This document shows, one piece after another, positions 1 to 64,000 of a stretch of 64,000 nucleotides of DNA. Location of the stretch: NCBI RefSeq assembly GCF_023822045.1, contig NZ_CP084712.1:2108001-2172000 (forward strand), written 5' to 3'. The notes beneath the pieces were generated by a model. That model was given only the letters and a program-made list of their open reading frames with translations, was not told where the DNA came from and searched no databases. The stretch comes from Sphingopyxis sp. USTB-05 (GTDB lineage Bacteria > Pseudomonadota > Alphaproteobacteria > Sphingomonadales > Sphingomonadaceae). A program made the position numbers and the translations under genes. The number at the start of each line of letters is the position of its first letter. Within the stretch, counting starts at the first letter, position 1.

Positions 1-120
1 AGCTATCTGCGCCGCGGCGACGTGGTGCTGATCCCGATCCGTGTCGGCGTCGGCGCGCGGTTGGGCGTCAACGCCGGCTATATGAAGTTCCGCAAAAAGC
101 AGAACTGGGTTCCCTTCTGA
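1..120 (+). CDS. DUF1134 / EipA-family envelope protein, C-terminal fragment
   Basis: Only the last 39 codons are in the window, in frame from base 1 to the TGA at 118-120. The visible tail contains YLRRGDVVLIPIRVGVG followed by a short ending NWVPF. This resembles the conserved C-terminus of the DUF1134 family, whose Brucella member EipA is a periplasmic envelope-integrity protein. The family call rests on this tail only. A strong terminator follows, so this is the last gene of its transcript. Confidence 0.6.
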   Translation, partial: SYLRRGDVVLIPIRVGVGARLGVNAGYMKFRKKQNWVPF

Positions 121-148
121 AAACTGACCCGTTTGCCACGGGGGCGAT

Positions 149-178
149 AGCCCGCGCTTCGGCGCGGGCTTTTTCTTT
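149..178 (+). terminator. Rho-independent terminator after the DUF1134 gene
   Basis: A perfect 9-bp GC stem (149-157 with 162-170) closed by a TTCG tetraloop is followed by TTTTCTTT. It lies 29 bases after the stop codon of the partial gene. Confidence 0.9.
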
Positions 179-224
179 GCGCGGATGATAATATGCCGCG
201 GTAGCTGACCGGGAGATCGACGAC

Positions 225-599
225 ATGACTTCGCAGCCTGCGGGCGGCCCGCATTATTCGCCGTTCACGATCGGCGGCGGCCTCATCTTCGTGTCGGGCC
301 AATTGCCGCTGCTGCCCGGCCGCGATACCTCATTGGCGAGCGCGCCTTTCAGGGAACAGGTCGAGCAGACGCTCCGGAACCTTGAAGCTGTCCTGCAGAG
401 CGCGGGCGCCGACCTTTCGCGGGTGATCAAGACGACCGTCTATCTCAGCGACATATCCGACTGGGACGACCTGGACATCATCTATGGTGCGTTCTTCGGG
501 ACGACGCGCCCGTCGAGGAGCGTCGTGCCCACCGGGCCGCTGCACTTCGGATTTCGGATCGAGATCGAGGCGGTCGCGCTGGCCGGAGAGGCCGCCTAG
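225..599 (+). CDS. RidA/YjgF/UK114 family protein without the catalytic arginine
   Basis: This 124-residue protein has the Rid fold signature: FVSGQLPL near residue 30, the central TTVYLSDISDWDDL, and a C-terminal IEIEAVAL. RidA proteins hydrolyse reactive enamine/imine intermediates using an arginine in a VARLP-type motif. Aligned by eye on the IEIEA block, that position here is proline (TGPLHFGF), so it probably belongs to a Rid subgroup that lacks imine deaminase activity. The stop codon overlaps that of the convergent apt gene by 4 bases. It follows the terminator of the preceding gene, so it must have its own promoter. Confidence 0.85.
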   Translation: MTSQPAGGPHYSPFTIGGGLIFVSGQLPLLPGRDTSLASAPFREQVEQTLRNLEAVLQSAGADLSRVIKTTVYLSDISDWDDLDIIYGAFFGTTRPSRSVVPTGPLHFGFRIEIEAVALAGEAA

Positions 600-1150
600 T
601 CGCCGTCGAAGGCAATCAGGGTTTCGCAGGTAAGGCCCGCAGCCTCCAGCCGTTTCGATCCGCCCAGATCCGGCAGATCGATCACGAACAGCGCCGCCGC
701 GACCTCCGCCCCAACGCTCTGCATCAATGCCGCGGTTGCGAGAATCGTGCCGCCCGTTGCGAGCAAATCGTCGACGAGAACGACGCGGTGGCCTGGCAGG
801 ACCGCACCTTCGTGCAGTTCCAGCCGGTCGACGCCATATTCGAGTTCATAATCGACGCCGATGGTGACGCCGGGCAGCTTGCCCGCCTTGCGCACCGGGA
901 CGACGCCCAGCCCCATCGCGGTCGCCATTGCGGCGCCGAACAGGAAGCCGCGCGCCTCGACCGCGACGATGAAGTCGGGCCGATGCGCGGCGGCGAGCGC
1001 GCTCAAGCGGCGCACACTTTCGGCAAAACCGGCGGCGTCGCCGATTAGCGTCGTGATATCGCGGAACTGGATGCCCGGCTTTGGAAAGTCCGGGATGGTC
1101 CGGACGAGCGACGCGAGGTCGAGGTCCGGCTGAGGCGGGAGGGCGATCAT
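596..1150 (-). CDS. apt: Adenine phosphoribosyltransferase
   Basis: 184 residues. Apt converts adenine and PRPP to AMP in the cytoplasm (purine salvage). The PRPP-binding loop VVLVDDLLATGGT lies around residues 123-135, and the N-terminal IPDFPKPGIQFRDIT is typical of Apt. A ribosome-binding site GGGGAGGG precedes the ATG. The start is 22 bases downstream of the petC stop on the same strand, with no terminator between, so apt is probably the last gene of the petABC transcript. Confidence 0.95.
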   Translation of the reverse strand: MIALPPQPDLDLASLVRTIPDFPKPGIQFRDITTLIGDAAGFAESVRRLSALAAAHRPDFIVAVEARGFLFGAAMATAMGLGVVPVRKAGKLPGVTIGVDYELEYGVDRLELHEGAVLPGHRVVLVDDLLATGGTILATAALMQSVGAEVAAALFVIDLPDLGGSKRLEAAGLTCETLIAFDGD

Positions 1151-1172
1151 GCAGGCCGCCCTCCCCGGCTCA

Positions 1173-1985
1173 TCAATGCTTCTTGTCGGCCCAGATGTTC
1201 CGGTACGACAGGTAAGTCAGCACGGTGAAGATCAGCAGGAAGAAGAAGACTGCATAACCCACCTGGATGCGCTTGATCAGCTTCGGCTCGGCTGTCCAGA
1301 CGAGGAACGCGGTCACGTCCTTCGACATCTGGTCGACGGTCGCCTTCGTGCCGTCCGCATAGGTCACCTGATTGGGTGCAAGCGGCGGTGCCATCGCGAG
1401 GTTGAGGTTCGCGAAATAGGGGTTGTAGTGCAGCCCCGTGCCCGGCTTCAGTTCGGCCGGCAGGTTCTTCGGCGGATTCTGGAAGCCCGTCAGCAGCGAA
1501 TAGACATAGTCCTTGCCGCCTTCGCGCGCCTTGGTGATCAGCGAAAGGTCAGGCGGCAGCGCGTTGTTGTTCGCGGCGCGGGCAGCCGTTTCGTTCGCAT
1601 AGGGCGACGGGAAATAATCCGACGGCAGGCCGTCGCGCGTTGCCGGTTCACCCGTATCGGGGTTGATCGACGGCACCTGGAAGCCCTTGGCAAAGGTCTT
1701 GATCTGGCCTTCGGTGTAGCCGAGGTCCGCAATGTCGCGGAAGGCGACGAGGTGCAGGCTGTGGCAGGCCGAGCAGACTTCCTTATACACCTGCATCCCG
1801 CGCTGGAGCTGGGCCTTGTCCCAATGCGGCAGGACAATGCCATCGCTGGCCAGCTTCAGATGCCGGGGGTGTTTGTGAAACTCATGCGCGACATTGGCTT
1901 CATTGCTGAGCGGCGTCGTGAAGATCGCGAGCACCAGCGCGGTAATGAAACCGAGACCGACGAGAAAACCGAGCGGACGAACCAT
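1173..1985 (-). CDS. petC: Cytochrome c1 of the bc1 complex
   Basis: 270 residues. Cytochrome c1 takes electrons from the Rieske protein and passes them to cytochrome c. An N-terminal hydrophobic segment (about residues 5-23) acts as the export signal. The haem c motif CSACH is at residues 71-75, and the LAMAPPL segment supplies the likely axial methionine. A C-terminal membrane anchor (about 243-262) is followed by basic residues. An AGGAG site lies about ten bases before the ATG. It is third in petA-petB-petC, with a 31-base gap after petB. Confidence 0.96.
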   Translation of the reverse strand: MVRPLGFLVGLGFITALVLAIFTTPLSNEANVAHEFHKHPRHLKLASDGIVLPHWDKAQLQRGMQVYKEVCSACHSLHLVAFRDIADLGYTEGQIKTFAKGFQVPSINPDTGEPATRDGLPSDYFPSPYANETAARAANNNALPPDLSLITKAREGGKDYVYSLLTGFQNPPKNLPAELKPGTGLHYNPYFANLNLAMAPPLAPNQVTYADGTKATVDQMSKDVTAFLVWTAEPKLIKRIQVGYAVFFFLLIFTVLTYLSYRNIWADKKH

Positions 1986-2016
1986 GGCTGTATCAGCTCC
2001 TATTAAAGTCCGGCGC

Positions 2017-3303
2017 TCAGGCCGTTGCCGATGCCGACGCGGTGTCGGTGGCGTGTTTGGCGAGGACCGCTTCGGTGATCGAATTCGGCATCGGAAGCGG
2101 GCGTTCGATCCGCGACACGATCGGCAGGATCACCAGGAAGTGAGCGAAATAATAGATCGCACCCAGCTGGCTGAGAATCACCCACGGCTGCTCCGCCGGC
2201 TGCATGCCGCACCAGCCAAGCAGAAGCACGTCGGCGACGAGGATCCAGAAGAAGATGCGGTACAGCGGACGATAGTTTGACGACTTGATCGGCGAGCTGT
2301 CGAGCCAAGGCAGGAAGAACAGCAGCGCGATCGAGGCAAACATCGCGATGACGCCCCACAGCTTCGCATCGATCCACAGGAAGTTGAAGGTGAAGGCCTT
2401 CAGGATCGCGTAGAAGGGCAGGAAGTACCATTCGGGGACGATATGCGCCGGGGTCGAAAGCGAGTTCGCCGGGATATAGTTATCGGCGTGGCCGAGCGTG
2501 TTCGGGCTGAAGAAGGTCAGCGCGACGAAGATCAGCAGGAAGACGCCGACCCCGAAACCGTCCTTCGCGGTGTAATAGGGGTGGAACGGCACGGTGTCCT
2601 GTTCGTCCTTCACCTCGATGCCCGTCGGGTTCGACGAACCCGGGATGTGCAACGCCCAGATATGCAGGATGATGACACCCAGGATCACGAACGGCAGCAG
2701 ATAGTGCAGCGAGAAGAAGCGGTTGAGCGTGGCGTTATCGGGGACGAAGCCGCCGAGCAGCCATTCGCGCACCGGTTCGCCGACGATCGGTATCGCCGAG
2801 AAGAAGCCGGTGATCACCTGCGCGCCCCAGAAGCTCATCTGGCCCCACGGAAGCACATAGCCCATGAAGGCGGTCGCCATCATCAGGAGGAAGATCACGA
2901 CGCCGAGCAGCCACACCATTTCGCGCGGCGCCTTGTACGAACCGTAATAAAGGCCGCGGAAGATGTGCAGATAAACGACGATGAAGAACATGCTCGCGCC
3001 GTTCATATGCGCATAGCGGATGAACCAGCCGGCATTCACGTCGCGCATGATATGCTCGACCGAATTGAATGCGACGCTCGCGTTCGCGGCATAATGCATC
3101 GCCAGAACGATACCGGTGATGATCTGGATCATCAGCGCGGCGCCGGCGAGGACGCCGAAGTTCCAGAAATAGTTAAGGTTGCGCGGGACCGGATAGCCGG
3201 GGCCCGTGGCATTATAGACGAGGCGCGGAATCGGCAGCTTCTCGTCCATCCACTTCATCAGCGGATGCGTCGGCTCATAGGGTTTGGCCCAGGGAAAGCT
3301 CAT
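2017..3303 (-). CDS. petB: Cytochrome b of the bc1 complex
   Basis: 428 residues, the usual length for the alphaproteobacterial stand-alone cytochrome b. It is the quinol-oxidising, proton-translocating core subunit in the inner membrane. The four haem ligands are visible as two spaced pairs, His99/His113 and His200/His214, and the Qo-site motif PEWY is at 290-293. Eight membrane segments can be followed. The site GAGGAGCGAGATAAG sits before the ATG. It lies 13 bases after the petA stop. Confidence 0.97.
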
Positions 3304-3316
3304 CTTATCTCGCTCC

Positions 3317-3874
3317 TCAGCCGATCGTCACGACGGTGTCGCTGTTGAATTCATAGGGCGGCACAACCAGATTCTTGGGCGCCGGCCCCTTACGGATACG
3401 CGCCGCGGTGTCATAGTGCGAACCATGGCACGGGCAGAAATAACCGCCGAAATCGCCTTTGTTCTCACCTTCCGCGGCACCGAGCGGCACACAGCCAAGG
3501 TGCGTGCAGACGCCCAGCGTGATCAGCCAGTTTTCCTTGCCGGGCTTGGTGCGCTGGTCGATCGTTTCGGGATCGCGGAGATCGCCGAGAGGCACAGCCT
3601 TGGCTTCAGCGATTTCCTTGGCAACGAGGTTGCGCACGAACACGGGCTGCTTGCGCCAGCTCGTCTTGATAGCCTGGCCGGGCTGAATCGCCGAAATGTC
3701 GATTTCGGTGGTCGACAGCGCGAGCACGTCGGCCGACGGGTTCATCTGGTTGAGCAGCGGCAGCACCACGGCAACCGCACCGACACCAGCGAAACTCACC
3801 GCCGCAATATTGATGAAATCCCGGCGGCGTACGCCATCTTCGATACCGGCGTTGAGTTCAGATTCACTGGCCAT
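3317..3874 (-). CDS. petA: Ubiquinol-cytochrome c reductase Rieske iron-sulfur subunit
   Basis: 185 residues from the ATG at 3874, chosen because AAGGGCAG lies just upstream; an in-frame codon at 3904 would only add an unrelated leader. The N-terminus carries a twin-arginine type signal (RRRDF then a hydrophobic stretch, residues 16-41), which stays as the membrane anchor. The 2Fe-2S ligands are CTHLGC (123-128) and CPCHGSH (147-153). First gene of petABC(-apt). Confidence 0.97.
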
Positions 3875-3930
3875 TCGACTGCCCTTGCATGGGTGAACTA
3901 ACAAAAGTTCTCGAAGTTATGGCCGCCCCT

Positions 3931-3956
3931 GTTGCACGCGCACAAAAGCGCACAAC
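3931..3956 (-). promoter_or_regulatory. Imperfect inverted repeat in the petA leader
   Basis: Arms GTTGTGCGC and GCGTGCAAC on the minus strand pair with two G-T wobbles and would form a hairpin in the petA 5' leader, or act as an operator. The core TGTGCGC recurs in the leader of the oxidase subunit IV gene at 41089-41106. Confidence 0.35.
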
Positions 3957-3983
3957 CCGGCGGCCCCTCCGGGAATTGCGGGC

Positions 3984-4012
3984 CTGATAGCCGCACTGTC
4001 CGGGCTTGCCAA
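3984..4012 (-). promoter_or_regulatory. Candidate sigma-70-type promoter for petABC-apt
   Basis: On the minus strand TTGGCA and TATCAG are separated by 17 bases, about 105 bases before the petA start. Nothing better was seen in the petA-trmL intergenic region. Prediction from pattern only. Confidence 0.4.
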
Positions 4013-4097
4013 CAGGCAATTTCTGCTTCTTTCACTGTACTAAGGCGCCGCACCGAGCCCTCTCGATTCCTCGCGGCGTCGCGGCTATGGGCCATGC

Positions 4098-4556
4098 ATG
4101 GAAATCGCCCTGTTTCAGCCGGATATCGCGGGCAATGTCGGTACGACATTGCGCACCGCAGCCTGTTTCGGCGTACCCGCGCATATCATCGAACCTTGCG
4201 GCTTTCCCTTCTCCGACGGCGCGTTGAAGCGCGCCGGGATGGACTATGCCGTAAGGGCGAATGTACGCCGCCATGCGGACTGGGATGCCTTTCGGCAATG
4301 GAGCGCGAACGCGGGCCGTCGGATCGTGTTGCTGACCACCGCGGGCGCGACGCCCCTGCCCGCCTTCGCATTCGAGCCCGACGACGTCCTGCTACTTGGC
4401 GCCGAATCCTCGGGCGTGCCGCCCCATGTCCATGACGCGGCCGCAGCACGGGTGGCGATTCCGATGCAGGCCGGCTTTCGATCCTTGAATGTCGCGGTCG
4501 CGGCTGGCATCGCGCTCGCCGAAGCGCTCAGGCAAACGAAAGGCTTTCCCGCATGA
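4098..4556 (+). CDS. trmL: tRNA (cytidine(34)-2'-O)-methyltransferase
   Basis: 152 residues, the usual TrmL length, a minimal SPOUT (trefoil-knot) methyltransferase that modifies the wobble base of tRNA-Leu. The family motifs are visible: FQPDIAGNVGTTLRTAAC at the N-terminus, LLGAESSGVP in the middle, and IPM followed by RSLNVAVAAGIALAEALRQ, which forms the SAM-binding knot. It is transcribed away from petABC and overlaps hemF by four bases (ATGA). Confidence 0.93.
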   Translation: MEIALFQPDIAGNVGTTLRTAACFGVPAHIIEPCGFPFSDGALKRAGMDYAVRANVRRHADWDAFRQWSANAGRRIVLLTTAGATPLPAFAFEPDDVLLLGAESSGVPPHVHDAAAARVAIPMQAGFRSLNVAVAAGIALAEALRQTKGFPA

Positions 4557-5413
4557 TCTCGCTCGATCCGCAGCAACAGACGGCACGAACCTGGTTCGAA
4601 TCACTCCGCGACCGGATCTGCGCCGAGTTCGAGAAGATCGAATCCGAAGCCGGCAGCGATGCGCGCTTTGAATATACGCCGTGGGATCGCGAAGCCGACG
4701 GACTGGCCCCCGGCGAGGGCGGCGGCGGTGTGCGCGGCGTGATGACGGGGCGGGTTTTCGAGAAAGTCGGCGTCAATGTCTCGACCGTCGGCGGGCAGTT
4801 CGCACCCGATTTCGCCGCGTCGATCCATGGCGCGGGCGAGGATCCGAGCTTCTTCGCCACGGGAATCAGCCTGGTCGCGCATATGGCGAATCCGCATGTC
4901 CCCGCGGTGCATATGAACACGCGCTTCCTCGCGACGACAAAGCGCTGGTTCGGGGGCGGCGCGGATCTCAACCCGCCGATACCGTACCAGGAAGACACCG
5001 ACGCCTTCCATGCGCGCCTGCGCGCGGCCTGCGCTCCCTTCGGCCCCGACGTTTATGAACGCTATGCCAAATGGGCCGAGGATTATTTCTTTATCCCGCA
5101 TCGCGGCGTCCATCGCGGCGTCGGCGGCATCTTCTACGACCATCTCGAATGCGGCGACGACGCCGAGTTTGATCGGAATTTCCAACTGACGCAGGCAGTC
5201 GGCGACGCCTTTCTCGACATCTTCCCGCAGATCGTGCGCCGCCGGATGGGCCTGCCCTTCACCGACGCCGAGCGTGAGGCGCAGTTGATCTGGCGCGGCC
5301 GCTATGCCGAATTCAATCTCGTCTATGATCGCGGCACGCTGTTCGGGCTCAAGACCGGCGGCAATATCGATGCGATCCTGATGAGCCTTCCGCCGCTCGC
5401 CAAGTGGAACTGA
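4553..5413 (+). CDS. hemF: Oxygen-dependent coproporphyrinogen III oxidase
   Basis: 286 residues. HemF oxidatively decarboxylates coproporphyrinogen III to protoporphyrinogen IX in haem synthesis. Recognisable blocks are GGGVRGVMTGRVFEKVGVNVS, TRFLATTKRWFGGGADLNP, the HRGVGGIFYDHLE region and the C-terminal EFNLVYDRGTLFGLKTGGN. The ATG overlaps the trmL stop (ATGA), indicating translational coupling. Location just upstream of bc1 genes on the other strand fits haem supply, though no regulatory link is visible. Confidence 0.97.
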   Translation: MISLDPQQQTARTWFESLRDRICAEFEKIESEAGSDARFEYTPWDREADGLAPGEGGGGVRGVMTGRVFEKVGVNVSTVGGQFAPDFAASIHGAGEDPSFFATGISLVAHMANPHVPAVHMNTRFLATTKRWFGGGADLNPPIPYQEDTDAFHARLRAACAPFGPDVYERYAKWAEDYFFIPHRGVHRGVGGIFYDHLECGDDAEFDRNFQLTQAVGDAFLDIFPQIVRRRMGLPFTDAEREAQLIWRGRYAEFNLVYDRGTLFGLKTGGNIDAILMSLPPLAKWN

Positions 5414-5415
5414 CG

Positions 5416-5447
5416 TAAAAAGGGCGCCTTCGAATTCGAAGGCGCCC
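5416..5447 (-). terminator. Terminator between the 5.5-kb membrane gene and hemF
   Basis: A perfect 26-base palindrome (5422-5447) is followed on the minus strand by TTTTT. The T-run is on the minus side only, so it mainly stops transcription from the membrane-protein operon at 5468-7095; the stem may also slow hemF transcription from the other side. Confidence 0.85.
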
Positions 5448-5467
5448 CCAGAAGACCGCCGAGGCGA

Positions 5468-6310
5468 TCAGGCAAAAACGTCAGACTGACCGTGCTCGCC
5501 AAGGGCGCGATAGATGCCTGCCGGCACGCCGACCTGCAAATAGGCGATCGGGATACTCAGCAAAAGCGCTCCAACAATGATGGCGAGGATCGAACCGCCG
5601 CTGGGCACGCCCCCTCCGGCAAACATCGACACCCCAACAACCATTCCCAAGATCAGGAAGACGACGAAGAAGGCAATGCCGAGCAGGATGAAATAACCGA
5701 AAATCTTCCACTGCGCGGCCGCGGTCATCCGCCACGATTCGCCAAGTCCGGTCAGGACGTTGAAGGTCCGCCGGTCCGCCATCACCGGCCCGGTGCAGCA
5801 AAAACGTGCCGCGAGCCAGATCAGGAACAGGAAGAACAGCAGCATGAGCAGGAGCATGATGGCGCTGCTCCCTGCACTGGGCGCGCCGCCCATAGCCAAA
5901 GGCGCGAGCGCGCTCCCAAAGACGACGAAGCCGATCAGCACCAGCACGAGCACGACAGCAATCAGGAGCAGGAACGTCGGCAGCGCCGCGACCAGCCCAA
6001 AAGCAAGCGCCGATCCCAGCGGCTCGGCGCCGTTCGAGAAACCGATACGCCAAGACGTAAAATAGCTGCCCATCTGCAGGATATAATTGACCAGGCTGAT
6101 GAGCATCATCAGGCCGCCCATCGCCGCCAGTCCGCCGCCCGCGGCAAGGCTCATCGGGTCGGCCATCATTGCGCCGCCGCCAAGCGCGAATTGCAGTACC
6201 AGCGGGGCAGCGATGCCGACCCCTATAAGGGCAATCGCATGATTGGCGCCCTGCCCGGCAAAGAAACTCGTCGCATAAGACCAAGCTTGACCGATGCTAA
6301 ATCGATTCAT
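5468..6310 (-). CDS. Polytopic membrane protein, paralogue of the upstream gene
   Basis: 280 residues with about six strongly hydrophobic segments and no soluble domain. I do not recognise a characterised function. Its C-terminal half aligns by eye with the product of the upstream gene: an arginine-phenylalanine pair, then PVMADR, a GESW block followed by a long hydrophobic stretch, and an ending IYRAL...VFA. This layout resembles the loosely related YciC/DUF975-like membrane families. It begins 41 bases after the upstream stop and ends at a strong terminator, so the two form an operon. Confidence 0.8.
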   Translation of the reverse strand: MNRFSIGQAWSYATSFFAGQGANHAIALIGVGIAAPLVLQFALGGGAMMADPMSLAAGGGLAAMGGLMMLISLVNYILQMGSYFTSWRIGFSNGAEPLGSALAFGLVAALPTFLLLIAVVLVLVLIGFVVFGSALAPLAMGGAPSAGSSAIMLLLMLLFFLFLIWLAARFCCTGPVMADRRTFNVLTGLGESWRMTAAAQWKIFGYFILLGIAFFVVFLILGMVVGVSMFAGGGVPSGGSILAIIVGALLLSIPIAYLQVGVPAGIYRALGEHGQSDVFA

Positions 6311-6351
6311 TCCTTTTCTCCCCCTGAATGACTCCCCAATTGCGACCCAAA

Positions 6352-7095
6352 TTATGCGAATACGCCGCCGTCAGCGCGGACGGCCAACTGACGATAGATC
6401 GATGCAATCACCGCCGTATTGAGCAAGCCGAAGGCAGCCGATACAGCCGAATTAATCGCACTGCCGATCAGATGGCCGAACGTGCCCTGCACTCCGAAAA
6501 GCCCCGTGATACCTGCAGTGATCGCCGACACGACGAACAGGACAATCATGAACAGGATGACGAACAATGCGATGCGCCACCCATTGCCCCGCGTCAGATC
6601 CCAGCTGCCCTGCAGCGCCGTAAGCGGATTCTTGAGATCGCGATCGGCGAGCAGCGGATAAACGGCAGAGAATCGTCCGACGAGGTAGATCGCCGGCAGG
6701 ATCAGCAACAATGCGGCGATCCCGAAGAGAAACATCTGGATCGCGAATATCGCAATCAGCGTCGGGATCATCGCAAATGCGAAGGCCAGCGCCTCGCCGA
6801 CACTGGTTCCCGCGCGTGCAAGCCACAGCCGCAGGATGGCGATCGAGCCGAACGTCGAAGCGAGGGCGATGCCCAGAACCCACGGCAGTTGCTGCCGCAT
6901 ATCGGCGAGCATCAGCGTCATGAGTTGGTCCGGCGTTGCATCGCTAGGCGGGGCGAAGGGAACGGGGCCCAACACCGCCAGCGCCATCCCCGGCAGAAAG
7001 AGGAATATGCCCGCAAGAATGCTGGTAAACGGTAAATGGGCTTTCACAAGCGTCACCGCATCGTCCCACGCCGCACCCATGTCGAATTTTACCAT
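6352..7095 (-). CDS. Polytopic membrane protein, first of a tandem pair
   Basis: 247 residues from the ATG at 7095; the reading frame stays open upstream to 7245, but that part is not membrane-like and overlaps the divergent lipB leader. About five to six membrane segments. It shares with the downstream gene a block of [10 protein letters not shown], a GSWDLT..NGWR motif and an ending IYRQL...GGVFA, so the two are tandem duplicates. Function unknown. Confidence 0.78.
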
Positions 7096-7226
7096 TGATA
7101 CCCCGTCATTTTTTCGTTCGTCGTTGCATCGAAGGTGACGATCTTGAGCGCGTCTGTCCAGCCCTGTCGGTAAAGCATGCCCTAGGTCTTGCGCATGGAG
7201 CTCTGGCGCGCCAGATAGCCGGCGCG

Positions 7227-7880
7227 ATGAGCATGCTTCCTCCACCAGAATGGACGATCAGTTCCGGCCTTACCGACTATGATGTCGCGCTGTCCGACAT
7301 GGAGGCCCGCGCCGCCGCGATCCATGCCGGAGACGCCGGGGAACGCATCTGGCTGATCGAGCATCCGCCGCTTTATACTGCGGGGACGAGCGCCGATCCG
7401 GCCGAGCTGCTGAGCCCGCAATTTCCGGTTTACGATGCCGGGCGCGGCGGACGCTATACCTATCACGGCCCCGGCCAGCGTGTCGGCTATGTCCAGTTCG
7501 ACCTGACGAAACGCGGCCGCGACGTGCGCGCCTATGTCTCCGCGCTCGAAGGCTGGGTGATCGACGCGCTCGCGCTGCTCGGGGTCGAGGCGCGCCGCGC
7601 CGAAGGTCGTATCGGGATCTGGACCGACGACCTGGATGGCCGAGAGGCGAAGATCGGCGCGATCGGGGTGCGCGTGAAGCGCTGGGTGACGATGCACGGC
7701 TTCTCGCTCAACGTCGCACCCGATCTTGCGCATTTCGGTGGCATCGTGCCTTGCGGCATCGCCGAATTTCCGGTGACCAGCCTTGCGGCGCTCGGCAAGA
7801 CGGCAAGCTTTGCCGACGTCGATGCCGCGCTGGTGCAAACGCTGCCCGCCTTTCTCGACAAGCTTTCGCCAAGCGATTAG
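7227..7880 (+). CDS. lipB: Lipoyl(octanoyl) transferase
   Basis: 217 residues. LipB moves octanoyl groups from acyl carrier protein to the lipoyl domains of 2-oxoacid dehydrogenases. The signature [11 protein letters not shown] is present, as are a KIGAIGVRV substrate-binding block and the catalytic cysteine in GIVPCGI. The ATG at 7227 is chosen because homology begins soon after it; another ATG two codons later is possible. The frame is open back to 7095, but that part resembles no LipB. Confidence 0.95.
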
Positions 7881-7889
7881 GAACGCCGG

Positions 7890-8237
7890 ATGACCCGCAC
7901 CCTTCTCGCCTCGCTCTCCCTGCTTGCTCTCGCTGCCTGCGGCGGCGGCGACACCGCCGGCAAGTCAACCACCAAGCTCGACGCGGTCGAAGTCCAGCCA
8001 GGATCGGTGAGCGATTCGATGATCATCCTCGACGATGCGGTGAGCGACGGGACCGCGGTCGACAACAGCATCCCCGATGACGGCACCAAGAAGGATGCGG
8101 CGAAGACCGACGAAGCGGACGCGGCGGAAGAGCCAGCCGAGGAAGGTGCCGGGGCCGATAATCCCGATGCGGTCGATATGCCGGCTGCGAAGAAGGCGAT
8201 CACCACCACCGACGCTGCCGCCAAAAAGGGCGAATAA
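7890..8237 (+). CDS. Small predicted lipoprotein, function unknown
   Basis: 115 residues. The N-terminus is a lipoprotein signal ending in the lipobox LALAAC, followed by three glycines. The rest is of low complexity, rich in Asp, Ala, Glu and Lys (KKDAAKTDEADAAEEPAEE), and probably disordered. It starts 9 bases after lipB and may be cotranscribed. It ends 3 bases from the convergent queE stop. No family recognised. Confidence 0.75.
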   Translation: MTRTLLASLSLLALAACGGGDTAGKSTTKLDAVEVQPGSVSDSMIILDDAVSDGTAVDNSIPDDGTKKDAAKTDEADAAEEPAEEGAGADNPDAVDMPAAKKAITTTDAAAKKGE

Positions 8238-8240
8238 GCT

Positions 8241-8873
8241 CTAGCGCAGCCCCAGATTCTTGTGCGTCTGCAGCGACAGGCGCCAGCGCGGGTCATCCAT
8301 AACCAGATCGATGCACGCCTGAACATTCGCGGCGGCGTGTGGGTCGTCGAGCGGCTGGACGAGCAGATGTTCGAAATCGAGCGCCGCAAGCCACGCGACG
8401 TCGCTGCCCGGCTGCGGCCAGACAAGCTTCAGCTCGTCGCCACTCGTCTGCACCAGTTCGCTGCCGGCCTTTGGACTGACGCAGATCCAATCGATGCTGC
8501 GCGGGATCGCGAAAGTGCCGTTGCTTTCGATCGCGATGGTAAAGTCGCGCTCATGCAGCGCGTCGATAAGCGCCGCATCGACCTGGAGCATCGGCTCTCC
8601 GCCGGTCAGCACCACATAGCGGTCGTCGCCGCCCTTTCCCCAAGTTTCGGCGATGACATCGGCCAGCGCCGCCGCGCTCTTGTACTTTCCGCCGAGGCTC
8701 CCGTCGGTGCCGACGAAATCGGTGTCGCAGAATTGGCAGATCGCCTTCGCGCGGTCCTTCTCGCGTCCCGTCCACAAATTGCAGCCGGCGAAGCGGCAGA
8801 AAACCGCGCGGCGCCCTGCCTGCGCGCCCTCCCCCTGCAGCGTGAGGAAAATCTCTTTGACCGCGTAAGTCAT
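8241..8873 (-). CDS. queE: 7-carboxy-7-deazaguanine synthase
   Basis: 210 residues from the ATG at 8873. QueE is a radical-SAM enzyme that converts carboxytetrahydropterin to 7-carboxy-7-deazaguanine in queuosine synthesis. The cluster ligands follow the unusual CX14CX2C spacing known in Burkholderia-type QueE (GCNLW then CQFCDTDF). TGGEPML and a SPKAG motif are also present. The start is 4 bases after queC, so the two are one unit; an in-frame extension to 8984 would overlap queC. Confidence 0.95.
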   Translation of the reverse strand: MTYAVKEIFLTLQGEGAQAGRRAVFCRFAGCNLWTGREKDRAKAICQFCDTDFVGTDGSLGGKYKSAAALADVIAETWGKGGDDRYVVLTGGEPMLQVDAALIDALHERDFTIAIESNGTFAIPRSIDWICVSPKAGSELVQTSGDELKLVWPQPGSDVAWLAALDFEHLLVQPLDDPHAAANVQACIDLVMDDPRWRLSLQTHKNLGLR

Positions 8874-8877
8874 CGGT

Positions 8878-9576
8878 TCAGGCGTAGCGCGTCGGATCGG
8901 CGAGCCCCGCGTCGGCGAAGCCCTTGCTGCGCAGGCGGCAACTGTCGCACGATCCGCAATGCAGCCCGTCGGGCGTTGGGTCATAGCAGGACCAGCTCAT
9001 CCCTGCGTCCATGCCGAGCCGAGCCGCTTCGGCGGCGATATCGGCCTTGGTCATATGCTGGAGCGGCGCATGGATGTGGAACTCGACGCCTTTGTCGCCG
9101 TCGCGGGTTGCCAGCGCGGCGAGTTTTTCGAAGCCCTGGATGAATTCGGGGCGGCAATCGGGATAGCCCGAATAGTCGAGCGCATTGACACCGATGACGA
9201 TATCCTGCGCAGCCCGCGCCTCGGCAAGCCCGAGCGTCAGCGACAGGAAGATGAGGTTGCGCGCGGGGACATAGGTGACCGGCACGTCGCCGCCCCCCTC
9301 GACTTCGGGGACGCCATCCTTTGGCACGTCGATGTCGGCGGTCAGCGCCGACCCGCCGAAGCGGCGGAGGTCGAGCGGCAGGACGATATGTTCGGCCGCC
9401 CCGACATAATCGGCGATCCGCGCGGCGGATTCCAGCTCGACGCGGTGGCGCTGGTTATAATCGATCGTGAGCGCGACGATCCGCGCGCCGGCTTCGCGTG
9501 CCAGGCCCGCACAGACCATCGAGTCGAGCCCGCCCGACAGGAGGACGATCACCGTTTTTCCGGAAACTTGCTGCAT
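8878..9576 (-). CDS. queC: 7-cyano-7-deazaguanine synthase
   Basis: 232 residues. QueC is an ATP-dependent enzyme that turns 7-carboxy-7-deazaguanine into preQ0. The PP-loop SGGLDSMVC is at the N-terminus, and the zinc-binding cysteines lie in the C-terminal CYDPTPDGLHCGSCDSC. Other queuosine genes (queD, folE) are not in this window. No preQ1 riboswitch-like structure was seen upstream. Confidence 0.96.
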   Translation of the reverse strand: MQQVSGKTVIVLLSGGLDSMVCAGLAREAGARIVALTIDYNQRHRVELESAARIADYVGAAEHIVLPLDLRRFGGSALTADIDVPKDGVPEVEGGGDVPVTYVPARNLIFLSLTLGLAEARAAQDIVIGVNALDYSGYPDCRPEFIQGFEKLAALATRDGDKGVEFHIHAPLQHMTKADIAAEAARLGMDAGMSWSCYDPTPDGLHCGSCDSCRLRSKGFADAGLADPTRYA

Positions 9577-9626
9577 CGGCGCCAGATAGGCCCGTGGCGC
9601 GGGGGGTGCAAGGGCTGTGCCGCACC

Positions 9627-9663
9627 AAAAGAAATGGGCCGCGAAGCTGCTGCGACACGGCCC
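9627..9663 (-). terminator. Possible terminator upstream of queC
   Basis: On the minus strand GGGCCG (9658-9663) pairs with CGGCCC (9636-9641) across a 16-base loop that has some internal pairing, followed by ATTTCTTTT. It lies between the DUF3617-like gene and queC. The large loop makes it weaker than the other terminators here. Confidence 0.4.
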
Positions 9664-9751
9664 AGTTCGGCATCACAGCCGTTAGGGAGAAGGGCACACA
9701 TCGGTATGCCACCCACTCACCCTGACACGGGATGGTTAATATTTCGTTCGA

Positions 9752-10156
9752 TCAGCAGCCGCCGGTACGGCGTGCCTCGATCGCCTGCGAGAAGGGTTTG
9801 CCCTCGGCGATCCCTTGCGTATCGATCTGGACGAGCCGGTTCGTCTCGCTACGGATGCTTGTACGGCCATGCCCTGCACCGGGGCAGGTATAATGGACCG
9901 TCACCGAATTCGGCGTGTCCTCAATGACATAGCGCGAACAATTTGCGCGCGGATGCTGAATCTGGATCAGCCTGCGGGCGTCGCCAAGGCATACCGTCTG
10001 CAGCACGGCATCCTTGCCGCGCTCGCGTAGCTGCCAGCTTCCTTTTTCCAGCCGGTCGAGCATCGCCAGCGACGGCGCCTGCGCGGGGACCGCGCCGGCG
10101 CCCGCAAGGCCGAGCGCCATCAACGACATTCGCAACATGGGAGAGAAGATCGCCAT
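9752..10156 (-). CDS. Secreted DUF3617-like protein
   Basis: 134 residues from the ATG at 10156 (GGATAGGTGGA just upstream; the frame is open to 10210). An N-terminal signal peptide ends at VPAQA. The mature part begins LDRLEKGSWQLRERG and has four cysteines in the spacing C..C...C....C-terminal Cys, with the block SVTVHYTCPGAGHGRT, as in DUF3617-type periplasmic proteins of sphingomonads. Function unknown. The family call is from pattern memory. Confidence 0.65.
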   Translation of the reverse strand: MAIFSPMLRMSLMALGLAGAGAVPAQAPSLAMLDRLEKGSWQLRERGKDAVLQTVCLGDARRLIQIQHPRANCSRYVIEDTPNSVTVHYTCPGAGHGRTSIRSETNRLVQIDTQGIAEGKPFSQAIEARRTGGC

Positions 10157-10295
10157 TCCACCTATCCATTGGCCGCCCGCGAACGAGCGAATATGCGACC
10201 CCGTTCCCACTTAGCTAGCAAGCCGGGGATGCGTTTTCAACCGCTTGGCGCTGAATTTACTCGCCTCGCCGTGAAGAACGGCAGCGATTTCGTCG

Positions 10296-11219
10296 CTATT
10301 CCGGCCGATTGTGGGTCGCGATTTCATCCAGCGGGATCGGAAAGAAACGCGAGCAAAAGGCGCAGTCGACGACGATCCGGCCATTCTCGTCCGCCATATC
10401 GGCGCGCTCGGCCTCCGGAAATTGCGCGAGCACGCCCGCGAAATATCCGGTGCTGCACCGGCAGCCGCGCGACACCGTCACGCCGGCCTCGACGCGGACC
10501 TCGTCCTCGTGAAACAGCCGCCAAGCGAGCGTTTCCAGCGAGGTTGCAGGATCGGTAAGCTCCTCGGCCTTCAGCGTGGTGGCGATGGTCTTGGCATGTT
10601 CCCATTCGGGAGTGTCGTGCCGTACATGCAGACGGTCGCGGCCGACTTCGCCTTCGGGCAGATGCTGCAGCAACAGGCCGCCCGCGAGACACCCCGCCTC
10701 GGCGTCATGTCGCGCGGCCAGCTTGATCAGGCTCGAAATCTGTTCCGACTGCTCGAAATAATGCTCGGCGGCCTCGCCGATCGAGCTGCCTTCAAGCGGC
10801 ACGATACCCTGATAGCGCTCGCCCGTGGTCGCCTGGTCGAAGGTGATCGCAAGGAAGCCTTCGCCGAACAAGGCGAACAGGGTCGGATCCGACCCGACCT
10901 CGGCAAGCCGTTCGGCATCGAATTTAAGGTAACCGCGCAGTTCGCCCGCGCGATAGTCGCAGACGAGCAGTTCGACGGGGCCGCCGCCGGTCTGCGCCTG
11001 CAGCGTCATCTGGCCGTTTTCGTCCTTCAGCGTCGAACCGAGCAGCACGGTAAGCACCAGCGCCTCCGCCAGCAGCTTTTCGGCGACCGGCGGATAATTA
11101 TGCGCGCCGATGATCGTCTGAAGCGTCGGCCCCAAACGCACCAAGCGCCCGCGGACGTGCCGTTCGGCGATCGTGAACAGCAGGGGCTGGTCGAACCAGG
11201 TTTCGATGATTTCACTCAC
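10296..11219 (-). CDS. hslO: Hsp33 redox-regulated chaperone
   Basis: 307 residues from a GTG at 11219, ten bases after the argF stop with GAAG just before it; no in-frame ATG fits the family N-terminus. Hsp33 is activated when its zinc is lost on oxidation. The switch cysteines are seen as CRC and, about 30 residues on, CAFC near the C-terminus. It is last in argD-argF-hslO, an arrangement common in alphaproteobacteria. Confidence 0.94.
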   Translation of the reverse strand: MSEIIETWFDQPLLFTIAERHVRGRLVRLGPTLQTIIGAHNYPPVAEKLLAEALVLTVLLGSTLKDENGQMTLQAQTGGGPVELLVCDYRAGELRGYLKFDAERLAEVGSDPTLFALFGEGFLAITFDQATTGERYQGIVPLEGSSIGEAAEHYFEQSEQISSLIKLAARHDAEAGCLAGGLLLQHLPEGEVGRDRLHVRHDTPEWEHAKTIATTLKAEELTDPATSLETLAWRLFHEDEVRVEAGVTVSRGCRCSTGYFAGVLAQFPEAERADMADENGRIVVDCAFCSRFFPIPLDEIATHNRPE

Positions 11220-11229
11220 GTCTTCAAAC

Positions 11230-12156
11230 TCACAATTTTCCGAACGCCCACAGCAGGATCGATTTCTGCGCATGGACGCGATTCTCGGCTTCATCCCATA
11301 CACGCGACTGCGGGCCGTCGATCACCGCGTCGACCACCTCGTCGCCTCGGTGCGCGGGAAGGCAATGGAGGAAGATCGCATCTTCCTTGGCGCCGGTCAT
11401 CAGCCGTTCGTCGACCTGATACGGCGTCATCGCCGCGATCTTATTATGCGCATGGTCCTGCCCCATCGACACCCAGGTGTCGGTGACGACAAGATCGGCG
11501 CCCGCAACGGCTTCACGCGCGTCGCGCGTGATGTCGATCCGGACGCCCTTCGCGCGCGCTGCTTCGACGAAGCCCGCCTCGGGCTCATAGCCCTGCGGCA
11601 CGCCGGCGCGGACGTTGAAGCCGAAGAGGCCCGCGGCCTCGATCAGCGAACCAAGCACATTGTTTCCGTCGCCGAGCCAAGCAAGCTCGAGCCCCGGCAA
11701 TGCCTTGCCGCTTTCGACGATCGTGAGCAGATCGGCAACGATCTGGCACGGGTGCGACAGGTCGGTAAGCCCGTTGATCACCGGGACGCTCGCATATTCT
11801 GCAAGCTCCTCGGCCTTCGCATGATCGTCGGTGCGGATCATGATCGCGTCGGCGTAGCGCGACAGCACGCGAGCGGTGTCGGCGATCGTCTCGCCGCGAC
11901 CCAGTTGGGTGACGCCCGCGTCCATGATCATGGACGTGCCGCCGAGTTGGCGCATCGCGATATCGAAAGAGGCACGCGTGCGCGTCGAATTCTTCTCGAA
12001 CACCATCGCCAGCACATGTCCCGCGAGCGGCGCGTCCGCGTCGGGCTTGCCCTTTGGCCAGCCCGCGCGCGCCGCCTTGCGATCGATCGCGTCGGCGAGC
12101 ATCGCGGCGACCGCGTCCCCGCCCGCATCGGACAGGTTCAGGAAGTGCCGCATCAA
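11230..12156 (-). CDS. argF: Ornithine carbamoyltransferase
   Basis: 308 residues. ArgF makes citrulline from ornithine and carbamoyl phosphate. The carbamoyl-phosphate loop STRTR (in FEKNSTRTR) and the ornithine-binding HCLPAHRG are both present. Its ATG overlaps the argD stop by four bases (ATGA), showing translational coupling. Confidence 0.97.
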
Positions 12157-13340
12157 ACTTCGGGCGGCGTGTAGCTCGCCGCGCCCGCTGACAGTTTTTC
12201 GATGAACTCGGCGATATGGCTGTCGTCGATGTTCAGCGGCGGCAGCACGCGCACGACATTCTCGCCCGCCGCGACGGTCAGCAGCCCGTGGTTGTCGCGC
12301 AGATGCGCGACGAACGCGCGGCTGTCCGAATTGAGCTTGAGCCCGAGCATCAGCCCGACACCGCGCACGCTGTCGAACAGTTGATCGTGGTTCGGAATTA
12401 GCTGTTCAAGCGCGCCGCGAAGGCGCTCGCCGGTCGCCTTGACCTGATCGAGGAAGCCCTCTTCGAGCACGACGTCAAGCACCGCCTGCCCCGCCGCACA
12501 GGCGAGCGGGTTACCGCCATAGGTCGATCCATGCGTGCCGATGACCATACCGCGCGCCGCTTTCTCGGTCGCCAGGCATGCGCCCATCGGGAAGCCACCG
12601 CCGATACCCTTGGCGCTCGCCATGATGTCGGGGGTCACGCCGAAATGTTCATAGGCGTAGAGATGCCCGGTACGCGCAACGCCGCACTGCACTTCGTCGA
12701 ACACGAGCATCAGGTCGCGCTTGTCGCAGATGTCGCGCAGCGCCTGCAGGAAAGGCTGCGAAGCCGGGCGAATGCCACCTTCGCCCTGGATCGGCTCGAC
12801 CAGGAAGCCTGCCGTATTGTCGTCGACCAGATCGAGGGCGGCGTTGATGTCGTCGAACGGAGCATAGGCAAAGCCCGGCAGCAGCGGGTCGAAACCCTTG
12901 CGCAGCTTTTCCTGATTGGTCGCCGAGATCGTGCCGAGCGTGCGGCCGTGAAAGGCGTTGTTGAAGGTGATCAGCGTGTGTTTTTCGGCGTTCCCCGCGC
13001 TGGAATGATAAGCGCGCGCCGTCTTGATCGAACATTCGACCGCTTCGGCACCAGAGTTGGTCAGGAACACCGTGTCGGCAAACGTGTTCTCGACCAGACG
13101 CGCGGCATAGGCCTCGCCCTGCGGGCTGCCGTAGAGGTTCGACACATGCATCAGGGTCGCGGCCTGATCCTGGATCGCCTTGGTCAGGTGCGGGTGGCCG
13201 TGGCCGAGCAGGTTGACCGCGATGCCGCTGGCGAAGTCGAGATAGCGCTCGCCTCGTTCGCCGATCAGATAGGCGCCTTCGCCGCGAACCGGACGCACAC
13301 CGCACCGGGGGTATACGGGCATCAGCGGCGTGATCGTCAT
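12153..13340 (-). CDS. argD: Acetylornithine / succinyldiaminopimelate aminotransferase
   Basis: 395 residues from the ATG at 13340, which has AAAGG eight bases upstream; a GTG three codons earlier is less well placed. ArgD is a PLP enzyme in arginine synthesis (N-acetylornithine) and, in many bacteria, lysine synthesis. The PLP lysine lies in [10 protein letters not shown], with [12 protein letters not shown] before it. First gene of argD-argF-hslO. An intrinsic terminator lies 20 bases upstream, between the apparent promoter and the gene. Confidence 0.96.
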
Positions 13341-13360
13341 GGCAGGCACCTTTCATTCAA

Positions 13361-13392
13361 AAGTAAAAAAGGCGACCCCAAAACGGGCCGCC
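13361..13392 (-). terminator. Intrinsic terminator just upstream of argD (possible attenuator)
   Basis: On the minus strand an 8-bp stem with one G-T wobble (13385-13392 with 13371-13378) and a 6-base loop is followed by TTTTTTACTTTT. It may simply end the upstream LLM-oxidoreductase transcript. However, the best promoter for argD lies upstream of it, so transcripts of argD would have to read through. Confidence 0.75.
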
Positions 13393-13407
13393 CTTGGTCG
13401 GACCGCC

Positions 13408-13437
13408 CCTATACTGCCGCAGCCGGAGCCGCGTCAA
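13408..13437 (-). promoter_or_regulatory. Candidate promoter for argD-argF-hslO
   Basis: On the minus strand TTGACG and TATAGG are 18 bases apart. Transcription would start near 13401, some ten bases before the terminator stem. It is one of the best sigma-70-like matches seen in this window. Confidence 0.5.
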
Positions 13438-13486
13438 CACAGGGGGTGGCCCAATCCTTCCCATGGCCATGCCAAAGGGAGGATCG

Positions 13487-14473
13487 TTAGATTGACTTGC
13501 CCGCCTCCATAGCGAGCGCGACCGAATGTTTGCGCGCGTCATGGTCGTACATGGACGAGGCGACAATGATCTCATCGACGCCGGTGCGCGCCTGGAACGC
13601 CTTAAGGCCGGCCGCTACGTCGTCGACCGTTCCGACCGCCGAACATTGCAGGACATGGTCAAGGATCGCGCGCGCGTTCGGCGGGAGGCTGTCCTTGTAG
13701 CCAGCAAGCGGCGGCTTCATCTTGCCCGGATTGCCGGTACGCAGCGCAACGAAGGCTTGTTGCTGCGACGAGGCCAGCAGTTCGGCTTGTTCGCGCGTGT
13801 CGGCGGCGAAGACGTTGAAAGCGGCGGCCGCATAAGGCTGCGCCAATTGTTCGGACGGCTTGAACTGGCGGCGATAGATATCGAGCGCTTCATCCAGAGC
13901 GTCGGGCGCGAAATGGCTGGCGAAGGCATAAGGCAGCCCGAGCATCGCCGCAAGCTGTGCGCCGAACAGGCTGGAACCGAGGATCCAGAGCGGCACATTC
14001 GTCCCCTCACCCGGCACCGCGCGGATGCCGAGGCGGTCGTCGCCTGCCAGGAACGCTTGCAGCTCGACGACATCCTGCGGGAACTGCCTTTCGTCGCTCG
14101 CAAGGTTGCGGCGGAGCGCACGCGCGACGATGCCGTCCGAGCCGGGCGCACGACCAAGGCCGAGATCGACGCGGCCGGGGAACAACGCTTCGAGCGTGCC
14201 GAATTGTTCGGCGATCACCATCGGGGCGTGGTTCGGCAGCATGATACCGCCCGCGCCGATGCGGATCGTCGAAGTCGCCTGACCGATATGCGCGAGCACG
14301 ACCGAGGTCGCGGCGCTCGCAATCCCCGCCATGCCATGATGCTCTGCAACCCAATAGCGTTCGTAACCGAGCGCCTCGGCATGGCGAGCGAGATCGGCGG
14401 CGTTCGCGAGCGACTGGGAAATTGTGCCGGTGTCGGTGACGGGCACAAGGTCGAGGAAAGAGAGTTTCGTCAT
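13487..14473 (-). CDS. LLM-class flavin-dependent oxidoreductase
   Basis: 328 residues with the luciferase-like monooxygenase fold: an N-terminal LSFLDLVPV, the RYWVAEHHG block near residue 40, [20 protein letters not shown] and [10 protein letters not shown]. This matches the YhbW-like group (MsnO8-type LLM oxidoreductases). The substrate is unknown. It begins 67 bases after the Lrp-type regulator gene on the same strand and is followed by the terminator before argD. Confidence 0.88.
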
Positions 14474-14540
14474 GAAACTGATATGCGGTGCGGGTCGTCG
14501 CGGTTCAAGCGCAGCGGTTCGCGGGCGGTACGAAGAAAAA

Positions 14541-14993
14541 CTATGCGCGCTCGTCCTTTGGCGAGTCCATCAGCACATAGGTGGTGATCGAATGCACCTG
14601 CGGCAGCACGCCGAGCACCTCGGTATGAAAATGCTTGTATGTCGCCAGGTCGTCGGTCTCGACGCGCAACAGATATTCGATCGTGCCGGTGATATTGTGA
14701 CATTCGCGCACCTCGGGCGCGAGCGCCATCGCCGCCTCGAAATCGGACTGCGACTGTTTGGTGTGCGATGACAGACCGACGGTCACATAGGCGATGAAGG
14801 TCAGTCCGAGCTTCGCGGGGTCGATCACCGCGCGATAGCCCTTGATGACCCCGCTGCGCTCCAATTCTTGGACGCGCCGCAGACAGGCAGACGGCGACAG
14901 CCCGACGCGTTCGGCAAGTTCGAGATTCGAGATTCGTCCGTCGCTCGACAATTCGCGCAATATATTGCGGCCAATGGCATCAATCTTGGTCAT
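14541..14993 (-). CDS. Lrp/AsnC family transcriptional regulator
   Basis: 150 residues from the ATG at 14993 (another ATG lies three codons upstream). The N-terminal helix-turn-helix (residues 1-60) contains [20 protein letters not shown]; the C-terminal RAM domain, which binds amino acids and oligomerises, carries the [13 protein letters not shown] block. It is divergent from a LysE/RhtB exporter, with an 18-bp palindrome in between, so it most likely controls amino-acid efflux. Confidence 0.93.
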
Positions 14994-15009
14994 AGATTGC
15001 ATAATCTAT
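14992..15009. promoter_or_regulatory. Palindromic operator in the lrp/rhtB intergenic region
   Basis: ATAGATT and AATCTAT flank GCAT, a perfect 18-base palindrome touching the regulator start codon. A second palindrome, CGCAATATATTGCG, is at 14956-14969 inside the regulator gene. AT-rich palindromes between a divergent Lrp gene and its target are typical Lrp-family operators. Confidence 0.6.
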
Positions 15010-15067
15010 CGCAATGCGCCCCATCTTTGCAATCCGTCGCGCATCGAAACGCATTATGTTGCGCCCT

Positions 15068-15658
15068 ATGGATCAAACCGCTCTCGTCGCGCTCTCCGCC
15101 TTCGCTCTCGTCTCGTCGATCACGCCGGGGCCGAACAACATGATGCTGATGGCGTCGGGCGCCAATTTCGGCCTCCGCCGTACTGTCCCGCACGCGCTCG
15201 GCGTCGGTTTCGGATTCACGCTTATGATCGTCCTTGTCGGGGTCGGGCTGATGGGGTTGTTCGATCTGTTCCCGATCCTCAATACGGTGCTCAAGGTGGT
15301 GAGCGTCGCCTATCTGCTGTGGCTTGCGTGGAAGATCGCCAATGCGGCGGCGCCCGACACCGAAAGCGGCGGACGCGCCAAGCCGATGACCTTCTTTCAG
15401 GCGATTCTCTTTCAGTGGGTCAATCCCAAGGCCTGGTCGATGGCGCTGACGGCGATCGCGCTCTACGCTCCCGACCGCAATCTTGGGGCGGTGCTGCTCG
15501 TTGCGATCGTGTTCGGGATCATCAACCTGCCCTCGACCAGCCTGTGGGCGGTGATGGGCCAGGTACTGCGAGGCTGGCTGTCCAGCCCGGCGCGGCTGCG
15601 GGCGTTCAACTGGACGATGGCGGCGCTGCTCGCCGGATCTCTCGCGCTATTGATCTGA
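15068..15658 (+). CDS. LysE/RhtB family amino-acid exporter
   Basis: 196 residues from the ATG at 15068 (ATG at 15056 also possible). The N-terminal TPGPNNMMLMASGANFG motif is the family hallmark, and the WVNPKAW block is in the second half; about six membrane segments. Members export amino acids or homoserine lactones. The divergent Lrp-type gene is the likely regulator. Confidence 0.93.
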   Translation: MDQTALVALSAFALVSSITPGPNNMMLMASGANFGLRRTVPHALGVGFGFTLMIVLVGVGLMGLFDLFPILNTVLKVVSVAYLLWLAWKIANAAAPDTESGGRAKPMTFFQAILFQWVNPKAWSMALTAIALYAPDRNLGAVLLVAIVFGIINLPSTSLWAVMGQVLRGWLSSPARLRAFNWTMAALLAGSLALLI

Positions 15659-15726
15659 CCCGATTGCAAGGTTGCATCGCGCAACCTATGGACGGCGCTC
15701 CCCTCTTCTGACCGGAGAACAAGAGC

Positions 15727-16743
15727 ATGCAGAGTCGTCGTCTCGGCAAGAGCGCCATCCATGTGTCCGACATCTGCATGGGGACGATGACCTTCGGCAG
15801 CCAGACCGAAGAGGCCGAGGCATTCCGTATCCTCGACCGCTGCTTCGACGCCGGGATCAATTTCTACGACACCGCCGAGGGCTATCCGGTGCCGCCCGAC
15901 ATCAAATGGGTGGGCCGCACCGAGGAAATCGTCGGCCGCTGGATGAAGACCAAGCCGCGCGACGCGATCATCCTTGCGACCAAGGTATCGGGACCCAGCC
16001 ATGTGTGGTTCAAGTCGCCGTGCCGCAACGGCATGACCGCGCTCGACCGCAAGAACATCTTCCAGGCGGTCGACGACAGCCTGACGCGGCTCCAGACCGA
16101 CTATATCGACCTCTATCAGACGCACTGGCCCGACCATGATGCGCCTTATGACGAGATGATGGACGCGCTCGACGAACTCGTCCGCGTCGGCAAGGTCCGC
16201 ATCCTCGGCTGTTCGAACGAGACGAGCTGGGGATTGATGAAGTCGCTGGCGGCGTCGGAACGCCTTGGCGCCGCGCGCTATCACACGATCCAGAATAATT
16301 TCAGCCTCAACAACCGCCGCTTCGAGGATGAGCTGGCGCAGGTGTGCCGGCAGGAAGGCGTCAGCCTGATCCCCTATTCGCCGCTCGCAGGCGGCGTCCT
16401 CTCGGGCAAATATCAGGACGGGGCCCGCCCCGAGGGTGCGCGCTTCTCGCGCTATCTGGGCATGGAGGGACGGCAGGCCGCGATGGGCCGCCGTTTCGTC
16501 AACGAAAAGAGCCTCGCGGCGACAGCGCATTACCTCCAGATCGCCGAAGAGGCGGGGCTGCATCCGGTGACGATGGCGACCGCCTGGTCGAAACAGCATG
16601 ATTTCGTGGCTTCGACGATCGTCGGCGTGAGCGCCTATGATCAGGTCGATCCGATCCTCGACGCAATGGAACTGGTGCTCGCGGACGATGTGATGAAGGC
16701 GCTGCACAAGGTCAGCAAGGACATCCTCTACCCGATGGGCTGA
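15727..16743 (+). CDS. Aldo/keto reductase, Tas-like
   Basis: 338 residues with a (beta/alpha)8 NADPH-dependent reductase fold. The catalytic tetrad is visible as Asp and Tyr in FYDTAEGY, Lys in ATKVSG and His in YQTHWPDH. The insert EGYPVPPDIKWVGRTEEIVG resembles the E. coli Tas group. GGAGAACAAGAGC precedes the ATG. Its 3' end overlaps the convergent gene by 16 bases. Substrate unknown. Confidence 0.9.
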   Translation: MQSRRLGKSAIHVSDICMGTMTFGSQTEEAEAFRILDRCFDAGINFYDTAEGYPVPPDIKWVGRTEEIVGRWMKTKPRDAIILATKVSGPSHVWFKSPCRNGMTALDRKNIFQAVDDSLTRLQTDYIDLYQTHWPDHDAPYDEMMDALDELVRVGKVRILGCSNETSWGLMKSLAASERLGAARYHTIQNNFSLNNRRFEDELAQVCRQEGVSLIPYSPLAGGVLSGKYQDGARPEGARFSRYLGMEGRQAAMGRRFVNEKSLAATAHYLQIAEEAGLHPVTMATAWSKQHDFVASTIVGVSAYDQVDPILDAMELVLADDVMKALHKVSKDILYPMG

Positions 16744-17297
16744 ACCGACGGCCATTCGAGGCTTAACGCACCGCCAACCGGCAGCGCGCGCCATGCCTTC
16801 GAAAGCCGGTCGAACGCCTCGAACACGTGCGGCCGCGCAGCGTCGATCCGCGCGCGTTCGTCGGCGCTGAGCGAGCCGCGCGTACGCTCGGCCTCGCCCA
16901 GCGCAGCGCGCTGCGCCGCGGTGTCGGGACGCGAGCGGCTACGCCATGCGATGTCGAAGAGGAAGGCGGCGAGTTCGGACAATTCGCCCTCGCGGCCCTG
17001 GCTTTTGATCAGCTTTGCGCCCTTGGCGACCTGTTTGCGCGCCGCGCGCTGGCGTTCCTTTGCCGACAGCGCGCCGCCTGCCTCGACATGGAAGGAGCCC
17101 GCATCGCCGCCCGCCGCGATCTGACCGAAGACGCCGGTCTTGAGCCCCAGCGCCGCCTCGACCACAAAATGCACCATGTCGTGCGGCAGGTCGGGGTCGA
17201 AGCCGGGCGCCGGGTCCATCACCAGCACCGGCGCATCGGCACGCTCGATCCGCATGGAGTAGCGGCGATCGCCCGATCGGATGAAATGGACTTTCAT
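16728..17297 (-). CDS. Conserved hypothetical protein
   Basis: 189 residues, soluble, no signal peptide. The first third is beta-rich with the notable HDMVHFVVEAALGL; the middle is very basic (KERQRAARKQVAKGAKL) and the end looks helical. I do not recognise the family. The HDMVH motif could bind a metal, but nothing else supports an enzyme. It is divergent from the DUF411 gene and convergent with the aldo/keto reductase. Confidence 0.7.
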   Translation of the reverse strand: MKVHFIRSGDRRYSMRIERADAPVLVMDPAPGFDPDLPHDMVHFVVEAALGLKTGVFGQIAAGGDAGSFHVEAGGALSAKERQRAARKQVAKGAKLIKSQGREGELSELAAFLFDIAWRSRSRPDTAAQRAALGEAERTRGSLSADERARIDAARPHVFEAFDRLSKAWRALPVGGALSLEWPSVQPIG

Positions 17298-17344
17298 GGG
17301 CCCCGCCTATAGGCTTCGCAGCGGTTCCACCAAAAGGATTTGCG

Positions 17345-17812
17345 ATGACTTCTGTCCGCCGTGCGTTTTTCGCCCTCGCTGCTTTTTCCGCCATCATCGG
17401 GACCGCGCACGCCGCGAACCCGGTGATGTTCCGCGATGCGGGCTGCGGATGCTGCCTCAAATGGCTCGAGCAGGTGAAGGCCTCGTTCGGACAAAAGGCG
17501 GTCGTGGTGAACTCGCCCGACATGAATGCGGTCAAGGACAAGCAGGGCGTGCCGCAGGCGCTGCGCAGTTGCCATACCGTGCTGGTCGGCGGCTATGTCA
17601 TCGAGGGGCATGTGCCCGCGAAGGACATCGCGCGCCTGCTCCGCGAAAAGCCCAAGGGCGTAAAGGGCCTTGCGGTCGCCGGCATGCCGATGGGATCGCC
17701 CGGCATGGAGCATGGCGACCATCGCGAAGCCTATAAGGTCATGACCTTCGGCCCTGCAGGCCAGCGCGTCTTTGCAAGCTACGCCGCCAGCGGCGGCGCG
17801 CACGCGCACTGA
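17345..17812 (+). CDS. DUF411 periplasmic metal-binding-like protein
   Basis: 155 residues with a signal peptide (cleavage after AHA near residue 22). The DUF411 hallmark CGCCLKW lies soon after, followed by LRSCHTVLVGGYVIEGHVPA and a GMPMGSPGMEHG methionine/histidine-rich stretch. DUF411 proteins are often found near copper genes and are thought to bind metal, but no copper gene is adjacent here. AAGGATT precedes the ATG. Confidence 0.9.
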   Translation: MTSVRRAFFALAAFSAIIGTAHAANPVMFRDAGCGCCLKWLEQVKASFGQKAVVVNSPDMNAVKDKQGVPQALRSCHTVLVGGYVIEGHVPAKDIARLLREKPKGVKGLAVAGMPMGSPGMEHGDHREAYKVMTFGPAGQRVFASYAASGGAHAH

Positions 17813-17827
17813 GCGCGTTGCCGCAAA

Positions 17828-18700
17828 TCAGGCCAGCTCGGCCTTGAACAGCTCGAGCATCCGGCTCCATGCCTTTTCAGCGGCCGCTTCGTTATAGGCG
17901 CGGCCGTCGGGCGGGCACCAGCCGTGCATCGCGCCTTCATAGACTTCGACTTCATGCCACTGTTTGCGCGGCGCGAGCACGGCGTTCAGCAAGACCTTCT
18001 CGTTCGGCGTTTCCTTGTCGTCATTGTCGGCGATCGCGAACAGATAGCCAGCGTTGGTTTTCGGGATCAGCAGGTGCGGGCTGTCGGGCTTGTCGGTACC
18101 GACACCGCCACCGTGAAAGCTTGCCGCCGCACCGACGCGGTCAGGTTTCAGCGCCGCCGTATAGATCGTCATCGCGCCGCCCATACAATAGCCGGTGGTG
18201 CCGATCTTGCGCTTCGTATCGACTTCCTTCTGCGTGTCGAGAAAAGCGAGATGCGCCTTCGCGTCGGTCTCGACGATCGGGCGCGTCAGTTGCTTGAGAT
18301 AACCGAACAGCTTTTCGCGGATCGCAGGGTCGCTAAAGTCGTTGGCGGCATCGACCACCGGCGACTTCTGCCAGCGGTAAAAGGGGTTCACGGTCAGCAC
18401 GGCATAGCCTTCGGCTGCAAGCCGGTCGGCCATCTGCCGGAATGCAGGGCGAAGTCCGCGGATATCGGGCCACACCAGCACGGCGGGATGCTTACCCTCT
18501 GCCGGAGCGACGAAATAGGCATCGCAGGTACCGTCGTCGGTCTTGATCGTGACATCGCGGCCCTTGACCGGCTTGCCCGCGATTGCCCGCGCGGGCAACG
18601 CCGCGGCCAACGCGCCCGCACCTGCAAGCACTGTGAAGCTGCGCCGTCCAACGGACATGCCGGCACGATCAAGATCGGCTTCGGTGTTCTCGGTGCACAT
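17828..18700 (-). CDS. Dienelactone hydrolase family protein, Tat-exported
   Basis: 290 residues from the ATG at 18700, which has a strong GAGGAGAG site; the frame is open to 18754. The N-terminus has a twin-arginine signal (RRSFTV, then LAGAGALAAALPARA). The alpha/beta hydrolase nucleophile is cysteine (GYCMGGA), as in dienelactone hydrolases, with Asp in AIADNDD and His in GAMHGW. Cys-Asp-His are all present, so it should be active; the substrate is unknown. Confidence 0.9.
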   Translation of the reverse strand: MCTENTEADLDRAGMSVGRRSFTVLAGAGALAAALPARAIAGKPVKGRDVTIKTDDGTCDAYFVAPAEGKHPAVLVWPDIRGLRPAFRQMADRLAAEGYAVLTVNPFYRWQKSPVVDAANDFSDPAIREKLFGYLKQLTRPIVETDAKAHLAFLDTQKEVDTKRKIGTTGYCMGGAMTIYTAALKPDRVGAAASFHGGGVGTDKPDSPHLLIPKTNAGYLFAIADNDDKETPNEKVLLNAVLAPRKQWHEVEVYEGAMHGWCPPDGRAYNEAAAEKAWSRMLELFKAELA

Positions 18701-18868
18701 GTGTCTCTCCTCGCTGGGCGTTTTGAAAAGTCGCTGAAAACTGCGCAACTTCACTCGGGATTCGATTGTCGCGCCGTCATCGGGATGCGAACGAATGGCA
18801 AAGCTAATCCAGCACCATTTTATAGGACAGCGATTTTTGGGCAGCCCCCTGTCGCGGCAATAGCGTAT

Positions 18869-19531
18869 TTAGAAGATGAGAGACGCCACCTCGTCAAATG
18901 TCAGCGCGACATGATGCACGCCGACCTCGCGCAGCATCTCACCATGCCCCGCGCGGTCGACGATATGGCCCGCGCCGCAGAAACCGACCACGGCCATTCC
19001 CGCGGCAATTGCCGCCCGCGCCCCCGTCGGCGAATCCTCGATGGCGAGGCATCCCGCGGGGTCGACGCCAAGACCCTTCGCGGCGGCGAGATAGATGTCA
19101 GGAAACGGCTTGCCTCGATCCCAGCCGTCGGCGCTGTAGACATGCTCCCCGAAATGATGGCCGAGCCCGAATAGGCCGAGTGCCCAGCCGATATATTCGG
19201 CGCGGCTCGACGAAGCGATCGCGCGCGGTAGCGGCCCCAGCGCGTCGAGAAATACAGCGACGCCGGGCACGGCATCGAAGCCCTCCATATAGCGCGCCCG
19301 CGCCCGCTCGCGGTGGGTCTCGCGAAAATCGGCGGGTAGTGCGCGGCCATAGCGCGCGACGATGCGCCGTTCGGTTTCCTGCCAATTATGGCCATAATAA
19401 TCGCGCAGGCACTCGTCATAGGTCGCGGGCATGCCCGCGGCGGTCAGGCTTTCGGCAAGCGACAGGTTCGCGCGCACTTCGCTGTCGGCGACGACGCCAT
19501 CGAAATCGAAAATGATCGCGGCAGGCGTCAT
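18869..19531 (-). CDS. HAD-family hydrolase, beta-phosphoglucomutase-like
   Basis: 220 residues from the ATG at 19531. The HAD motifs are clear: motif I DFDGVVADSE with both aspartates, motif II SSSR, a lysine in GKPFPD, and motif IV IEDSPTGARAA. The DGVVADSE start and the helical cap fit the phosphatase/phosphoglucomutase-like subgroup. Substrate not predictable from sequence. Confidence 0.88.
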   Translation of the reverse strand: MTPAAIIFDFDGVVADSEVRANLSLAESLTAAGMPATYDECLRDYYGHNWQETERRIVARYGRALPADFRETHRERARARYMEGFDAVPGVAVFLDALGPLPRAIASSSRAEYIGWALGLFGLGHHFGEHVYSADGWDRGKPFPDIYLAAAKGLGVDPAGCLAIEDSPTGARAAIAAGMAVVGFCGAGHIVDRAGHGEMLREVGVHHVALTFDEVASLIF

Positions 19532-19590
19532 GCGAATCTCACAATCTTCATACTTGGTGCCTAGGCGTTTCACGATCAGGAGACAGCATC

Positions 19591-19779
19591 ATGAAATTCA
19601 TTTCCTTGAACTCGCGCGGCGGCAATTATCTGGTCGTCGCCGAAAATGTCGCCTGGCTCCGCGATTATGAGAACGGCCAGACGCAGGTCGGGATGGTCGG
19701 CGGCGCACCGCTGCTGGTTTCGGGCAAGATCGAGGAGATCGCAGCGTCGATCCTTGCCCAGGCCAACGCGACGGAGTGA
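19591..19779 (+). CDS. Small conserved hypothetical protein
   Basis: 62 residues with a good ribosome-binding site (CAGGAGA seven bases before the ATG). The composition is that of a folded beta-alpha protein: strands ISLNSRGGNYLVVAEN and VGMVGGAPLLV, then a helix. The pattern resembles small FlbD-like proteins, but the similarity is too weak for a functional call. Monocistronic between divergent and convergent genes. Confidence 0.7.
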   Translation: MKFISLNSRGGNYLVVAENVAWLRDYENGQTQVGMVGGAPLLVSGKIEEIAASILAQANATE

Positions 19780-19790
19780 CCGCGACTATT

Positions 19791-20204
19791 TCAGCGCATC
19801 ACCTCATGCTCGCGCGCATAGCTCCATGGCCCCTCGCCGGACCAGCCGCGACCGTCGGGGAAGCTAAGCTTTAACCCGCTGAGCTGCGCCGGGTCGAAAA
19901 GGCGCATGTTCACGCCCATCATGTCGACCTCTCCGCCCATCCGTTCGATCAGTCCCTCGGTTGCCGACCAGTGCGTCGTACAGCCACAAGTCGCGCAAAA
20001 ATGCAGGTCCGAATTGGGGTTTTCGCGGTCGGCGCGATTATAGGTGCGCGTCGCACCCTCGATCACGACGTCGCGCGGCGACATATAGCTCCAGAGGATG
20101 CCGTGCGAGAAGCAGAGCGAGCAATTGCACTCGGCGATTTCCTCGGGCGCCTTGGCAAGCCGCACCGAGACGGCGCCGCAGTGGCAGGTGGTGTTCCAGC
20201 TCAT
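19791..20204 (-). CDS. GFA (glutathione-dependent formaldehyde-activating-like) family protein
   Basis: 137 residues. The zinc-binding cysteines of the GFA/CENP-V fold are present: CHCG, CNCSLC and CATCGC. Despite the name, most family members have no proven role in formaldehyde metabolism. It begins 12 bases after the VWA gene on the same strand, so it may share the glmS transcript. Confidence 0.9.
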   Translation of the reverse strand: MSWNTTCHCGAVSVRLAKAPEEIAECNCSLCFSHGILWSYMSPRDVVIEGATRTYNRADRENPNSDLHFCATCGCTTHWSATEGLIERMGGEVDMMGVNMRLFDPAQLSGLKLSFPDGRGWSGEGPWSYAREHEVMR

Positions 20205-20216
20205 TTCGCCTGCACT

Positions 20217-21176
20217 CTATAATCCATATTTATCATTCCTTGTGACCAGCTCCAGTCCCGTCTCGACCAGCGTGCCGGCATCGACGGCATCGCGCGAGAC
20301 TGGATAGAATTCGGAGACGCGAAAGGCCGCGCCGATCGCCATCAATTCCAGTTCCTTCGCCCCCAGAATTGCGTCGCGCACCTGCAGGAAATGCCGATGC
20401 ATGTACGATGGGCCGTTTGCCATGAGCGTCGAATCGTCAACGGGCGCGCCGTCGCTCACGACTAGAAGGATGCGTCGCCGTTCGAGGCGGCTCTTTAGCT
20501 GATTGACGCCCCATTCCAGGGCCTCTCCGTCGACATTTTCGCGCAGGACATCGGGGTTCAGCATTTGCCGCCAGTCGTCCGGATCGAGCGCCGCATTGTC
20601 GAACGGCTGGTACAAGATATGAAGCAAGGCGCATAGGCGCCCGGGTCTGGACGGCTTTCCATCGCGCAGCCATTTGCGCCGCGTAAAACCACCATGCCAG
20701 CCAGCGGTCGAATAGCCGGCAACCGCGACACTTGCGCCGCGCCTTCCCAGCTCCTCCGATAGGCGCCGAACCCCCGCGGCAACCCACGCCATCGGTTCGC
20801 CACGCATCGAACCCGATTGATCGACCATGAGTAGCACAGCGGTACTGGAAAGTTCGCCGTCTTCATGAGTTTCCAGCGCCCCCAAATCTCCGAGCCGGTC
20901 ATAATTGTGTTCTGCGCGATCGATCTGGAGACGCCACTTCCGATCATCCTTTTCGAGATATCCCTTTTCGCCGTCGGGGCTGATCTCCGGCAAGCTTGTC
21001 GGTACAGCGGCAGCAGAGAGGGTACGGTCGAATTCGCGCGTATATGCTCGATAAAGCTCGTTTTCCGGGCCATCTTCCACCTGTTGCGGCGTGCGGCGAT
21101 GGAAACCGACCGTCAGCGCGGCGATCAGCGCAACCATGGCCAGCGCGATACCGATATCGACCAATCCGGGCGTCAT
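20217..21176 (-). CDS. Membrane-anchored CobT-type von Willebrand factor A domain protein
   Basis: 319 residues. An N-terminal membrane segment (about 6-24) is followed by a linker and a VWA domain (about 110-310). The metal-ion-dependent adhesion site is intact (DQSGS). The stretch ILLVVSDGAPVDDSTLMAN and the later LELMAIG closely resemble the C-terminal domain of CobT, the cobaltochelatase subunit. There is no CobS, CobN or other cobalamin gene nearby, and the acidic N-terminal CobT domain is missing. The ribosome-binding site GGAGGGGG is strong, and the gene starts 21 bases after glmS. Confidence 0.82.
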   Translation of the reverse strand: MTPGLVDIGIALAMVALIAALTVGFHRRTPQQVEDGPENELYRAYTREFDRTLSAAAVPTSLPEISPDGEKGYLEKDDRKWRLQIDRAEHNYDRLGDLGALETHEDGELSSTAVLLMVDQSGSMRGEPMAWVAAGVRRLSEELGRRGASVAVAGYSTAGWHGGFTRRKWLRDGKPSRPGRLCALLHILYQPFDNAALDPDDWRQMLNPDVLRENVDGEALEWGVNQLKSRLERRRILLVVSDGAPVDDSTLMANGPSYMHRHFLQVRDAILGAKELELMAIGAAFRVSEFYPVSRDAVDAGTLVETGLELVTRNDKYGL

Positions 21177-21197
21177 ACCCCCTCCGCGATGCGTCTC

Positions 21198-23021
21198 CTA
21201 CTCGACCGTAACCGATTTCGCGAGATTGCGCGGCTGATCGACGTCGGTGCCCTTGGCGACAGCCACATGGTACGCCAGCAATTGCACCGGCACCGCGTAA
21301 ACGAGCGGTGCGATCAGCGGGTGGACCTTGGGCATTTCGATCGTCGCCATGCAGCCGTCACCGGCTTCTGCGAGCCCTTCTGCGTCTGAAATCAAGACGA
21401 CCTTGCCGCCGCGCGCCATGACTTCCTGCATGTTGCTGACGGTCTTTTCGAACAGCGGGCCCGAGGGAGCGAGGACGATGACCGGGACCGCCTCGTCGAT
21501 CAGCGCGATCGGGCCATGCTTCATCTCACCCGAGGCGTAACCCTCTGCGTGGATGTACGAGATTTCCTTGAGCTTCAGCGCGCCTTCCAGGGCAAGCGGA
21601 TAGTCGGGGCCACGACCGAGGTAGAGCACGTCGCGCGCGGGGGCGACGAGATGCGCCATCTTCGAGATTTCCTCGTCGTGCGCGAGCGCGGCGTTGAGTG
21701 CCGCAGGCGCCTCGATCAGATGCTTGACGATCTCATGCTCTTCCGCGGCGCTGAGCTTACCCTTTTTGAGCGCGAGATGCGCGGCGAGCGCGGCGAGCAC
21801 CGCAAGCTGACAGGTGAAAGCCTTGGTCGACGCAACCCCGATTTCGGGACCGGCATGCGTTGGCAGCAGCAGGTCCGCCTCGCGCGCCATGCTGCTGGTG
21901 GGAACGTTGACGACGACCGCGATCGTCTGCCCGTTCGCCTTGCAGTGGCGCAGCGCCGCGAGCGTGTCGGCAGTCTCGCCCGACTGCGAAATGAAGAGCG
22001 CAAGCCCGCCCGGCTGGAGCACCGGGTCGCGATAACGGAACTCCGACGCGACATCGATGTCGACGGGAACGCGCGCGAAGGTTTCGAACCAATATTTGGC
22101 GACCATGCCCGCGTAGAAGCTGGTGCCGCACGCGACGATCGTAATGCGCTCGACCGTCGACAGATCGAAATCCATCTGCGGCAACGCGACCGTCTGTTCG
22201 AGCGGACGAATGTAGGAGGAGAGCGTCTGCGCGACGACGGTCGGCTGCTCGAAAATCTCCTTCTGCATGAAGTGGCGGTAATTGCCCTTTTCGACCGCGG
22301 CGGCCGTGACGCCCGAGGTCGTGATTTCGCGCGTCACGGGATTATTGTCGGCGTCGTAGATCTGCGCACCATCCTTGGTGATGACCACCCAGTCGCCCTC
22401 ATCGAGATAGGCGATCTTCTGCGTCAGCGGCGCAAGAGCCAAAGCATCGCTGCCCAGATAGGTTTCGCCCTCGCCATAACCCACGACCAACGGCGAACCG
22501 AGGCGCGCCCCGATCAAAAGGTCGGAATGCTGGCGGAAGGCGATTGCGAGCGCGAAGGCGCCGCGGAGCTGCGGGAGGACCGCCTTCACCGCGTCCTGAG
22601 GTGACTTGCCCGCTTCGACCTGTTCGCTGACGAGATGTGCGACGACCTCGGTATCCGTCTCGCTCTCGAACTTACGGCCGCGCGCGGTCAGCGCCTCGCG
22701 CAGCGGCTTGAAATTCTCGATGATCCCGTTGTGGACCAGCGCGACCTCGCCTGTCGCATGCGGGTGCGCGTTGCTCGTCGTCGGCGCGCCGTGCGTCGCC
22801 CAGCGCGTGTGCGCGATGCCGACGGTGCCGGGCGCGGGATTGCCGGCGAGTTCCTTGACGAGATTGCCGAGCTTACCCTCGGCGCGGCGACGGATCAGTT
22901 GGCCGCCCTCGACAGTGCACACGCCCGCCGAGTCATAGCCGCGATACTCCATGCGCTTCAGCCCGTCGACCAGACGGTCCGCCACCTGGTCCTTGCCGAT
23001 GATTCCGATAATTCCGCACAT
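21198..23021 (-). CDS. glmS: Glutamine-fructose-6-phosphate aminotransferase (isomerising)
   Basis: 607 residues. GlmS makes glucosamine-6-phosphate, the first committed step toward UDP-GlcNAc. The N-terminal glutaminase domain begins MCGIIGIIG, with Cys2 as nucleophile. Two SIS sugar-isomerase domains follow (CGTSFYAG; SQSGETADT; GRGPDYPLALEGALKLKEISY). The ending AKSVTVE is the usual conserved tail. No glmS ribozyme is expected in this lineage and none was seen. Confidence 0.98.
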   Translation of the reverse strand: MCGIIGIIGKDQVADRLVDGLKRMEYRGYDSAGVCTVEGGQLIRRRAEGKLGNLVKELAGNPAPGTVGIAHTRWATHGAPTTSNAHPHATGEVALVHNGIIENFKPLREALTARGRKFESETDTEVVAHLVSEQVEAGKSPQDAVKAVLPQLRGAFALAIAFRQHSDLLIGARLGSPLVVGYGEGETYLGSDALALAPLTQKIAYLDEGDWVVITKDGAQIYDADNNPVTREITTSGVTAAAVEKGNYRHFMQKEIFEQPTVVAQTLSSYIRPLEQTVALPQMDFDLSTVERITIVACGTSFYAGMVAKYWFETFARVPVDIDVASEFRYRDPVLQPGGLALFISQSGETADTLAALRHCKANGQTIAVVVNVPTSSMAREADLLLPTHAGPEIGVASTKAFTCQLAVLAALAAHLALKKGKLSAAEEHEIVKHLIEAPAALNAALAHDEEISKMAHLVAPARDVLYLGRGPDYPLALEGALKLKEISYIHAEGYASGEMKHGPIALIDEAVPVIVLAPSGPLFEKTVSNMQEVMARGGKVVLISDAEGLAEAGDGCMATIEMPKVHPLIAPLVYAVPVQLLAYHVAVAKGTDVDQPRNLAKSVTVE

Positions 23022-23037
23022 GTGGTCTGGCTTTCTT

Positions 23038-23406
23038 CTAAAGCGTGTAGGGAACGCGAATACCCGGCATCGACGCCGGAAACACCTTGATATTGCGTGT
23101 AACCAGGATGCGCCCGCTGATCTGTGCGGTCGCCAGTACGAAAGCGTCGGCCAAGGTCAAGCCCTTGCGCTCGGCGCGCAGCGCCGCGGCACGACGCGCG
23201 ACCGCATCCCCGATCTCCTCGACCTGGAAGCAGCCGAGAAAGGCCTCAACCGCTTTCACCGATGTGGGGTCGGCCGCTGACATCACCTCGGTCCAGCTGA
23301 CACGACTCACGCTCTTGCGCCCGGCGCGGCGGATCTCGGCCCGCGCCGCTTCGATGCCGTTCAGCGCGTCGATCAGGATGTCGCTATCGAACTGCGCGTC
23401 GATCAT
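23038..23406 (-). CDS. PIN-domain toxin (VapC-like)
   Basis: 122 residues. PIN toxins are Mg-dependent RNases that cut tRNA or rRNA. Three of the usual acidic positions are seen: Asp near the start (FDSDILIDALN), Glu in SWTEV and Asp in LADAFVLATA. The fourth, normally Asp in an RNxxDF motif, is Val here (RNIKVF), so activity may be reduced or use another residue. The ATG overlaps the antitoxin stop (ATGA). Confidence 0.87.
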   Translation of the reverse strand: MIDAQFDSDILIDALNGIEAARAEIRRAGRKSVSRVSWTEVMSAADPTSVKAVEAFLGCFQVEEIGDAVARRAAALRAERKGLTLADAFVLATAQISGRILVTRNIKVFPASMPGIRVPYTL

Positions 23407-23627
23407 TCGCGCTTGCCCCTAAGCCGCCGCTGATATTTCAGCCCGTCGCCGATATCGTCGCGGGTGCGAAAGATTCCGAAGGCGTTATCGATCGCGTCGC
23501 CTGACACGTCCGCGCGATAGGCCGCTACCGCACGGCGAACGAGCTCGGCCCGTGACACGCCTAGCTCGGCCGCAAGCGCGTCGAGCCACTGGATATCGTC
23601 ATCGGGGATGTCCGCGAGAAAGCGCAT
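23403..23627 (-). CDS. Ribbon-helix-helix antitoxin (VapB/CopG-like)
   Basis: 74 residues. The N-terminal ribbon-helix-helix domain (MRFLADIPDDDIQWLDALAAELGVSRAELVRRAV region) binds DNA, and the C-terminal tail with AFGIFRTRDDIGDGLKYQ resembles the part that wraps around PIN toxins. A 21-bp inverted repeat directly upstream is the likely autoregulatory operator. Lies between glmU and glmS. Confidence 0.88.
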   Translation of the reverse strand: MRFLADIPDDDIQWLDALAAELGVSRAELVRRAVAAYRADVSGDAIDNAFGIFRTRDDIGDGLKYQRRLRGKRE

Positions 23628-23634
23628 GCCAGAT

Positions 23635-23655
23635 TGATATCATATCATGATATCA
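23635..23655. promoter_or_regulatory. Operator of the vapBC-like toxin-antitoxin pair
   Basis: Perfect half-sites TGATATCAT and ATGATATCA are separated by three bases, eight bases upstream of the antitoxin ATG. It is strikingly AT-rich against its surroundings, as expected for a ribbon-helix-helix autoregulator's binding site. Confidence 0.8.
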
Positions 23656-23657
23656 AA

Positions 23658-24122
23658 TCAAGCGGGCAGTTGCTTTCGATAGACGAGAACGCCGGTTTTT
23701 TCGGCAATGCGATCGTATAGCAGCATCGCGGTATCGTTGGTTTCGTGCGTCAGCCAATAAACGCGCGGGAGCCCGCGCTCCTTCGCCGCGTCATAGACGG
23801 CCTCGATCAAGGCGCGGCCGACACCCTTGCCACGCGCGTCGGCGGTGGTGAACAGGTCCTGCAGATAGAGCGACGGCAGGAGCGAGGTGGTGCTGCGATG
23901 GAGCAGATAATGGGTCAGGCCGAGAAGGGCGCCGTCCTGCTCGGCGACCAGCGCGAACATCGGCTCATAGGGATCGTAGAAGCGATCCCAGGTCGCGGCG
24001 GTGACCTCGGGCGCCAGCGCCGTATCGCCGCTGCGGCCGTAGAAGGCGTTGTAGCCGTCCCATAGCGGGAGCCACCGATCGTAATCGGCGCGGGCCGCGG
24101 GCCGGACGATCAGGCCGCTCAT
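23658..24122 (-). CDS. GNAT family N-acetyltransferase
   Basis: 154 residues, a single GNAT domain. The acetyl-CoA loop is seen in DARGKGVGRALIEAVYDAAKERG, followed by the late strand VYWLTHETNDTAMLLYDRIAEKTGVLVYRK. The pattern EGYNAFYGR-like near the start is typical of a widespread GNAT group with no fixed substrate. The ATG overlaps the stop of the preceding gene (ATGA). Confidence 0.87.
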   Translation of the reverse strand: MSGLIVRPAARADYDRWLPLWDGYNAFYGRSGDTALAPEVTAATWDRFYDPYEPMFALVAEQDGALLGLTHYLLHRSTTSLLPSLYLQDLFTTADARGKGVGRALIEAVYDAAKERGLPRVYWLTHETNDTAMLLYDRIAEKTGVLVYRKQLPA

Positions 24123-24433
24123 GTCCGCCCGAAATTGCGGTCGACGAAGATCATCGCGAACTGCACCGGATCGGGCGCTTCGCCATTTCCTGCGGCGAAG
24201 CGCGCCTTGCCATCGGTCCAGATTTTCAGAATTTGCGCGGGCAGGTCGGGGCCGAATTTCATCTGCTGCTCGACGATCTGTTCCCAGCTTCCCTTCACGT
24301 CAAAGCTCTGTTCGAGCTGCGGCACCATCGCTTTGCAATAGCCCTCGGTCGCGGGGTCGAGATGGCCGATCGCTTTCAGCACCCAGGCGTCGACGAAGCG
24401 CAGGAAAGGCTTGTCGGTGTAGCGATCGGTCAC
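24119..24433 (-). CDS. Conserved hypothetical protein
   Basis: 104 residues from a GTG at 24433, chosen because GGAG lies eight bases upstream and the GTG overlaps the stop of the preceding GNAT gene (GTGA). An ATG at 24451 is an alternative. It looks like a small all-helical cytoplasmic protein (FLRFVDAWVLKAIGHLDPATEGY) without recognised motifs. It sits between two GNAT genes with overlapping ends, so all three are translated from one transcript, probably after glmU. Confidence 0.7.
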   Translation of the reverse strand: MTDRYTDKPFLRFVDAWVLKAIGHLDPATEGYCKAMVPQLEQSFDVKGSWEQIVEQQMKFGPDLPAQILKIWTDGKARFAAGNGEAPDPVQFAMIFVDRNFGRT

Positions 24434-24966
24434 TTTGTGTTCTCCATCCATTCGTCGCGCAGCAAGCCGAAGATCAGCGAATCGCGCACCCCAATGTGCG
24501 TTTCCCATTCGCCGCGCAGCCGCCCCTCATATTGGAAGCCAAGACGCTGGATTAAAGAGATCGACCCGGCATTTTCGGGATCGGTATCGGCAAAGATGCG
24601 GCGCAGCTTCAGATCATCGAAACCATGGTCAATCACCCGCGACACCGCTTCGCGCGCGATCCCGTTGCCCCAATGATCGCGGTTCAGGATATAGCCGACC
24701 TCCTTCACGTCGGGCTTGCCGTCGATCAGGATCACCCAGCCGAGCGCGACATCGTCACCGGCGGTGATCGCCCAGCAATCATAGCCCTGCCCCTCGGCGG
24801 CATTGCCTTTGACATAGTCTGCCGTCTCGGCGAGCGACGCGTGCGGCCCGCTCGACCACCAGGTCATCACTTCGGGATCGGACAGCACGGGAAAGAGCGC
24901 CGCGGCATCGTCCTCGCGCAATTGGCGCAGCACGAGGCGCGCGGTGGTCAGTGTCGGTGCAGGCAT
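24430..24966 (-). CDS. RimJ/RimL-like GNAT N-acetyltransferase
   Basis: 178 residues from the ATG at 24966, four bases after the glmU stop. The RimJ-type layout is clear: TTARLVLRQLREDDA at the start, VGYILNRDHWGNGIAREAV with the acetyl-CoA loop, and NAGSISLIQRLGFQYEGRLRGEW near the end. Members acetylate ribosomal proteins or small molecules; the target is unknown. Confidence 0.88.
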   Translation of the reverse strand: MPAPTLTTARLVLRQLREDDAAALFPVLSDPEVMTWWSSGPHASLAETADYVKGNAAEGQGYDCWAITAGDDVALGWVILIDGKPDVKEVGYILNRDHWGNGIAREAVSRVIDHGFDDLKLRRIFADTDPENAGSISLIQRLGFQYEGRLRGEWETHIGVRDSLIFGLLRDEWMENTK

Positions 24967-24970
24967 CGGG

Positions 24971-26323
24971 TTATTTCTTTTCCGCCGCTTTTTTCTTGCG
25001 CATTGCCTCGTGGAAACGGTCGGCCCAGCCGGGCTTGACCAACTGCTCGCCGCGCACAAGCCGCAGTTCGCCATCGGCGACGTCGCGCGTCACCGCGCTG
25101 CCGGCGGCGACGATCGCATCGGCGCCGATCTTTACCGGAGCGACCAGCGCGCTGTTCGATCCGATGAAGGCACGCTCGCCAATCTCGGTCTTATATTTGA
25201 AATAGCCATCATAATTGCAGGTGATCGTGCCCGCGCCGATGTTGGCCCCCGCGCCGACGGTGACGTCGCCCAGATAGGTCAGGTGGTTGGCTTTGGCGCC
25301 CTTGCCGAGCACCGCCTTCTTGGTCTCGACAAAATTGCCGATCTTTGCCTTTTCGCCAAGGACCGTACCGGGCCGGAGCCGCGCGAACGGACCGACTTCG
25401 CAGCCCGTGCCGACGATTGCGCCTTCGATATGGCAATTCGCGCGGATCTTCACATTGTCGGCGATCTTCGCGCCGGGGCCGAAGAAGACATTGGGCTCGA
25501 TCGTTACGTCGCGGCCAAGCTCGGTATCCCAGGCGAACCATATGGTGTCAGGGGCGATCAGACTGGCGCCATCGGCCATCGCCTGCACGCGGCGGCGCGC
25601 CTGCCATTCGCTTTCCATCGCAGCAAGTTCGCCGCGGCTGTTGATACCGGCCACATCATAGGGATCGGTGACGACGACCGCACAATGCCGCCCGTCGCCG
25701 TTCGCGATATTGACGATGTCGACGAGATAAAATTCCTTCGCCGCATTGTCGTCGGTAACACGCGCGAGCAGCGCGAAGAGGTCGGCCGATTTCGCGGCCA
25801 TCAGCCCCGAATTGCAAAGGCGCACCGCACGCTCGGCGTCGGTCGCATCCTTATGCTCGACCATCTTGGTGACATAGTCGCCGTCAGTGATGACGCGGCC
25901 ATATTGCTGGGCATCGGCGGGCTCGAACGCCAGCACCACGACCGCGGGCGCATCGGGGGCATTGAGCCGGTCGATCATCGCCTGCATGGTCGCGGCGGGA
26001 ACGAAGGGCACGTCGCCATAGAGGATCAGTACATCGCCGTCGAAGCCCGTCAGCGCGCCCTCGCCCTGCTGCACCGCATGGCCGGTGCCGAGCTGCGGCT
26101 CCTGAACCGCCAGGTCCGCGCTTCCCGCCAGCGCCGCCTCAAGCTGATCGGCCTTGTCGCCGACGATCACGACTTTCTTTGCCGGGCTCAATTCATCGAC
26201 GCTCGCCATCAGGTGCAGCAGCATCGGGCGGCCGGCGATCGGGTGCAGAACCTTGTGCAGGTCCGATTTCATGCGGGTACCCTTGCCCGCGGCAAGGACG
26301 ATGGCGGCGATGGGATTGCTCAT
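24971..26323 (-). CDS. glmU: Bifunctional UDP-GlcNAc pyrophosphorylase / glucosamine-1-phosphate acetyltransferase
   Basis: 450 residues from the ATG at 26323. The N-terminal uridyltransferase begins with LAAGKGTRMKSDLHKVLHP; the C-terminal half is a left-handed beta-helix acetyltransferase with hexapeptide repeats (GPFARLRPGT, NFVETKKAVLGKGAKANHL, YLGDVTVGAGANIGAG). Together with glmS (21.2 kb) and glmM (49.0 kb) it completes the route to UDP-GlcNAc. Divergent from gph by 59 bases. Confidence 0.97.
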   Translation of the reverse strand: MSNPIAAIVLAAGKGTRMKSDLHKVLHPIAGRPMLLHLMASVDELSPAKKVVIVGDKADQLEAALAGSADLAVQEPQLGTGHAVQQGEGALTGFDGDVLILYGDVPFVPAATMQAMIDRLNAPDAPAVVVLAFEPADAQQYGRVITDGDYVTKMVEHKDATDAERAVRLCNSGLMAAKSADLFALLARVTDDNAAKEFYLVDIVNIANGDGRHCAVVVTDPYDVAGINSRGELAAMESEWQARRRVQAMADGASLIAPDTIWFAWDTELGRDVTIEPNVFFGPGAKIADNVKIRANCHIEGAIVGTGCEVGPFARLRPGTVLGEKAKIGNFVETKKAVLGKGAKANHLTYLGDVTVGAGANIGAGTITCNYDGYFKYKTEIGERAFIGSNSALVAPVKIGADAIVAAGSAVTRDVADGELRLVRGEQLVKPGWADRFHEAMRKKKAAEKK

Positions 26324-26382
26324 GCGCGCTGCCATGCCAGCAAATCATTGCGGTTTCCAGAGCATCGCGCCATGCGGGGCCG

Positions 26383-27045
26383 ATGAACGCATTTCCTTTC
26401 GCGACCGTCGGCTTCGACCTCGACGGCACGCTCCTCGATACGCTCGGCGACCTCGCTGCCGCGGTCAATCACGCGCTGGCACTGATGGATCGCGCCCCGC
26501 TGAGCCCGGACGCCGTGCGGCCGATGATCGGGCGCGGAGCGAAGCATATGCTGGAGGAAGGCCTGCGCGCGAGCGGCGGCGTTCCAGAGGGGGCGGTCGA
26601 GCGGCTCTATCCCGAACTGCTCGACTTTTACGGGGCGCATATCGCAATCGAAAGCCGACTTTTTCCTGGCGTAGTCGCCGCGCTGGACCGGCTCGACGCG
26701 CTGGGCGTAAAGACCGCCGTCGTCACCAACAAGGCCGAGCATCTTGCGCGCATGCTGCTTGCCGAATTCGGCTTGGCCGATCGCATGGCGACGATCATCG
26801 GCGGCGATACGCTGAATGTCCGCAAGCCCTCCCCCGAACCGATTCACGCGATGGTGGAGCGATGCGGCGGCGGCCGCGCGGCCTTTGTTGGTGACAGCAT
26901 TTATGACGTCATGGCGGCAAAGAATGCCGGCGTGCCGAGCGTCGCGGTCAGCTTCGGCTTTCTCGATCGCCCTGCGCCGGAACTTGGAGCAACCTATGTG
27001 ATCGACCATTTCGACGAACTGGTTCCGCTTCTCGCGACGCTTTAG
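26383..27045 (+). CDS. gph: Phosphoglycolate phosphatase, HAD family
   Basis: 220 residues from the ATG at 26383. HAD motifs: GFDLDGTLLDT, the TNK motif II, KPSPEP with the lysine, and GDSIYDVMAAKNAG. The Gph-type cap (AAAVNHALALMDRAPLS) is seen. It dephosphorylates 2-phosphoglycolate from DNA repair or Rubisco. Its stop codon lies inside the left arm of a 19-bp inverted repeat. Confidence 0.88.
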   Translation: MNAFPFATVGFDLDGTLLDTLGDLAAAVNHALALMDRAPLSPDAVRPMIGRGAKHMLEEGLRASGGVPEGAVERLYPELLDFYGAHIAIESRLFPGVVAALDRLDALGVKTAVVTNKAEHLARMLLAEFGLADRMATIIGGDTLNVRKPSPEPIHAMVERCGGGRAAFVGDSIYDVMAAKNAGVPSVAVSFGFLDRPAPELGATYVIDHFDELVPLLATL

Positions 27046-27137
27046 GGCGGATCGACATTCAGTTCAGGTACGTGAGCACCGGAAGCACGCGAAATCGCCA
27101 TTTGCAGGCTGTCATGGGCTGAATGTCGATCCGCCCT
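27044..27137. repeat. Perfect 19-bp inverted repeat with 56-base loop
   Basis: Arms 27044-27062 and 27119-27137 are exact reverse complements. They cover the gph stop codon on one side and touch the stop codon of the nucleotidyltransferase gene on the other. There is no T-run. It may work as a bidirectional terminator, or be a small mobile palindromic element. Confidence 0.85.
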
Positions 27138-28150
27138 TAGCGCTTGCGCCACTTCGTCCAGAGATGCCTCGCAAGCATCGCAGGCGGCATGCGCAGCCAG
27201 TGCGAGCGAATATAGAAAGCCTGTTCGAGCAGCGGATCGGTGACGCGGCCCCAATCGTCGCGCGCCAACAGGCGGCGGCGAAACCACGCATCGGCCGGGT
27301 CCTGGCGATCCCATTTCCCGGGCAGCTCCGCTCCATAAAGATCGCGCGCCAACCGCGCCGCCCGATGTACGGGCGTCCGCAACCCGTGGAGATCGGCGCG
27401 CGCATCGAGCTTGCCCCAATAGTCCGCGTCGGCCAGCGCGAATTCGCGCGTCATCAGGTGGAAATCCCACAGATTGCGCAGACCGCCCTGCAAATCGCCG
27501 TCGGCGAGCATATGCGCCGCGCAGTGGCACGCCATGTCGGCAGGGTTCAGCACCGCATGGCCGCTTCCGCTTGTCACGGCGTCGCTCATCAGCGCCAGCG
27601 CATCGGGCGTAATCCGGTGGGTGCGCGGCAGGATCGTGTGGTGGACGTCGATCATCCGGTCGCGCACTTTGTGGATCATCGGCGGCAGCTCGTGCATATG
27701 CTCGCGGTAATAGGCGTCGTCATAGGGATCCGACTTCACCCATTCCCATCCCGCCTTGAGCAACAGATTTTCGGCGCGGCGGATGTCGGAGGCGAGAACG
27801 AGGATATCAAGGTCGCCGATCTGCCGCCCCGCGGCGCACGCCATATCGGCAGCGGCATAGGCTGCCCCCTTCAGCAGCACGAACTCGATGCCCGCGGGCG
27901 CGAGCGCGCGCCGCGCCATCTCCGCCTCCCACAAGGCCTGCGCCTGCGCGACCTTGGCGGCCGCGCGCTGGTCGGCGAAGAGCGCGGCGACAGCCCGCGG
28001 AACGTCGGCATCGACAAGACGATACGCGAGCGTCGCAAGCATCGCCTCGCTACGCGCGACCCCGATCACGCCGTCCCAGTCGCGCGCGAGGAGCGTAGCG
28101 GGAGCACGCCGAGCCGCGAGCAGGTCGACGAAGGTCCGCACCGCGCTCAC
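27137..28150 (-). CDS. Nucleotidyltransferase of the HPr-rel-A-type system
   Basis: 337 residues. It resembles the uncharacterised nucleotidyltransferase family PF14907: an LLKGAAYAAA block, then the metal-binding GRQIGDLDILV (G...DxD), and IDVHHTIL later. The C-terminal half is helical and rich in Trp and Arg. It is last of four overlapping genes (MarR, PqqD-like, HprK-like, this); its ATG overlaps the kinase stop (ATGA). Homologues accompany HprK-like kinases in some lasso-peptide clusters. Substrate unknown. Confidence 0.82.
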   Translation of the reverse strand: MSAVRTFVDLLAARRAPATLLARDWDGVIGVARSEAMLATLAYRLVDADVPRAVAALFADQRAAAKVAQAQALWEAEMARRALAPAGIEFVLLKGAAYAAADMACAAGRQIGDLDILVLASDIRRAENLLLKAGWEWVKSDPYDDAYYREHMHELPPMIHKVRDRMIDVHHTILPRTHRITPDALALMSDAVTSGSGHAVLNPADMACHCAAHMLADGDLQGGLRNLWDFHLMTREFALADADYWGKLDARADLHGLRTPVHRAARLARDLYGAELPGKWDRQDPADAWFRRRLLARDDWGRVTDPLLEQAFYIRSHWLRMPPAMLARHLWTKWRKR

Positions 28151-29025
28151 CGGGCGGTTTCCGCCCAGAGCTGCTCAACCAGCGCGATGCCGGCGGCGCT
28201 GTCGGGATAGGAAATGCCGAACGCCGGCGTTTCGCGAACAAGCCGCGTCAGCGCGGCGAAGCCCGCTTCGCCAAGCGCGACATAGTTGGTCGACGCCTCG
28301 GTCAGCCGCACGAACGCCTCGCCCTCGCCCATCGGCTCGATCGCAGTTTCGCCGCCGAAGCGCGGAAACAGCAACAGGGCAGGACGCGCGGGTTCGTGCA
28401 TCGCGGCAATGGCGCTGGCACGCGGGATCAGGTGACGAATGTCGCCCTTGGGCGTCGCCGCAAGCAATGGCCCGAGCCGAGCCGGATCGACATGCGCCGC
28501 GACCTCAGCAATTGCGTCATTCTTCAGGCTGACCGCGCGCGGAAAGGCAAAGGCGTCGCCCGCGGCGGGGTCGATCAGCGTGAATTCGTCGCCCATCAAC
28601 CGCCAGTCGCCCTCAACGCCCTTCTCGCCGAGCAGCGCCGCGAGGGTCGATTTTCCCGACCCCGACTCGCCCGACATGATCAGCGCGCGGCCGTCCTTCG
28701 CGACCGCGCTCGCGTGGAGCAGCATGTGCCGCCGCCACCCGAGTGCGACCTGCAAATTCATACCCATTTCGGCCGCAAGCAGCCCCATCGACAAGGGGAG
28801 CGGCAGCGCGTCGGGAACGACAAAATCGCCCCCGATATGGACCGGGGGACGCAGCCGGCGCCGCCAGGGCCGCGCCGCGAACAGGCGCACCGTCGCGTCG
28901 GCGGGGCGCGCTTCGTCACGCGGATAGCCGGCGTAAAGTCGCTCAAGCGCCGCGATCGGTTCGGCCCAGTCGCTTCCGATCCGGAACTGCACCGGGCCGA
29001 CGGCAATGCGCGTACTATGCCTCAC
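28147..29025 (-). CDS. HprK-related kinase A
   Basis: 292 residues. The P-loop GESGSGKST lies about residue 125, and a Walker-B-like segment LMGDEFTLIDP follows, as in HPr kinases. The N-terminal HPr kinase regulatory domain is absent, replaced by an unrelated region. I recognise it as the HprK_rel_A type, which occurs beside a PqqD-like protein and a nucleotidyltransferase. No HPr or other PTS gene is in the window, so the substrate is not likely to be HPr. ATGA overlaps with both neighbours. Confidence 0.85.
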   Translation of the reverse strand: MRHSTRIAVGPVQFRIGSDWAEPIAALERLYAGYPRDEARPADATVRLFAARPWRRRLRPPVHIGGDFVVPDALPLPLSMGLLAAEMGMNLQVALGWRRHMLLHASAVAKDGRALIMSGESGSGKSTLAALLGEKGVEGDWRLMGDEFTLIDPAAGDAFAFPRAVSLKNDAIAEVAAHVDPARLGPLLAATPKGDIRHLIPRASAIAAMHEPARPALLLFPRFGGETAIEPMGEGEAFVRLTEASTNYVALGEAGFAALTRLVRETPAFGISYPDSAAGIALVEQLWAETAR

Positions 29026-29303
29026 GCCCGCTCCACCAACCCCATCGCCGCGAGTTCGTCGAGCCGCTCGGCAAGGATCGGCTGCACATCGTCATCGCCG
29101 TCGAAATCGAAGCTTGCCGCAAGCCGTGACGCGAGGAGCGCAGCACCGCACGGGTCGACGCCCATGGCTTCGAGGATTTCGGGCATCGGCGAGACGACGA
29201 GGTGCGTCTGCATGGACCGCCGGTCGAATATCGCGGTCAGCTCACCCAAGGGCTCGATACGCAGCGCGCCCGGCGGCGCGGCGCGATAGGTGCGATCAGT
29301 CAT
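29022..29303 (-). CDS. PqqD-like peptide chaperone (HPr-rel-A system)
   Basis: 93 residues, about the size of PqqD, a winged-helix RRE that binds precursor peptides for modifying enzymes. The fold pattern is seen in LTAIFDRRSMQTHLVVSP followed by a helical region and LAERLDELAAMGLVERA at the end. It overlaps the MarR gene by eight bases and the kinase by four. An RRE implies a peptide substrate, but no precursor gene was identified nearby. Confidence 0.8.
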   Translation of the reverse strand: MTDRTYRAAPPGALRIEPLGELTAIFDRRSMQTHLVVSPMPEILEAMGVDPCGAALLASRLAASFDFDGDDDVQPILAERLDELAAMGLVERA

Positions 29304-29742
29304 AGGTTTCGGCGGCGGCAGTCAGCTTCGCAAGGATGGCCATCAGCGTCGCGCGTTCGCCGGCGGTGATATTCGATTCAAGCTGCGCCTCGCTCGCCAG
29401 CGCCGCAGGAACGATCGCATCATAGAGCGAACGGCCCGTTTCGGTGAGTTCCAGATGATGTGAACGCCCGTCGGCTTCATGCGCCTGGCGCGCGATCAGA
29501 TTTCGGTCGGCCAGCGCCTTTGCAGCGCGGTTCACGGTAACCTTGTCCATCCGCGTCGCCTGCACCAGCTCGCGCTGGGTCTTGGGCTGTCCCTCGCCGA
29601 GCACCGCCATCAGTCGCCATTCGGGAATCTTGAGCCCAAAGCGATTCTCATATTCGGCGGCGATCCGGCTCGAAAGGGCATTTGACGCGATGGACAGGCG
29701 GTACGGCAGGAAATTGTCGAGATTCAGCTTCTTCGCGGCCAT
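29296..29742 (-). CDS. MarR family transcriptional regulator
   Basis: 148 residues from the ATG at 29742 (frame open to 29784). The winged helix is clear: FGLKIPEWRLMAVLGEGQPKTQRELVQATRMDKVTVNRAAKALADRNLIARQ..DGRSHHLELT. Its stop overlaps the PqqD-like start by eight bases, so it is the first gene of a four-gene unit and may control it. Ligand unknown. Confidence 0.9.
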   Translation of the reverse strand: MAAKKLNLDNFLPYRLSIASNALSSRIAAEYENRFGLKIPEWRLMAVLGEGQPKTQRELVQATRMDKVTVNRAAKALADRNLIARQAHEADGRSHHLELTETGRSLYDAIVPAALASEAQLESNITAGERATLMAILAKLTAAAETYD

Positions 29743-29829
29743 GCCTTGTATATCCCAAAAACCGTGAACCCCGGCGCGGACCATCCTATCGCCTGTTTCG
29801 GACCTGTGAAGGGCGCAATGTCGGGAAAA

Positions 29830-31896
29830 TCAGAAAGAAACGCGCGCGCCGACCCAGATCGTACGCGGCGTCGCGCGTTCGACGATACCCGACGAGGAAA
29901 TCGCTGCAGGGACAAGTTCGTCGAACAGATTTTCACCACGCGCCTCGATGCTGATCGCCTCGGCAAGCTTCCACGATACACCTGCATCCAGCGTGAGCGC
30001 ATCGCCCAGTTCCAGAAGCCCGAGGTCGTCCTCATTCTGCTTGCCGACATAGCGTAAGGTCGCAAAGCCACCGAACGGCCCATTCGCATTGCTGCGCAGC
30101 GACACGCTGCCGCCATGCTTCGCGATCTGCGCCGGGCGACGGCCGTCGAGCGTTGCGGCGCCGCCCGACGCGTCGACCTTTGCATCGGTGAAAGCATAAG
30201 TGGCGCGCAGCGTCGCGGGGCCGATCCGCTGCTCGGCGCTGACCTCGACGCCCTTGCTGTCGATCGCGTCGAGATTCTGCCGCTGGTTGAGGTTCGGCGC
30301 GAGCGTCACATTCGCGATCGCGTTCGTCAGATGATTGGCGAACAGCGTCGCGGACAGCTTCGTACCGTCGCTGTTCCAGTCGACCCCGACCTCGCCGCCC
30401 CACAGCCGTTCAGGCTTGAGCATTTCGTTTGCCGTAGTCACCTCGGCGCCGACGCGGAAAGGGCGGTAGAGTTCGTTGAGCGTCGGCAGGCGCCAGCCGC
30501 GATAGCCCGCGGCGCGCAACGACAGCGCGTCCGAGGTCCAGCGTACGCCTGCGCGGCCGCTGCCTTCCCACCCCTGCCGCGCCGCAAAGCGCAGGTCGGC
30601 GATCACGGGGCCGGAAATATTGCGTTCGAGACGATAGCCTTCGCCAAGCGACCAGCGATCGACGCGCCCGCTGAGCGTCCAGAGGAAGCCGTCATTCGCG
30701 TCGCCCGATGTCCATTCGGCGAAAGCGCCGACGGTATCGCTGCTGCCGCCGGCGATGCGGTGGCGGCCGGGGATCACGCCGCTAAAGAAGAAATCCTCTT
30801 CGGTACGGCCGACGGTGCGCCGCCAGTCGAGCCCGAGGCGCAGCGGATTGGCCCCGTCGAGTGCCGGACGCAGTTCGAACCGCGCGCCGAGCCCGGTCGC
30901 GGGAACGCGCTGGAACAGCGCCGGCGCGACGCTGTTCCGCCCCGCCGCGACGCTCGCAAAGCCGCTTTCGAAATCGCGGAGTTGGACATAGGCGAGCGCG
31001 AGCCATTGCGTCGCGCCGGCTGGATCGTGGACGAAGCGCAAGCTCGCATCGACACCGTCGAATTTGCTTTGCGTGAAATCGGTCCCGCGGTCGCGCCGGT
31101 CGGAAAAACCACGCACGCTGGCTTCGATCCGGCTGTCGTCACCGGCGTCGAAACGCAAACGCAGGCCAAGTCCGCCCTGTTCATAGGGCGCGGCGCGATC
31201 GACGCGGCCGCGCTGGCCGTTGGCGACGGGAATGAAGCCGTCGCCGCGGCTATAGCGGCCATCGACCGCCACCTTTCCCTCGCCGATTTCGCCGCCGGCC
31301 GACGCCGATGCGTCCCAGCCGTTGCGGCTGCCATAAGCGATGCTGGCTTCGACGCCATCGGTCATCGTCGAGAATAGGCCGACCGTTCCCGCCAGCGCTC
31401 CGGGACCATCGACCCCGCTCCCGCCGCCCCGGGCAACAAGGATGCCGCCAAGGTTGATCGCGTCATAGGCACTCCACGCGACCCACCCGCCGAAAGGGTC
31501 GGCCTGCGGTATACCGTCGAGCGTTACCAGCGCCCGCGCCGACGCGTTGCCGCCAAGGCCGCGCAACGTGATGCCCTGGCTGGTCGGGTGGGCGGAGCGC
31601 CCGTCCGATCGCCGAAACTGCACGATGCCCGCCTCGTCGCGCAGGCGGTTTTCGATGCGAGCGCCCAAGCCCTGTTCGGGATAGGCAATCAGGCTGGAGC
31701 CCTGCACCGTATCGCCGTCCGCCGGTTGGAGCGCCCCGCTCCCCCTTACGATGATGATTTCGGTCGGAATGCGCGGAACCCAAAAGCTGCAACAGCCGCC
31801 ATCGAATTCGGATTCCTCCGTTTCAGCCTGCGCGTCCTGCGCCATCGCCGCCGCCGGCAATGCCAGCGCGGCCGTTCCGATCAGAAGGCGGATCAC
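29830..31896 (-). CDS. TonB-dependent outer-membrane receptor
   Basis: 688 residues. Signal peptide ending AMAQ; TonB-box-like EIIIVRGSG; a plug domain with GITLRGLGGNASARALVTLDG; then a 22-strand barrel with many alternating aromatic strands, ending in the usual C-terminal phenylalanine (VGARVSF). Odd features: a Cys-Cys pair just before the TonB box and the short plug. No FecI/FecR or siderophore gene is nearby, so the ligand is unknown. maiA starts in the opposite sense of need: it ends at the receptor's start by a four-base overlap. Confidence 0.9.
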   Translation of the reverse strand: MIRLLIGTAALALPAAAMAQDAQAETEESEFDGGCCSFWVPRIPTEIIIVRGSGALQPADGDTVQGSSLIAYPEQGLGARIENRLRDEAGIVQFRRSDGRSAHPTSQGITLRGLGGNASARALVTLDGIPQADPFGGWVAWSAYDAINLGGILVARGGGSGVDGPGALAGTVGLFSTMTDGVEASIAYGSRNGWDASASAGGEIGEGKVAVDGRYSRGDGFIPVANGQRGRVDRAAPYEQGGLGLRLRFDAGDDSRIEASVRGFSDRRDRGTDFTQSKFDGVDASLRFVHDPAGATQWLALAYVQLRDFESGFASVAAGRNSVAPALFQRVPATGLGARFELRPALDGANPLRLGLDWRRTVGRTEEDFFFSGVIPGRHRIAGGSSDTVGAFAEWTSGDANDGFLWTLSGRVDRWSLGEGYRLERNISGPVIADLRFAARQGWEGSGRAGVRWTSDALSLRAAGYRGWRLPTLNELYRPFRVGAEVTTANEMLKPERLWGGEVGVDWNSDGTKLSATLFANHLTNAIANVTLAPNLNQRQNLDAIDSKGVEVSAEQRIGPATLRATYAFTDAKVDASGGAATLDGRRPAQIAKHGGSVSLRSNANGPFGGFATLRYVGKQNEDDLGLLELGDALTLDAGVSWKLAEAISIEARGENLFDELVPAAISSSGIVERATPRTIWVGARVSF

Positions 31897-32525
31897 GCGG
31901 GCTTGACCGCGTCGGGATGCGCCTTCTGGAATGCCTCCAGCGCCATGCAGGCCGCGTCGATCTCGGCCAGCCGCGGAAAGGCGTCGAGCGGCACTTCGAA
32001 GCGGCGCGCGTTATAGATTTGCGGGACGAGGCAGCAGTCGGCGATCCCCGGCGTATCGCCGCCGAGATAGCGGCCGTCGCCCGCCATCGCCTCCAATGCC
32101 TCGAACCCCTGCATGATCCACGTTGCGATCCAGCGGTCCTTGGTCTGCTCGTTGAGGCCAAGGTCGCGTTTCAGATATTTGAGCACGCGCAGATTGTTGA
32201 GCGGATGGATATCGCTCGCGATCACCTGTGCGCGCGCCAATGCGACCGCGCGCGGCATCGCCTCTTCGGGGATCAGCCGCGGTTCGGGGTAAGCACGATC
32301 GAGCCAGTCGATGATCGCCATGCTCTGGATGATCGGTTCGCCGTCGACGACAAGCATCGGGACAAAGCCCTGCGCATTCTGTTCCAGATACGCATCGCTG
32401 CGTTGCTCGCCCGCGATCAGGCTGACCTCGACGCGCTCATAATCGAGCCCTTTCAGGTTCAGCGCGATACGCACGCGAAAGCTGGCCGAGGAGCGGAAAT
32501 AATCGTGGAGGACGAGCTGGGTCAT
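31893..32525 (-). CDS. maiA: Maleylacetoacetate isomerase / glutathione S-transferase
   Basis: 210 residues from the ATG at 32525. The zeta-class glutathione motif SSASFRVRIALNLKG is near residue 10 (the canonical SSCS has Ala instead of Cys), followed by the thioredoxin-like half with IIQSMAIIDWLD and a helical C-terminal domain. Zeta GSTs isomerise maleylacetoacetate in tyrosine breakdown; no other gene of that pathway is in the window. The stop overlaps the receptor start, and the gene follows the diheme cytochrome by 7 bases. Confidence 0.85.
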   Translation of the reverse strand: MTQLVLHDYFRSSASFRVRIALNLKGLDYERVEVSLIAGEQRSDAYLEQNAQGFVPMLVVDGEPIIQSMAIIDWLDRAYPEPRLIPEEAMPRAVALARAQVIASDIHPLNNLRVLKYLKRDLGLNEQTKDRWIATWIMQGFEALEAMAGDGRYLGGDTPGIADCCLVPQIYNARRFEVPLDAFPRLAEIDAACMALEAFQKAHPDAVKPA

Positions 32526-32532
32526 GACCCGC

Positions 32533-33561
32533 CTAATGCGATGCTTTCGGCATCTCCGCAATCCATTGCCGCAGCAGCGCCGCACCTTCCTTGTGCACCG
32601 TCGACCGCCCGACCTCGGGCATCGCGATGCCGGGGTCGGTGCTTTCGAGGCGATAGATCAGAAAGCTGTGGTCGGGGTCGCCCGGCGCAACAGCAAAGTC
32701 CATCCCCCCGCTCCCCCGCCCCGCCGCCGTCGGGCGCTTGCCGATACCATAGTTCACGCCCGCCGGGTCATCGGTCCAGCGCAGGAACAGCCCGCTGTTC
32801 GAGGCGCTGCCCGCCGGATTGTGGCAATGCGCGCAATTGACGTCGAGGTAGGCGCGCGCGCGATCGGCGACGCTGCCGGCCTTGGCATCGTCCCATTGCG
32901 GCATCACTGGCTTGAGCGCCGCCGGATTTTCGAAATAGAGGCTACGCAGCTTGCCCGACGCCGCCGGGTCGACGATGAAATTGCGCGCCTTGGGCCCGAT
33001 CGGCACGATCTCTCCGCCAAGGCTGTGGCATTCCTTGCACTGATTCTTGTTCGGGACCGCGTAACGAATGCTATGCGTTTCGCCGTCGGGGCTCTTGAAG
33101 GTTACGGGAACGCGGCGCCCGCCCAAGGCCAAGGTCGCGTCCTTGCCGTCGGCATCCCAGATATAGGGAAGCGCCACCCACCCCGACGCCCGCCGTATCA
33201 GCAGGCGCGTCTCGACCGGCCGCCCGCCGTTGACGTCGTTCCAGCCAAAGCTTTTGACGAGCACCGTTCCCACCGGAAACTCGATGACTCCGTCGTTTCC
33301 GACCTTCGCCTTCTTTCCCGCCGGGATCGAGACGAAGCGATGCTTTTCGGTATAGTCGCTGAACAGCGGCGCGCGCAGCGTATAGCCGATGCCGGTCGCG
33401 GGCTGCCCGGGATCATTACCGCGAAACAAGCCGAACTCCGACAATTTGGGCGGCATCGCGTCGCTCTCCACGACAGCCTGATCGACGCCCGGCGGCGCAA
33501 GCGCCGCCCCACCGCTCGAGCATAATAATGCCGCAGAGAGCGCGGCCAATATCCGCTTCAC
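32533..33561 (-). CDS. SO2930-family diheme c-type cytochrome
   Basis: 342 residues from a GTG at 33561, which overlaps the stop of the beta-helix gene (GTGA); the long upstream frame has no signal peptide. A signal peptide ends near GGAALA. Two haem motifs are present, CKECH and CAHCH, about 90 residues apart. I recognise the domain as the family that is always found beside a parallel beta-helix protein (the TIGR03805/TIGR03806 pair), as here. Function unproven; probably a periplasmic redox partner or hydrolase-like reader of a polymer. Confidence 0.83.
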   Translation of the reverse strand: MKRILAALSAALLCSSGGAALAPPGVDQAVVESDAMPPKLSEFGLFRGNDPGQPATGIGYTLRAPLFSDYTEKHRFVSIPAGKKAKVGNDGVIEFPVGTVLVKSFGWNDVNGGRPVETRLLIRRASGWVALPYIWDADGKDATLALGGRRVPVTFKSPDGETHSIRYAVPNKNQCKECHSLGGEIVPIGPKARNFIVDPAASGKLRSLYFENPAALKPVMPQWDDAKAGSVADRARAYLDVNCAHCHNPAGSASNSGLFLRWTDDPAGVNYGIGKRPTAAGRGSGGMDFAVAPGDPDHSFLIYRLESTDPGIAMPEVGRSTVHKEGAALLRQWIAEMPKASH

Positions 33562-34772
33562 CGGACCTTCGCCTCCATCGCATCGGGCAGCTTGATCACC
33601 GGCAGCGCCGGGGGCGGCGTGCCCTTCGACAGGTCCGCGGGTGCCGGCTTCGCTTCGCTCTGCGGCGTTCTCACATCGGGCAGGTTCAGCGAAAGCACCC
33701 CGACCTTGTCGAGCACGATGGCATCGCCCGCGCCATCCCACAGCACCGGCGGGATGCTGCCGCCGAGCGCCGCCGCGATCATGTCGCCGCCGGGAAATTT
33801 CGGCGCATAGCCGGCCTTGCCATGCTGATTGCCGCGCACGACGATGCCCTTCGGCAGCGGCTGGTACTTCGGATCCTTATGCTCGTAGCGATAGCCGACG
33901 ATCATGACGTTTGCGGTGCCGTTCTGGTCGAACACATTGTCGAAAACCTCGACATTGCGGTTCGCCATGATGAGCACGCCCGTGCCGGTCGGGACGCTCG
34001 CGACAATATTGCCCTTCGGTGCAAAGTTCGGCGTACTATTGTCGTTGACGATATTTTCGAAGACACGGACATTGTGCCCGCCCTGCATCGGCAGGCTGGG
34101 CAGGTCGAACACGAGGATGCCGCCGGTATTCTTCGTCGCGATATTGTCGTGGACGTCGGCGCCATAGCTGTTCTCGATCTCGATCCCCGCGACATTTTCG
34201 GTCGCGATCGAATCGCGGACGACGATATTTTTCGACTGCCCGACATAAATGCCCGCATCCGACGCACCGCGCACGAAAACGCTGTCGATCAGCACGTCGC
34301 TGCTTTCGACCGGGTAGATACCATAGGCGCCGTTGGTTTCCTTTGGCCCCGCGGTCCATTCGACGCGCAGCTTGTAATAGACGATGCGGTCGGCGCCCTT
34401 CGACTTGATCCCGTCGCCCTTGGTGTTGAGCACGGCAAATTCGGTGAGCAAGACATCTTCTGAGGTGACGAGCAGCCCCTCGCCCGCGCCCTGCTGGCCC
34501 ATAAAATCAAGGATCGACCCGCCCTCGCCCGCCCCGGCGCCGCGTACGGTAACATTGGCGACGTCGAGCGACAGGCCGTCGGTAAGCTTCCATACGCCCG
34601 CACCCAGTTGCACGATGTCCCCAGGCTCGGCGAGGATGAGAGCCTCTTGCAGCTTTTCATTGGCGTCGGGCGTTGTTGCGCTGACGCTGATAACTTTCGC
34701 CGCCGCCGGATTGGCGGCAAATGCTGCCACGATGCAAAGCGTCGCCGCGTGGCGCAGGCCATGGAATCGCAT
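33558..34772 (-). CDS. Parallel beta-helix repeat protein, exported
   Basis: 404 residues. The signal peptide ends AAA near residue 26. The body is made of right-handed parallel beta-helix coils with repeated N-x-V-x-D/N steps (DVHDNIATKNTGGILVFDLP; NRNVEVFDNVFDQNGTANV). The C-terminus is proline-rich and lacks helix repeats. This architecture is that of carbohydrate-active or surface-polymer-binding proteins. Its pairing with a diheme cytochrome is a known conserved arrangement. Confidence 0.85.
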   Translation of the reverse strand: MRFHGLRHAATLCIVAAFAANPAAAKVISVSATTPDANEKLQEALILAEPGDIVQLGAGVWKLTDGLSLDVANVTVRGAGAGEGGSILDFMGQQGAGEGLLVTSEDVLLTEFAVLNTKGDGIKSKGADRIVYYKLRVEWTAGPKETNGAYGIYPVESSDVLIDSVFVRGASDAGIYVGQSKNIVVRDSIATENVAGIEIENSYGADVHDNIATKNTGGILVFDLPSLPMQGGHNVRVFENIVNDNSTPNFAPKGNIVASVPTGTGVLIMANRNVEVFDNVFDQNGTANVMIVGYRYEHKDPKYQPLPKGIVVRGNQHGKAGYAPKFPGGDMIAAALGGSIPPVLWDGAGDAIVLDKVGVLSLNLPDVRTPQSEAKPAPADLSKGTPPPALPVIKLPDAMEAKVR

Positions 34773-34869
34773 ATGTCTCTCCCCTTATTTTCGGGGAACA
34801 TGGTGCAAGACTTGACGGATGCCAAGCGTGTTGCTGACATATGTGTAGCTAACCCGGGGAGAGGTCGCT

Positions 34870-35283
34870 TTGATTCACAGATTTGGTTTGGCGCTTGTCG
34901 CCCTCATCGCCGTGCCGTCGATGGCCGCCGCGCCTGCGCCGATTGCCGGGCGCTGGAAAACCGACGATGGCAAGGCCGTCGTCGTCATGGCCGCGTGCGG
35001 CAACAAAATGTGCGGGCGCGTCGATCGCCTGCTGATCAAACAGCCCGCCGGCGGCCAGCTCGACGAACGTAACCCCGACAAGGCGAAGCGCGGCCGCAAG
35101 GTCACCGGCCTGCAGATTTACTGGGACCTTGTGCCGCATGGCGACGGCTGGAAGGGCGAAGGCTACAGCCCCGAGGACGGTCGCTATTACAAGGCGCATC
35201 TGCGCGCCAATGGCGGCAAGATGACGATGAAAGGCTGCGTCAGCCTGTTCTGTCGCACGGTGACGTGGACGAAGATGAGCTAA
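34870..35283 (+). CDS. DUF2147 family secreted protein
   Basis: 137 residues from a TTG start at 34870, supported by GGGGAGAGG upstream; no closer ATG exists. A signal peptide ends AAA near residue 21. The domain starts IAGRWKTDDGKAVVVMAACGNKMCGRV and has the pairs C..MCG and CVSLFCRTVTW, which fits DUF2147. Members are small periplasmic beta-barrels of unknown role. Divergent from the beta-helix gene. Confidence 0.87.
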   Translation: MIHRFGLALVALIAVPSMAAAPAPIAGRWKTDDGKAVVVMAACGNKMCGRVDRLLIKQPAGGQLDERNPDKAKRGRKVTGLQIYWDLVPHGDGWKGEGYSPEDGRYYKAHLRANGGKMTMKGCVSLFCRTVTWTKMS

Positions 35284-35290
35284 TTCTTAC

Positions 35291-35317
35291 CCTCCCCATC
35301 GCTTCGCGACGGGGAGG
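35291..35317. repeat. Intergenic hairpin between convergent genes
   Basis: CCTCCCC (35291-35297) and GGGGAGG (35311-35317) pair, with an inner 4-bp stem around a TTC loop. It lies between the ends of the DUF2147 gene and the racemase-like gene. No T-run, so it may be a weak bidirectional terminator or a REP-type unit; the same sequence type is common in sphingomonad genomes. Confidence 0.5.
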
Positions 35318-35326
35318 AAATTAGGA

Positions 35327-36022
35327 TCAATCTTCGCCCAAAATCCAGTCGACCCCGGCGGAGACATGTATCCGCGTCGTGTCATAGATCGGCAGGAGAT
35401 TGGCGTCGGTGTCAACCAGCATCACCAATTCGGTGCACGCCAGCACGATTGCCTGGATATCCTGCTTTGCGATGTCGGTGATAAAGGTCTTCATCGTGCG
35501 GCGCGAACTTTCGTTCACCTTGCCGAGCATCAACTCTTCATAGATGATCCGGTCGATCTCGTCGGCGCGGCTCGCGTCATAGGGCGCGAGCGTCAGTCCG
35601 TGGCGGACGAGGCGCTGGCGGAACCAGGGTTCGGTCATCACGTTGCGCGTGCCGATCACCGCCGCCGCCTTGATCCCGTCGGCCTTCATCTTCTCGCCGG
35701 TTTCGTCGACGATATGCAGGATCGGGATCGAGATCGCCGCAGCGACATCCTCGGCCACCTTGTGCATCGAATTGGCCGCGATCATCAGCGCGGTCGCACC
35801 CGCCGCTTCGAGCCGCTGTGCCGAGGCGATCAGCACGTCTTTGGCATGCGCCCATTGCTCCGGCGTCGTGATGCGCGACAGCTCGCAATAGTTGAGGCTT
35901 TCCATCAGGATCGGTGCCGAACAGGCGGTGCCGAGGCGCTTTTGCACGCCCTTGTTGAGATGGCGGTAATAAAGCTCGGTCGATGCCCAGCTCATTCCCC
36001 CGATCAGGCCGATTTTGCGCAT
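35327..36022 (-). CDS. Aspartate/glutamate racemase family protein with one catalytic cysteine missing
   Basis: 231 residues. The fold is that of the YgeA/RacD group: IGLIGGMSWASTELYYRHLN at the start, then IVDETGEKMKADGIK, ending in DTTRIHVSAGVDW. These enzymes use two cysteines. The second is present (ACTELVML), but the first, which in YgeA lies before NTMHK, is alanine (IAANSMHK). It may therefore be a one-directional isomerase, a lyase-like enzyme, or inactive. A REP-type repeat lies upstream. Confidence 0.85.
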   Translation of the reverse strand: MRKIGLIGGMSWASTELYYRHLNKGVQKRLGTACSAPILMESLNYCELSRITTPEQWAHAKDVLIASAQRLEAAGATALMIAANSMHKVAEDVAAAISIPILHIVDETGEKMKADGIKAAAVIGTRNVMTEPWFRQRLVRHGLTLAPYDASRADEIDRIIYEELMLGKVNESSRRTMKTFITDIAKQDIQAIVLACTELVMLVDTDANLLPIYDTTRIHVSAGVDWILGED

Positions 36023-36044
36023 TTCATCTCCAGAAAAACAGAAA

Positions 36045-36129
36045 TCCGTTCGCCCTGAGCTTGTCGAAGGGCCGTTCTTTCATCCGGTAGAGGAAAAAAC
36101 AGTGCCTCGACAAGCTCAGCACGAACGGA
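36045..36129. repeat. REP-like inverted repeat
   Basis: Arms 36045-36070 and 36105-36129 are reverse complements except for two or three bases (core GACAAGCTCAG). This core is a widely dispersed intergenic repeat of proteobacteria. It fills most of the 128 bases between the racemase start and the pntB stop. Confidence 0.8.
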
Positions 36130-36150
36130 GTTTTGATCGGGTCGTCGGAT

Positions 36151-37638
36151 TTAGTGCCCGCTACCGCTCAACGCCTTAACGATATCGTCGGCCATCTTCT
36201 TCGCATCGCCGAGCAGCATCATCGTCTGGTCCATGTAAAAGACGTCGTTGTCGACGCCGGCGTAGCCGACCCCGCCCATCGAGCGCTTCACGAACAGCAC
36301 CGTCTTCGCCTTTTCGACGTCGAGCACGGGCATGCCGTAAATCGGCGAGGTCTTGTCGGTCTTTGCCGCCGGGTTGGTCACGTCGTTTGCACCAATGACG
36401 AAGGCGACGTCGCACTGCGCGAATTCGCCGTTGATGTCCTCAAGCTCGAACACCTCGTCATAGGGAACGTTGGCTTCCGCGAGCAGCACGTTCATATGGC
36501 CGGGCATGCGTCCCGCGACCGGGTGGATCGCATATTTGACGTTCACGCCTTCCTTTTTCAGCTGGTCGGCCATTTCGCGGAGCGCATGCTGCGCCTGTGC
36601 GACCGCCATGCCGTAGCCGGGGACGATGATGACATTTTCGGCCTGGCTCATCAGGAAGGCGGCGTCTTCGGCGCTGCCCGGCTTCCACGGGCGCTGTTCC
36701 TTCGAACCGCCCGCGCCACCGCCCGAATCGTCGGCACCAAAGCCGCCCGCGATCACGCTGATGAAACTGCGGTTCATCGCGCGGCACATGATGTACGACA
36801 GGATCGCACCCGATGAGCCGACGAGCGCACCGGTGATGATCATCGCGGTGTTGCCGAGCGTGAAGCCCATCGCCGCCGCGGCCCAGCCCGAATAGCTGTT
36901 GAGCATCGACACGACGACCGGCATGTCGGCACCGCCGATCGGGATGATCAGCAGGAAGCCGATCGCGAAGCTGAGGCCGGTGATCGTCCAGAACACCCAC
37001 GGCGACTGGTCCTGCGTGAAATAAGCCGTCAGCGCGACGATCGCGGCGAGTGTGCCGAGGTTGATGATGTGCCGCCCGGGCAGCATGATCGGCGAACCCG
37101 ACATATTGCCGTTGAGCTTGAGGAAGGCGATGACCGATCCCGAGAAGGTGATCGCACCGATCGCGATACCCAGCCCCATCTCGACACGGCTCACGACATG
37201 GATCTGTCCCGCGGCATCGGCGATGCCGAATGCGACGGGGTTGAGATAGGCGGCCGCCGCCACCGCGACCGCGGCGAGGCCGACAAGGCTGTGGAACGCC
37301 GCGACAAGCTGCGGCATCGCGGTCATCGCGATCCGCCGCGCCATCACGATGCCGATGACGGCACCGATGCCGATCGCAACGAGGATTTCGACCAGCCCGA
37401 CCGTATCGAGGAGCCCGTCGGCGGTCGCCGGCGCGTGGGTGAGCAGCGTGGTCACGACCGCGATCAGCATGCCCGCCATCCCGAAGCGGTTACCGGCCTG
37501 CGCCGTTGCCGGGCTCGACAGCCCGCGCAGCGCTAAAATGAACAGGACGCCCGCTACCAGATAAGCGACGGCCGCCCAGGGATTGACCGCGAGGCCATGG
37601 CCGCCGGTCGCGGCGGAAAGGATCGACTGAAATTCCAT
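36151..37638 (-). CDS. pntB: NAD(P) transhydrogenase subunit beta
   Basis: 495 residues from the ATG at 37638 (AAGGAG seven bases upstream). PntB contains the proton channel and the NADP(H)-binding domain III of the inner-membrane transhydrogenase. About nine membrane segments are followed, then the NADP domain with VIIVPGYGMAVAQAQHALREM, HPVAGRMPGHMNVLLAEA and FVIGANDVTNPAA. It follows pntA2 with one base between. Confidence 0.96.
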   Translation of the reverse strand: MEFQSILSAATGGHGLAVNPWAAVAYLVAGVLFILALRGLSSPATAQAGNRFGMAGMLIAVVTTLLTHAPATADGLLDTVGLVEILVAIGIGAVIGIVMARRIAMTAMPQLVAAFHSLVGLAAVAVAAAAYLNPVAFGIADAAGQIHVVSRVEMGLGIAIGAITFSGSVIAFLKLNGNMSGSPIMLPGRHIINLGTLAAIVALTAYFTQDQSPWVFWTITGLSFAIGFLLIIPIGGADMPVVVSMLNSYSGWAAAAMGFTLGNTAMIITGALVGSSGAILSYIMCRAMNRSFISVIAGGFGADDSGGGAGGSKEQRPWKPGSAEDAAFLMSQAENVIIVPGYGMAVAQAQHALREMADQLKKEGVNVKYAIHPVAGRMPGHMNVLLAEANVPYDEVFELEDINGEFAQCDVAFVIGANDVTNPAAKTDKTSPIYGMPVLDVEKAKTVLFVKRSMGGVGYAGVDNDVFYMDQTMMLLGDAKKMADDIVKALSGSGH

Positions 37639-37639
37639 C

Positions 37640-37921
37640 TCAGCGCTCCTTCTTCTTGTACATCGCGAGCATGCGTGCGGTAACTGCGAAGCCGCCAAAG
37701 ATGTTGATGCTCGCCATTACCACGGCAGCGAGGCCGAGCCATTTCGACGACGCCGAGCCAGCGGCGGCGCTGGCGATCAATGCGCCGACGATGATCACCG
37801 ACGAAATGGCGTTGGTGACGCTCATCAGCGGCGTGTGCAGCGCCGGGGTCACCGACCAGACGACGAAATAGCCGACAAAGCAGGCCAGTACGAAAATCGA
37901 AAAAATCGCGATAAAATCCAC
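37640..37921 (-). CDS. pntA2: NAD(P) transhydrogenase subunit alpha part 2
   Basis: 93 residues from a GTG at 37921 with AGGGGAG seven bases upstream. It is the membrane part of the split alpha subunit: three helices with [19 protein letters not shown]. Paired with pntB. The NAD-binding part, pntA1, lies 1.9 kb away with two terminators in between. Confidence 0.94.
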
Positions 37922-37996
37922 GGGCTCGCTCCCCTGCTGATTCCGTTTCGCGCACCTCTTGCCGCGCCCCGCCGGGTGTGTCGACTCCAAAGCACC

Positions 37997-38041
37997 CAAA
38001 AAGAAGCGCCCGCATTCCTCAGCGTGAGAAATGCGGGCGCT
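37997..38041 (-). terminator. Terminator after the fasciclin genes
   Basis: A perfect 12-bp stem (38005-38016 with 38030-38041) is followed on the minus strand by TTCTTTTT. It separates the fasciclin genes from pntA2-pntB. Confidence 0.88.
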
Positions 38042-38086
38042 TTACGACATAAAATATCGCTTCGCCGGTCGGCCCGGCATCGTTTT

Positions 38087-38686
38087 TTACATCTTTGGAA
38101 CGAGCACCGCGTCGATGACATGAACGACGCCGTTCGACTGACCGACATCGGCCTGCGTTACCGTCGCCTTGTCTCCGTTCGCACTGGTCAGCAGGATCGT
38201 GTTACCGCTCTTCGCCGCGATCAGGTCCTGCCCGTCGACGGTCTTGAGCACCGCCTTACCGCCACCTTCGGCGATCTTCGCGGCAAGGTCGGCGGCGGTC
38301 AGCTTGCCGGGAACGACATGATATTTGAGCACGCCCGCCAGCACGTCCTTCTGCGCCGGTCGCATCCAGCCGTCGCGCGTGACCGGCGGGACCTGCGCAA
38401 AAGCCGCATCGGTGGGCGCGAACAGGGTGAACGGCCCCGCGCCCGAAAGCGTCTCGGCAAGCCCGGCCTGCGTCACCGCCGCCGCCAGCGATTTGTGATC
38501 GGGCGAGGCCGCAAGATTTGCCGCGATCGTGCCGCTCGCCACCATTTGCGATGCGCCCGCGGCGGGCACGGGGGTGGTTTCGCTGTTAGCAGCTTTCGTC
38601 GTTTCCGTCGGTGTTTCGTTCTTGCCACCGCAGCCCGACAGCACGAGCGCGGCCGCTGCGGCCGTCAAGATCAGATGAGTTTTCAT
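38087..38686 (-). CDS. Fasciclin-domain lipoprotein
   Basis: 199 residues. The N-terminus ends in a lipobox LSGC (residues about 16-19). One fasciclin (FAS1) domain follows, with the H1 motif FTLFAPTDAAFAQVPP and the H2 ending GVVHVIDAVLVP. FAS1 domains mediate adhesion or extracellular binding. The linker before the domain is rich in Ala and Thr. It follows another fasciclin gene by 40 bases. Confidence 0.92.
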   Translation of the reverse strand: MKTHLILTAAAAALVLSGCGGKNETPTETTKAANSETTPVPAAGASQMVASGTIAANLAASPDHKSLAAAVTQAGLAETLSGAGPFTLFAPTDAAFAQVPPVTRDGWMRPAQKDVLAGVLKYHVVPGKLTAADLAAKIAEGGGKAVLKTVDGQDLIAAKSGNTILLTSANGDKATVTQADVGQSNGVVHVIDAVLVPKM

Positions 38687-38726
38687 ATTCTTACCCTTCG
38701 CATAACGGACGCAGCGGCCCGAATCG

Positions 38727-39329
38727 TCAGCCGAAGGTGGGCATCAACACGCCATTGATGACATGAATGTTACCGTTCGACTGTTCGACATCGGCCTGCG
38801 TGATGAAGCCGCTGCTGCCCTGCGTTCCGTCAACCTTGATGTTGCCCTGCACCTCTGTGAAGGTCAGCGTCTCGCCCTCGACAGTCGCAAGCGTCGCCTT
38901 GCCGCCGCCGGCTTTGATCTTTGCGAACAGATCCTCGGCGGTCACGCGTCCCGGGACGACATGATAGGTCAGCACCTTGGCGAGCGATTCCGTGTTGCCC
39001 GGGTTCATTAGCCAGTCGGTCATCGGCTGCGGCACCGCGGCGAAAGCCTGATCGGTGGGCGCGAAGATGGTGAAGGGCTGGCCCGCAAGCTTTTCCGATA
39101 CGCCCGCGGCGGTCAGCGCGGTTGCCAGCGTCTTGTGATCGGGCTTGGCAGCGATTTCGAGCGCGATACCGGTGGGCTGCGCGGGCGCGGCAGGGGCCGC
39201 TGCTTCGGCGGGGGCAGCAGCATCGGCCGCGACTTCGGCTTCGGCCGGAGCCGGAGTTTCCTGCGCATATGCGGGCGACAGGGTGGCAAGCACGAACAGG
39301 GAAGTGGCGAAAAGCTTCGCAGACGACAT
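38727..39329 (-). CDS. Secreted fasciclin-domain protein
   Basis: 200 residues from the ATG at 39329 (GGAG eight bases upstream). Signal peptide ends AYAQ; then a low-complexity Ala/Pro/Glu linker (EAEVAADAAAPAEAAAPA) and a FAS1 domain with FTIFAPTDQAFAAVPQP and IHVINGVLMPTFG. It is a close paralogue of the downstream lipoprotein: same domain and length, different anchoring. Confidence 0.92.
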   Translation of the reverse strand: MSSAKLFATSLFVLATLSPAYAQETPAPAEAEVAADAAAPAEAAAPAAPAQPTGIALEIAAKPDHKTLATALTAAGVSEKLAGQPFTIFAPTDQAFAAVPQPMTDWLMNPGNTESLAKVLTYHVVPGRVTAEDLFAKIKAGGGKATLATVEGETLTFTEVQGNIKVDGTQGSSGFITQADVEQSNGNIHVINGVLMPTFG

Positions 39330-39403
39330 CAATCATTCTCCAATTGGTTGAGAGTCAGAGTTAGGAAAACCCTGAACGCATAGTAACCAAAGGAAGTTTC
39401 ATG

Positions 39404-39428
39404 AAAAGGCCGAAAACGGCCATTTTTT
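39404..39428. terminator. Bidirectional terminator after the PH-domain gene
   Basis: GGCCG-AAAA-CGGCC stem at 39408-39421 has a T-run on the plus side (39423-39428) and TTTT on the minus side. On the minus strand it ends the coxIV-pntA1-PH transcript. Confidence 0.75.
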
Positions 39429-39437
39429 ACGATTTTA

Positions 39438-39803
39438 TCAGCGACCGACGATCAATTGCGCCATCAACTGCTGAATCTTCTGCGGGTCGCTCTTGCGCGA
39501 AATCTTGACCTCGAGCGGCGTCGCGGCGCCCGAAACCCATACTTTCATATCGGCGTCGAGGTCGAAGGTGCCGGCGGTCTCGAAAGAGAAACGCGTGACC
39601 GAGCGCCAGGGAATGCTCTGGAAATCCTTTTTCGATCCCGTCAGGCCCTGCACATCGACGAAAATGAAGCGCAGGTTCGTGAGCAAGACGGTGTCGCGAA
39701 TGGTCCGGAACGCGGCGAGCACGCGCTCGCCCTCGATCAGCCATGCCTGAAATTCGGCCTGCGCGCCGGCGATGTCGATATCCCCGGCGCTGAACAGTCC
39801 CAT
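39438..39803 (-). CDS. Bacterial PH-domain protein (bPH_1)
   Basis: 121 residues, the usual size of the family. Pattern FRTIRDTVLLTNLRFIFVDVQGLTGSKKDFQSIPW is typical of bPH_1. No signal peptide or membrane segment. It starts 4 bases after pntA1 and is last in that transcript. The role is unknown; many members are stress-associated cytoplasmic proteins. Confidence 0.85.
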   Translation of the reverse strand: MGLFSAGDIDIAGAQAEFQAWLIEGERVLAAFRTIRDTVLLTNLRFIFVDVQGLTGSKKDFQSIPWRSVTRFSFETAGTFDLDADMKVWVSGAATPLEVKISRKSDPQKIQQLMAQLIVGR

Positions 39804-39807
39804 CGCT

Positions 39808-40929
39808 TCAGCCCAGCAGCCGCTCGTTAACGACCTTGCCGCCCTGCGTCAGCCGCACGGCGTTGCCGATTTCCTCGTCGAGCACGGGCTTGCCCGCTTC
39901 CTTGTCCCAGAATGCCGAGAGGAAGTTGAACAGGTTGCGGCTGAACAGCGCGCTGGTATCGGCGGGCATCAGCGCGGCAATATTCCGGGCCCCGATCACG
40001 GTGACCCCGTGGATCTTCTTGGTCTCGCCCGCGACCGAACCTTCGACATTGCCGCCGCTTTCGGCCGCCATGTCGACGACCACGCTGCCGTTGCGCATCG
40101 TAGCAAGCTGCGCGTCCGAAATCAGCCGCGGTGCCGGGCGACCCGGGATCAGCGCGGTGGTGATGACGATGTCCTGCTTGGCGATATGCGACGACACGAG
40201 TTCGGCCTGCGCCGCCTTATATTCGTCCGACATTTCCGTGGCATAGCCGCCGGCGCCTTCGCCCTCGATTCCCGCGACGGTTTCGACGAAGATCGGCTTG
40301 GCGCCAAGGCTGAGAATCTGTTCCTTGGTCGCCGCGCGCACATCGGTCGCGCTGACCTGCGCGCCGAGGCGCCGCGCGGTCGCGATTGCCTGCAGCCCCG
40401 CAACGCCGACACCCATCACGAACGCCTTTGCGGCGCTCACCGTGCCGGCGGCGGTCATCATCATCGGAAAGGCGCGGCCATAGGCGTTGGCCGCGATCAG
40501 CACCGCCTTATAGCCCGCGAGATTCGCCTGGCTTGAGAGAATATCCATCGACTGCGCGCGCGTGATGCGCGGCATGAATTCCATCGCCAGCGCCTCGAGC
40601 CCGAGCTTCGCATAGTCGTCGACACGGGCGCGTTCACCGAACGGATTAAGGCCCGCAGCGAGCCATGCACCGTCGGCAAAACCCGAAAGCCCCTTGGGAT
40701 CCGGCCCCTGCACGGCAAGAATGATGTTCGCGCCCTTCAGCGCATCGGCGCGGGTGCCGACCTTGGCGCCTGCGGCGCTATAATCGGCGTCGGCAATCGA
40801 CGCATGGTCGCCCGCGCCCGATTCAACAGCAACTTCGGCGCCCAGACCAATGAATTTCTTCACGGTTTCGGGGGTCGCGGCGACGCGGGTCTCGCCGGCG
40901 GCGAGCTCCTTCAAGACGGCGATGCGCAT
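39808..40929 (-). CDS. pntA1: NAD(P) transhydrogenase subunit alpha part 1
   Basis: 373 residues. This soluble domain I binds NAD(H). It starts MRIAVLKELAAGETRVAATPETV, has the Rossmann segment GVGVAGLQAIATARRLGA, and resembles alanine dehydrogenase. It is co-oriented with pntA2-pntB but separated from them by the PH and two fasciclin genes. It begins 10 bases after the oxidase subunit IV gene. Confidence 0.95.
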   Translation of the reverse strand: MRIAVLKELAAGETRVAATPETVKKFIGLGAEVAVESGAGDHASIADADYSAAGAKVGTRADALKGANIILAVQGPDPKGLSGFADGAWLAAGLNPFGERARVDDYAKLGLEALAMEFMPRITRAQSMDILSSQANLAGYKAVLIAANAYGRAFPMMMTAAGTVSAAKAFVMGVGVAGLQAIATARRLGAQVSATDVRAATKEQILSLGAKPIFVETVAGIEGEGAGGYATEMSDEYKAAQAELVSSHIAKQDIVITTALIPGRPAPRLISDAQLATMRNGSVVVDMAAESGGNVEGSVAGETKKIHGVTVIGARNIAALMPADTSALFSRNLFNFLSAFWDKEAGKPVLDEEIGNAVRLTQGGKVVNERLLG

Positions 40930-40939
40930 GCCGGTCCGG

Positions 40940-41062
40940 TCAGGACGCGATGAGAAGGACGACGCCGATAACGACGATCGCGGTGATGATCGAGCCGATC
41001 TTGAACAGGCTGATGAAACCCGCGTAGGTTTCTTCGGCTGCCTTCATTTCCTGCTGTGCCAT
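40940..41062 (-). CDS. aa3-type cytochrome c oxidase subunit IV
   Basis: 40 residues, too short for usual ORF cut-offs. The product starts MAQQEMKAAEETYAGFISLF, then has one membrane helix rich in Ile and Val and ends LLIAS. This is the pattern of the alphaproteobacterial COX4_pro_2 family, a single-helix subunit of aa3 oxidase. AGGGGA lies before the ATG. It is placed directly before pntA1, a common arrangement in this class, away from the other oxidase genes. Confidence 0.85.
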   Translation of the reverse strand: MAQQEMKAAEETYAGFISLFKIGSIITAIVVIGVVLLIAS

Positions 41063-41088
41063 CGCTTTTCCCCTTTTACCTTCCGTTC

Positions 41089-41106
41089 CTGTGCGCGAGC
41101 GCACAG
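41089..41106. promoter_or_regulatory. Palindrome in the leader of the oxidase subunit IV gene
   Basis: CTGTGCGC and GCGCACAG are separated by two bases. It lies 27 bases upstream of the start codon and could be a leader hairpin or operator. The TGTGCGC core recurs in the petA leader. Confidence 0.4.
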
Positions 41107-41136
41107 CGCCGCACCCCAGAATCGGTTATCGCGCCG

Positions 41137-41165
41137 GTCTTAGCCACGCACCCCGCCATGCTCAA
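41137..41165 (-). promoter_or_regulatory. Candidate promoter for coxIV-pntA1-PH
   Basis: On the minus strand TTGAGC and TAAGAC are separated by 17 bases, about 75 bases before the start codon. The -10 match is weak. Confidence 0.3.
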
Positions 41166-41303
41166 GTGCGGGTTTGATCGCTGGACATCGCTACGGGAAA
41201 AGACGAATGCCCTTAATCGCCCTTTTACCCCTGTCGGATACACATGCAGCCCTCAGCAGAACAAACCCATAGCAATGTCGGTTCAGGGGGCAGATTCGAA
41301 ACG

Positions 41304-42734
41304 ATGACGAACACGCGCGACACGCGAACGGTCATGATCGTCGACAGCGAGCCTGCCCAGCAGCGCTTCCTCGCCGCCCTCGTTTCGCGGGGCGGCTGGC
41401 GTAGCGTCATCGCACCCGATACCGATACCGCGCTTGCGAAGCTCGGTACCCAGGAAGGTATGGCGCTCGACGCCGTGCTCGTCGACCAGGGTGCGCCGGG
41501 GATGGATATCGCCGAATTTGTCGCCGAGCTGCGCCGCTGGCGCCCCGCCCTGCCGCTCGTCGTGATCACGATGCGCAACGGCGTCGAGGTCGCGGTCAGC
41601 GCGATGCGCGCCGGCGCCAGCGACTTCGTCCAGAAGCCCATCGCACCCGACCGCCTTCTCGAAGCGCTCGACCGCGTCGTGTCGACCAGCGGTCCGCAGG
41701 GCGAACTCCGCCCGCTGACCGAAAAGCTGCGTGCGCCGCTGGCGTTCGAGGAAATCATCGGTTCGAGCCCCAATTTCCGCAGCGCGCTGGCGATCGCCGC
41801 CAAGGCCGCGCGCGCACGCGTGCCGGTGATGATCAACGGCAAGCCCGGCACCGGCAAGGAAGTCTTCGCCCGCGCGATCCACAGCGCCAGCCCGCGTGCG
41901 CGCGGCCAGCTCGTCATGGTCGATTGCTCAGCGGTGTCGCCAGGGCTCATCGGTTCGGGGCTCTTCGGTCACGAACGCGGCGCCTTTCCCGGCGCGTTCG
42001 ATCGGCAGGTCGGGCGCCTCGTTCAGGCCGACGGCGGCAGCATCATCATCGACCATGTCGAGTGTATCCCGCTTGAAACGCAGGCCAAGCTCGTCGAATT
42101 CCTCAACAGCGGCGAAGTCCAGATGATCGGCGGATCGATCCGCCAGAGCGTCGACGTGCGCATCATCGCGACAAGCGCAAGCCCGCTCGACAAGCTGATC
42201 GAGGCCGGCCACTTCCGCGAGGATCTGTTCTACGCGCTGTCGAGCGCGCAATTCACCCTACCCTCGCTCTCTGAGCGCCGCGGCGACGTCGGCCCGCTTG
42301 CACGCCACCTGCTCGCACGCATCGGCGGGCTGCCGGGTATGGCGACGATCGGTGTCACCGACGACGCGCTTCGCCTCCTCGCCGCCTATGCCTGGCCGGG
42401 GAATGTCCGCCAGTTGCAGGATGTGCTGTTCCGCGCTGCGGTCGAGAGCAAGACCGACGTCCTGACCAGCGCCGACTTCCGCGCGATCGAAGCCGCGCTT
42501 GGCGGCGGGGCCAGCAATGACCGCGACGTCGCGATCAACGGCGAGGCGATCGGCGTTACTTTATACCTGCCCGACGGCAATCTGCGTCCGCTCGAGGAAA
42601 TCGAAGCCGACGTAATCCGCCTCGCGATCGGCCATTATCGCGGCCGGATGAGTGAAGTCGCCCGGCGCCTCGGCATCGGCCGCTCGACGCTCTATCGCAA
42701 GCTGAGCGATCTCGGAATCGATACCGCGGCCTGA
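41304..42734 (+). CDS. NtrC-type response regulator with degenerate AAA+ domain
   Basis: 476 residues from the ATG at 41304. Receiver domain (1-125) intact: acidic Asp14, phospho-acceptor Asp61, Lys111. The AAA+ domain (about 150-380) has a Walker A GKPGTGKE, but the sigma-54 contact loop is GAFPGA instead of GAFTGA, Walker B reads IIIDHVE with His in place of Glu, and the arginine-finger segment is FREDLFYAL. A Fis-type helix-turn-helix ends the protein (SEVARRLGIGRSTLYRKL). It is an orphan with no kinase gene beside it. It probably does not activate sigma-54. Confidence 0.88.
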   Translation: MTNTRDTRTVMIVDSEPAQQRFLAALVSRGGWRSVIAPDTDTALAKLGTQEGMALDAVLVDQGAPGMDIAEFVAELRRWRPALPLVVITMRNGVEVAVSAMRAGASDFVQKPIAPDRLLEALDRVVSTSGPQGELRPLTEKLRAPLAFEEIIGSSPNFRSALAIAAKAARARVPVMINGKPGTGKEVFARAIHSASPRARGQLVMVDCSAVSPGLIGSGLFGHERGAFPGAFDRQVGRLVQADGGSIIIDHVECIPLETQAKLVEFLNSGEVQMIGGSIRQSVDVRIIATSASPLDKLIEAGHFREDLFYALSSAQFTLPSLSERRGDVGPLARHLLARIGGLPGMATIGVTDDALRLLAAYAWPGNVRQLQDVLFRAAVESKTDVLTSADFRAIEAALGGGASNDRDVAINGEAIGVTLYLPDGNLRPLEEIEADVIRLAIGHYRGRMSEVARRLGIGRSTLYRKLSDLGIDTAA

Positions 42735-42735
42735 A

Positions 42736-43542
42736 CTACCACAGGGGAAGCTGCGCCGCGAAAAAGGGGCGCGGCGTACACAGCGGATGGTCGACATACT
42801 CGTCACCTTCATACCCCTGCTCGAACCGTTCACGCCGATATGAAAAATGCAGACCGCCACCGCCGCGAAAGATCAACAGCGCATGCTGGTTGCGCAGGTG
42901 CGGACTTTCCGTCGCGCGCATAAGGAGCGGCGACAGGTCGAGCACCGTGCGTGCGGGCCGATAGTCCCCGTCCCCGTCACCGATCATGATGCAATAGGGC
43001 TGTCCTACGGCGCGCGCCTCCGCTGCGCGCGCAACGGCTGGCGGCCAGCTCAAAATATTGACCATTCCGACGATAATCGTGGCGCCGACAGGGATAAGGA
43101 CCCAGCGACCGCGCACCGATCGCCATGCAAGCGTCAGCAGGAACAGCGAGACCGCCGCGCCGATGATCAACAATGTCCAACCACCGACCCAGCGCGCGAT
43201 GGGCGATGCGAACTGCCAACCCGACCATCCGGTAAGGACGATGGCAAGCCCCGCCCTGAAGGGGCGATAGTCGATCAGATCGAGACGGAATTTCCGTGAG
43301 ACGATCAGGTCGATCAGGGCGCGAAGGCCATAGGCCGCCAGCCAGAGCAGCATCGCGCCCATTACAATCATCTGGCCCCACCGTCCCCAGTCGTTGTCCA
43401 TACTCATCGGGCGGCCGAGCTCCCAGGAAAGCCAACCGACCGCCAAAACGAATACGCCGAGCACCCACCCATAAATCTTTCGCGGCGCCAAAAGCAGGAA
43501 GAGCGGCAGCCCCAGAAACAGGAGCTGAAACAACGCCGCCAT
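42736..43542 (-). CDS. Hypothetical membrane protein with periplasmic or cytoplasmic tail
   Basis: 268 residues. Five to six membrane helices occupy residues 1-160; a soluble C-terminal part follows, with IMIGDGDGDYRPARTVLDLSPLLMR and LLIFRGGGGLHFSYRRERF. I do not recognise it. It begins 7 bases after folP and is probably cotranscribed with ccrM-folP. It meets the NtrC-like gene tail to tail with one base between. Confidence 0.7.
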   Translation of the reverse strand: MAALFQLLFLGLPLFLLLAPRKIYGWVLGVFVLAVGWLSWELGRPMSMDNDWGRWGQMIVMGAMLLWLAAYGLRALIDLIVSRKFRLDLIDYRPFRAGLAIVLTGWSGWQFASPIARWVGGWTLLIIGAAVSLFLLTLAWRSVRGRWVLIPVGATIIVGMVNILSWPPAVARAAEARAVGQPYCIMIGDGDGDYRPARTVLDLSPLLMRATESPHLRNQHALLIFRGGGGLHFSYRRERFEQGYEGDEYVDHPLCTPRPFFAAQLPLW

Positions 43543-43549
43543 CTTTATG

Positions 43550-44679
43550 TCAGCCCGTCAGCGCCGCATCGCGCAGGCCGCGCCAGACGCGCAGCGCCTG
43601 TCGGTTTTCGGCGATGTCATGGACGCGCAGCAACTGCGCGCCCTGCGTCGCCGCCTGATAGTGGAGCGCCACGGTGCCGCCGAGCCGCTGGTCGGCGGCC
43701 GCCTCATTGTCGAGCGCGCCGATCATCCGCTTGCGGCTGGCGCCGAACAGGATCGGGCAGCCCAAGGTATGGAACAGCGCGAGCCCGTTGATCAGTGCCA
43801 GATTGTCGCCGACTCCCTTGCCGAACCCCAGCCCCGGATCGACGATGATCTTTGACCGGTCGACCCCGGCGGCAATGCACGCGGCCACGCGCTCGGCCAG
43901 CATGTCGTAAACATCGAACAGCACGTGCGCATAGGCGCCGCCCTCATGCGGATCGCTCTTGGCTGACGGCGCATGCATCAGCACGACCGGGCACCCAGCG
44001 TGCACGACCACTTCCATGGCACGATCATCGTGACGCAGCGCCGAAATATCGTTGACGATCCGCGCACCGGCGGCGAGCGCCGCCTCCATCACCGCAGCCT
44101 TGCGCGTATCGATCGACACGGCGACCCCGCCGCGCGCGAGCGCAGAGACGACGCCTTCGATACGCTTAATTTCGTCGCCTTCCCACACCACCGGGGCGCC
44201 GGGGCGCGTCGATTCACCCCCGACATCGATGATCGAGGCGCCCGCCGCGCCCATCGCAAACCCGGCCTCGGCAGCGGCGGCGACGTCGACATGCTTGCCG
44301 CCGTCCGAGAAGCTGTCGGGCGTGACGTTCAATATTCCCATGAGCTGCGGCTCATTCAGCCGGATCGTCCGCTCGCCCAGTTGCAGATTGCCGCGCGGCC
44401 GCACGACGCCGTCGCGCTGCGCCGTCGCCGATTGCGCCAGCCGGTCGGGCATCGCCGCGACCCAGGCATTCCATTCGGAAACCGGAACGATCGTCGATTC
44501 GACCGTCAGTCCGTCGCGCAGGCTGACATGCCAGGCGGCGAACCAGACCATCGTGTCGGCGATCCGCAGGCAATTGTCGTCGAGTTCGTGCGGCCGATCG
44601 ACGAAGCAGGTCGGGCGGCAATAGATTTGCGCGTCCGCTGACGCGGCGCCGAGGTCGGGCTTGGTCAGCGGCTGGAACA

Positions 44680-44680
<1 letters not shown>
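43550..44680 (-). CDS. folP: Dihydropteroate synthase with N-terminal extension
   Basis: 376 residues from the ATG at 44680, which overlaps the ccrM stop by 3-4 bases. The DHPS domain starts at about residue 110 (MGILNVTPDSFSDGG), with the GGESTRPGA and GASRKRMIG motifs that bind pterin and p-aminobenzoate. It makes dihydropteroate in folate synthesis, the sulfonamide target. The first 100 or so residues form an extra region with no recognised domain; ordinary FolP has only a short lead here. Confidence 0.93.
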
Positions 44681-45822
<1,142 letters not shown>

Positions 45823-45856
45823 TCACCCCGTTCCTTGCTCGTAAGAAGGCCCTGAT

Positions 45857-46008
45857 GAGTCAGGCGGAGTCCGCCGTCAAGCGCAGGAGTCTAGGGATTC
45901 CGCCTCTCTAACTGGTTAACGCGAGGAGAACGAAACGAGTCTGCCACACCATATGGAGTCATCAGCGAATCGCAGACTCAACCACTGGTAGTGTGGCGGT
46001 GAGGACTC
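45857..46008. promoter_or_regulatory. Cluster of nine GANTC sites upstream of ccrM
   Basis: GANTC occurs at 45857, 45867, 45887, 45896, 45937, 45956, 45967, 45975 and 46004: nine sites in 152 bases, when roughly one per several hundred is expected. They lie between 38 and 190 bases upstream of the ccrM start, in the only intergenic stretch here (45820-46037), which otherwise holds no gene I can see. Confidence 0.85.
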
Positions 46009-46037
46009 ACTTCCGAAAAATTTTTTGCGGTGCGGGG

Positions 46038-46934
46038 TCAAAGCCCCGGATCGACCCCGGTCAATTCGATTGAACGCATCCAAAGCTCGCGTGCCAGCTT
46101 TGGATCGCGCGCGTCGCGAGTTGCGCGCGCGGGCCCCGAGCGTCCCGATATCTCACCAAGCCCCTGCGGCCCCAGATAGTCGCCGCCCTGGACGCGCGCG
46201 CCCGTTGCCGCCTGCAGCGTCGGCCAGGCACCCTGCGCTGCGCTGTTGAAAAAGGGGCCTGCAAGCGGCGTCATCGTGCGTAGCGGGAGCGGCAGGTGCC
46301 GGGTCAGTTCGGTGAGCGCCACCCCCGGGTGGCATCCGATCGCCTGCGTCGCTCGTCCTGCGGCGCTCAAACGACGGTCGAGTTCGAACATATGGAGCAG
46401 GTTCGCGAGCTTGCTCATCTGATAGCGCGCCCAATTATGATAGCTGCGCGACGCCGACAGATCGCTGTAATCCATCGCGCCGCTCTTGTGCGCGATACTG
46501 CCGGTGATGACGATCCGGTCGTCGACATGGCCGTGGACCAGCCCGGTGAAGGCGAAGGTGCCCAGGTGATTGACCCCGAATTGCAGCTCGAAACCCTGCT
46601 TCGTCAGCGTCCTCGGTGGGATCATCACCCCGGCATTGTTGATCAGCACATCGATCCGCGGACCCGAGAGCACGGCCTTCGCCGCATCGCGGACCTGGTC
46701 GAGATCGGCAAGATCGAGCGGCTGGAACGAAAGCTCAGCCTTTGGCACGTCGATCCAGATGCGGTTCATCGCGACCTCGGCCCTGTCCTCGTCGCGGCAG
46801 GCGAGGACCACATGTGCGCCGCGCGCTGCGAGGATTTTTGAGACTTCGAAACCGATCCCGGCATTGGCACCGGTGACAAGGAAAGTGCGGCCGGTCTGGA
46901 CCGACACATCGTCGGCCGTAAATCCCCTGCTCAT
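46038..46934 (-). CDS. SDR family oxidoreductase
   Basis: 298 residues from the ATG at 46934; the frame continues upstream only over rnhB. A short-chain dehydrogenase with the NAD(P) motif TGANAGIGFE, NNAGV, and the catalytic Ser and Tyr-x-x-x-Lys (YQMSKLANLL). It belongs to the retinol-dehydrogenase/WW-domain-oxidoreductase-like group. It starts 26 bases after rnhB. Substrate unknown. Confidence 0.9.
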   Translation of the reverse strand: MSRGFTADDVSVQTGRTFLVTGANAGIGFEVSKILAARGAHVVLACRDEDRAEVAMNRIWIDVPKAELSFQPLDLADLDQVRDAAKAVLSGPRIDVLINNAGVMIPPRTLTKQGFELQFGVNHLGTFAFTGLVHGHVDDRIVITGSIAHKSGAMDYSDLSASRSYHNWARYQMSKLANLLHMFELDRRLSAAGRATQAIGCHPGVALTELTRHLPLPLRTMTPLAGPFFNSAAQGAWPTLQAATGARVQGGDYLGPQGLGEISGRSGPARATRDARDPKLARELWMRSIELTGVDPGL

Positions 46935-46960
46935 CCTTTTCCCCCCTTGGTTTCGGGTTT

Positions 46961-47515
46961 TCAGACCAGCTGCATTTGGGCGACCGGGGCAAAACTGGTC
47001 CGATGATGCGGCGTGGGGCCATGCTGCCGCAGCGCCGCAAGATGCTGGGCGGTACCATAACCCATGTTGGTTTCCCAGCCAAAGCCGGGGAAGTCGCGCG
47101 CCGCTGCCACCATGAAGCGGTCGCGATGTTCCTTCGCGATGATGCTCGCCGCCGAAATACAGGGGTGCAGCGCGTCGCCGCCTATGATCGCGCGCGCGGT
47201 ATAGCGCCAGCGCGGCAGGCGGTTGCCGTCGACCAGCACCTCGGCGGGTTCGAACCCCAGCGCTTCGACCGCGCGCGTCATTGCGAGGAAGGTCGCCTGC
47301 AGGATGTTGATGCGGTCGATTTCCGCAACGCTCGCCTCGCCGACGCCCCAACGGCAGCGCGTCTTGATCTGCGCTTCGAGTTCGGCGCGGCGTTTTGCGG
47401 TTAGCTTCTTGCTGTCATCGAGACCATCGATGCCGCCTTCGCAGAGCAGCACCGCCGCCGCGACCACCGGGCCCGCCAGCGGCCCGCGCCCGGCTTCGTC
47501 AACGCCGACGATCAT
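46961..47515 (-). CDS. rnhB: Ribonuclease HII
   Basis: 184 residues from the ATG at 47515, which overlaps the stop of the ThiD fusion gene (ATGA). RNase HII removes RNA from RNA-DNA hybrids and single ribonucleotides in DNA. Catalytic acidic residues: [15 protein letters not shown] at the start, DDSKKL, LVDGN and the [11 protein letters not shown] block. Confidence 0.95.
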
Positions 47516-48654
47516 ATGCGCCACGGCGGATAGCGCCGATATTCGGCGGCCTGATACAGGCACAGGCGATTGCCCGCGGGATCGGTCAGTCGCGCCTCGC
47601 GCCAGCCCCATTCCTCATCCTTCGGCATCTGGTCGAACCGGACGCCGCGCCGCGCCAGATACGCGACCCACGCGTCGAGCGCGCCGCTTTCCAGATAGGT
47701 CGTGGCACCGCCAGCCGCGCCGTCGCCGACATGGATCGACAAGGTAACGCCGTTCGCAGCCTCGAAGCGGGCATATCCATTGTCGGGACTATCGACGATC
47801 TGCTTCAACCCCATCTGCTTGTAGAAGGCGACTGATACCGCATAATCATTTGCGGGCAGCGTGACTTGGTTGAGCGCCGGGCCGGTGAACAGCCCGTCGT
47901 TACGCACATATTGCTGCCCCATCGGGCCATGCCCCTGCCCCAGCCCCGGTGCATCGTGCAGCGAAAGGCGCACGAAATCCCGCGCACGCGCGATCGCGGG
48001 CTCAAGCGGCATTCCCTGCGCCAGCCCCGTTGCGATCGCGCTCGCAAGCGTGCAGCCGGTGCCGTGGCTGTGCGGCGTGTCGATCCGTGGTGCTTCCCAG
48101 CGCGCAACCTCGCCCTCGCCCGTTTCGAGCAAACGGTCGATCACCGTCTCGCCCTCGGCATGGCCGCCCTTCACCAGCAGCGAACAGCCGTGTGCGAGCA
48201 CCGCTTCCTCACCGCCAAGCGCATCGAGTTCGGGCAGGTTCGGCGTCGCGACCATCGCGCGGTTCAGCAACGCGCGAAACGCGTCGATTGTCGGCGCATC
48301 GGCGAGGACCGATCCGCTGGTGGCGACCATCACCGGATCGAATACAAGCGCAGCCTGCGCGAGGTCTGGCTGCGACAATCGTTCCGCCACCGCCGCAGCG
48401 GTTTCGGCGCTGCCGATCATGCCGATCTTGACCGCATCGACGCCGATGTCCGACGCGACGCTGTCGATCTGTTGCAAGGCCATCGCGGTCGGGACCGGAT
48501 GGACGCCCTGCACCCCCAGCGTGTTCTGCGCGGTGATCGCGGTGATCGCGGTCATCGCATGGCCGCCGAGCATCGTGACCGCCTTGATGTCGGCCTGGAT
48601 ACCGGCGCCGCCGCCGCTGTCAGAACCTGCAATAATCAGGACGCGCGCGGTCAT
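47512..48654 (-). CDS. thiD: Fused HMP/HMP-P kinase and VOC (glyoxalase-like) protein
   Basis: 380 residues. The first 265 form ThiD, which phosphorylates hydroxymethylpyrimidine in thiamine synthesis: [18 protein letters not shown], a [11 protein letters not shown] block and the anion hole [19 protein letters not shown]. Residues about 268-380 are a VOC/glyoxalase-like domain ([37 protein letters not shown]). Frame is continuous with no stop, so this is a genuine fusion rather than an adjacent gene. Confidence 0.9.
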
Positions 48655-48673
48655 GGTTCATCAACATAAGGAT

Positions 48674-48746
48674 CGTCACCCCGGACTTGATCCGGGGTCC
48701 ATGATGCCAGGGCAGCGGAGGATGCCGGATCAAGCCCAGCATGACG
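48674..48746. repeat. REP-like inverted pair between thiD and DUF1272
   Basis: The left unit contains CCCCGGACTTGATCCGGGG, itself a palindrome, and the right unit is its degenerate reverse complement. The same core occurs at 52951, 60513 and 60624, so this is a dispersed family. Confidence 0.8.
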
Positions 48747-48760
48747 AAAAAGGGAATTGG

Positions 48761-48985
48761 TCACCCCTTATGCTTTCGCTCCGTCGACGCGGGGAATTTG
48801 GCCAGCGCCGCGCCTTCGCGCAGCGGCCGGTCGAGCAGGTCGCCGCCGCAATTGGGGCAAATCTCGTCGAGCTTGTCTGCGCAGTTCGCGCAGAAGGTGC
48901 ATTCGAACGAGCAGATGAAGGCCCCGTGAAGATTGGCGGGCAGATCGCGTCCGCATTTTTCGCAATCGGGTCGCATTTCAAGCAT
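48761..48985 (-). CDS. DUF1272 zinc-ribbon-like small protein
   Basis: 74 residues with the DUF1272 pattern MLEMRPDCEKCGRDLP, then CSFECTFCANCAD and CPNCGGDLL. Four CxxC-type pairs suggest two zinc sites. Function unknown. Monocistronic between the REP repeat and glmM. Confidence 0.9.
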   Translation of the reverse strand: MLEMRPDCEKCGRDLPANLHGAFICSFECTFCANCADKLDEICPNCGGDLLDRPLREGAALAKFPASTERKHKG

Positions 48986-49019
48986 GATAAGTCTCTTTCG
49001 GTTCTAGAAAATCAAATGG

Positions 49020-50357
49020 CTATGCCGCCGCGGCGCGCACCGCGTCGCAGATCATGTCGACGACCTGCTCGACCTGTCCGGCATCGTCGCCCTCGGCCAT
49101 CACGCGGATGAGCGGTTCGGTGCCGGACGGACGGATGACGAGACGCCCGCGCCCGTTGAGCGCCGCCTCGCCCTCGGCGATCGCCGCGATGACATGCTTG
49201 TCCTCGAGCGGCTTGCCGCTGGCAAAGCGGACATTCTTCAAAAGCTGCGGCACGGGATCGAACTGGTGGAGCAGATCGCTTGCCGGCTTGCCGCCGGCAA
49301 CCAGCTCGGCAAGCACCTGCAGCGCCGCCAGCGTCCCGTCGCCGGTGGTCGCATGATCCGACAGGATCATATGCCCCGACTGTTCGCCGCCGACGTTGAA
49401 GCCGCCTTCCTTCATGCGTTCGAGCACATAGCGGTCACCGACCTTGGTGCGTTCGAGCCGCAACCCTTCGCCTTCGAGAAAGCGTTCGAGCCCGAGGTTC
49501 GACATCACCGTTGCGACGACCCCGCCGCCCTTTAAACGCCCTTGCCGTGCCCAGCTCGCTCCGATCAGTCCCATGATCTGGTCGCCGTCGACGATCGTCC
49601 CCTTTTCGTCGACGACGATCAGCCGGTCGGCATCGCCGTCGAGCGCAATGCCGATGTCGGCGCCGCTCGCAACCACAGTTTCCTGAAGCAAGGCGGGCGC
49701 GGTCGATCCGCATTTGTCATTGATGTTGGTGCCGTTGGGCTCGACCCCGATCGCGACGACGTCGGCGCCAAGCTCCCAGAACACCGTTGGCGCACTGTTG
49801 TAAGCCGCTCCGTTCGCGCAATCGAGCACGATGCGCAGCCCGTCGAGGCGGACCGATTCGGGCAGGCTCTGCTTGACCGCGTGGATATAGCGGCCGCGCG
49901 CATCGTCGATGCGCTTGGCGCGGCCGATATGCGCCACATCGGCGAGCTTTGGCTCGACGGTCAGCAGATGTTCGATCTGTGCCTCATCCTCGTCGGAGAG
50001 CTTGTAGCCGTCGGGGCCGAACAGCTTGATCCCATTGTCCTGATAGGGATTATGGCTCGCCGAAATCATCACGCCGAGGTCGGCGCGCATCGAGCGCGTC
50101 AGCATCGCGATCGCCGGGGTCGGCATTGGGCCGACCTGCACCACGTCCATGCCCACACTGGTGAAGCCGGCAACGAGCGCATTTTCGAGCATATAGCCCG
50201 ACAAACGCGTGTCCTTGCCGATCACGACGCGATGCTTGTGTTCGCCGCGCAGAAAATGTGCGCCCGCCGCCATCCCGACGCGCATCGCGACCTCCGCGGT
50301 CATCGGCGCCCGGTTGGTCAGGCCGCGAATCCCGTCGGTTCCGAAAAACTTGCGCAT
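49020..50357 (-). CDS. glmM: Phosphoglucosamine mutase
   Basis: 445 residues from the ATG at 50357 (AGAGGGAAC before it). GlmM interconverts glucosamine-6-P and glucosamine-1-P. It starts [11 protein letters not shown], has the active serine SASHNP (phosphorylated), the metal loop DGDADR, and [15 protein letters not shown] at the end. With glmS and glmU it completes UDP-GlcNAc synthesis in this window. Confidence 0.97.
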
Positions 50358-50530
50358 GTTCCCTCTGCTACTTAAGCCAAGGCCGACAAAGCCTGCCCCG
50401 GCGTCCACGGGATGGCCCCCGCGGAGCATTTCCCGGCCCAAAAACCGGTTCCCGTTTGTTACGGGAGGTGCTCTAAGTCACCCTTATTTGCTTGGCAAGC
50501 AGGCCAGAAAAAACGCCGGGAGAATCCGCT

Positions 50531-51784
50531 TTGAAATCCGCTTGGTTCATTCTCTCGGCGCTTGTCGCTGGCATGTTGCTAGGGATCGCCGTCGAACTTG
50601 TTTCGCCCGCTGCGGGCACTGCGTCGCTTCCCTATATCGAACCGATCGGGCTGCTCTGGCTCAACGCGCTCAAGATGACGATCGTCCCGCTTGTCGTCGC
50701 GCTGCTCGTCACGGGTATCACCGCGACCGCCGATGCCGCGCGCGCAGGCAAGCTCGCCTTCCGCGCGGTGATGACCTTTCTGGGTGCGATCTTCCTGTCC
50801 GGGTTGATGACGCTGCTGCTCGCGCCCTTGCTGCTCCGCCTCTTCCCGCTGTCTCCCGGCGCCGCCGAAGCGCTGCGTCACGGACTTGGCGGCACGACCG
50901 AGGCAGGCCCATCGCCGACCTTCGGCGATTTCCTGTTGTCGCTCATTCCGACCAACCCGATCGCGGCGGCGGCAGACACGGCGATTCTGCCACTCATCGT
51001 CTTCACGACCATCTTTGCCTTCGCGATCACCAAGCTCGAGCCGCCGCAGCGCGCGACGCTGTCGGGGCTGTTCAAGGCGCTCGGCGATGCGATGCTGATC
51101 GTCATCGGCTGGATCCTCGCGCTCGCGCCTATCGGGGTTTTCGCGCTCGGCTATGCGCTTGCGGTCAAGGCGGGAGTCGCGGCGTTCGGTGGGCTTGTCC
51201 ACTACGTGCTGATCCTGTCGGCGATCGGTGCCAGTTGCATTTTGCTCGGTCTGCTCCTCGCATGGCTTGTCGTCGGCATACCCCTCCCGCGCTTCGTCCG
51301 CGCGATGGTTCCGACGCTCGCGGTCGCGATCAGCACGCAAAGCTCGCTCGCAAGCCTGCCGGCGATGCTGAAGTCGTCGGAGGAACTCGGCGTCGATCCG
51401 AAAAAGGCCGACGTCGTCCTGCCGCTCGCGGTCGCGCTGTTCCGTTTCACCAGCCCCGCCATGAACCTTGCCGTTGTCGTCTATGTCGCGTGGCTGTTCG
51501 GCATCGAACTGACGCCTTGGGAAATGGCCGTCGGTCTCCTCGTCGCAATGGCGGCTGCGCTTTCCTCGGTCAGCCTGCCAGGCTCGATTAGCTTCGTGAC
51601 GTCGATCGCCCCGATTGCGGTGTCGATGGGCGTTCCCGTCGCACCGCTCGGGCTGCTCGTCGCGGTCGAGACTTTCCCTGACATTTTCCGTACAATCGGC
51701 AATGTTATCGGCGACGTCGCTGCGACCAAATATGCCGCCGACGGCGTTGAAGGCGAGGCCCCTACCGTAGGAGAAACCGCATGA
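50531..51784 (+). CDS. Dicarboxylate/amino acid:cation symporter (DAACS)
   Basis: 417 residues from a TTG at 50531, which has GGGAGA eight bases upstream; a TTG at 50492 is an alternative without a ribosome-binding site. Family motifs: RLFPLSPGAAE, a PTNPIAAA block, and the serine-rich loop ISTQSSLASLPAM of glutamate/dicarboxylate carriers, and the MNLAVVVYVAWLFGIEL segment. Eight or so membrane segments. Its stop overlaps the ATG of the next gene. Divergent from glmM. Confidence 0.9.
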   Translation: MKSAWFILSALVAGMLLGIAVELVSPAAGTASLPYIEPIGLLWLNALKMTIVPLVVALLVTGITATADAARAGKLAFRAVMTFLGAIFLSGLMTLLLAPLLLRLFPLSPGAAEALRHGLGGTTEAGPSPTFGDFLLSLIPTNPIAAAADTAILPLIVFTTIFAFAITKLEPPQRATLSGLFKALGDAMLIVIGWILALAPIGVFALGYALAVKAGVAAFGGLVHYVLILSAIGASCILLGLLLAWLVVGIPLPRFVRAMVPTLAVAISTQSSLASLPAMLKSSEELGVDPKKADVVLPLAVALFRFTSPAMNLAVVVYVAWLFGIELTPWEMAVGLLVAMAAALSSVSLPGSISFVTSIAPIAVSMGVPVAPLGLLVAVETFPDIFRTIGNVIGDVAATKYAADGVEGEAPTVGETA

Positions 51785-52776
51785 AATACCGCAAGCTCGG
51801 CCACGGCCTCGAAGTTTCGGCGATCGGCATCGGCTGCATGCCGATGATCAAGGGCGGCAATATCCTTTATGGCGAGGCCGCCGACCTCGACGAATCGACG
51901 CGCACGATCCACCGCGCGATCGACCTGGGCGTCACCTTTTTCGACACCGCGCAAATCTATGGCCCGTTCAGCAACGAGGAATTGCTGGGCGAGGCGATCA
52001 AGGGCAAGCGCGACGGGCTCGTCATCGCGACCAAATTCGGCTTCAAATTCGACGGCAGCCAGATCGTCGGCGTCGACGGCTCGCCCGCCAACGCCCGCGC
52101 CGCGTGCGAGGGTTCGCTCCAGCGGCTCGGCATCGACACGATCGACCTTTTCTACCAGCACCGCGTCGACCCGTCGGTTCCGATCGAGGAGACCGTCGGC
52201 GGCATGATGGAGCTGGTGAAGGAAGGCAAGGTGCGCCACATCGCGCTTTCCGAAGCCGGCGCCGACACGATCCGCCGCGCCGCCAAGGCTGCGCCGATCA
52301 CCGCGCTGCAAAGCGAATATTCGATCTGGGAGCGCGATGTCGAGGACGACATCCTCGGCGCGTGCCGCGACAATGGCATCGGCTTCGTCCCCTATTCGCC
52401 GCTCGGCCGCGGCTTCCTCGCGGGCGCGGTGCGCAGCCGTGACGAGCTTCCGGAGAATGACTGGCGCCGAAACGACCCGCGTTATTCGGACGAAAACCTC
52501 CCCGCCAATCTTGCCATCGTCGATGCGATCGGCGCGGTCGCGGACAAGCATGGCGTATCAAAGGCGCAGGTAGCGCTCGCCTGGCTGCTCGCACAGGGCG
52601 ACGACATCGTCCCCATTCCCGGCACCAAGCGCCGCGCGACGATGGAAGACAGCGTGGCCGCTGCCGAGGTCACGCTGACCACCGACGACCTCGCCGCAAT
52701 CGATGCAGCCGCGCCCAAGGGCGGAACGAGCGGCCCGCGCTATGGCGAAATGGGGATGCGGATGGTGCGGCTTTAG
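51781..52776 (+). CDS. Aldo/keto reductase
   Basis: 331 residues, beginning at an ATGA overlap with the transporter and preceded by TAGGAGA. The catalytic tetrad is seen: Asp and Tyr in FFDTAQIYGPF, Lys in ATKFGFKF, His in FYQHRVDPSVP. The C-terminal WLLAQGDDIVPIPGTKRRATMEDSV segment binds NADPH. It resembles the YajO/AKR13 type. The link with a dicarboxylate carrier suggests a shared substrate, but this is inference. Confidence 0.92.
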   Translation: MKYRKLGHGLEVSAIGIGCMPMIKGGNILYGEAADLDESTRTIHRAIDLGVTFFDTAQIYGPFSNEELLGEAIKGKRDGLVIATKFGFKFDGSQIVGVDGSPANARAACEGSLQRLGIDTIDLFYQHRVDPSVPIEETVGGMMELVKEGKVRHIALSEAGADTIRRAAKAAPITALQSEYSIWERDVEDDILGACRDNGIGFVPYSPLGRGFLAGAVRSRDELPENDWRRNDPRYSDENLPANLAIVDAIGAVADKHGVSKAQVALAWLLAQGDDIVPIPGTKRRATMEDSVAAAEVTLTTDDLAAIDAAAPKGGTSGPRYGEMGMRMVRL

Positions 52777-52828
52777 GCACCCAGTCGGAGGGGCAGCTTT
52801 CGACCGGTTGCTGCCGTTGCAGGTGTGT

Positions 52829-52908
52829 GCCCCGGCGAAGGCCGGGGTCCAGAGCGCAACGAGCAGAGGTCGGCTCTCTGAAGCCCTGGGCCCCGGCCTT
52901 CGCCGGGG
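52829..52908. repeat. Inverted pair of GC-rich palindromes
   Basis: CCCCGGC-GAAG-GCCGGGG (52830-52847) and CCCCGGC-CTTC-GCCGGGG (52891-52908) are reverse complements of each other. Each is a hairpin, and together they make a larger stem. A REP family different from that of 52951. No gene lies in 52777-53355. Confidence 0.8.
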
Positions 52909-52950
52909 TGCGCAAATGGGAAACGACCGGTTGCCGACCAATCCTTTTTC

Positions 52951-53040
52951 GTCACCCCGGACTTGATCCGGGGTCCCGCTTGAGGCCGAAGTCAGTGAGC
53001 GCGTCAAAAAGCGGGATCCCGGGTCAAGCCCGGGATGACG
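52951..53040. repeat. Composite REP element A, left copy
   Basis: Two 30-base imperfect inverted units (52951-52980, 53011-53040) enclose a short spacer. The whole 90-base element recurs, inverted and at high identity, at 60624-60712. Confidence 0.85.
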
Positions 53041-53077
53041 GAAGTGGGGGGCGGGATGTCCGCTTCCCACCCCAAAA

Positions 53078-53345
53078 CAGACATCACCTTCAAAATAGGC
53101 CTTTCCTACATTATCCGGCTATGCCAGCCTTCATCCGGCTCTTTCAATCGGTGAACAAAAAGGCGGTGGCTGCCTGGCTTGCGGGTTCGACCATGATCGG
53201 ACGTGCCGCGCACATCCAGCACGCCGCGACTGGCAAATCGGGGCGCTCATAGGGCTGAACTTTACTGAACTTTGGAATATCCAGCCGGGCGATGTCCAAA
53301 GAGGGCAACGTCAGCTCACCACCCCAAAAACAGACATCAACTTCT
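53078..53345. repeat. Element B, left copy (about 250 bp)
   Basis: The stretch matches 60226-60492 in reverse complement with roughly 85-90% identity judged by eye and few or no indels over about 245 bases. A 24-26-base direct repeat (core CAGACATCA) flanks the left copy at 53078-53101 and 53320-53345. An in-frame 43-codon frame at 53121-53252 (MPAFIRLFQSVNKKAV start) exists in both copies, but the differences are mostly amino-acid-changing. No family name known to me. Confidence 0.8.
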
Positions 53346-53355
53346 GCCCTTTGCC

Positions 53356-53892
53356 TTAACCCTTAACCTCCATCCGCTCGCACAGCGCATCGACCTTTCC
53401 GGCCAACTCGTGAATCCGCATCTGATCGAGCTTCTCGTGCAGCCGCATGATCTCCAGCTCCGCGCGCAGGTTGATCTCGTAATCGAGCCCTGCCGCGATT
53501 CGATCCTTCGCCGACGCGCGGTTCTGGCTCATCATGATGATCGGCGCCTGGATCGCCGCGAGCGTCGAGAGCATCAGGTTTAGAAAAATGAAGGGATAGG
53601 GATCGAACGCCATCCCCCAGCGGGCAAGCACGTCCGAATTGAGCAGCATCCAGCCGAGCAGCACTGCGGTGAAGGCGATGATGAAACCCCATGAACCGCC
53701 CACCGCAGCGACACGATCGGACAGGCGCGCGCCGAAGCTCGCCTCGGCATCATCCAGGTCGGCAGCGTCGCGGCTGATCAGTCGCCGCTCGGCAATCGCA
53801 TCGAGTACCCGAAGCTCGTCGGCGTCGAGTTCGTCGAGCGGCCGCCCAAGCAGGCGAAGCGACAGGTCTGCGGTCGTCGTTTTATCGTGCAT
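53356..53892 (-). CDS. DUF1003 membrane protein
   Basis: 178 residues from the ATG at 53892. The DUF1003 block is unmistakable: two membrane helices with VGGSWGFIIAFTAVLLGWMLLN, DPYPFIFLNLMLSTLAAIQAPIIMMSQNR, then a soluble coiled tail (ELEIMRLHEKLDQMRIHEL). It begins 4 bases after the NnrU gene. Role unknown; members are often stress-associated. Confidence 0.93.
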   Translation of the reverse strand: MHDKTTTADLSLRLLGRPLDELDADELRVLDAIAERRLISRDAADLDDAEASFGARLSDRVAAVGGSWGFIIAFTAVLLGWMLLNSDVLARWGMAFDPYPFIFLNLMLSTLAAIQAPIIMMSQNRASAKDRIAAGLDYEINLRAELEIMRLHEKLDQMRIHELAGKVDALCERMEVKG

Positions 53893-53896
53893 TATA

Positions 53897-54598
53897 TCAA
53901 CCCATCCAGCGCCAGATTCCGGCCACCATATATCCAAGCGCGCCATGTGCCCATGTCGCGACAAGCCAAAGCACTATTCCACCGAACAGCGCGTGCGGCC
54001 GCGGAATCGTGTCGCCCCATGGCGCCGCCCCGCCGATCTGCCGCGCATAGGGCAGAAAGCTTGTCCGCGATGCCCAGCCGCGCCAGGCATCGCCCATCAG
54101 CCTTGCCTTCTTTGCATCCTGCCCCGCCGAACCGACGAGCGCGAGGAAGATGATGATCGCCGACAGAATGATCTGGCCAGGCGTCGGCATCACCAGCGCA
54201 TGGGCAAAGGCCCACAGCGTGAAGCCCCACATCATCGGATGCCGCGTGATCGCAAACACCCCGCGCGGCGCAGCTTGCGCTGCCTTCGCGGCGCCCGGCG
54301 CCGGCATCGCGGGGTTGCCGATCAGCGACCCCATGAACAATATGCTCGCAAGCAGCACGATCAGCGAGGCCAGCATCCAGAGCGGATCGTCGACCGCCCA
54401 TAAGGGCGGCTCGGCGGGCATTCCGCGCCACGCCTGCACCAGCAGGATGAAAGTCGCGATCGCGACGACCGAATAGACGATCTGGAACCCGCGCTCGCCC
54501 AGTCGGCCCGCGAGCCCGTCGCGCAAGGGATGCGACAAGGCAAGATGCGAGCCGACGAACAACACGCCGGTGACGATCAAAAGCGACATGGGCTGCAT
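53897..54598 (-). CDS. NnrU family membrane protein
   Basis: 233 residues from the ATG at 54598 (GGAGGGATTGGCC before it). About six membrane helices. NnrU-type motifs: GSHLALSHPLR at the start and ITRHPMMWGFTLWAFAHAL in the middle. NnrU was named from denitrification loci, but no such genes are here; it is widespread in alphaproteobacteria. Paired with DUF1003 in one unit. Confidence 0.9.
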   Translation of the reverse strand: MQPMSLLIVTGVLFVGSHLALSHPLRDGLAGRLGERGFQIVYSVVAIATFILLVQAWRGMPAEPPLWAVDDPLWMLASLIVLLASILFMGSLIGNPAMPAPGAAKAAQAAPRGVFAITRHPMMWGFTLWAFAHALVMPTPGQIILSAIIIFLALVGSAGQDAKKARLMGDAWRGWASRTSFLPYARQIGGAAPWGDTIPRPHALFGGIVLWLVATWAHGALGYMVAGIWRWMG

Positions 54599-54710
54599 GG
54601 CCAATCCCTCCTTACCGCCGACGGCCACGCGGACGGCATGGCGACTCGCGGCGTCATGCCGGCACCATCTGCCACCAAGGTAACAGTGTCAACATAGAGG
54701 CGAGGAGCAA

Positions 54711-54732
54711 GGCAGGCGCTGCCGCGCCTGCC
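54711..54732 (-). terminator. Possible terminator after the amidohydrolase-like genes
   Basis: A perfect 9-bp stem with a 4-base loop lies 6 bases after the stop at 54738 on the minus strand, followed by TTGCTCC. The T-run is weak. Confidence 0.4.
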
Positions 54733-54737
54733 CGTCC

Positions 54738-56039
54738 TTATCTGTCGTAAGCCTTGGGCAACGCCCCTTCCTGCGGCGTCCGATACCGATCGCGCAGACG
54801 ATCCTGCCGCGTCGTCAGCGACTGTGCCTTGCCGTCGATCCAGACCGCCGTCGGGCGGCTGCCGAGTTCGAGCGGGTCGTTGTCCCAGATCACGACGTCG
54901 CCGGCGCGGCCCGGACGCAGCGAACCGATGCTGCCTTCCATACCGACAGCCCGCGCGGGAACGCTGCTGATCGATGCGAAGGCCTGATCCCACGTCATCC
55001 CGCTCGCCCCCGGTACGCGCGCAAGGCCGACGAGATTGCCCGCATATTGCGTCGCATAGCCCATCTTGTGCGCGTCATCGTCGTCGAACACGCCGACCGA
55101 CACATCGACGCCCGCAGCCTTGAGCCGGCCCGCGTTCGACTGCGTCGCGCCGAGCTGTTCGAAAGTGCCAGGCAAATCGGTGAGCGGCGAGACGAGCACC
55201 GGCACCTTTGCCGCCGCGATTTCGCGCGCGACGAGCCAGCCCTCGGTGACCCCGACGAGCACCAGCTTCAATGCCGGAAACTCCTGCCTGAGCTTGATGA
55301 CGTTTACGATATCGGCAGCGCGATCGACGCGCACGAACAGCGGCGTCGTACCGTCGATCACGCGCACCAGCGCATCAGCATCGGCGCGCTGGATCATCGC
55401 GTCATTTCCCCATTCGGCGAGCGACGCGGGATTGCGGGCATAGCTGCGCGCCGCCAGCAATTGCTCGCGGAACAGCAGGAAGGTTGCCGCCCGACTGCCG
55501 CCGGCCTTCGCCGAACCATCCTCACCGAACGCGACATATTGCAGCGCACGCGGCTTCGTCACCATGTCCATATCGTCGGCCAGGTCGACGACCGCGCCTT
55601 GGCCCGCGAACAGATTGCTGCTGCCGCCCGGCGCGACGATCGCGCGGGTCACGCCCGACGCGCGGTTCACCGCGACGGGAGATCCCATCGGATTCAGCGC
55701 TGGCGCGATGTCGAGCCCCGCCGAAAAGCGCGTGCGCGGCGCCGACCGGTCGTTGGTGCCGGTGACGGCATCGACCTCGGTCAGCCCGACGCGGCTGAAC
55801 GCCGCGACGATACCCGGAGTCACATAACGCCCCTGCGCGTCGACGCGCTCGACGCCAGCGGGCACGGCAACACCCGCGCCCGCGGCGACGACCTTGCCGC
55901 CGCGCACGACGACGGTGCCGCCCTCGATGGGCGCGCTGCCGTCGCCGATGACGAGCTTGGCATTGACGATCGCGACATCCTGCGCCGCGGCCGGAACGGC
56001 GATCAGTGCCGCGGCGGAAAGAAGAAGCGCGCGGATCAT
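54738..56039 (-). CDS. Amidohydrolase-fold protein without metal ligands (predicted pseudoenzyme)
   Basis: 433 residues from the ATG at 56039, which overlaps the upstream stop (ATGA). A signal peptide ends AAAQ. It has the amidohydrolase fold frame (VTPGIVAAF, then a C-terminal GRAGDVVIWDNDP). But where the active enzyme has HxH (PGVIDIHSH in the neighbouring gene) it reads VAAFSRV, and the later catalytic histidines are also replaced (FVRVDRAAD; LVGVTEGW). An acidic segment FDDDDAHK remains. It likely acts as a partner of the upstream enzyme. Confidence 0.85.
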   Translation of the reverse strand: MIRALLLSAAALIAVPAAAQDVAIVNAKLVIGDGSAPIEGGTVVVRGGKVVAAGAGVAVPAGVERVDAQGRYVTPGIVAAFSRVGLTEVDAVTGTNDRSAPRTRFSAGLDIAPALNPMGSPVAVNRASGVTRAIVAPGGSSNLFAGQGAVVDLADDMDMVTKPRALQYVAFGEDGSAKAGGSRAATFLLFREQLLAARSYARNPASLAEWGNDAMIQRADADALVRVIDGTTPLFVRVDRAADIVNVIKLRQEFPALKLVLVGVTEGWLVAREIAAAKVPVLVSPLTDLPGTFEQLGATQSNAGRLKAAGVDVSVGVFDDDDAHKMGYATQYAGNLVGLARVPGASGMTWDQAFASISSVPARAVGMEGSIGSLRPGRAGDVVIWDNDPLELGSRPTAVWIDGKAQSLTTRQDRLRDRYRTPQEGALPKAYDR

Positions 56040-57442
56040 TTCACGTCTCCTTCGCCCGGCTGGCCCAGCTCGAAATCGCTCACCGGACGCCGTTTCGGAT
56101 CTTTCGCGTCGAACATCAAAGCGCCGTCGATCCAAACTTTTTCTGGCCGCGTATAGGCGCTGAACGGATTGCCGTTCCACAGCACGACGTCGGCCATCTT
56201 GCCCGGCTTCAGGCTGCCGGTCCTGTCGGCGATACCGAGCGCCTTCGCCGGGTTATACGACAGCCAGGTCCACGCCTGTTCGTCGCTGACGTCGATCCCG
56301 ATGCGGCGGCCGGAAGCGCGCGCTTTCGCGGCTTCCTGATTCAGACGCTGGATCTGGTTCGCATCGTCCGAATGGACGATCGTGCAGGCACCCGCCTTAT
56401 AGACGAGGGGGATATTCTCGTTCACGCTGTCATAGGCTTCCATCTTGAAGCCCCACCAGTCGGCCCACATCGCCGAACAAATGCCTTCCTTCGCGAGAAT
56501 ATCTGCGATCTTGTAGCTTTCGACCGCATGGTGAAAGGTCGACACCTTGTAGCCGAATTCCTTCGACATATCGATCACCAGCGCCATCTCGTCGGCGCGA
56601 TAGCAGTGATTGTGGACGAGGATTTCGCCCGACAGCACGCCCGCGAGCGTTTCCATCGCGAGGTCGCGGTCGACGGCTTTCCCTTCATCCATCTTCTTCT
56701 TATAGGCTGCGGCCTTCTGCCAGGTCGCGCGGTTCACCGCGAAATTGCCCATGCGGGTCGAGGGCATCCGCCCCTTGCCGCCATAGACGCGCTTCGGATT
56801 CTCACCACACGCCATTTTCAGGCCATAGGGCGCGCCAGGGAACTTCATCCCCTGCACCGTGCGCGACGGCACATTTTTGAGCGTGATCGAGCGGCCGCCC
56901 ATCAGGTTCGCGCTGCCCGGAAGTATCTGAAGCGCCGTCACGCCGCCATTGGCGAGCGCGCGGCTGAAACCCGGGTCCTGCGGCCAGACGCTATGTTCGG
57001 ACCAGACTTCGGGCGTCGTCGGCGACGTCGCCTCATTTCCATCCGAATGCGCGTCGACGCCGGGTGAAGGATAGTCGCCAAGGTGGCTGTGTATGTCGAT
57101 GACGCCGGGGGTGAGGAACTTGCCCGTGCCGTCGATGACGTCGGCGTCGGTCGGCAGTTCCATGTCGGGCCCACCGATCCGGTCGACCTTACCGCTCGTC
57201 ATCACGATCGAACCATTGTCGATCCGCCCGCCCTCGCCGTCAAAGATGGTGACACCCTTCACCACCGTCAGGCGGGTCGGATATCCCTTGTACGTCGACG
57301 GATAGGGATCCTTGTTGAACTTCACCGGCTTATCGGCGGGCTTGTCGCTCGCCGAAGCCACGTCTCCACCACCGCTCGCCGCGCAACCGACGAGCGCCAG
57401 CGACACTGCAGCCAGCAGGCTGCCCTTCACACCCCGGATCAT
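56036..57442 (-). CDS. Amidohydrolase lipoprotein
   Basis: 468 residues. A lipobox (LVGC, residues 17-20) anchors it to a membrane. The metal-binding HxH is intact (PGVIDIHSHLG); later histidines in LVHNHCYRADE and KVSTFHHAVESYK, and Asp in TIVHSDDANQ, complete the site. It resembles the imidazolonepropionase/prolidase-like group. It lies between a peptide transporter gene and an inactive-looking paralogue; all three are in one unit. Confidence 0.9.
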   Translation of the reverse strand: MIRGVKGSLLAAVSLALVGCAASGGGDVASASDKPADKPVKFNKDPYPSTYKGYPTRLTVVKGVTIFDGEGGRIDNGSIVMTSGKVDRIGGPDMELPTDADVIDGTGKFLTPGVIDIHSHLGDYPSPGVDAHSDGNEATSPTTPEVWSEHSVWPQDPGFSRALANGGVTALQILPGSANLMGGRSITLKNVPSRTVQGMKFPGAPYGLKMACGENPKRVYGGKGRMPSTRMGNFAVNRATWQKAAAYKKKMDEGKAVDRDLAMETLAGVLSGEILVHNHCYRADEMALVIDMSKEFGYKVSTFHHAVESYKIADILAKEGICSAMWADWWGFKMEAYDSVNENIPLVYKAGACTIVHSDDANQIQRLNQEAAKARASGRRIGIDVSDEQAWTWLSYNPAKALGIADRTGSLKPGKMADVVLWNGNPFSAYTRPEKVWIDGALMFDAKDPKRRPVSDFELGQPGEGDVK

Positions 57443-57444
57443 TA

Positions 57445-59028
57445 TTACGCCCCTTTGGTTTCGGGATGGATACCCGCAGCCTGCGCCTCACCGATTTCAT
57501 TCTCGCCGGCCAGCCCATCGGCATCGCGCAGCGTGTCGAGATGCATCAGCTTCTTGATCAACGGCGACACGACGATGACAAGCACACCAAAGCCGATCGC
57601 CCACAGGCCGATCGTCTGGTAGACATCGAGAACCAGCGCCTTGCCCGCGCCTTCGCCGCTCGCCTTTTCAGACCCCGTCGCCGACGCAATCAGGCCGGCG
57701 GCGAAATTGCCGGTCGCCGATGCGAAGAACCAGGTTCCCATGATCAGGCTCGCCATATGCGCCGGCGCCAGCCGGTTCATCGCGCTGAGGCCGACGGGCG
57801 AAAGGCAGAGTTCGCCCATCGTGTGGAGAAGGTAGATCAGGAAGATGAAGAGGACCGGCGTCGCATTGTCCATGCCCACCGCTTCGGCACCCCATTTCAG
57901 GACGAAGAAGCCTAGCCCGAGTTGAAGCATGGCAAAGCCGAACTTAACCGGCGCCGATGGCTCCATGTTGCGGCGGCCAAGCCATGTCCACAGGCCCGCG
58001 AAGAGCGGGGCCAGGAGCACGATATAGATCGCGTTGACCGACTGGAACACCGACGCCGGCACGCCGCCACGGTCGACATAACGGTCGGTGAAAAGATTGA
58101 GCGACGAACCGGCCTGTTCGAACAGGGCCCAGAAGAGGATCGAGCCCATGATGAGGAACATCGCGGCAAAGATGCGGTCGCGGTCTTCGGCGGGCAGCTT
58201 GATCACCGCGGTACCGATGACATAGGCGATCAGGATCGCGCCGGCCACGCCAAGGAGCGTGCCGACCAGCGCCTGATTCTGCACCAGCCACCAGCAAACG
58301 CCGACGGCGACGAGGCCGACCAGATAAAGCACCCATTCGAACTTCAGCCCGAACTTCTTCTCATTCAGCAGCGCCGGATTTTCAGGCTCGCCACGGCCGA
58401 GCAGCAGCGGCTTGAACACGACGAAAACGATCAGGCCGGCAAGCATGCCGAAGCCCGCGGCGCCGAAGCCATAGGCCCAGCCATAGACTTCGCCGAGATA
58501 GCCGCAGAGCAGCGAACCGAGCGCCGCGCCAAGGTTAATCCCCATGTAGAAGATGGTGTAGGCACCGTCGCGGCGCACGTCGGTGCGCGGATAAAGCTGG
58601 CCGACGATCACCGAGATATTGGCCTTCAGGAAGCCCGAACCGACGATGATAAAGGCAAGCGCGAGCCAAAAGATATTGAGGCTCGCCGCATCCTGACCGC
58701 CAGAACCTTCGAAACCCATCAGGAAATGGCCGAATGTCAGCAATATGGCGCCGTATAGCACCGCCTTTCGCTGCCCAAGCCAGCGGTCGGCCAGATAGCC
58801 GCCGAGCACCGGGGTGATGTAGACAAGCGCGGTATAGGCACCATAGATGACACCCGATTCCCCGTCCGAAAACAGCCAGTGCTTGGTCAGGTAGAAAATC
58901 AGGAGAGCGCGCATCCCATAATAGGAAAAACGCTCCCACATTTCAGCGAAAAACAGGACAAACAGGCCCTTCGGGTGGCCGAGGAACGTCCCGGCGGCAT
59001 CCCCGTGCTGGGCATAGGCTTTGGTCAT
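57445..59028 (-). CDS. POT/PTR family proton-dependent peptide transporter
   Basis: 527 residues, twelve or more membrane segments. The POT signature ERFSYYGMRALLIFYL is at the start, as are LADRWLGQRKAV and FAGLWTWLGRRNMEPS. It takes up di- and tripeptides with protons. It sits two bases before the amidohydrolase lipoprotein, suggesting that the three genes deal with the same peptides. Confidence 0.93.
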   Translation of the reverse strand: MTKAYAQHGDAAGTFLGHPKGLFVLFFAEMWERFSYYGMRALLIFYLTKHWLFSDGESGVIYGAYTALVYITPVLGGYLADRWLGQRKAVLYGAILLTFGHFLMGFEGSGGQDAASLNIFWLALAFIIVGSGFLKANISVIVGQLYPRTDVRRDGAYTIFYMGINLGAALGSLLCGYLGEVYGWAYGFGAAGFGMLAGLIVFVVFKPLLLGRGEPENPALLNEKKFGLKFEWVLYLVGLVAVGVCWWLVQNQALVGTLLGVAGAILIAYVIGTAVIKLPAEDRDRIFAAMFLIMGSILFWALFEQAGSSLNLFTDRYVDRGGVPASVFQSVNAIYIVLLAPLFAGLWTWLGRRNMEPSAPVKFGFAMLQLGLGFFVLKWGAEAVGMDNATPVLFIFLIYLLHTMGELCLSPVGLSAMNRLAPAHMASLIMGTWFFASATGNFAAGLIASATGSEKASGEGAGKALVLDVYQTIGLWAIGFGVLVIVVSPLIKKLMHLDTLRDADGLAGENEIGEAQAAGIHPETKGA

Positions 59029-59211
59029 GGCGACCCTTCCCTGGTTATGGTTATAGGCCCCGAAAACGAGGCAGATGGCCGTAACACTAGCGTCAAAATT
59101 GCGTATGGGAAGAATCTAATTGCGCGTGAAACCATCACGATCGGGCCGAAATTTATTGCGAATGGTTCGCAACACTTGCGCAAACCTGCATGAAAGGCCA
59201 CATGCCGCACC

Positions 59212-59793
59212 ATGTTCAACGACACCTCCTCGCTCCTCGCCCATCTCGCCACCCGCCGTTCGGGCAAGGCGCGCGACATGATCGCGCCCGGCCCCGGCGC
59301 CGCGCAGCTTCACGATATCATCGCGCTCGCGCTGCGCACCCCCGACCATGGAAAACTGGCACCCTGGCGCATCGTCACAGTCGCCGACAATCAGCGCGAG
59401 GCCTTTGCCGAGCTGCTCAAAAAGGCGTGGGTGGCCGAAAATCCCGGCGCCGCGGGCATGGACCTCTCGGCGCTCGACCAGTTCGCGCATCAGGCGCCGA
59501 CCTTGCTCGTCCTGCTCTCCACGCCGATTCCGGGCAGCAAGATTCCCGTTTGGGAGCAGCAGATGTCGGCGGGCGCAGTCGGGATGAACCTGCTCCACGC
59601 CGCACACGCACACGGTTTCGTCGGCAGTTGGCTGACCGGCTGGGCCGCCTATAGTGCCGAAGTCGCTGCGGCGTTCGGCGCGAGTGAAGACGACACGATC
59701 GTCGGCTACTTCTTTCTGGGAACCCCGGCGCGCGAACTCGATGAACGCCCTCGCCCCGAATATGACGATGTTGTTCGGCCATGGGAAATTTAG
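59212..59793 (+). CDS. Nitroreductase family protein (YdjA-like)
   Basis: 193 residues. FMN-binding frame of the small nitroreductases: LATRRSGKARDM at the start, RTPDHGKLAPWRIVTV, then AVGMNLLHAAHAHGFVGSWLTG and an ending YFFLGTPA. The substrate is unknown. Divergent from the peptide transporter. Confidence 0.92.
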   Translation: MFNDTSSLLAHLATRRSGKARDMIAPGPGAAQLHDIIALALRTPDHGKLAPWRIVTVADNQREAFAELLKKAWVAENPGAAGMDLSALDQFAHQAPTLLVLLSTPIPGSKIPVWEQQMSAGAVGMNLLHAAHAHGFVGSWLTGWAAYSAEVAAAFGASEDDTIVGYFFLGTPARELDERPRPEYDDVVRPWEI

Positions 59794-59864
59794 TTTCGTC
59801 TATCGGACTGAATTTGTAATTAGTCGCATTTGACTGTGCTGCTGTCTTATGGCATTAAGGCGGC

Positions 59865-60212
59865 ATGCTCGATCAGTCAAAACCCGTGTACCAGCGCCTG
59901 CGCGATGTCATCGCGAACGCCATCCTCGACGGCACTTTCCGCGACGGCGACATGCTACCGTCGGTCCGGTCGCTCGCGGCCGAGGAAGGCGCCAATCCGC
60001 TGACAGTGGCCAAGGCGTATCAGACGTTTCAGGACGAAGGGCTGGTCACGGTCAAACGTGGGGTCGGCATGTTCGTCGCCGAAGGCGCGACCGAGCGCCT
60101 GCGCGACCTGATGCGCGCCGATTTCCTCGCCAATGTCTGGCCGCCCGTCGCGCAACAGATGCGCCGCATCGGCCTCGACGCAAGAGCCTTGCTCGATCTG
60201 ACCGAGGCGTAA
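59865..60212 (+). CDS. GntR family regulator, YtrA type
   Basis: 115 residues. An N-terminal winged helix (about residues 5-75: PVYQRLRDVIANAIL, LPSVRSLAAEEGANPLTVAKAYQTFQDEGLV) and a very short C-terminal helix. YtrA-type regulators usually sit beside ABC transporter genes; none is here. TAGTC and GACTG halves upstream (59821-59837) may be part of its operator. Confidence 0.9.
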   Translation: MLDQSKPVYQRLRDVIANAILDGTFRDGDMLPSVRSLAAEEGANPLTVAKAYQTFQDEGLVTVKRGVGMFVAEGATERLRDLMRADFLANVWPPVAQQMRRIGLDARALLDLTEA

Positions 60213-60225
60213 CACCGCTTTTCCG

Positions 60226-60492
60226 TTTAGGGGCGGTGAGCTGTCGTTGCCCTCTTTGGACATCGCCCGGCTGGATATTCCAAAGTTCAGGAAAGTTCAG
60301 CCCTGTGAGCACCCCGATTTGCAAGTCGCGGAGTGCCTGATGTGCGCGGCACGTCCGATCATGGCCGCACCCGCAATTCGGGCAGCGACCACCTTTTTAT
60401 TCACCGAATGAAAGAGCCGGATGAAGGCTGGCACGGTCGGATAATGTAGGAAAGACCTTTTTTAAGGCGATGTCGGTTTTGGCACGGTGAGT
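60226..60492. repeat. Element B, right copy
   Basis: Reverse-complement counterpart of 53078-53345, described there. In this copy the 43-codon frame starts with GTG and runs two codons longer. Lies between the GntR and prsT genes; the interval 60213-60748 holds only repeats. Confidence 0.8.
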
Positions 60493-60512
60493 TGTCGTTC
60501 GTCCCGCATCTT

Positions 60513-60585
60513 CGTCACCCCGGACTTGATCCGGGATCCATGACGATGGTGCGGCTATGGATCCCGGATCAAGTCCGGGATGACG
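60513..60585. repeat. REP-type inverted pair
   Basis: 29-base arms 60513-60541 and 60557-60585 are reverse complements with one mismatch, containing GGACTTGATCCGG cores, with a 15-base spacer. Confidence 0.85.
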
Positions 60586-60623
60586 AAGAAAGATAGGGGG
60601 CTTTTGGTCGATACCCACCTTTA

Positions 60624-60712
60624 TCATCCCGGGCTTGACCCGGGATCCCGCTTTTTGACGCGCTCACTGATGTCGAGATCAAGCGGGACCCCGGATCAAG
60701 TTCGGGGTGACG
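60624..60712. repeat. Composite REP element A, right copy
   Basis: Inverted copy of 52951-53040, including the shared spacer with GCGCTCACTGA (reverse complement TCAGTGAGCGC on the left side). Confidence 0.85.
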
Positions 60713-60748
60713 ACGGGCAACGATCGGTCGTCAGCCGACATCCGCCGC

Positions 60749-62596
60749 CTACTGCCCGATTTGCGCCGCCTTGTCGCGCAGGTCTGCCGCCGCCTGCTTG
60801 CTGCCGCGGCGCTCCAGCAGGTCGGCGTAAAATTCCATGATCCCCGCGTTGAGCGGTTGCAGTCGATAAGCGCGATCGATCAGCGGCAGCGCGCGGTCGT
60901 CGTCGCCCTTCGCCGCCCACGCCCGCGCGAGTTCGCGCAGGACCACGACGTCGCGATCGCCGATACGGCTGCGGACATGGTCGAAATGCGCGATTGCCTC
61001 GTCCCAATGTTCGATGTCCATCGCGAGATGGCCGGATAGTCGGTCGGCGGCGATGCTCGACGGCTGGCTGTTTCGCAGGGCGAGGATCGCGGCGCCCGAC
61101 CCGGCCGCATCGCCGGCGCGAAACAGCGCATTGGCGAGCCGCAGCGTCGTCCGCTCGCCCGCGTCGAGATCGCGCGCGGCGCGATAGGCCTGCACGGCAA
61201 GCTCGTACCGCCCGCCGGCGAGGGCCGCGTCGCCGAGCAAGATATGCGCATCGGCGACGCCGCGGTTCGCGTCGCGAAGCTGCGTCGCGCGCGCAATCGC
61301 ACGCGCGCTGTTCCCGCTCGCGAGGTCGGCCGCGATCGCGGGGATCGCCTTGGCGGGGTTGAGCGGCTCGGCGTTGGCCGCCATCGTCAGCAGGCCATAA
61401 TCATCGTCGGCGGCAAAGGGCACCGCTTCGCCCGGCGCCAGCGCCGCCGCGCGTCCCTGATAGTCCGCCGATTCGATCCGCCGGCCGAGTTCGGCCGCAG
61501 AGCGCGCCGCGAGCAGCAAAGACCAGCTATCGGCGTCGGGGCGCCGGACCAGCGGCAGCAGGGCCTCGAGCGCGGCATCGGCGTCGCCGTCGGCCCATTC
61601 GGCCGCCGCAAGAATGCGCCGCGCCGTGAAATTCTCGGGCTGCTCAGCCAGCAGGCGGTCGGCCCATGTCGCCGCGACCGCCTCTCCGCCGAGTTCGAGC
61701 TCGACGACCGCACTCAACAGCATGAACGACGGTTGTTCGTCGAGTTCACCGCGCGTGCGCTGAAGCAGGCTGCGCGCGAGCGGATAATTGTCGGCGCGCG
61801 CCGCCAGCACGGCTTGCAGATAGAACAGGCGCGGGTCGCGCGGGACAATCGTCGCCGCGTGGCGCAGCGCAGTCAGCATATCGCGATACCGACCGAGGTC
61901 GCCGAGCGTCGCCGCCTGCTCGATCAACGCATCTTCATTGTCGGGGTCGGCGGTCAGTGCCCTTTCATACCAGTCGAGCGACGCCTTCAGCCCCTCCTCG
62001 GTCCGCACGAGATTGGCCTTGAATGCCAGCGCCGCGCTGTTCGCCTTGTCGAGCTCGATCGCATAGTCGACCGCGTCGCGCGCGCCGAGCACATCGGCGT
62101 TGGCGTCGCGAAAGCGCGCGACGTCGACCCATAGCGCCGAATTGCGCGGCAATTCATGCACCGCGCGGTCATAAGCTTCGCGCGCCGCAGTCAGATCGCC
62201 ATTGCTCAAATGCACGTCGCCCGCGACCCACGCCGCTTCGCCGATCATCTCGGGAATGACCGGCCCGTCGTCGAGCGTCTGGAGCGCGCGGCTCCCCTCG
62301 CCCTGCATTGCATAGGAACGGGCCAGCAACGGACGCAGCGCGGCCTCCTTGGCGCCAGCCTCCAACGCGCCCTTGACCGCCGCTTCGGCCCCCACGCCGT
62401 CGCCCAGCCGGATCGCGACGCGCGCCAGTTCGACGCGCTCGGCGATGACCGCCGGATCGCTCGCGATCGCGCTCTGAAGCGCGGCCCGGCGTTCCTCGAG
62501 CGCCTTGCGCGGCGCGGCAGACGAACCGCCCCCGCACGCTCCGAGCAGCAGCGCCGCCAGCAGCAGCGCGCCCGTCCAGACGCGGCGCAAATCCAT
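60749..62596 (-). CDS. prsT: PrsT-type TPR repeat lipoprotein
   Basis: 615 residues. A lipoprotein signal ends in the lipobox LLGAC. Almost all the rest is made of TPR/Sel1-like helical repeats (EGLKASLDWYERALTADPDNEDALIEQA; AELGRRIESADYQGRAAALAPG). This is the pattern of PrsT, the PEP-CTERM-system TPR lipoprotein found in exosortase/EPS loci. It starts directly after prsR (TGAATG junction). Confidence 0.8.
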   Translation of the reverse strand: MDLRRVWTGALLLAALLLGACGGGSSAAPRKALEERRAALQSAIASDPAVIAERVELARVAIRLGDGVGAEAAVKGALEAGAKEAALRPLLARSYAMQGEGSRALQTLDDGPVIPEMIGEAAWVAGDVHLSNGDLTAAREAYDRAVHELPRNSALWVDVARFRDANADVLGARDAVDYAIELDKANSAALAFKANLVRTEEGLKASLDWYERALTADPDNEDALIEQAATLGDLGRYRDMLTALRHAATIVPRDPRLFYLQAVLAARADNYPLARSLLQRTRGELDEQPSFMLLSAVVELELGGEAVAATWADRLLAEQPENFTARRILAAAEWADGDADAALEALLPLVRRPDADSWSLLLAARSAAELGRRIESADYQGRAAALAPGEAVPFAADDDYGLLTMAANAEPLNPAKAIPAIAADLASGNSARAIARATQLRDANRGVADAHILLGDAALAGGRYELAVQAYRAARDLDAGERTTLRLANALFRAGDAAGSGAAILALRNSQPSSIAADRLSGHLAMDIEHWDEAIAHFDHVRSRIGDRDVVVLRELARAWAAKGDDDRALPLIDRAYRLQPLNAGIMEFYADLLERRGSKQAAADLRDKAAQIGQ

Positions 62597-63973
62597 TCAG
62601 GCCTGCATCCGATACTGTTTGAGCAGGTCATAGAGCGTCGGGCGACTGATCCCGAGCAGCTTGGCCGCCGCCGAGATATTGCCCTCGCTCTGCGTCATCG
62701 CGCGGCGGATCGCGACGCGGTCGGCCGCCTCGCGCGCGCTGCGCAGGTTAAGCCACGCCTCCTCACCCTCATCACCGCCGCCGGCGAGATCGAGATCCTC
62801 GCGCATCACCAGCTTGCCGTCGGCCATGATCACCGCGCGCTTGATGCGGTTTTCCAGTTCGCGGACGTTGCCGGGCCAGCGGCCCTCGTCGATCGCCTGC
62901 AGCGCGTCGGGGGCAAAGCCGCGCACCCCAGGGTTCATCTCGGGCGCATATTGATGGAGGAAATGCCGCGCGAGCAGCACCGCATCGCCCGGCCGTTCGG
63001 CGAGCGACGGGATTTTCACCACCATCTCGGCGAGGCGGTAGTAAAGATCGTCGCGAAAGCTCTGTTCGGCGATCATCGCGTCAAGATCGCGATGCGTTGC
63101 GCACACGATCCTGGTGTCGACCGCGATCGCCTTCCGCCCGCCGATCCGCTCGATCGTCCGTTCCTGCAGGAAGCGGAGCAACTTGACCTGCAGCGGCAGC
63201 GGAATATCGCCGACCTCGTCGAGGAAGAGCGTGCCGCCATGCGCCAGTTCGATCTTGCCCTCGGTCGTTTTGACCGCCCCGGTGAACGCGCCCTTCTCAT
63301 GCCCGAACAATTCACTTTCGAGCAGATTCTCCGGGATCGCCGCGCAATTGATCGCGACGAACGCTCCGTCGCGCCGCGCGCTCGCCTCATGCAGGCCGCG
63401 CGCAAGCAGTTCTTTGCCGGTGCCGCTCGCACCGAGCAGCATGACGCTGACATCAAGGTTCGCGACACGTTCGATCGTGCGCGTAACCTTCTGCATCTCG
63501 GGCGCGCCGGTAATCATCCCGCCGAGGACGCGATTGTCGCTCGTCCCCTGACTGGCCAACCGCGCATTCTCGACCTCCAACTCGCGCACATGAAAGGCGC
63601 GGCGGACGATCAGCCCCAGTTCGTCGATGTCGATCGGCTTCTTGTAGAAATCCCATGCGCCGCTCGCGATCGCGGTCAACGCGCTCGCGCGCTCGCCATG
63701 TCCCGATACGACGATCACCTTGGTGTCGGGTTTGATCTCCAGAATGGTTTGCAGCGTGCGAAAGCCCTCGCGCGTCCCGTCGGGATCGGGCGGCAGGCCG
63801 AGGTCGAGCGTCACCACATCGGGCTCCTCAGCACGCAGCAACTCGATCGCCGCGTCATGATCGCCCGCGACGAGCACCTGACAATCCTCATACGCCCATT
63901 TGAGCTGAGCCTGCAGCCCCGGATCGTCTTCGATCACCAGCAATTTGCGCAGATTGGCCCCGCTGTCGTTCAT
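62597..63973 (-). CDS. prsR: PEP-CTERM-box response regulator PrsR
   Basis: 458 residues. Receiver domain (about 1-125; [14 protein letters not shown] with phospho-Asp), a canonical sigma-54 AAA+ domain (Walker [15 protein letters not shown] intact in HEKGAFTGA; Walker B TLFLDEVG) and a Fis-type HTH at the end ([23 protein letters not shown]). This matches the PrsR regulator of exosortase/PEP-CTERM loci. The rest of that locus should lie beyond 64 kb. The partner kinase PrsK is not seen. Confidence 0.88.
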
Positions 63974-64000
63974 TTCGATCCCATTTTCATCACGCGGGCA

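Follow-up and report, generated by a model that had tools for sequence, protein, structure and literature searches.

A PqqD-like protein, an HprK-related kinase and a nucleotidyltransferase as a probable modification module for an exported-type protein in Sphingomonadales

The gene trio of Sphingopyxis sp. USTB-05 that encodes a PqqD-like RRE protein, an HprK-related kinase and a nucleotidyltransferase-fold protein probably serves to modify a single dedicated exported-type protein, acting by the steps proposed below. That this exported protein is the partner of the trio can be said with good confidence. An earlier note on the same DNA had described the operon as one with no recognised substrate, a description that is now superseded: a candidate was found, and it is present in all 128 kinase-positive genomes of the order.

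The operon in the window

The stretch of DNA that was analysed, 64,000 nucleotides in length and referred to here as the window, contains the following genes at the locus of interest.

27137-28150, minus strand: nucleotidyltransferase-fold protein (PF14907, 177.9 bits, cut-off 31.2)
28147-29025, minus strand: HprK-related kinase A (TIGR04352, 216.5 bits, cut-off 200), with the P-loop GESGSGKST
29022-29303, minus strand: PqqD-like RRE protein, HPr-rel-A system PqqD family peptide chaperone (TIGR04353, 45.7 bits, cut-off 35)
29296-29784, minus strand: MarR-family regulator heading the operon (PF12802, 51.1 bits, cut-off 27)
29830-31896: TonB-receptor gene ahead of the four genes

The four genes are real and all lie on the minus strand, and re-measurement returned the same successive overlaps of 8, 4 and 4 bases. 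The start of the MarR gene is uncertain, and position 29742, at which the earlier note ended the operon, falls inside the longest MarR frame. The MarR, PqqD-like, HprK-like and nucleotidyltransferase identities previously assigned are borne out by scores above the family cut-offs for all four proteins, and so is the reading of the locus as an HPr-rel-A cassette with the enzyme types of paeninodin-type tailoring, TIGR04352 and TIGR04353 both being over cut-off with PF14907 beside them. A nucleotidyltransferase in the same cassette is a feature of the HPr-rel-A system. Seven proteins of the window were scanned (the four genes, two upstream genes and one downstream gene) and, as the earlier note had it, neither a lasso cyclase nor a B2 protein was among the flanking genes scanned. 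Against a defence library the trio was without a match and the MarR protein weakly matched a CARF model (20.2 bits). A chance arrangement is excluded by the recurring gene order together with a kinase score above cut-off in 126 of the 296 order genomes, and in 74 of the 80 named loci a BLASTP comparison finds a PqqD-like relative next to the kinase. The window's own genome holds a single kinase over cut-off, the second match covering profile positions 92-141 only (23 bits), and within the window's own family the genes neighbouring the trio include housekeeping genes, for example GlmU.

Judged by their sequences, the enzymes look intact. Ten kinase residues (H104, G122, G124, K125, T127, D146, E147, K168, K193 and G194) are invariant across 37 aligned sequences, and five nucleotidyltransferase residues (K94, G95, D113, D115 and D168) across 27, the window being included in both alignments; in lasso kinases a His-Lys-Asp-Asp set is reported as required (PMC9266682). 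The AF2 model of the window nucleotidyltransferase has a mean pLDDT of 91.3, and its best matches among solved folds are to MenT1 (E 5.9e-4), then to ANT(2'') and more weakly to FKRP. A sequence search of the PDB with the same protein gave nothing meaningful. Around the P-loop, HprK structures give weak matches to the kinase profile (1ko7, E 4e-4; 1jb1, E 7e-4), and on this likeness HPr itself or a small metabolite could be supposed to be the target of the trio, as for a true HPr kinase/phosphorylase. However, the kinase belongs to a separate curated family, TIGR04352, and travels with PqqD-like and exported-type proteins, and action on HPr or a metabolite is considered highly improbable.

A recurring exported-type protein family

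From the 128 kinase genomes, 40 kinase-containing stretches, each no longer than 20 kb, were picked for genus spread, and their open reading frames were clustered together with those of the window, giving 41 loci. The clustering identified a recurring protein family directly upstream of the PqqD-like gene, and searching with an iterated profile brought together 37 members from 35 of the 41 loci. Measured between midpoints, most lie about 1 kb away from the kinase; those of L039 and L048 are further off. The six stretches in which a member is absent are the window, four of the same genus (L062, L064, L065 and L066) and L034. The alignment comprises 36 members, L051 being cut by a contig end and left out, and displays a common layout: an extension at the N-terminus, then an R-x-x-L motif that in most members is of the RR type, a hydrophobic segment, a middle region of variable sequence and an [ST]-C-x-x-S tail. 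The R, L, C and S of these motifs are invariant in all 36 proteins, which are highly variable between their conserved ends, and [ST]CxxS falls within the last 26 residues in 36/36 members, where shuffled tails lead one to expect 0.54. By eye, a second Ser close to the first Cys is likewise frequent. The earlier note had anticipated a small reading frame of 30-80 aa; the frame that co-occurs is instead about 120-280 aa long.

Five members were scanned and none was over the cut-off for any Pfam or NCBIfam family. One of the five had a Tat-signal match below cut-off, the Tat character otherwise being read by eye, and TatC is encoded in this genome. A crude Tat/signal rule was passed in 30/40, 12/20 and 15/19 loci against 294/1964, 89/700 and 20/186 control reading frames; it was rejected as proof, being too leaky and with some of the passes falling on the wrong reading frame. 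The model of one Sphingomonas member (pTM 0.49) has block means of pLDDT 83-91 in the core and a pLDDT of about 44-52 in the tail, and residues 128-135, the tail Ser among them, are below 50. On this model the tail is probably disordered, although the low pLDDT may partly reflect an alignment of 23 sequences. Compared with the PDB, this same low-confidence model returned no fold match (best E 6.5).

Orphan paralogues of the exported protein occur in genus g53, where they lie behind ECF sigma genes in three scanned loci (DUF6596).

Both the kinase and the exported family were searched for in one set of 296 order genomes. The 128 genomes counted as kinase-positive are the 126 over cut-off and two just below it, G093 (197.7 bits) and G006 (187.8 bits), and 155 further genomes with weaker kinase matches only were counted as negative. 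The exported family is present in 128/128 kinase-positive genomes and in 2/168 of the others, both of the latter matches being weak (E 5e-5 and 7e-4). Fisher's test gives 2e-83 for this association and is given little weight, since the genomes are related, so that the 128 are not independent, and the candidates per genome were limited: the best kinase candidates, up to eight, and the best exported-protein candidates, up to twelve, were scored in each genome, and some absences may be misses. The earlier note had proposed that the absence of any co-occurring short reading frame across many genomes would speak against a peptide substrate, and the search of the 296 genomes came out for a co-occurring reading frame. 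The kinase and the exported family are also jointly absent within a genus: in g10, G083, G131, G181 and G279 are without both and G071, G152 and G180 have both. The kinase occurs in 16/16 sampled genomes of g1 and in 10/10 of g20.

The exported-protein gene lies less than 3 kb upstream of the trio, on the same strand, in 112 of the 128 kinase-positive genomes. The observation that no obvious precursor is nearby therefore stands for the window and fails for these related loci. Thirteen of the 16 non-adjacent cases are genomes of the window's genus, its own included, and have the two on the same contig at least 87 kb apart (nine genomes) or on different contigs (four); in the remaining cases the gene is about 4 kb upstream (G172), split (G053) or on a different contig of a fragmented assembly (G045). 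That the exported-protein gene is kept after separation from the trio argues for function over mere synteny.

Genomic surroundings of the trio

In the window's own genome there is one copy of the exported-protein gene (G000:C1 1803599-1804090 as the longest frame; profile match 1803701-1804087, E 3.6e-43). It lies outside the window, about 331 kb from the trio, and this distance explains why no candidate substrate is visible at the window locus. The gene is still divergent to a PhoR-like gene of the same cluster as in many other loci (cluster 4, found in 29/41 loci and often divergent to the exported-protein gene), and this conserved neighbour indicates that the exported-protein gene and the trio parted in this sub-lineage, in which the MarR and TonB-receptor genes now occupy the place ahead of the trio. 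The PhoR-like gene is below cut-off (TIGR02966, 304 bits against 334), as is a PstS-like neighbour (162 against 207). Phosphate control was considered and rejected, the best Pho-box matches in the upstream regions averaging 5.32 mismatches and those in shuffles 5.44.

The MarR gene had been put forward in the earlier note as a notable part of the system. Its 8-base overlap with the PqqD-like gene, and its place kept in 46 of the 80 named loci, would be consistent with an integral operon sensor, the enzymes then serving a MarR-controlled response. Those 46 loci, in which the MarR protein is at least 45% identical, belong to Sphingopyxis or close relatives and none has an exported family member in its stretch, which in these named loci covers up to about 6 kb upstream and less in a few. 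Conversely, no MarR protein of this identity is found in the 31 of the 80 loci that have an exported family member; L174 has neither gene and the stretches of L159 and L161 end early. Across the order, the MarR cluster occurs in only 5/41 loci. By this distribution the MarR gene is a lineage-specific neighbour outside the conserved system, its suggested part in the system falls away, and the chance that it is an integral sensor is very small.

In a wider set of 398 genomes from the phylum, 61 have the kinase over cut-off; 13 of these belong to the same order and 48 are assigned to the same phylum only. Inspection of 20 loci from these 48 placed a gene for an RR-signal protein at the same position in 20/20; nine of the tails end in [ST]CxxS and 11 are without it, and since the CxxS tail is missing in 11/20 that Ser cannot be the target everywhere. 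A profile made from the nine CxxS proteins matched 17 of 20 further loci drawn from the remaining 28, and 17/17 of these carry [ST]CxxS; this is a check on a dependent sample, with genera shared with the first set. L203, L209 and L215 had no profile match and have other genes at that place. The match in L202 is on the opposite strand, the reading frame in L210 is short (82 aa), and L206 has a profile match but no kinase reading frame called in its stretch.

Outside the order the trio stands among XrtA/PEP-CTERM exopolysaccharide genes. The cluster of an XrtA amidotransferase lies behind the trio in 8/20 outside loci (one member scores 942 bits with TIGR03108, cut-off 817), and the further neighbours include a glycosyltransferase (TIGR03088), PrsK (TIGR02916) and its response regulator (TIGR02915). 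Within the 20-kb stretches of the order, the XrtA amidotransferase (cluster 28) occurs in 5/41 loci and exosortase A (cluster 19) in 7/41, each cluster being named from one scanned member. These surroundings, in other classes and in some loci of the order, and the strong variation of the exported proteins between their conserved ends, raise the possibility that the substrate of the trio is another peptide, a lipid or an exopolysaccharide, the exported protein serving to carry, bind or anchor what is made. This is rather unlikely for three reasons: first, an RRE-type protein implies a peptide partner; second, the exported family, the one family sought genome-wide, is found in all 128 kinase genomes; and third, the invariant Cys and Ser of the exported protein are positioned in a probably disordered tail.

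The XrtA amidotransferase and lasso cyclases both belong to the asparagine-synthase superfamily. With the lasso-cyclase model, the amidotransferase found beside the trio elsewhere reaches 287 bits against a cut-off of 525, which counts against the trio decorating a lasso peptide made elsewhere in the genome. A lasso-type cluster is encoded in this genome (C1, about 2.491-2.494 Mb), consisting of a PF13471 protein, a PF00733 protein and two short precursors recognised by eye. However, this cluster is about 350 kb from the trio and contains the sole PF13471 match in the genome, and its two short reading frames end in LTQD and LSQD rather than in the C-terminal Ser that lasso kinases are reported to use (PMC8498205), so that a lasso peptide as the substrate is barely conceivable.

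Proposed modification and relation to known systems

If the trio is a module for the exported-type protein, the PqqD-like RRE protein would dock the exported precursor, the HprK-like kinase would put one or more phosphates on a Ser, likeliest the invariant [ST]-C-x-x-S tail Ser, and the nucleotidyltransferase-fold enzyme, on the example of pseudomycoidin, would add a sugar or nucleotide to that phosphate. The product would then leave by way of its RR-type, probably Tat, signal and be trimmed by signal peptidase. For phosphorylation, the foremost candidate is the invariant tail Ser, with the second Ser near the first Cys as an alternative. That the trio phosphorylates, and perhaps glycosylates or nucleotidylates, a Ser of the exported protein is suggested by analogy with pseudomycoidin and the LPPs, and the case for this chemistry is evenly balanced. 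In pseudomycoidin, the kinase is reported to phosphorylate the C-terminal Ser and the nucleotidyltransferase to be needed for one or two hexoses on the phosphate (PMC8498205, PMC9266682). The LPPs of Bacillota are described as having a linear precursor served by an RRE together with an HprK-like kinase and an NTP transferase; the kinase is reported to put several phosphates on one Ser, and deletion of the NTP transferase to have made no change in a heterologous host (PMC13381572).

The same kinase and PqqD-like families define the HPr-rel-A system (TIGR04352/TIGR04353), here adjoining a PF14907 nucleotidyltransferase; the names of these models state no substrate, and a conserved exported-type protein is added to them here. 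The LPPs resemble the trio in joining an RRE to an HprK-like kinase and an NTP transferase, in having no macrolactam cyclase and in lying near polysaccharide loci (PMC13381572). LPP clusters are reported to encode in addition a SipW-like peptidase and an MsbA-like transporter (PMC13381572), and neither was recognised by eye among the recurring neighbour clusters here. The consensus of the 36 candidate precursors, by eye, lacks the LPP leader motif YxxPxVLxHQxIxFETxxS given for those peptides (PMC13381572), as well as a [Y/W]xxP leader motif as in lasso and LPP RREs. Furthermore, in contrast to the Bacillota LPPs, the precursor here has an RR-type signal and, in one model, a folded core, and the hosts belong to another phylum.

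Paeninodin and pseudomycoidin likewise have a B1-like RRE, an HprK-like kinase and a nucleotidyltransferase, with a Ser near the C-terminus as the proposed target. The paeninodin type differs in its B2 protease and cyclase, neither of which was found with the trio in the scan of seven window proteins. The residue modified by lasso kinases is the last one, whereas 5-20 residues follow the tail Ser in the 36 candidate precursors, which thus end beyond it, and the product here would be a protein and not a knotted peptide. The modifying enzyme of the DUF2063-associated RRE systems is of a different kind. These systems likewise pair an RRE with a precursor that carries an export signal, DUF2282, and the signals described for DUF2282 precursors are Sec-dependent (PMC12710340), as opposed to the RR-type signal here.

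Full-text search for the HPr-rel-A family names, in a literature without most subscription journals, found no paper, and among the papers retrieved, which dealt with lasso peptides, RREs, RiPPs of other kinds and assorted genomes, no title concerned this system. A kinase is unmentioned in the passages searched in two RRE papers (PMC7470986, PMC12710340), and in PMC13381572 neither Sphing- nor twin-arginine occurs. A sphingomonad paper (PMC10040529) was considered as a report of this system and set aside, its matching passage listing lasso-cluster genes.

Genome annotation names HPr-rel-A proteins but states no target for them, and the pairing with the exported protein suggests a specific one: a single exported protein with one leading candidate Ser. 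A broader interpretation, which falls somewhat short of probable, is of a system widespread in the phylum in which the RRE guides the kinase and nucleotidyltransferase to the flexible CxxS tail of a Tat-exported protein, so that a phosphate-linked, possibly sugar-bearing Ser would be displayed on a periplasmic or surface protein. The trio would then represent a RiPP-type tailoring module that has become a standing system for protein modification, being fixed in some genera and often XrtA-linked elsewhere, as opposed to a sporadic natural-product cluster. If true, the range of RRE-guided Ser phosphorylation would grow beyond lasso peptides and the short peptides of Bacillota to take in an exported protein that is part of the standing gene set of some genera, and the question would arise of the role that a phosphate-linked tag plays in the envelope.

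The 3' end of the trio and the lasso-type cluster

At the 3' end of the trio the nucleotidyltransferase gene converges with a HAD-phosphatase gene, and between the two lies an inverted repeat that touches the stop codons of both. The 17-base core of its arm has no other copy in the genome when up to one mismatch is allowed. A lasso-type cluster is present elsewhere in the same genome, and its two short ORFs end C-terminally in LTQD and LSQD.

Window 27044-27137: inverted repeat, perfect 19-base arms, 56-base spacer
G000:C1 about 2.491-2.494 Mb (L220 5276-8081): lasso-type cluster; PF00733 protein, PF13471 protein, two short ORFs

Genomic placement of the exported-protein genes

At two kinase loci from other classes of the phylum, L203 and L215, the gene immediately ahead of the kinase is glycosyltransferase-like or nucleotide-sugar-dehydrogenase-like (named by eye), and no exported-protein gene lies between it and the kinase. 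Paralogues of the exported protein are also located apart from the trio (L080-L084, family f5), and in the three of these loci that were scanned the gene upstream of the paralogue encodes an ECF sigma factor with DUF6596.

The whole arrangement is present in L187, labelled Bacillus sp. 2B10, where it is Sphingomonas-like, with a kinase identity of 63%; the label is probably a mislabel or the result of contamination.

Sequence features of the exported proteins

The variable middle of some exported proteins (L049, L072 and L068) carries long Asp- or Gly/Asn-rich stretches, which look as if suited to metal or surface binding. The exported-type proteins of L098, L099, L106, L110 and L111 do not have the CxxS tail; directly past the predicted signal, all five show a C-x-[ILV]-S-G motif (by eye), which may be an alternative target.
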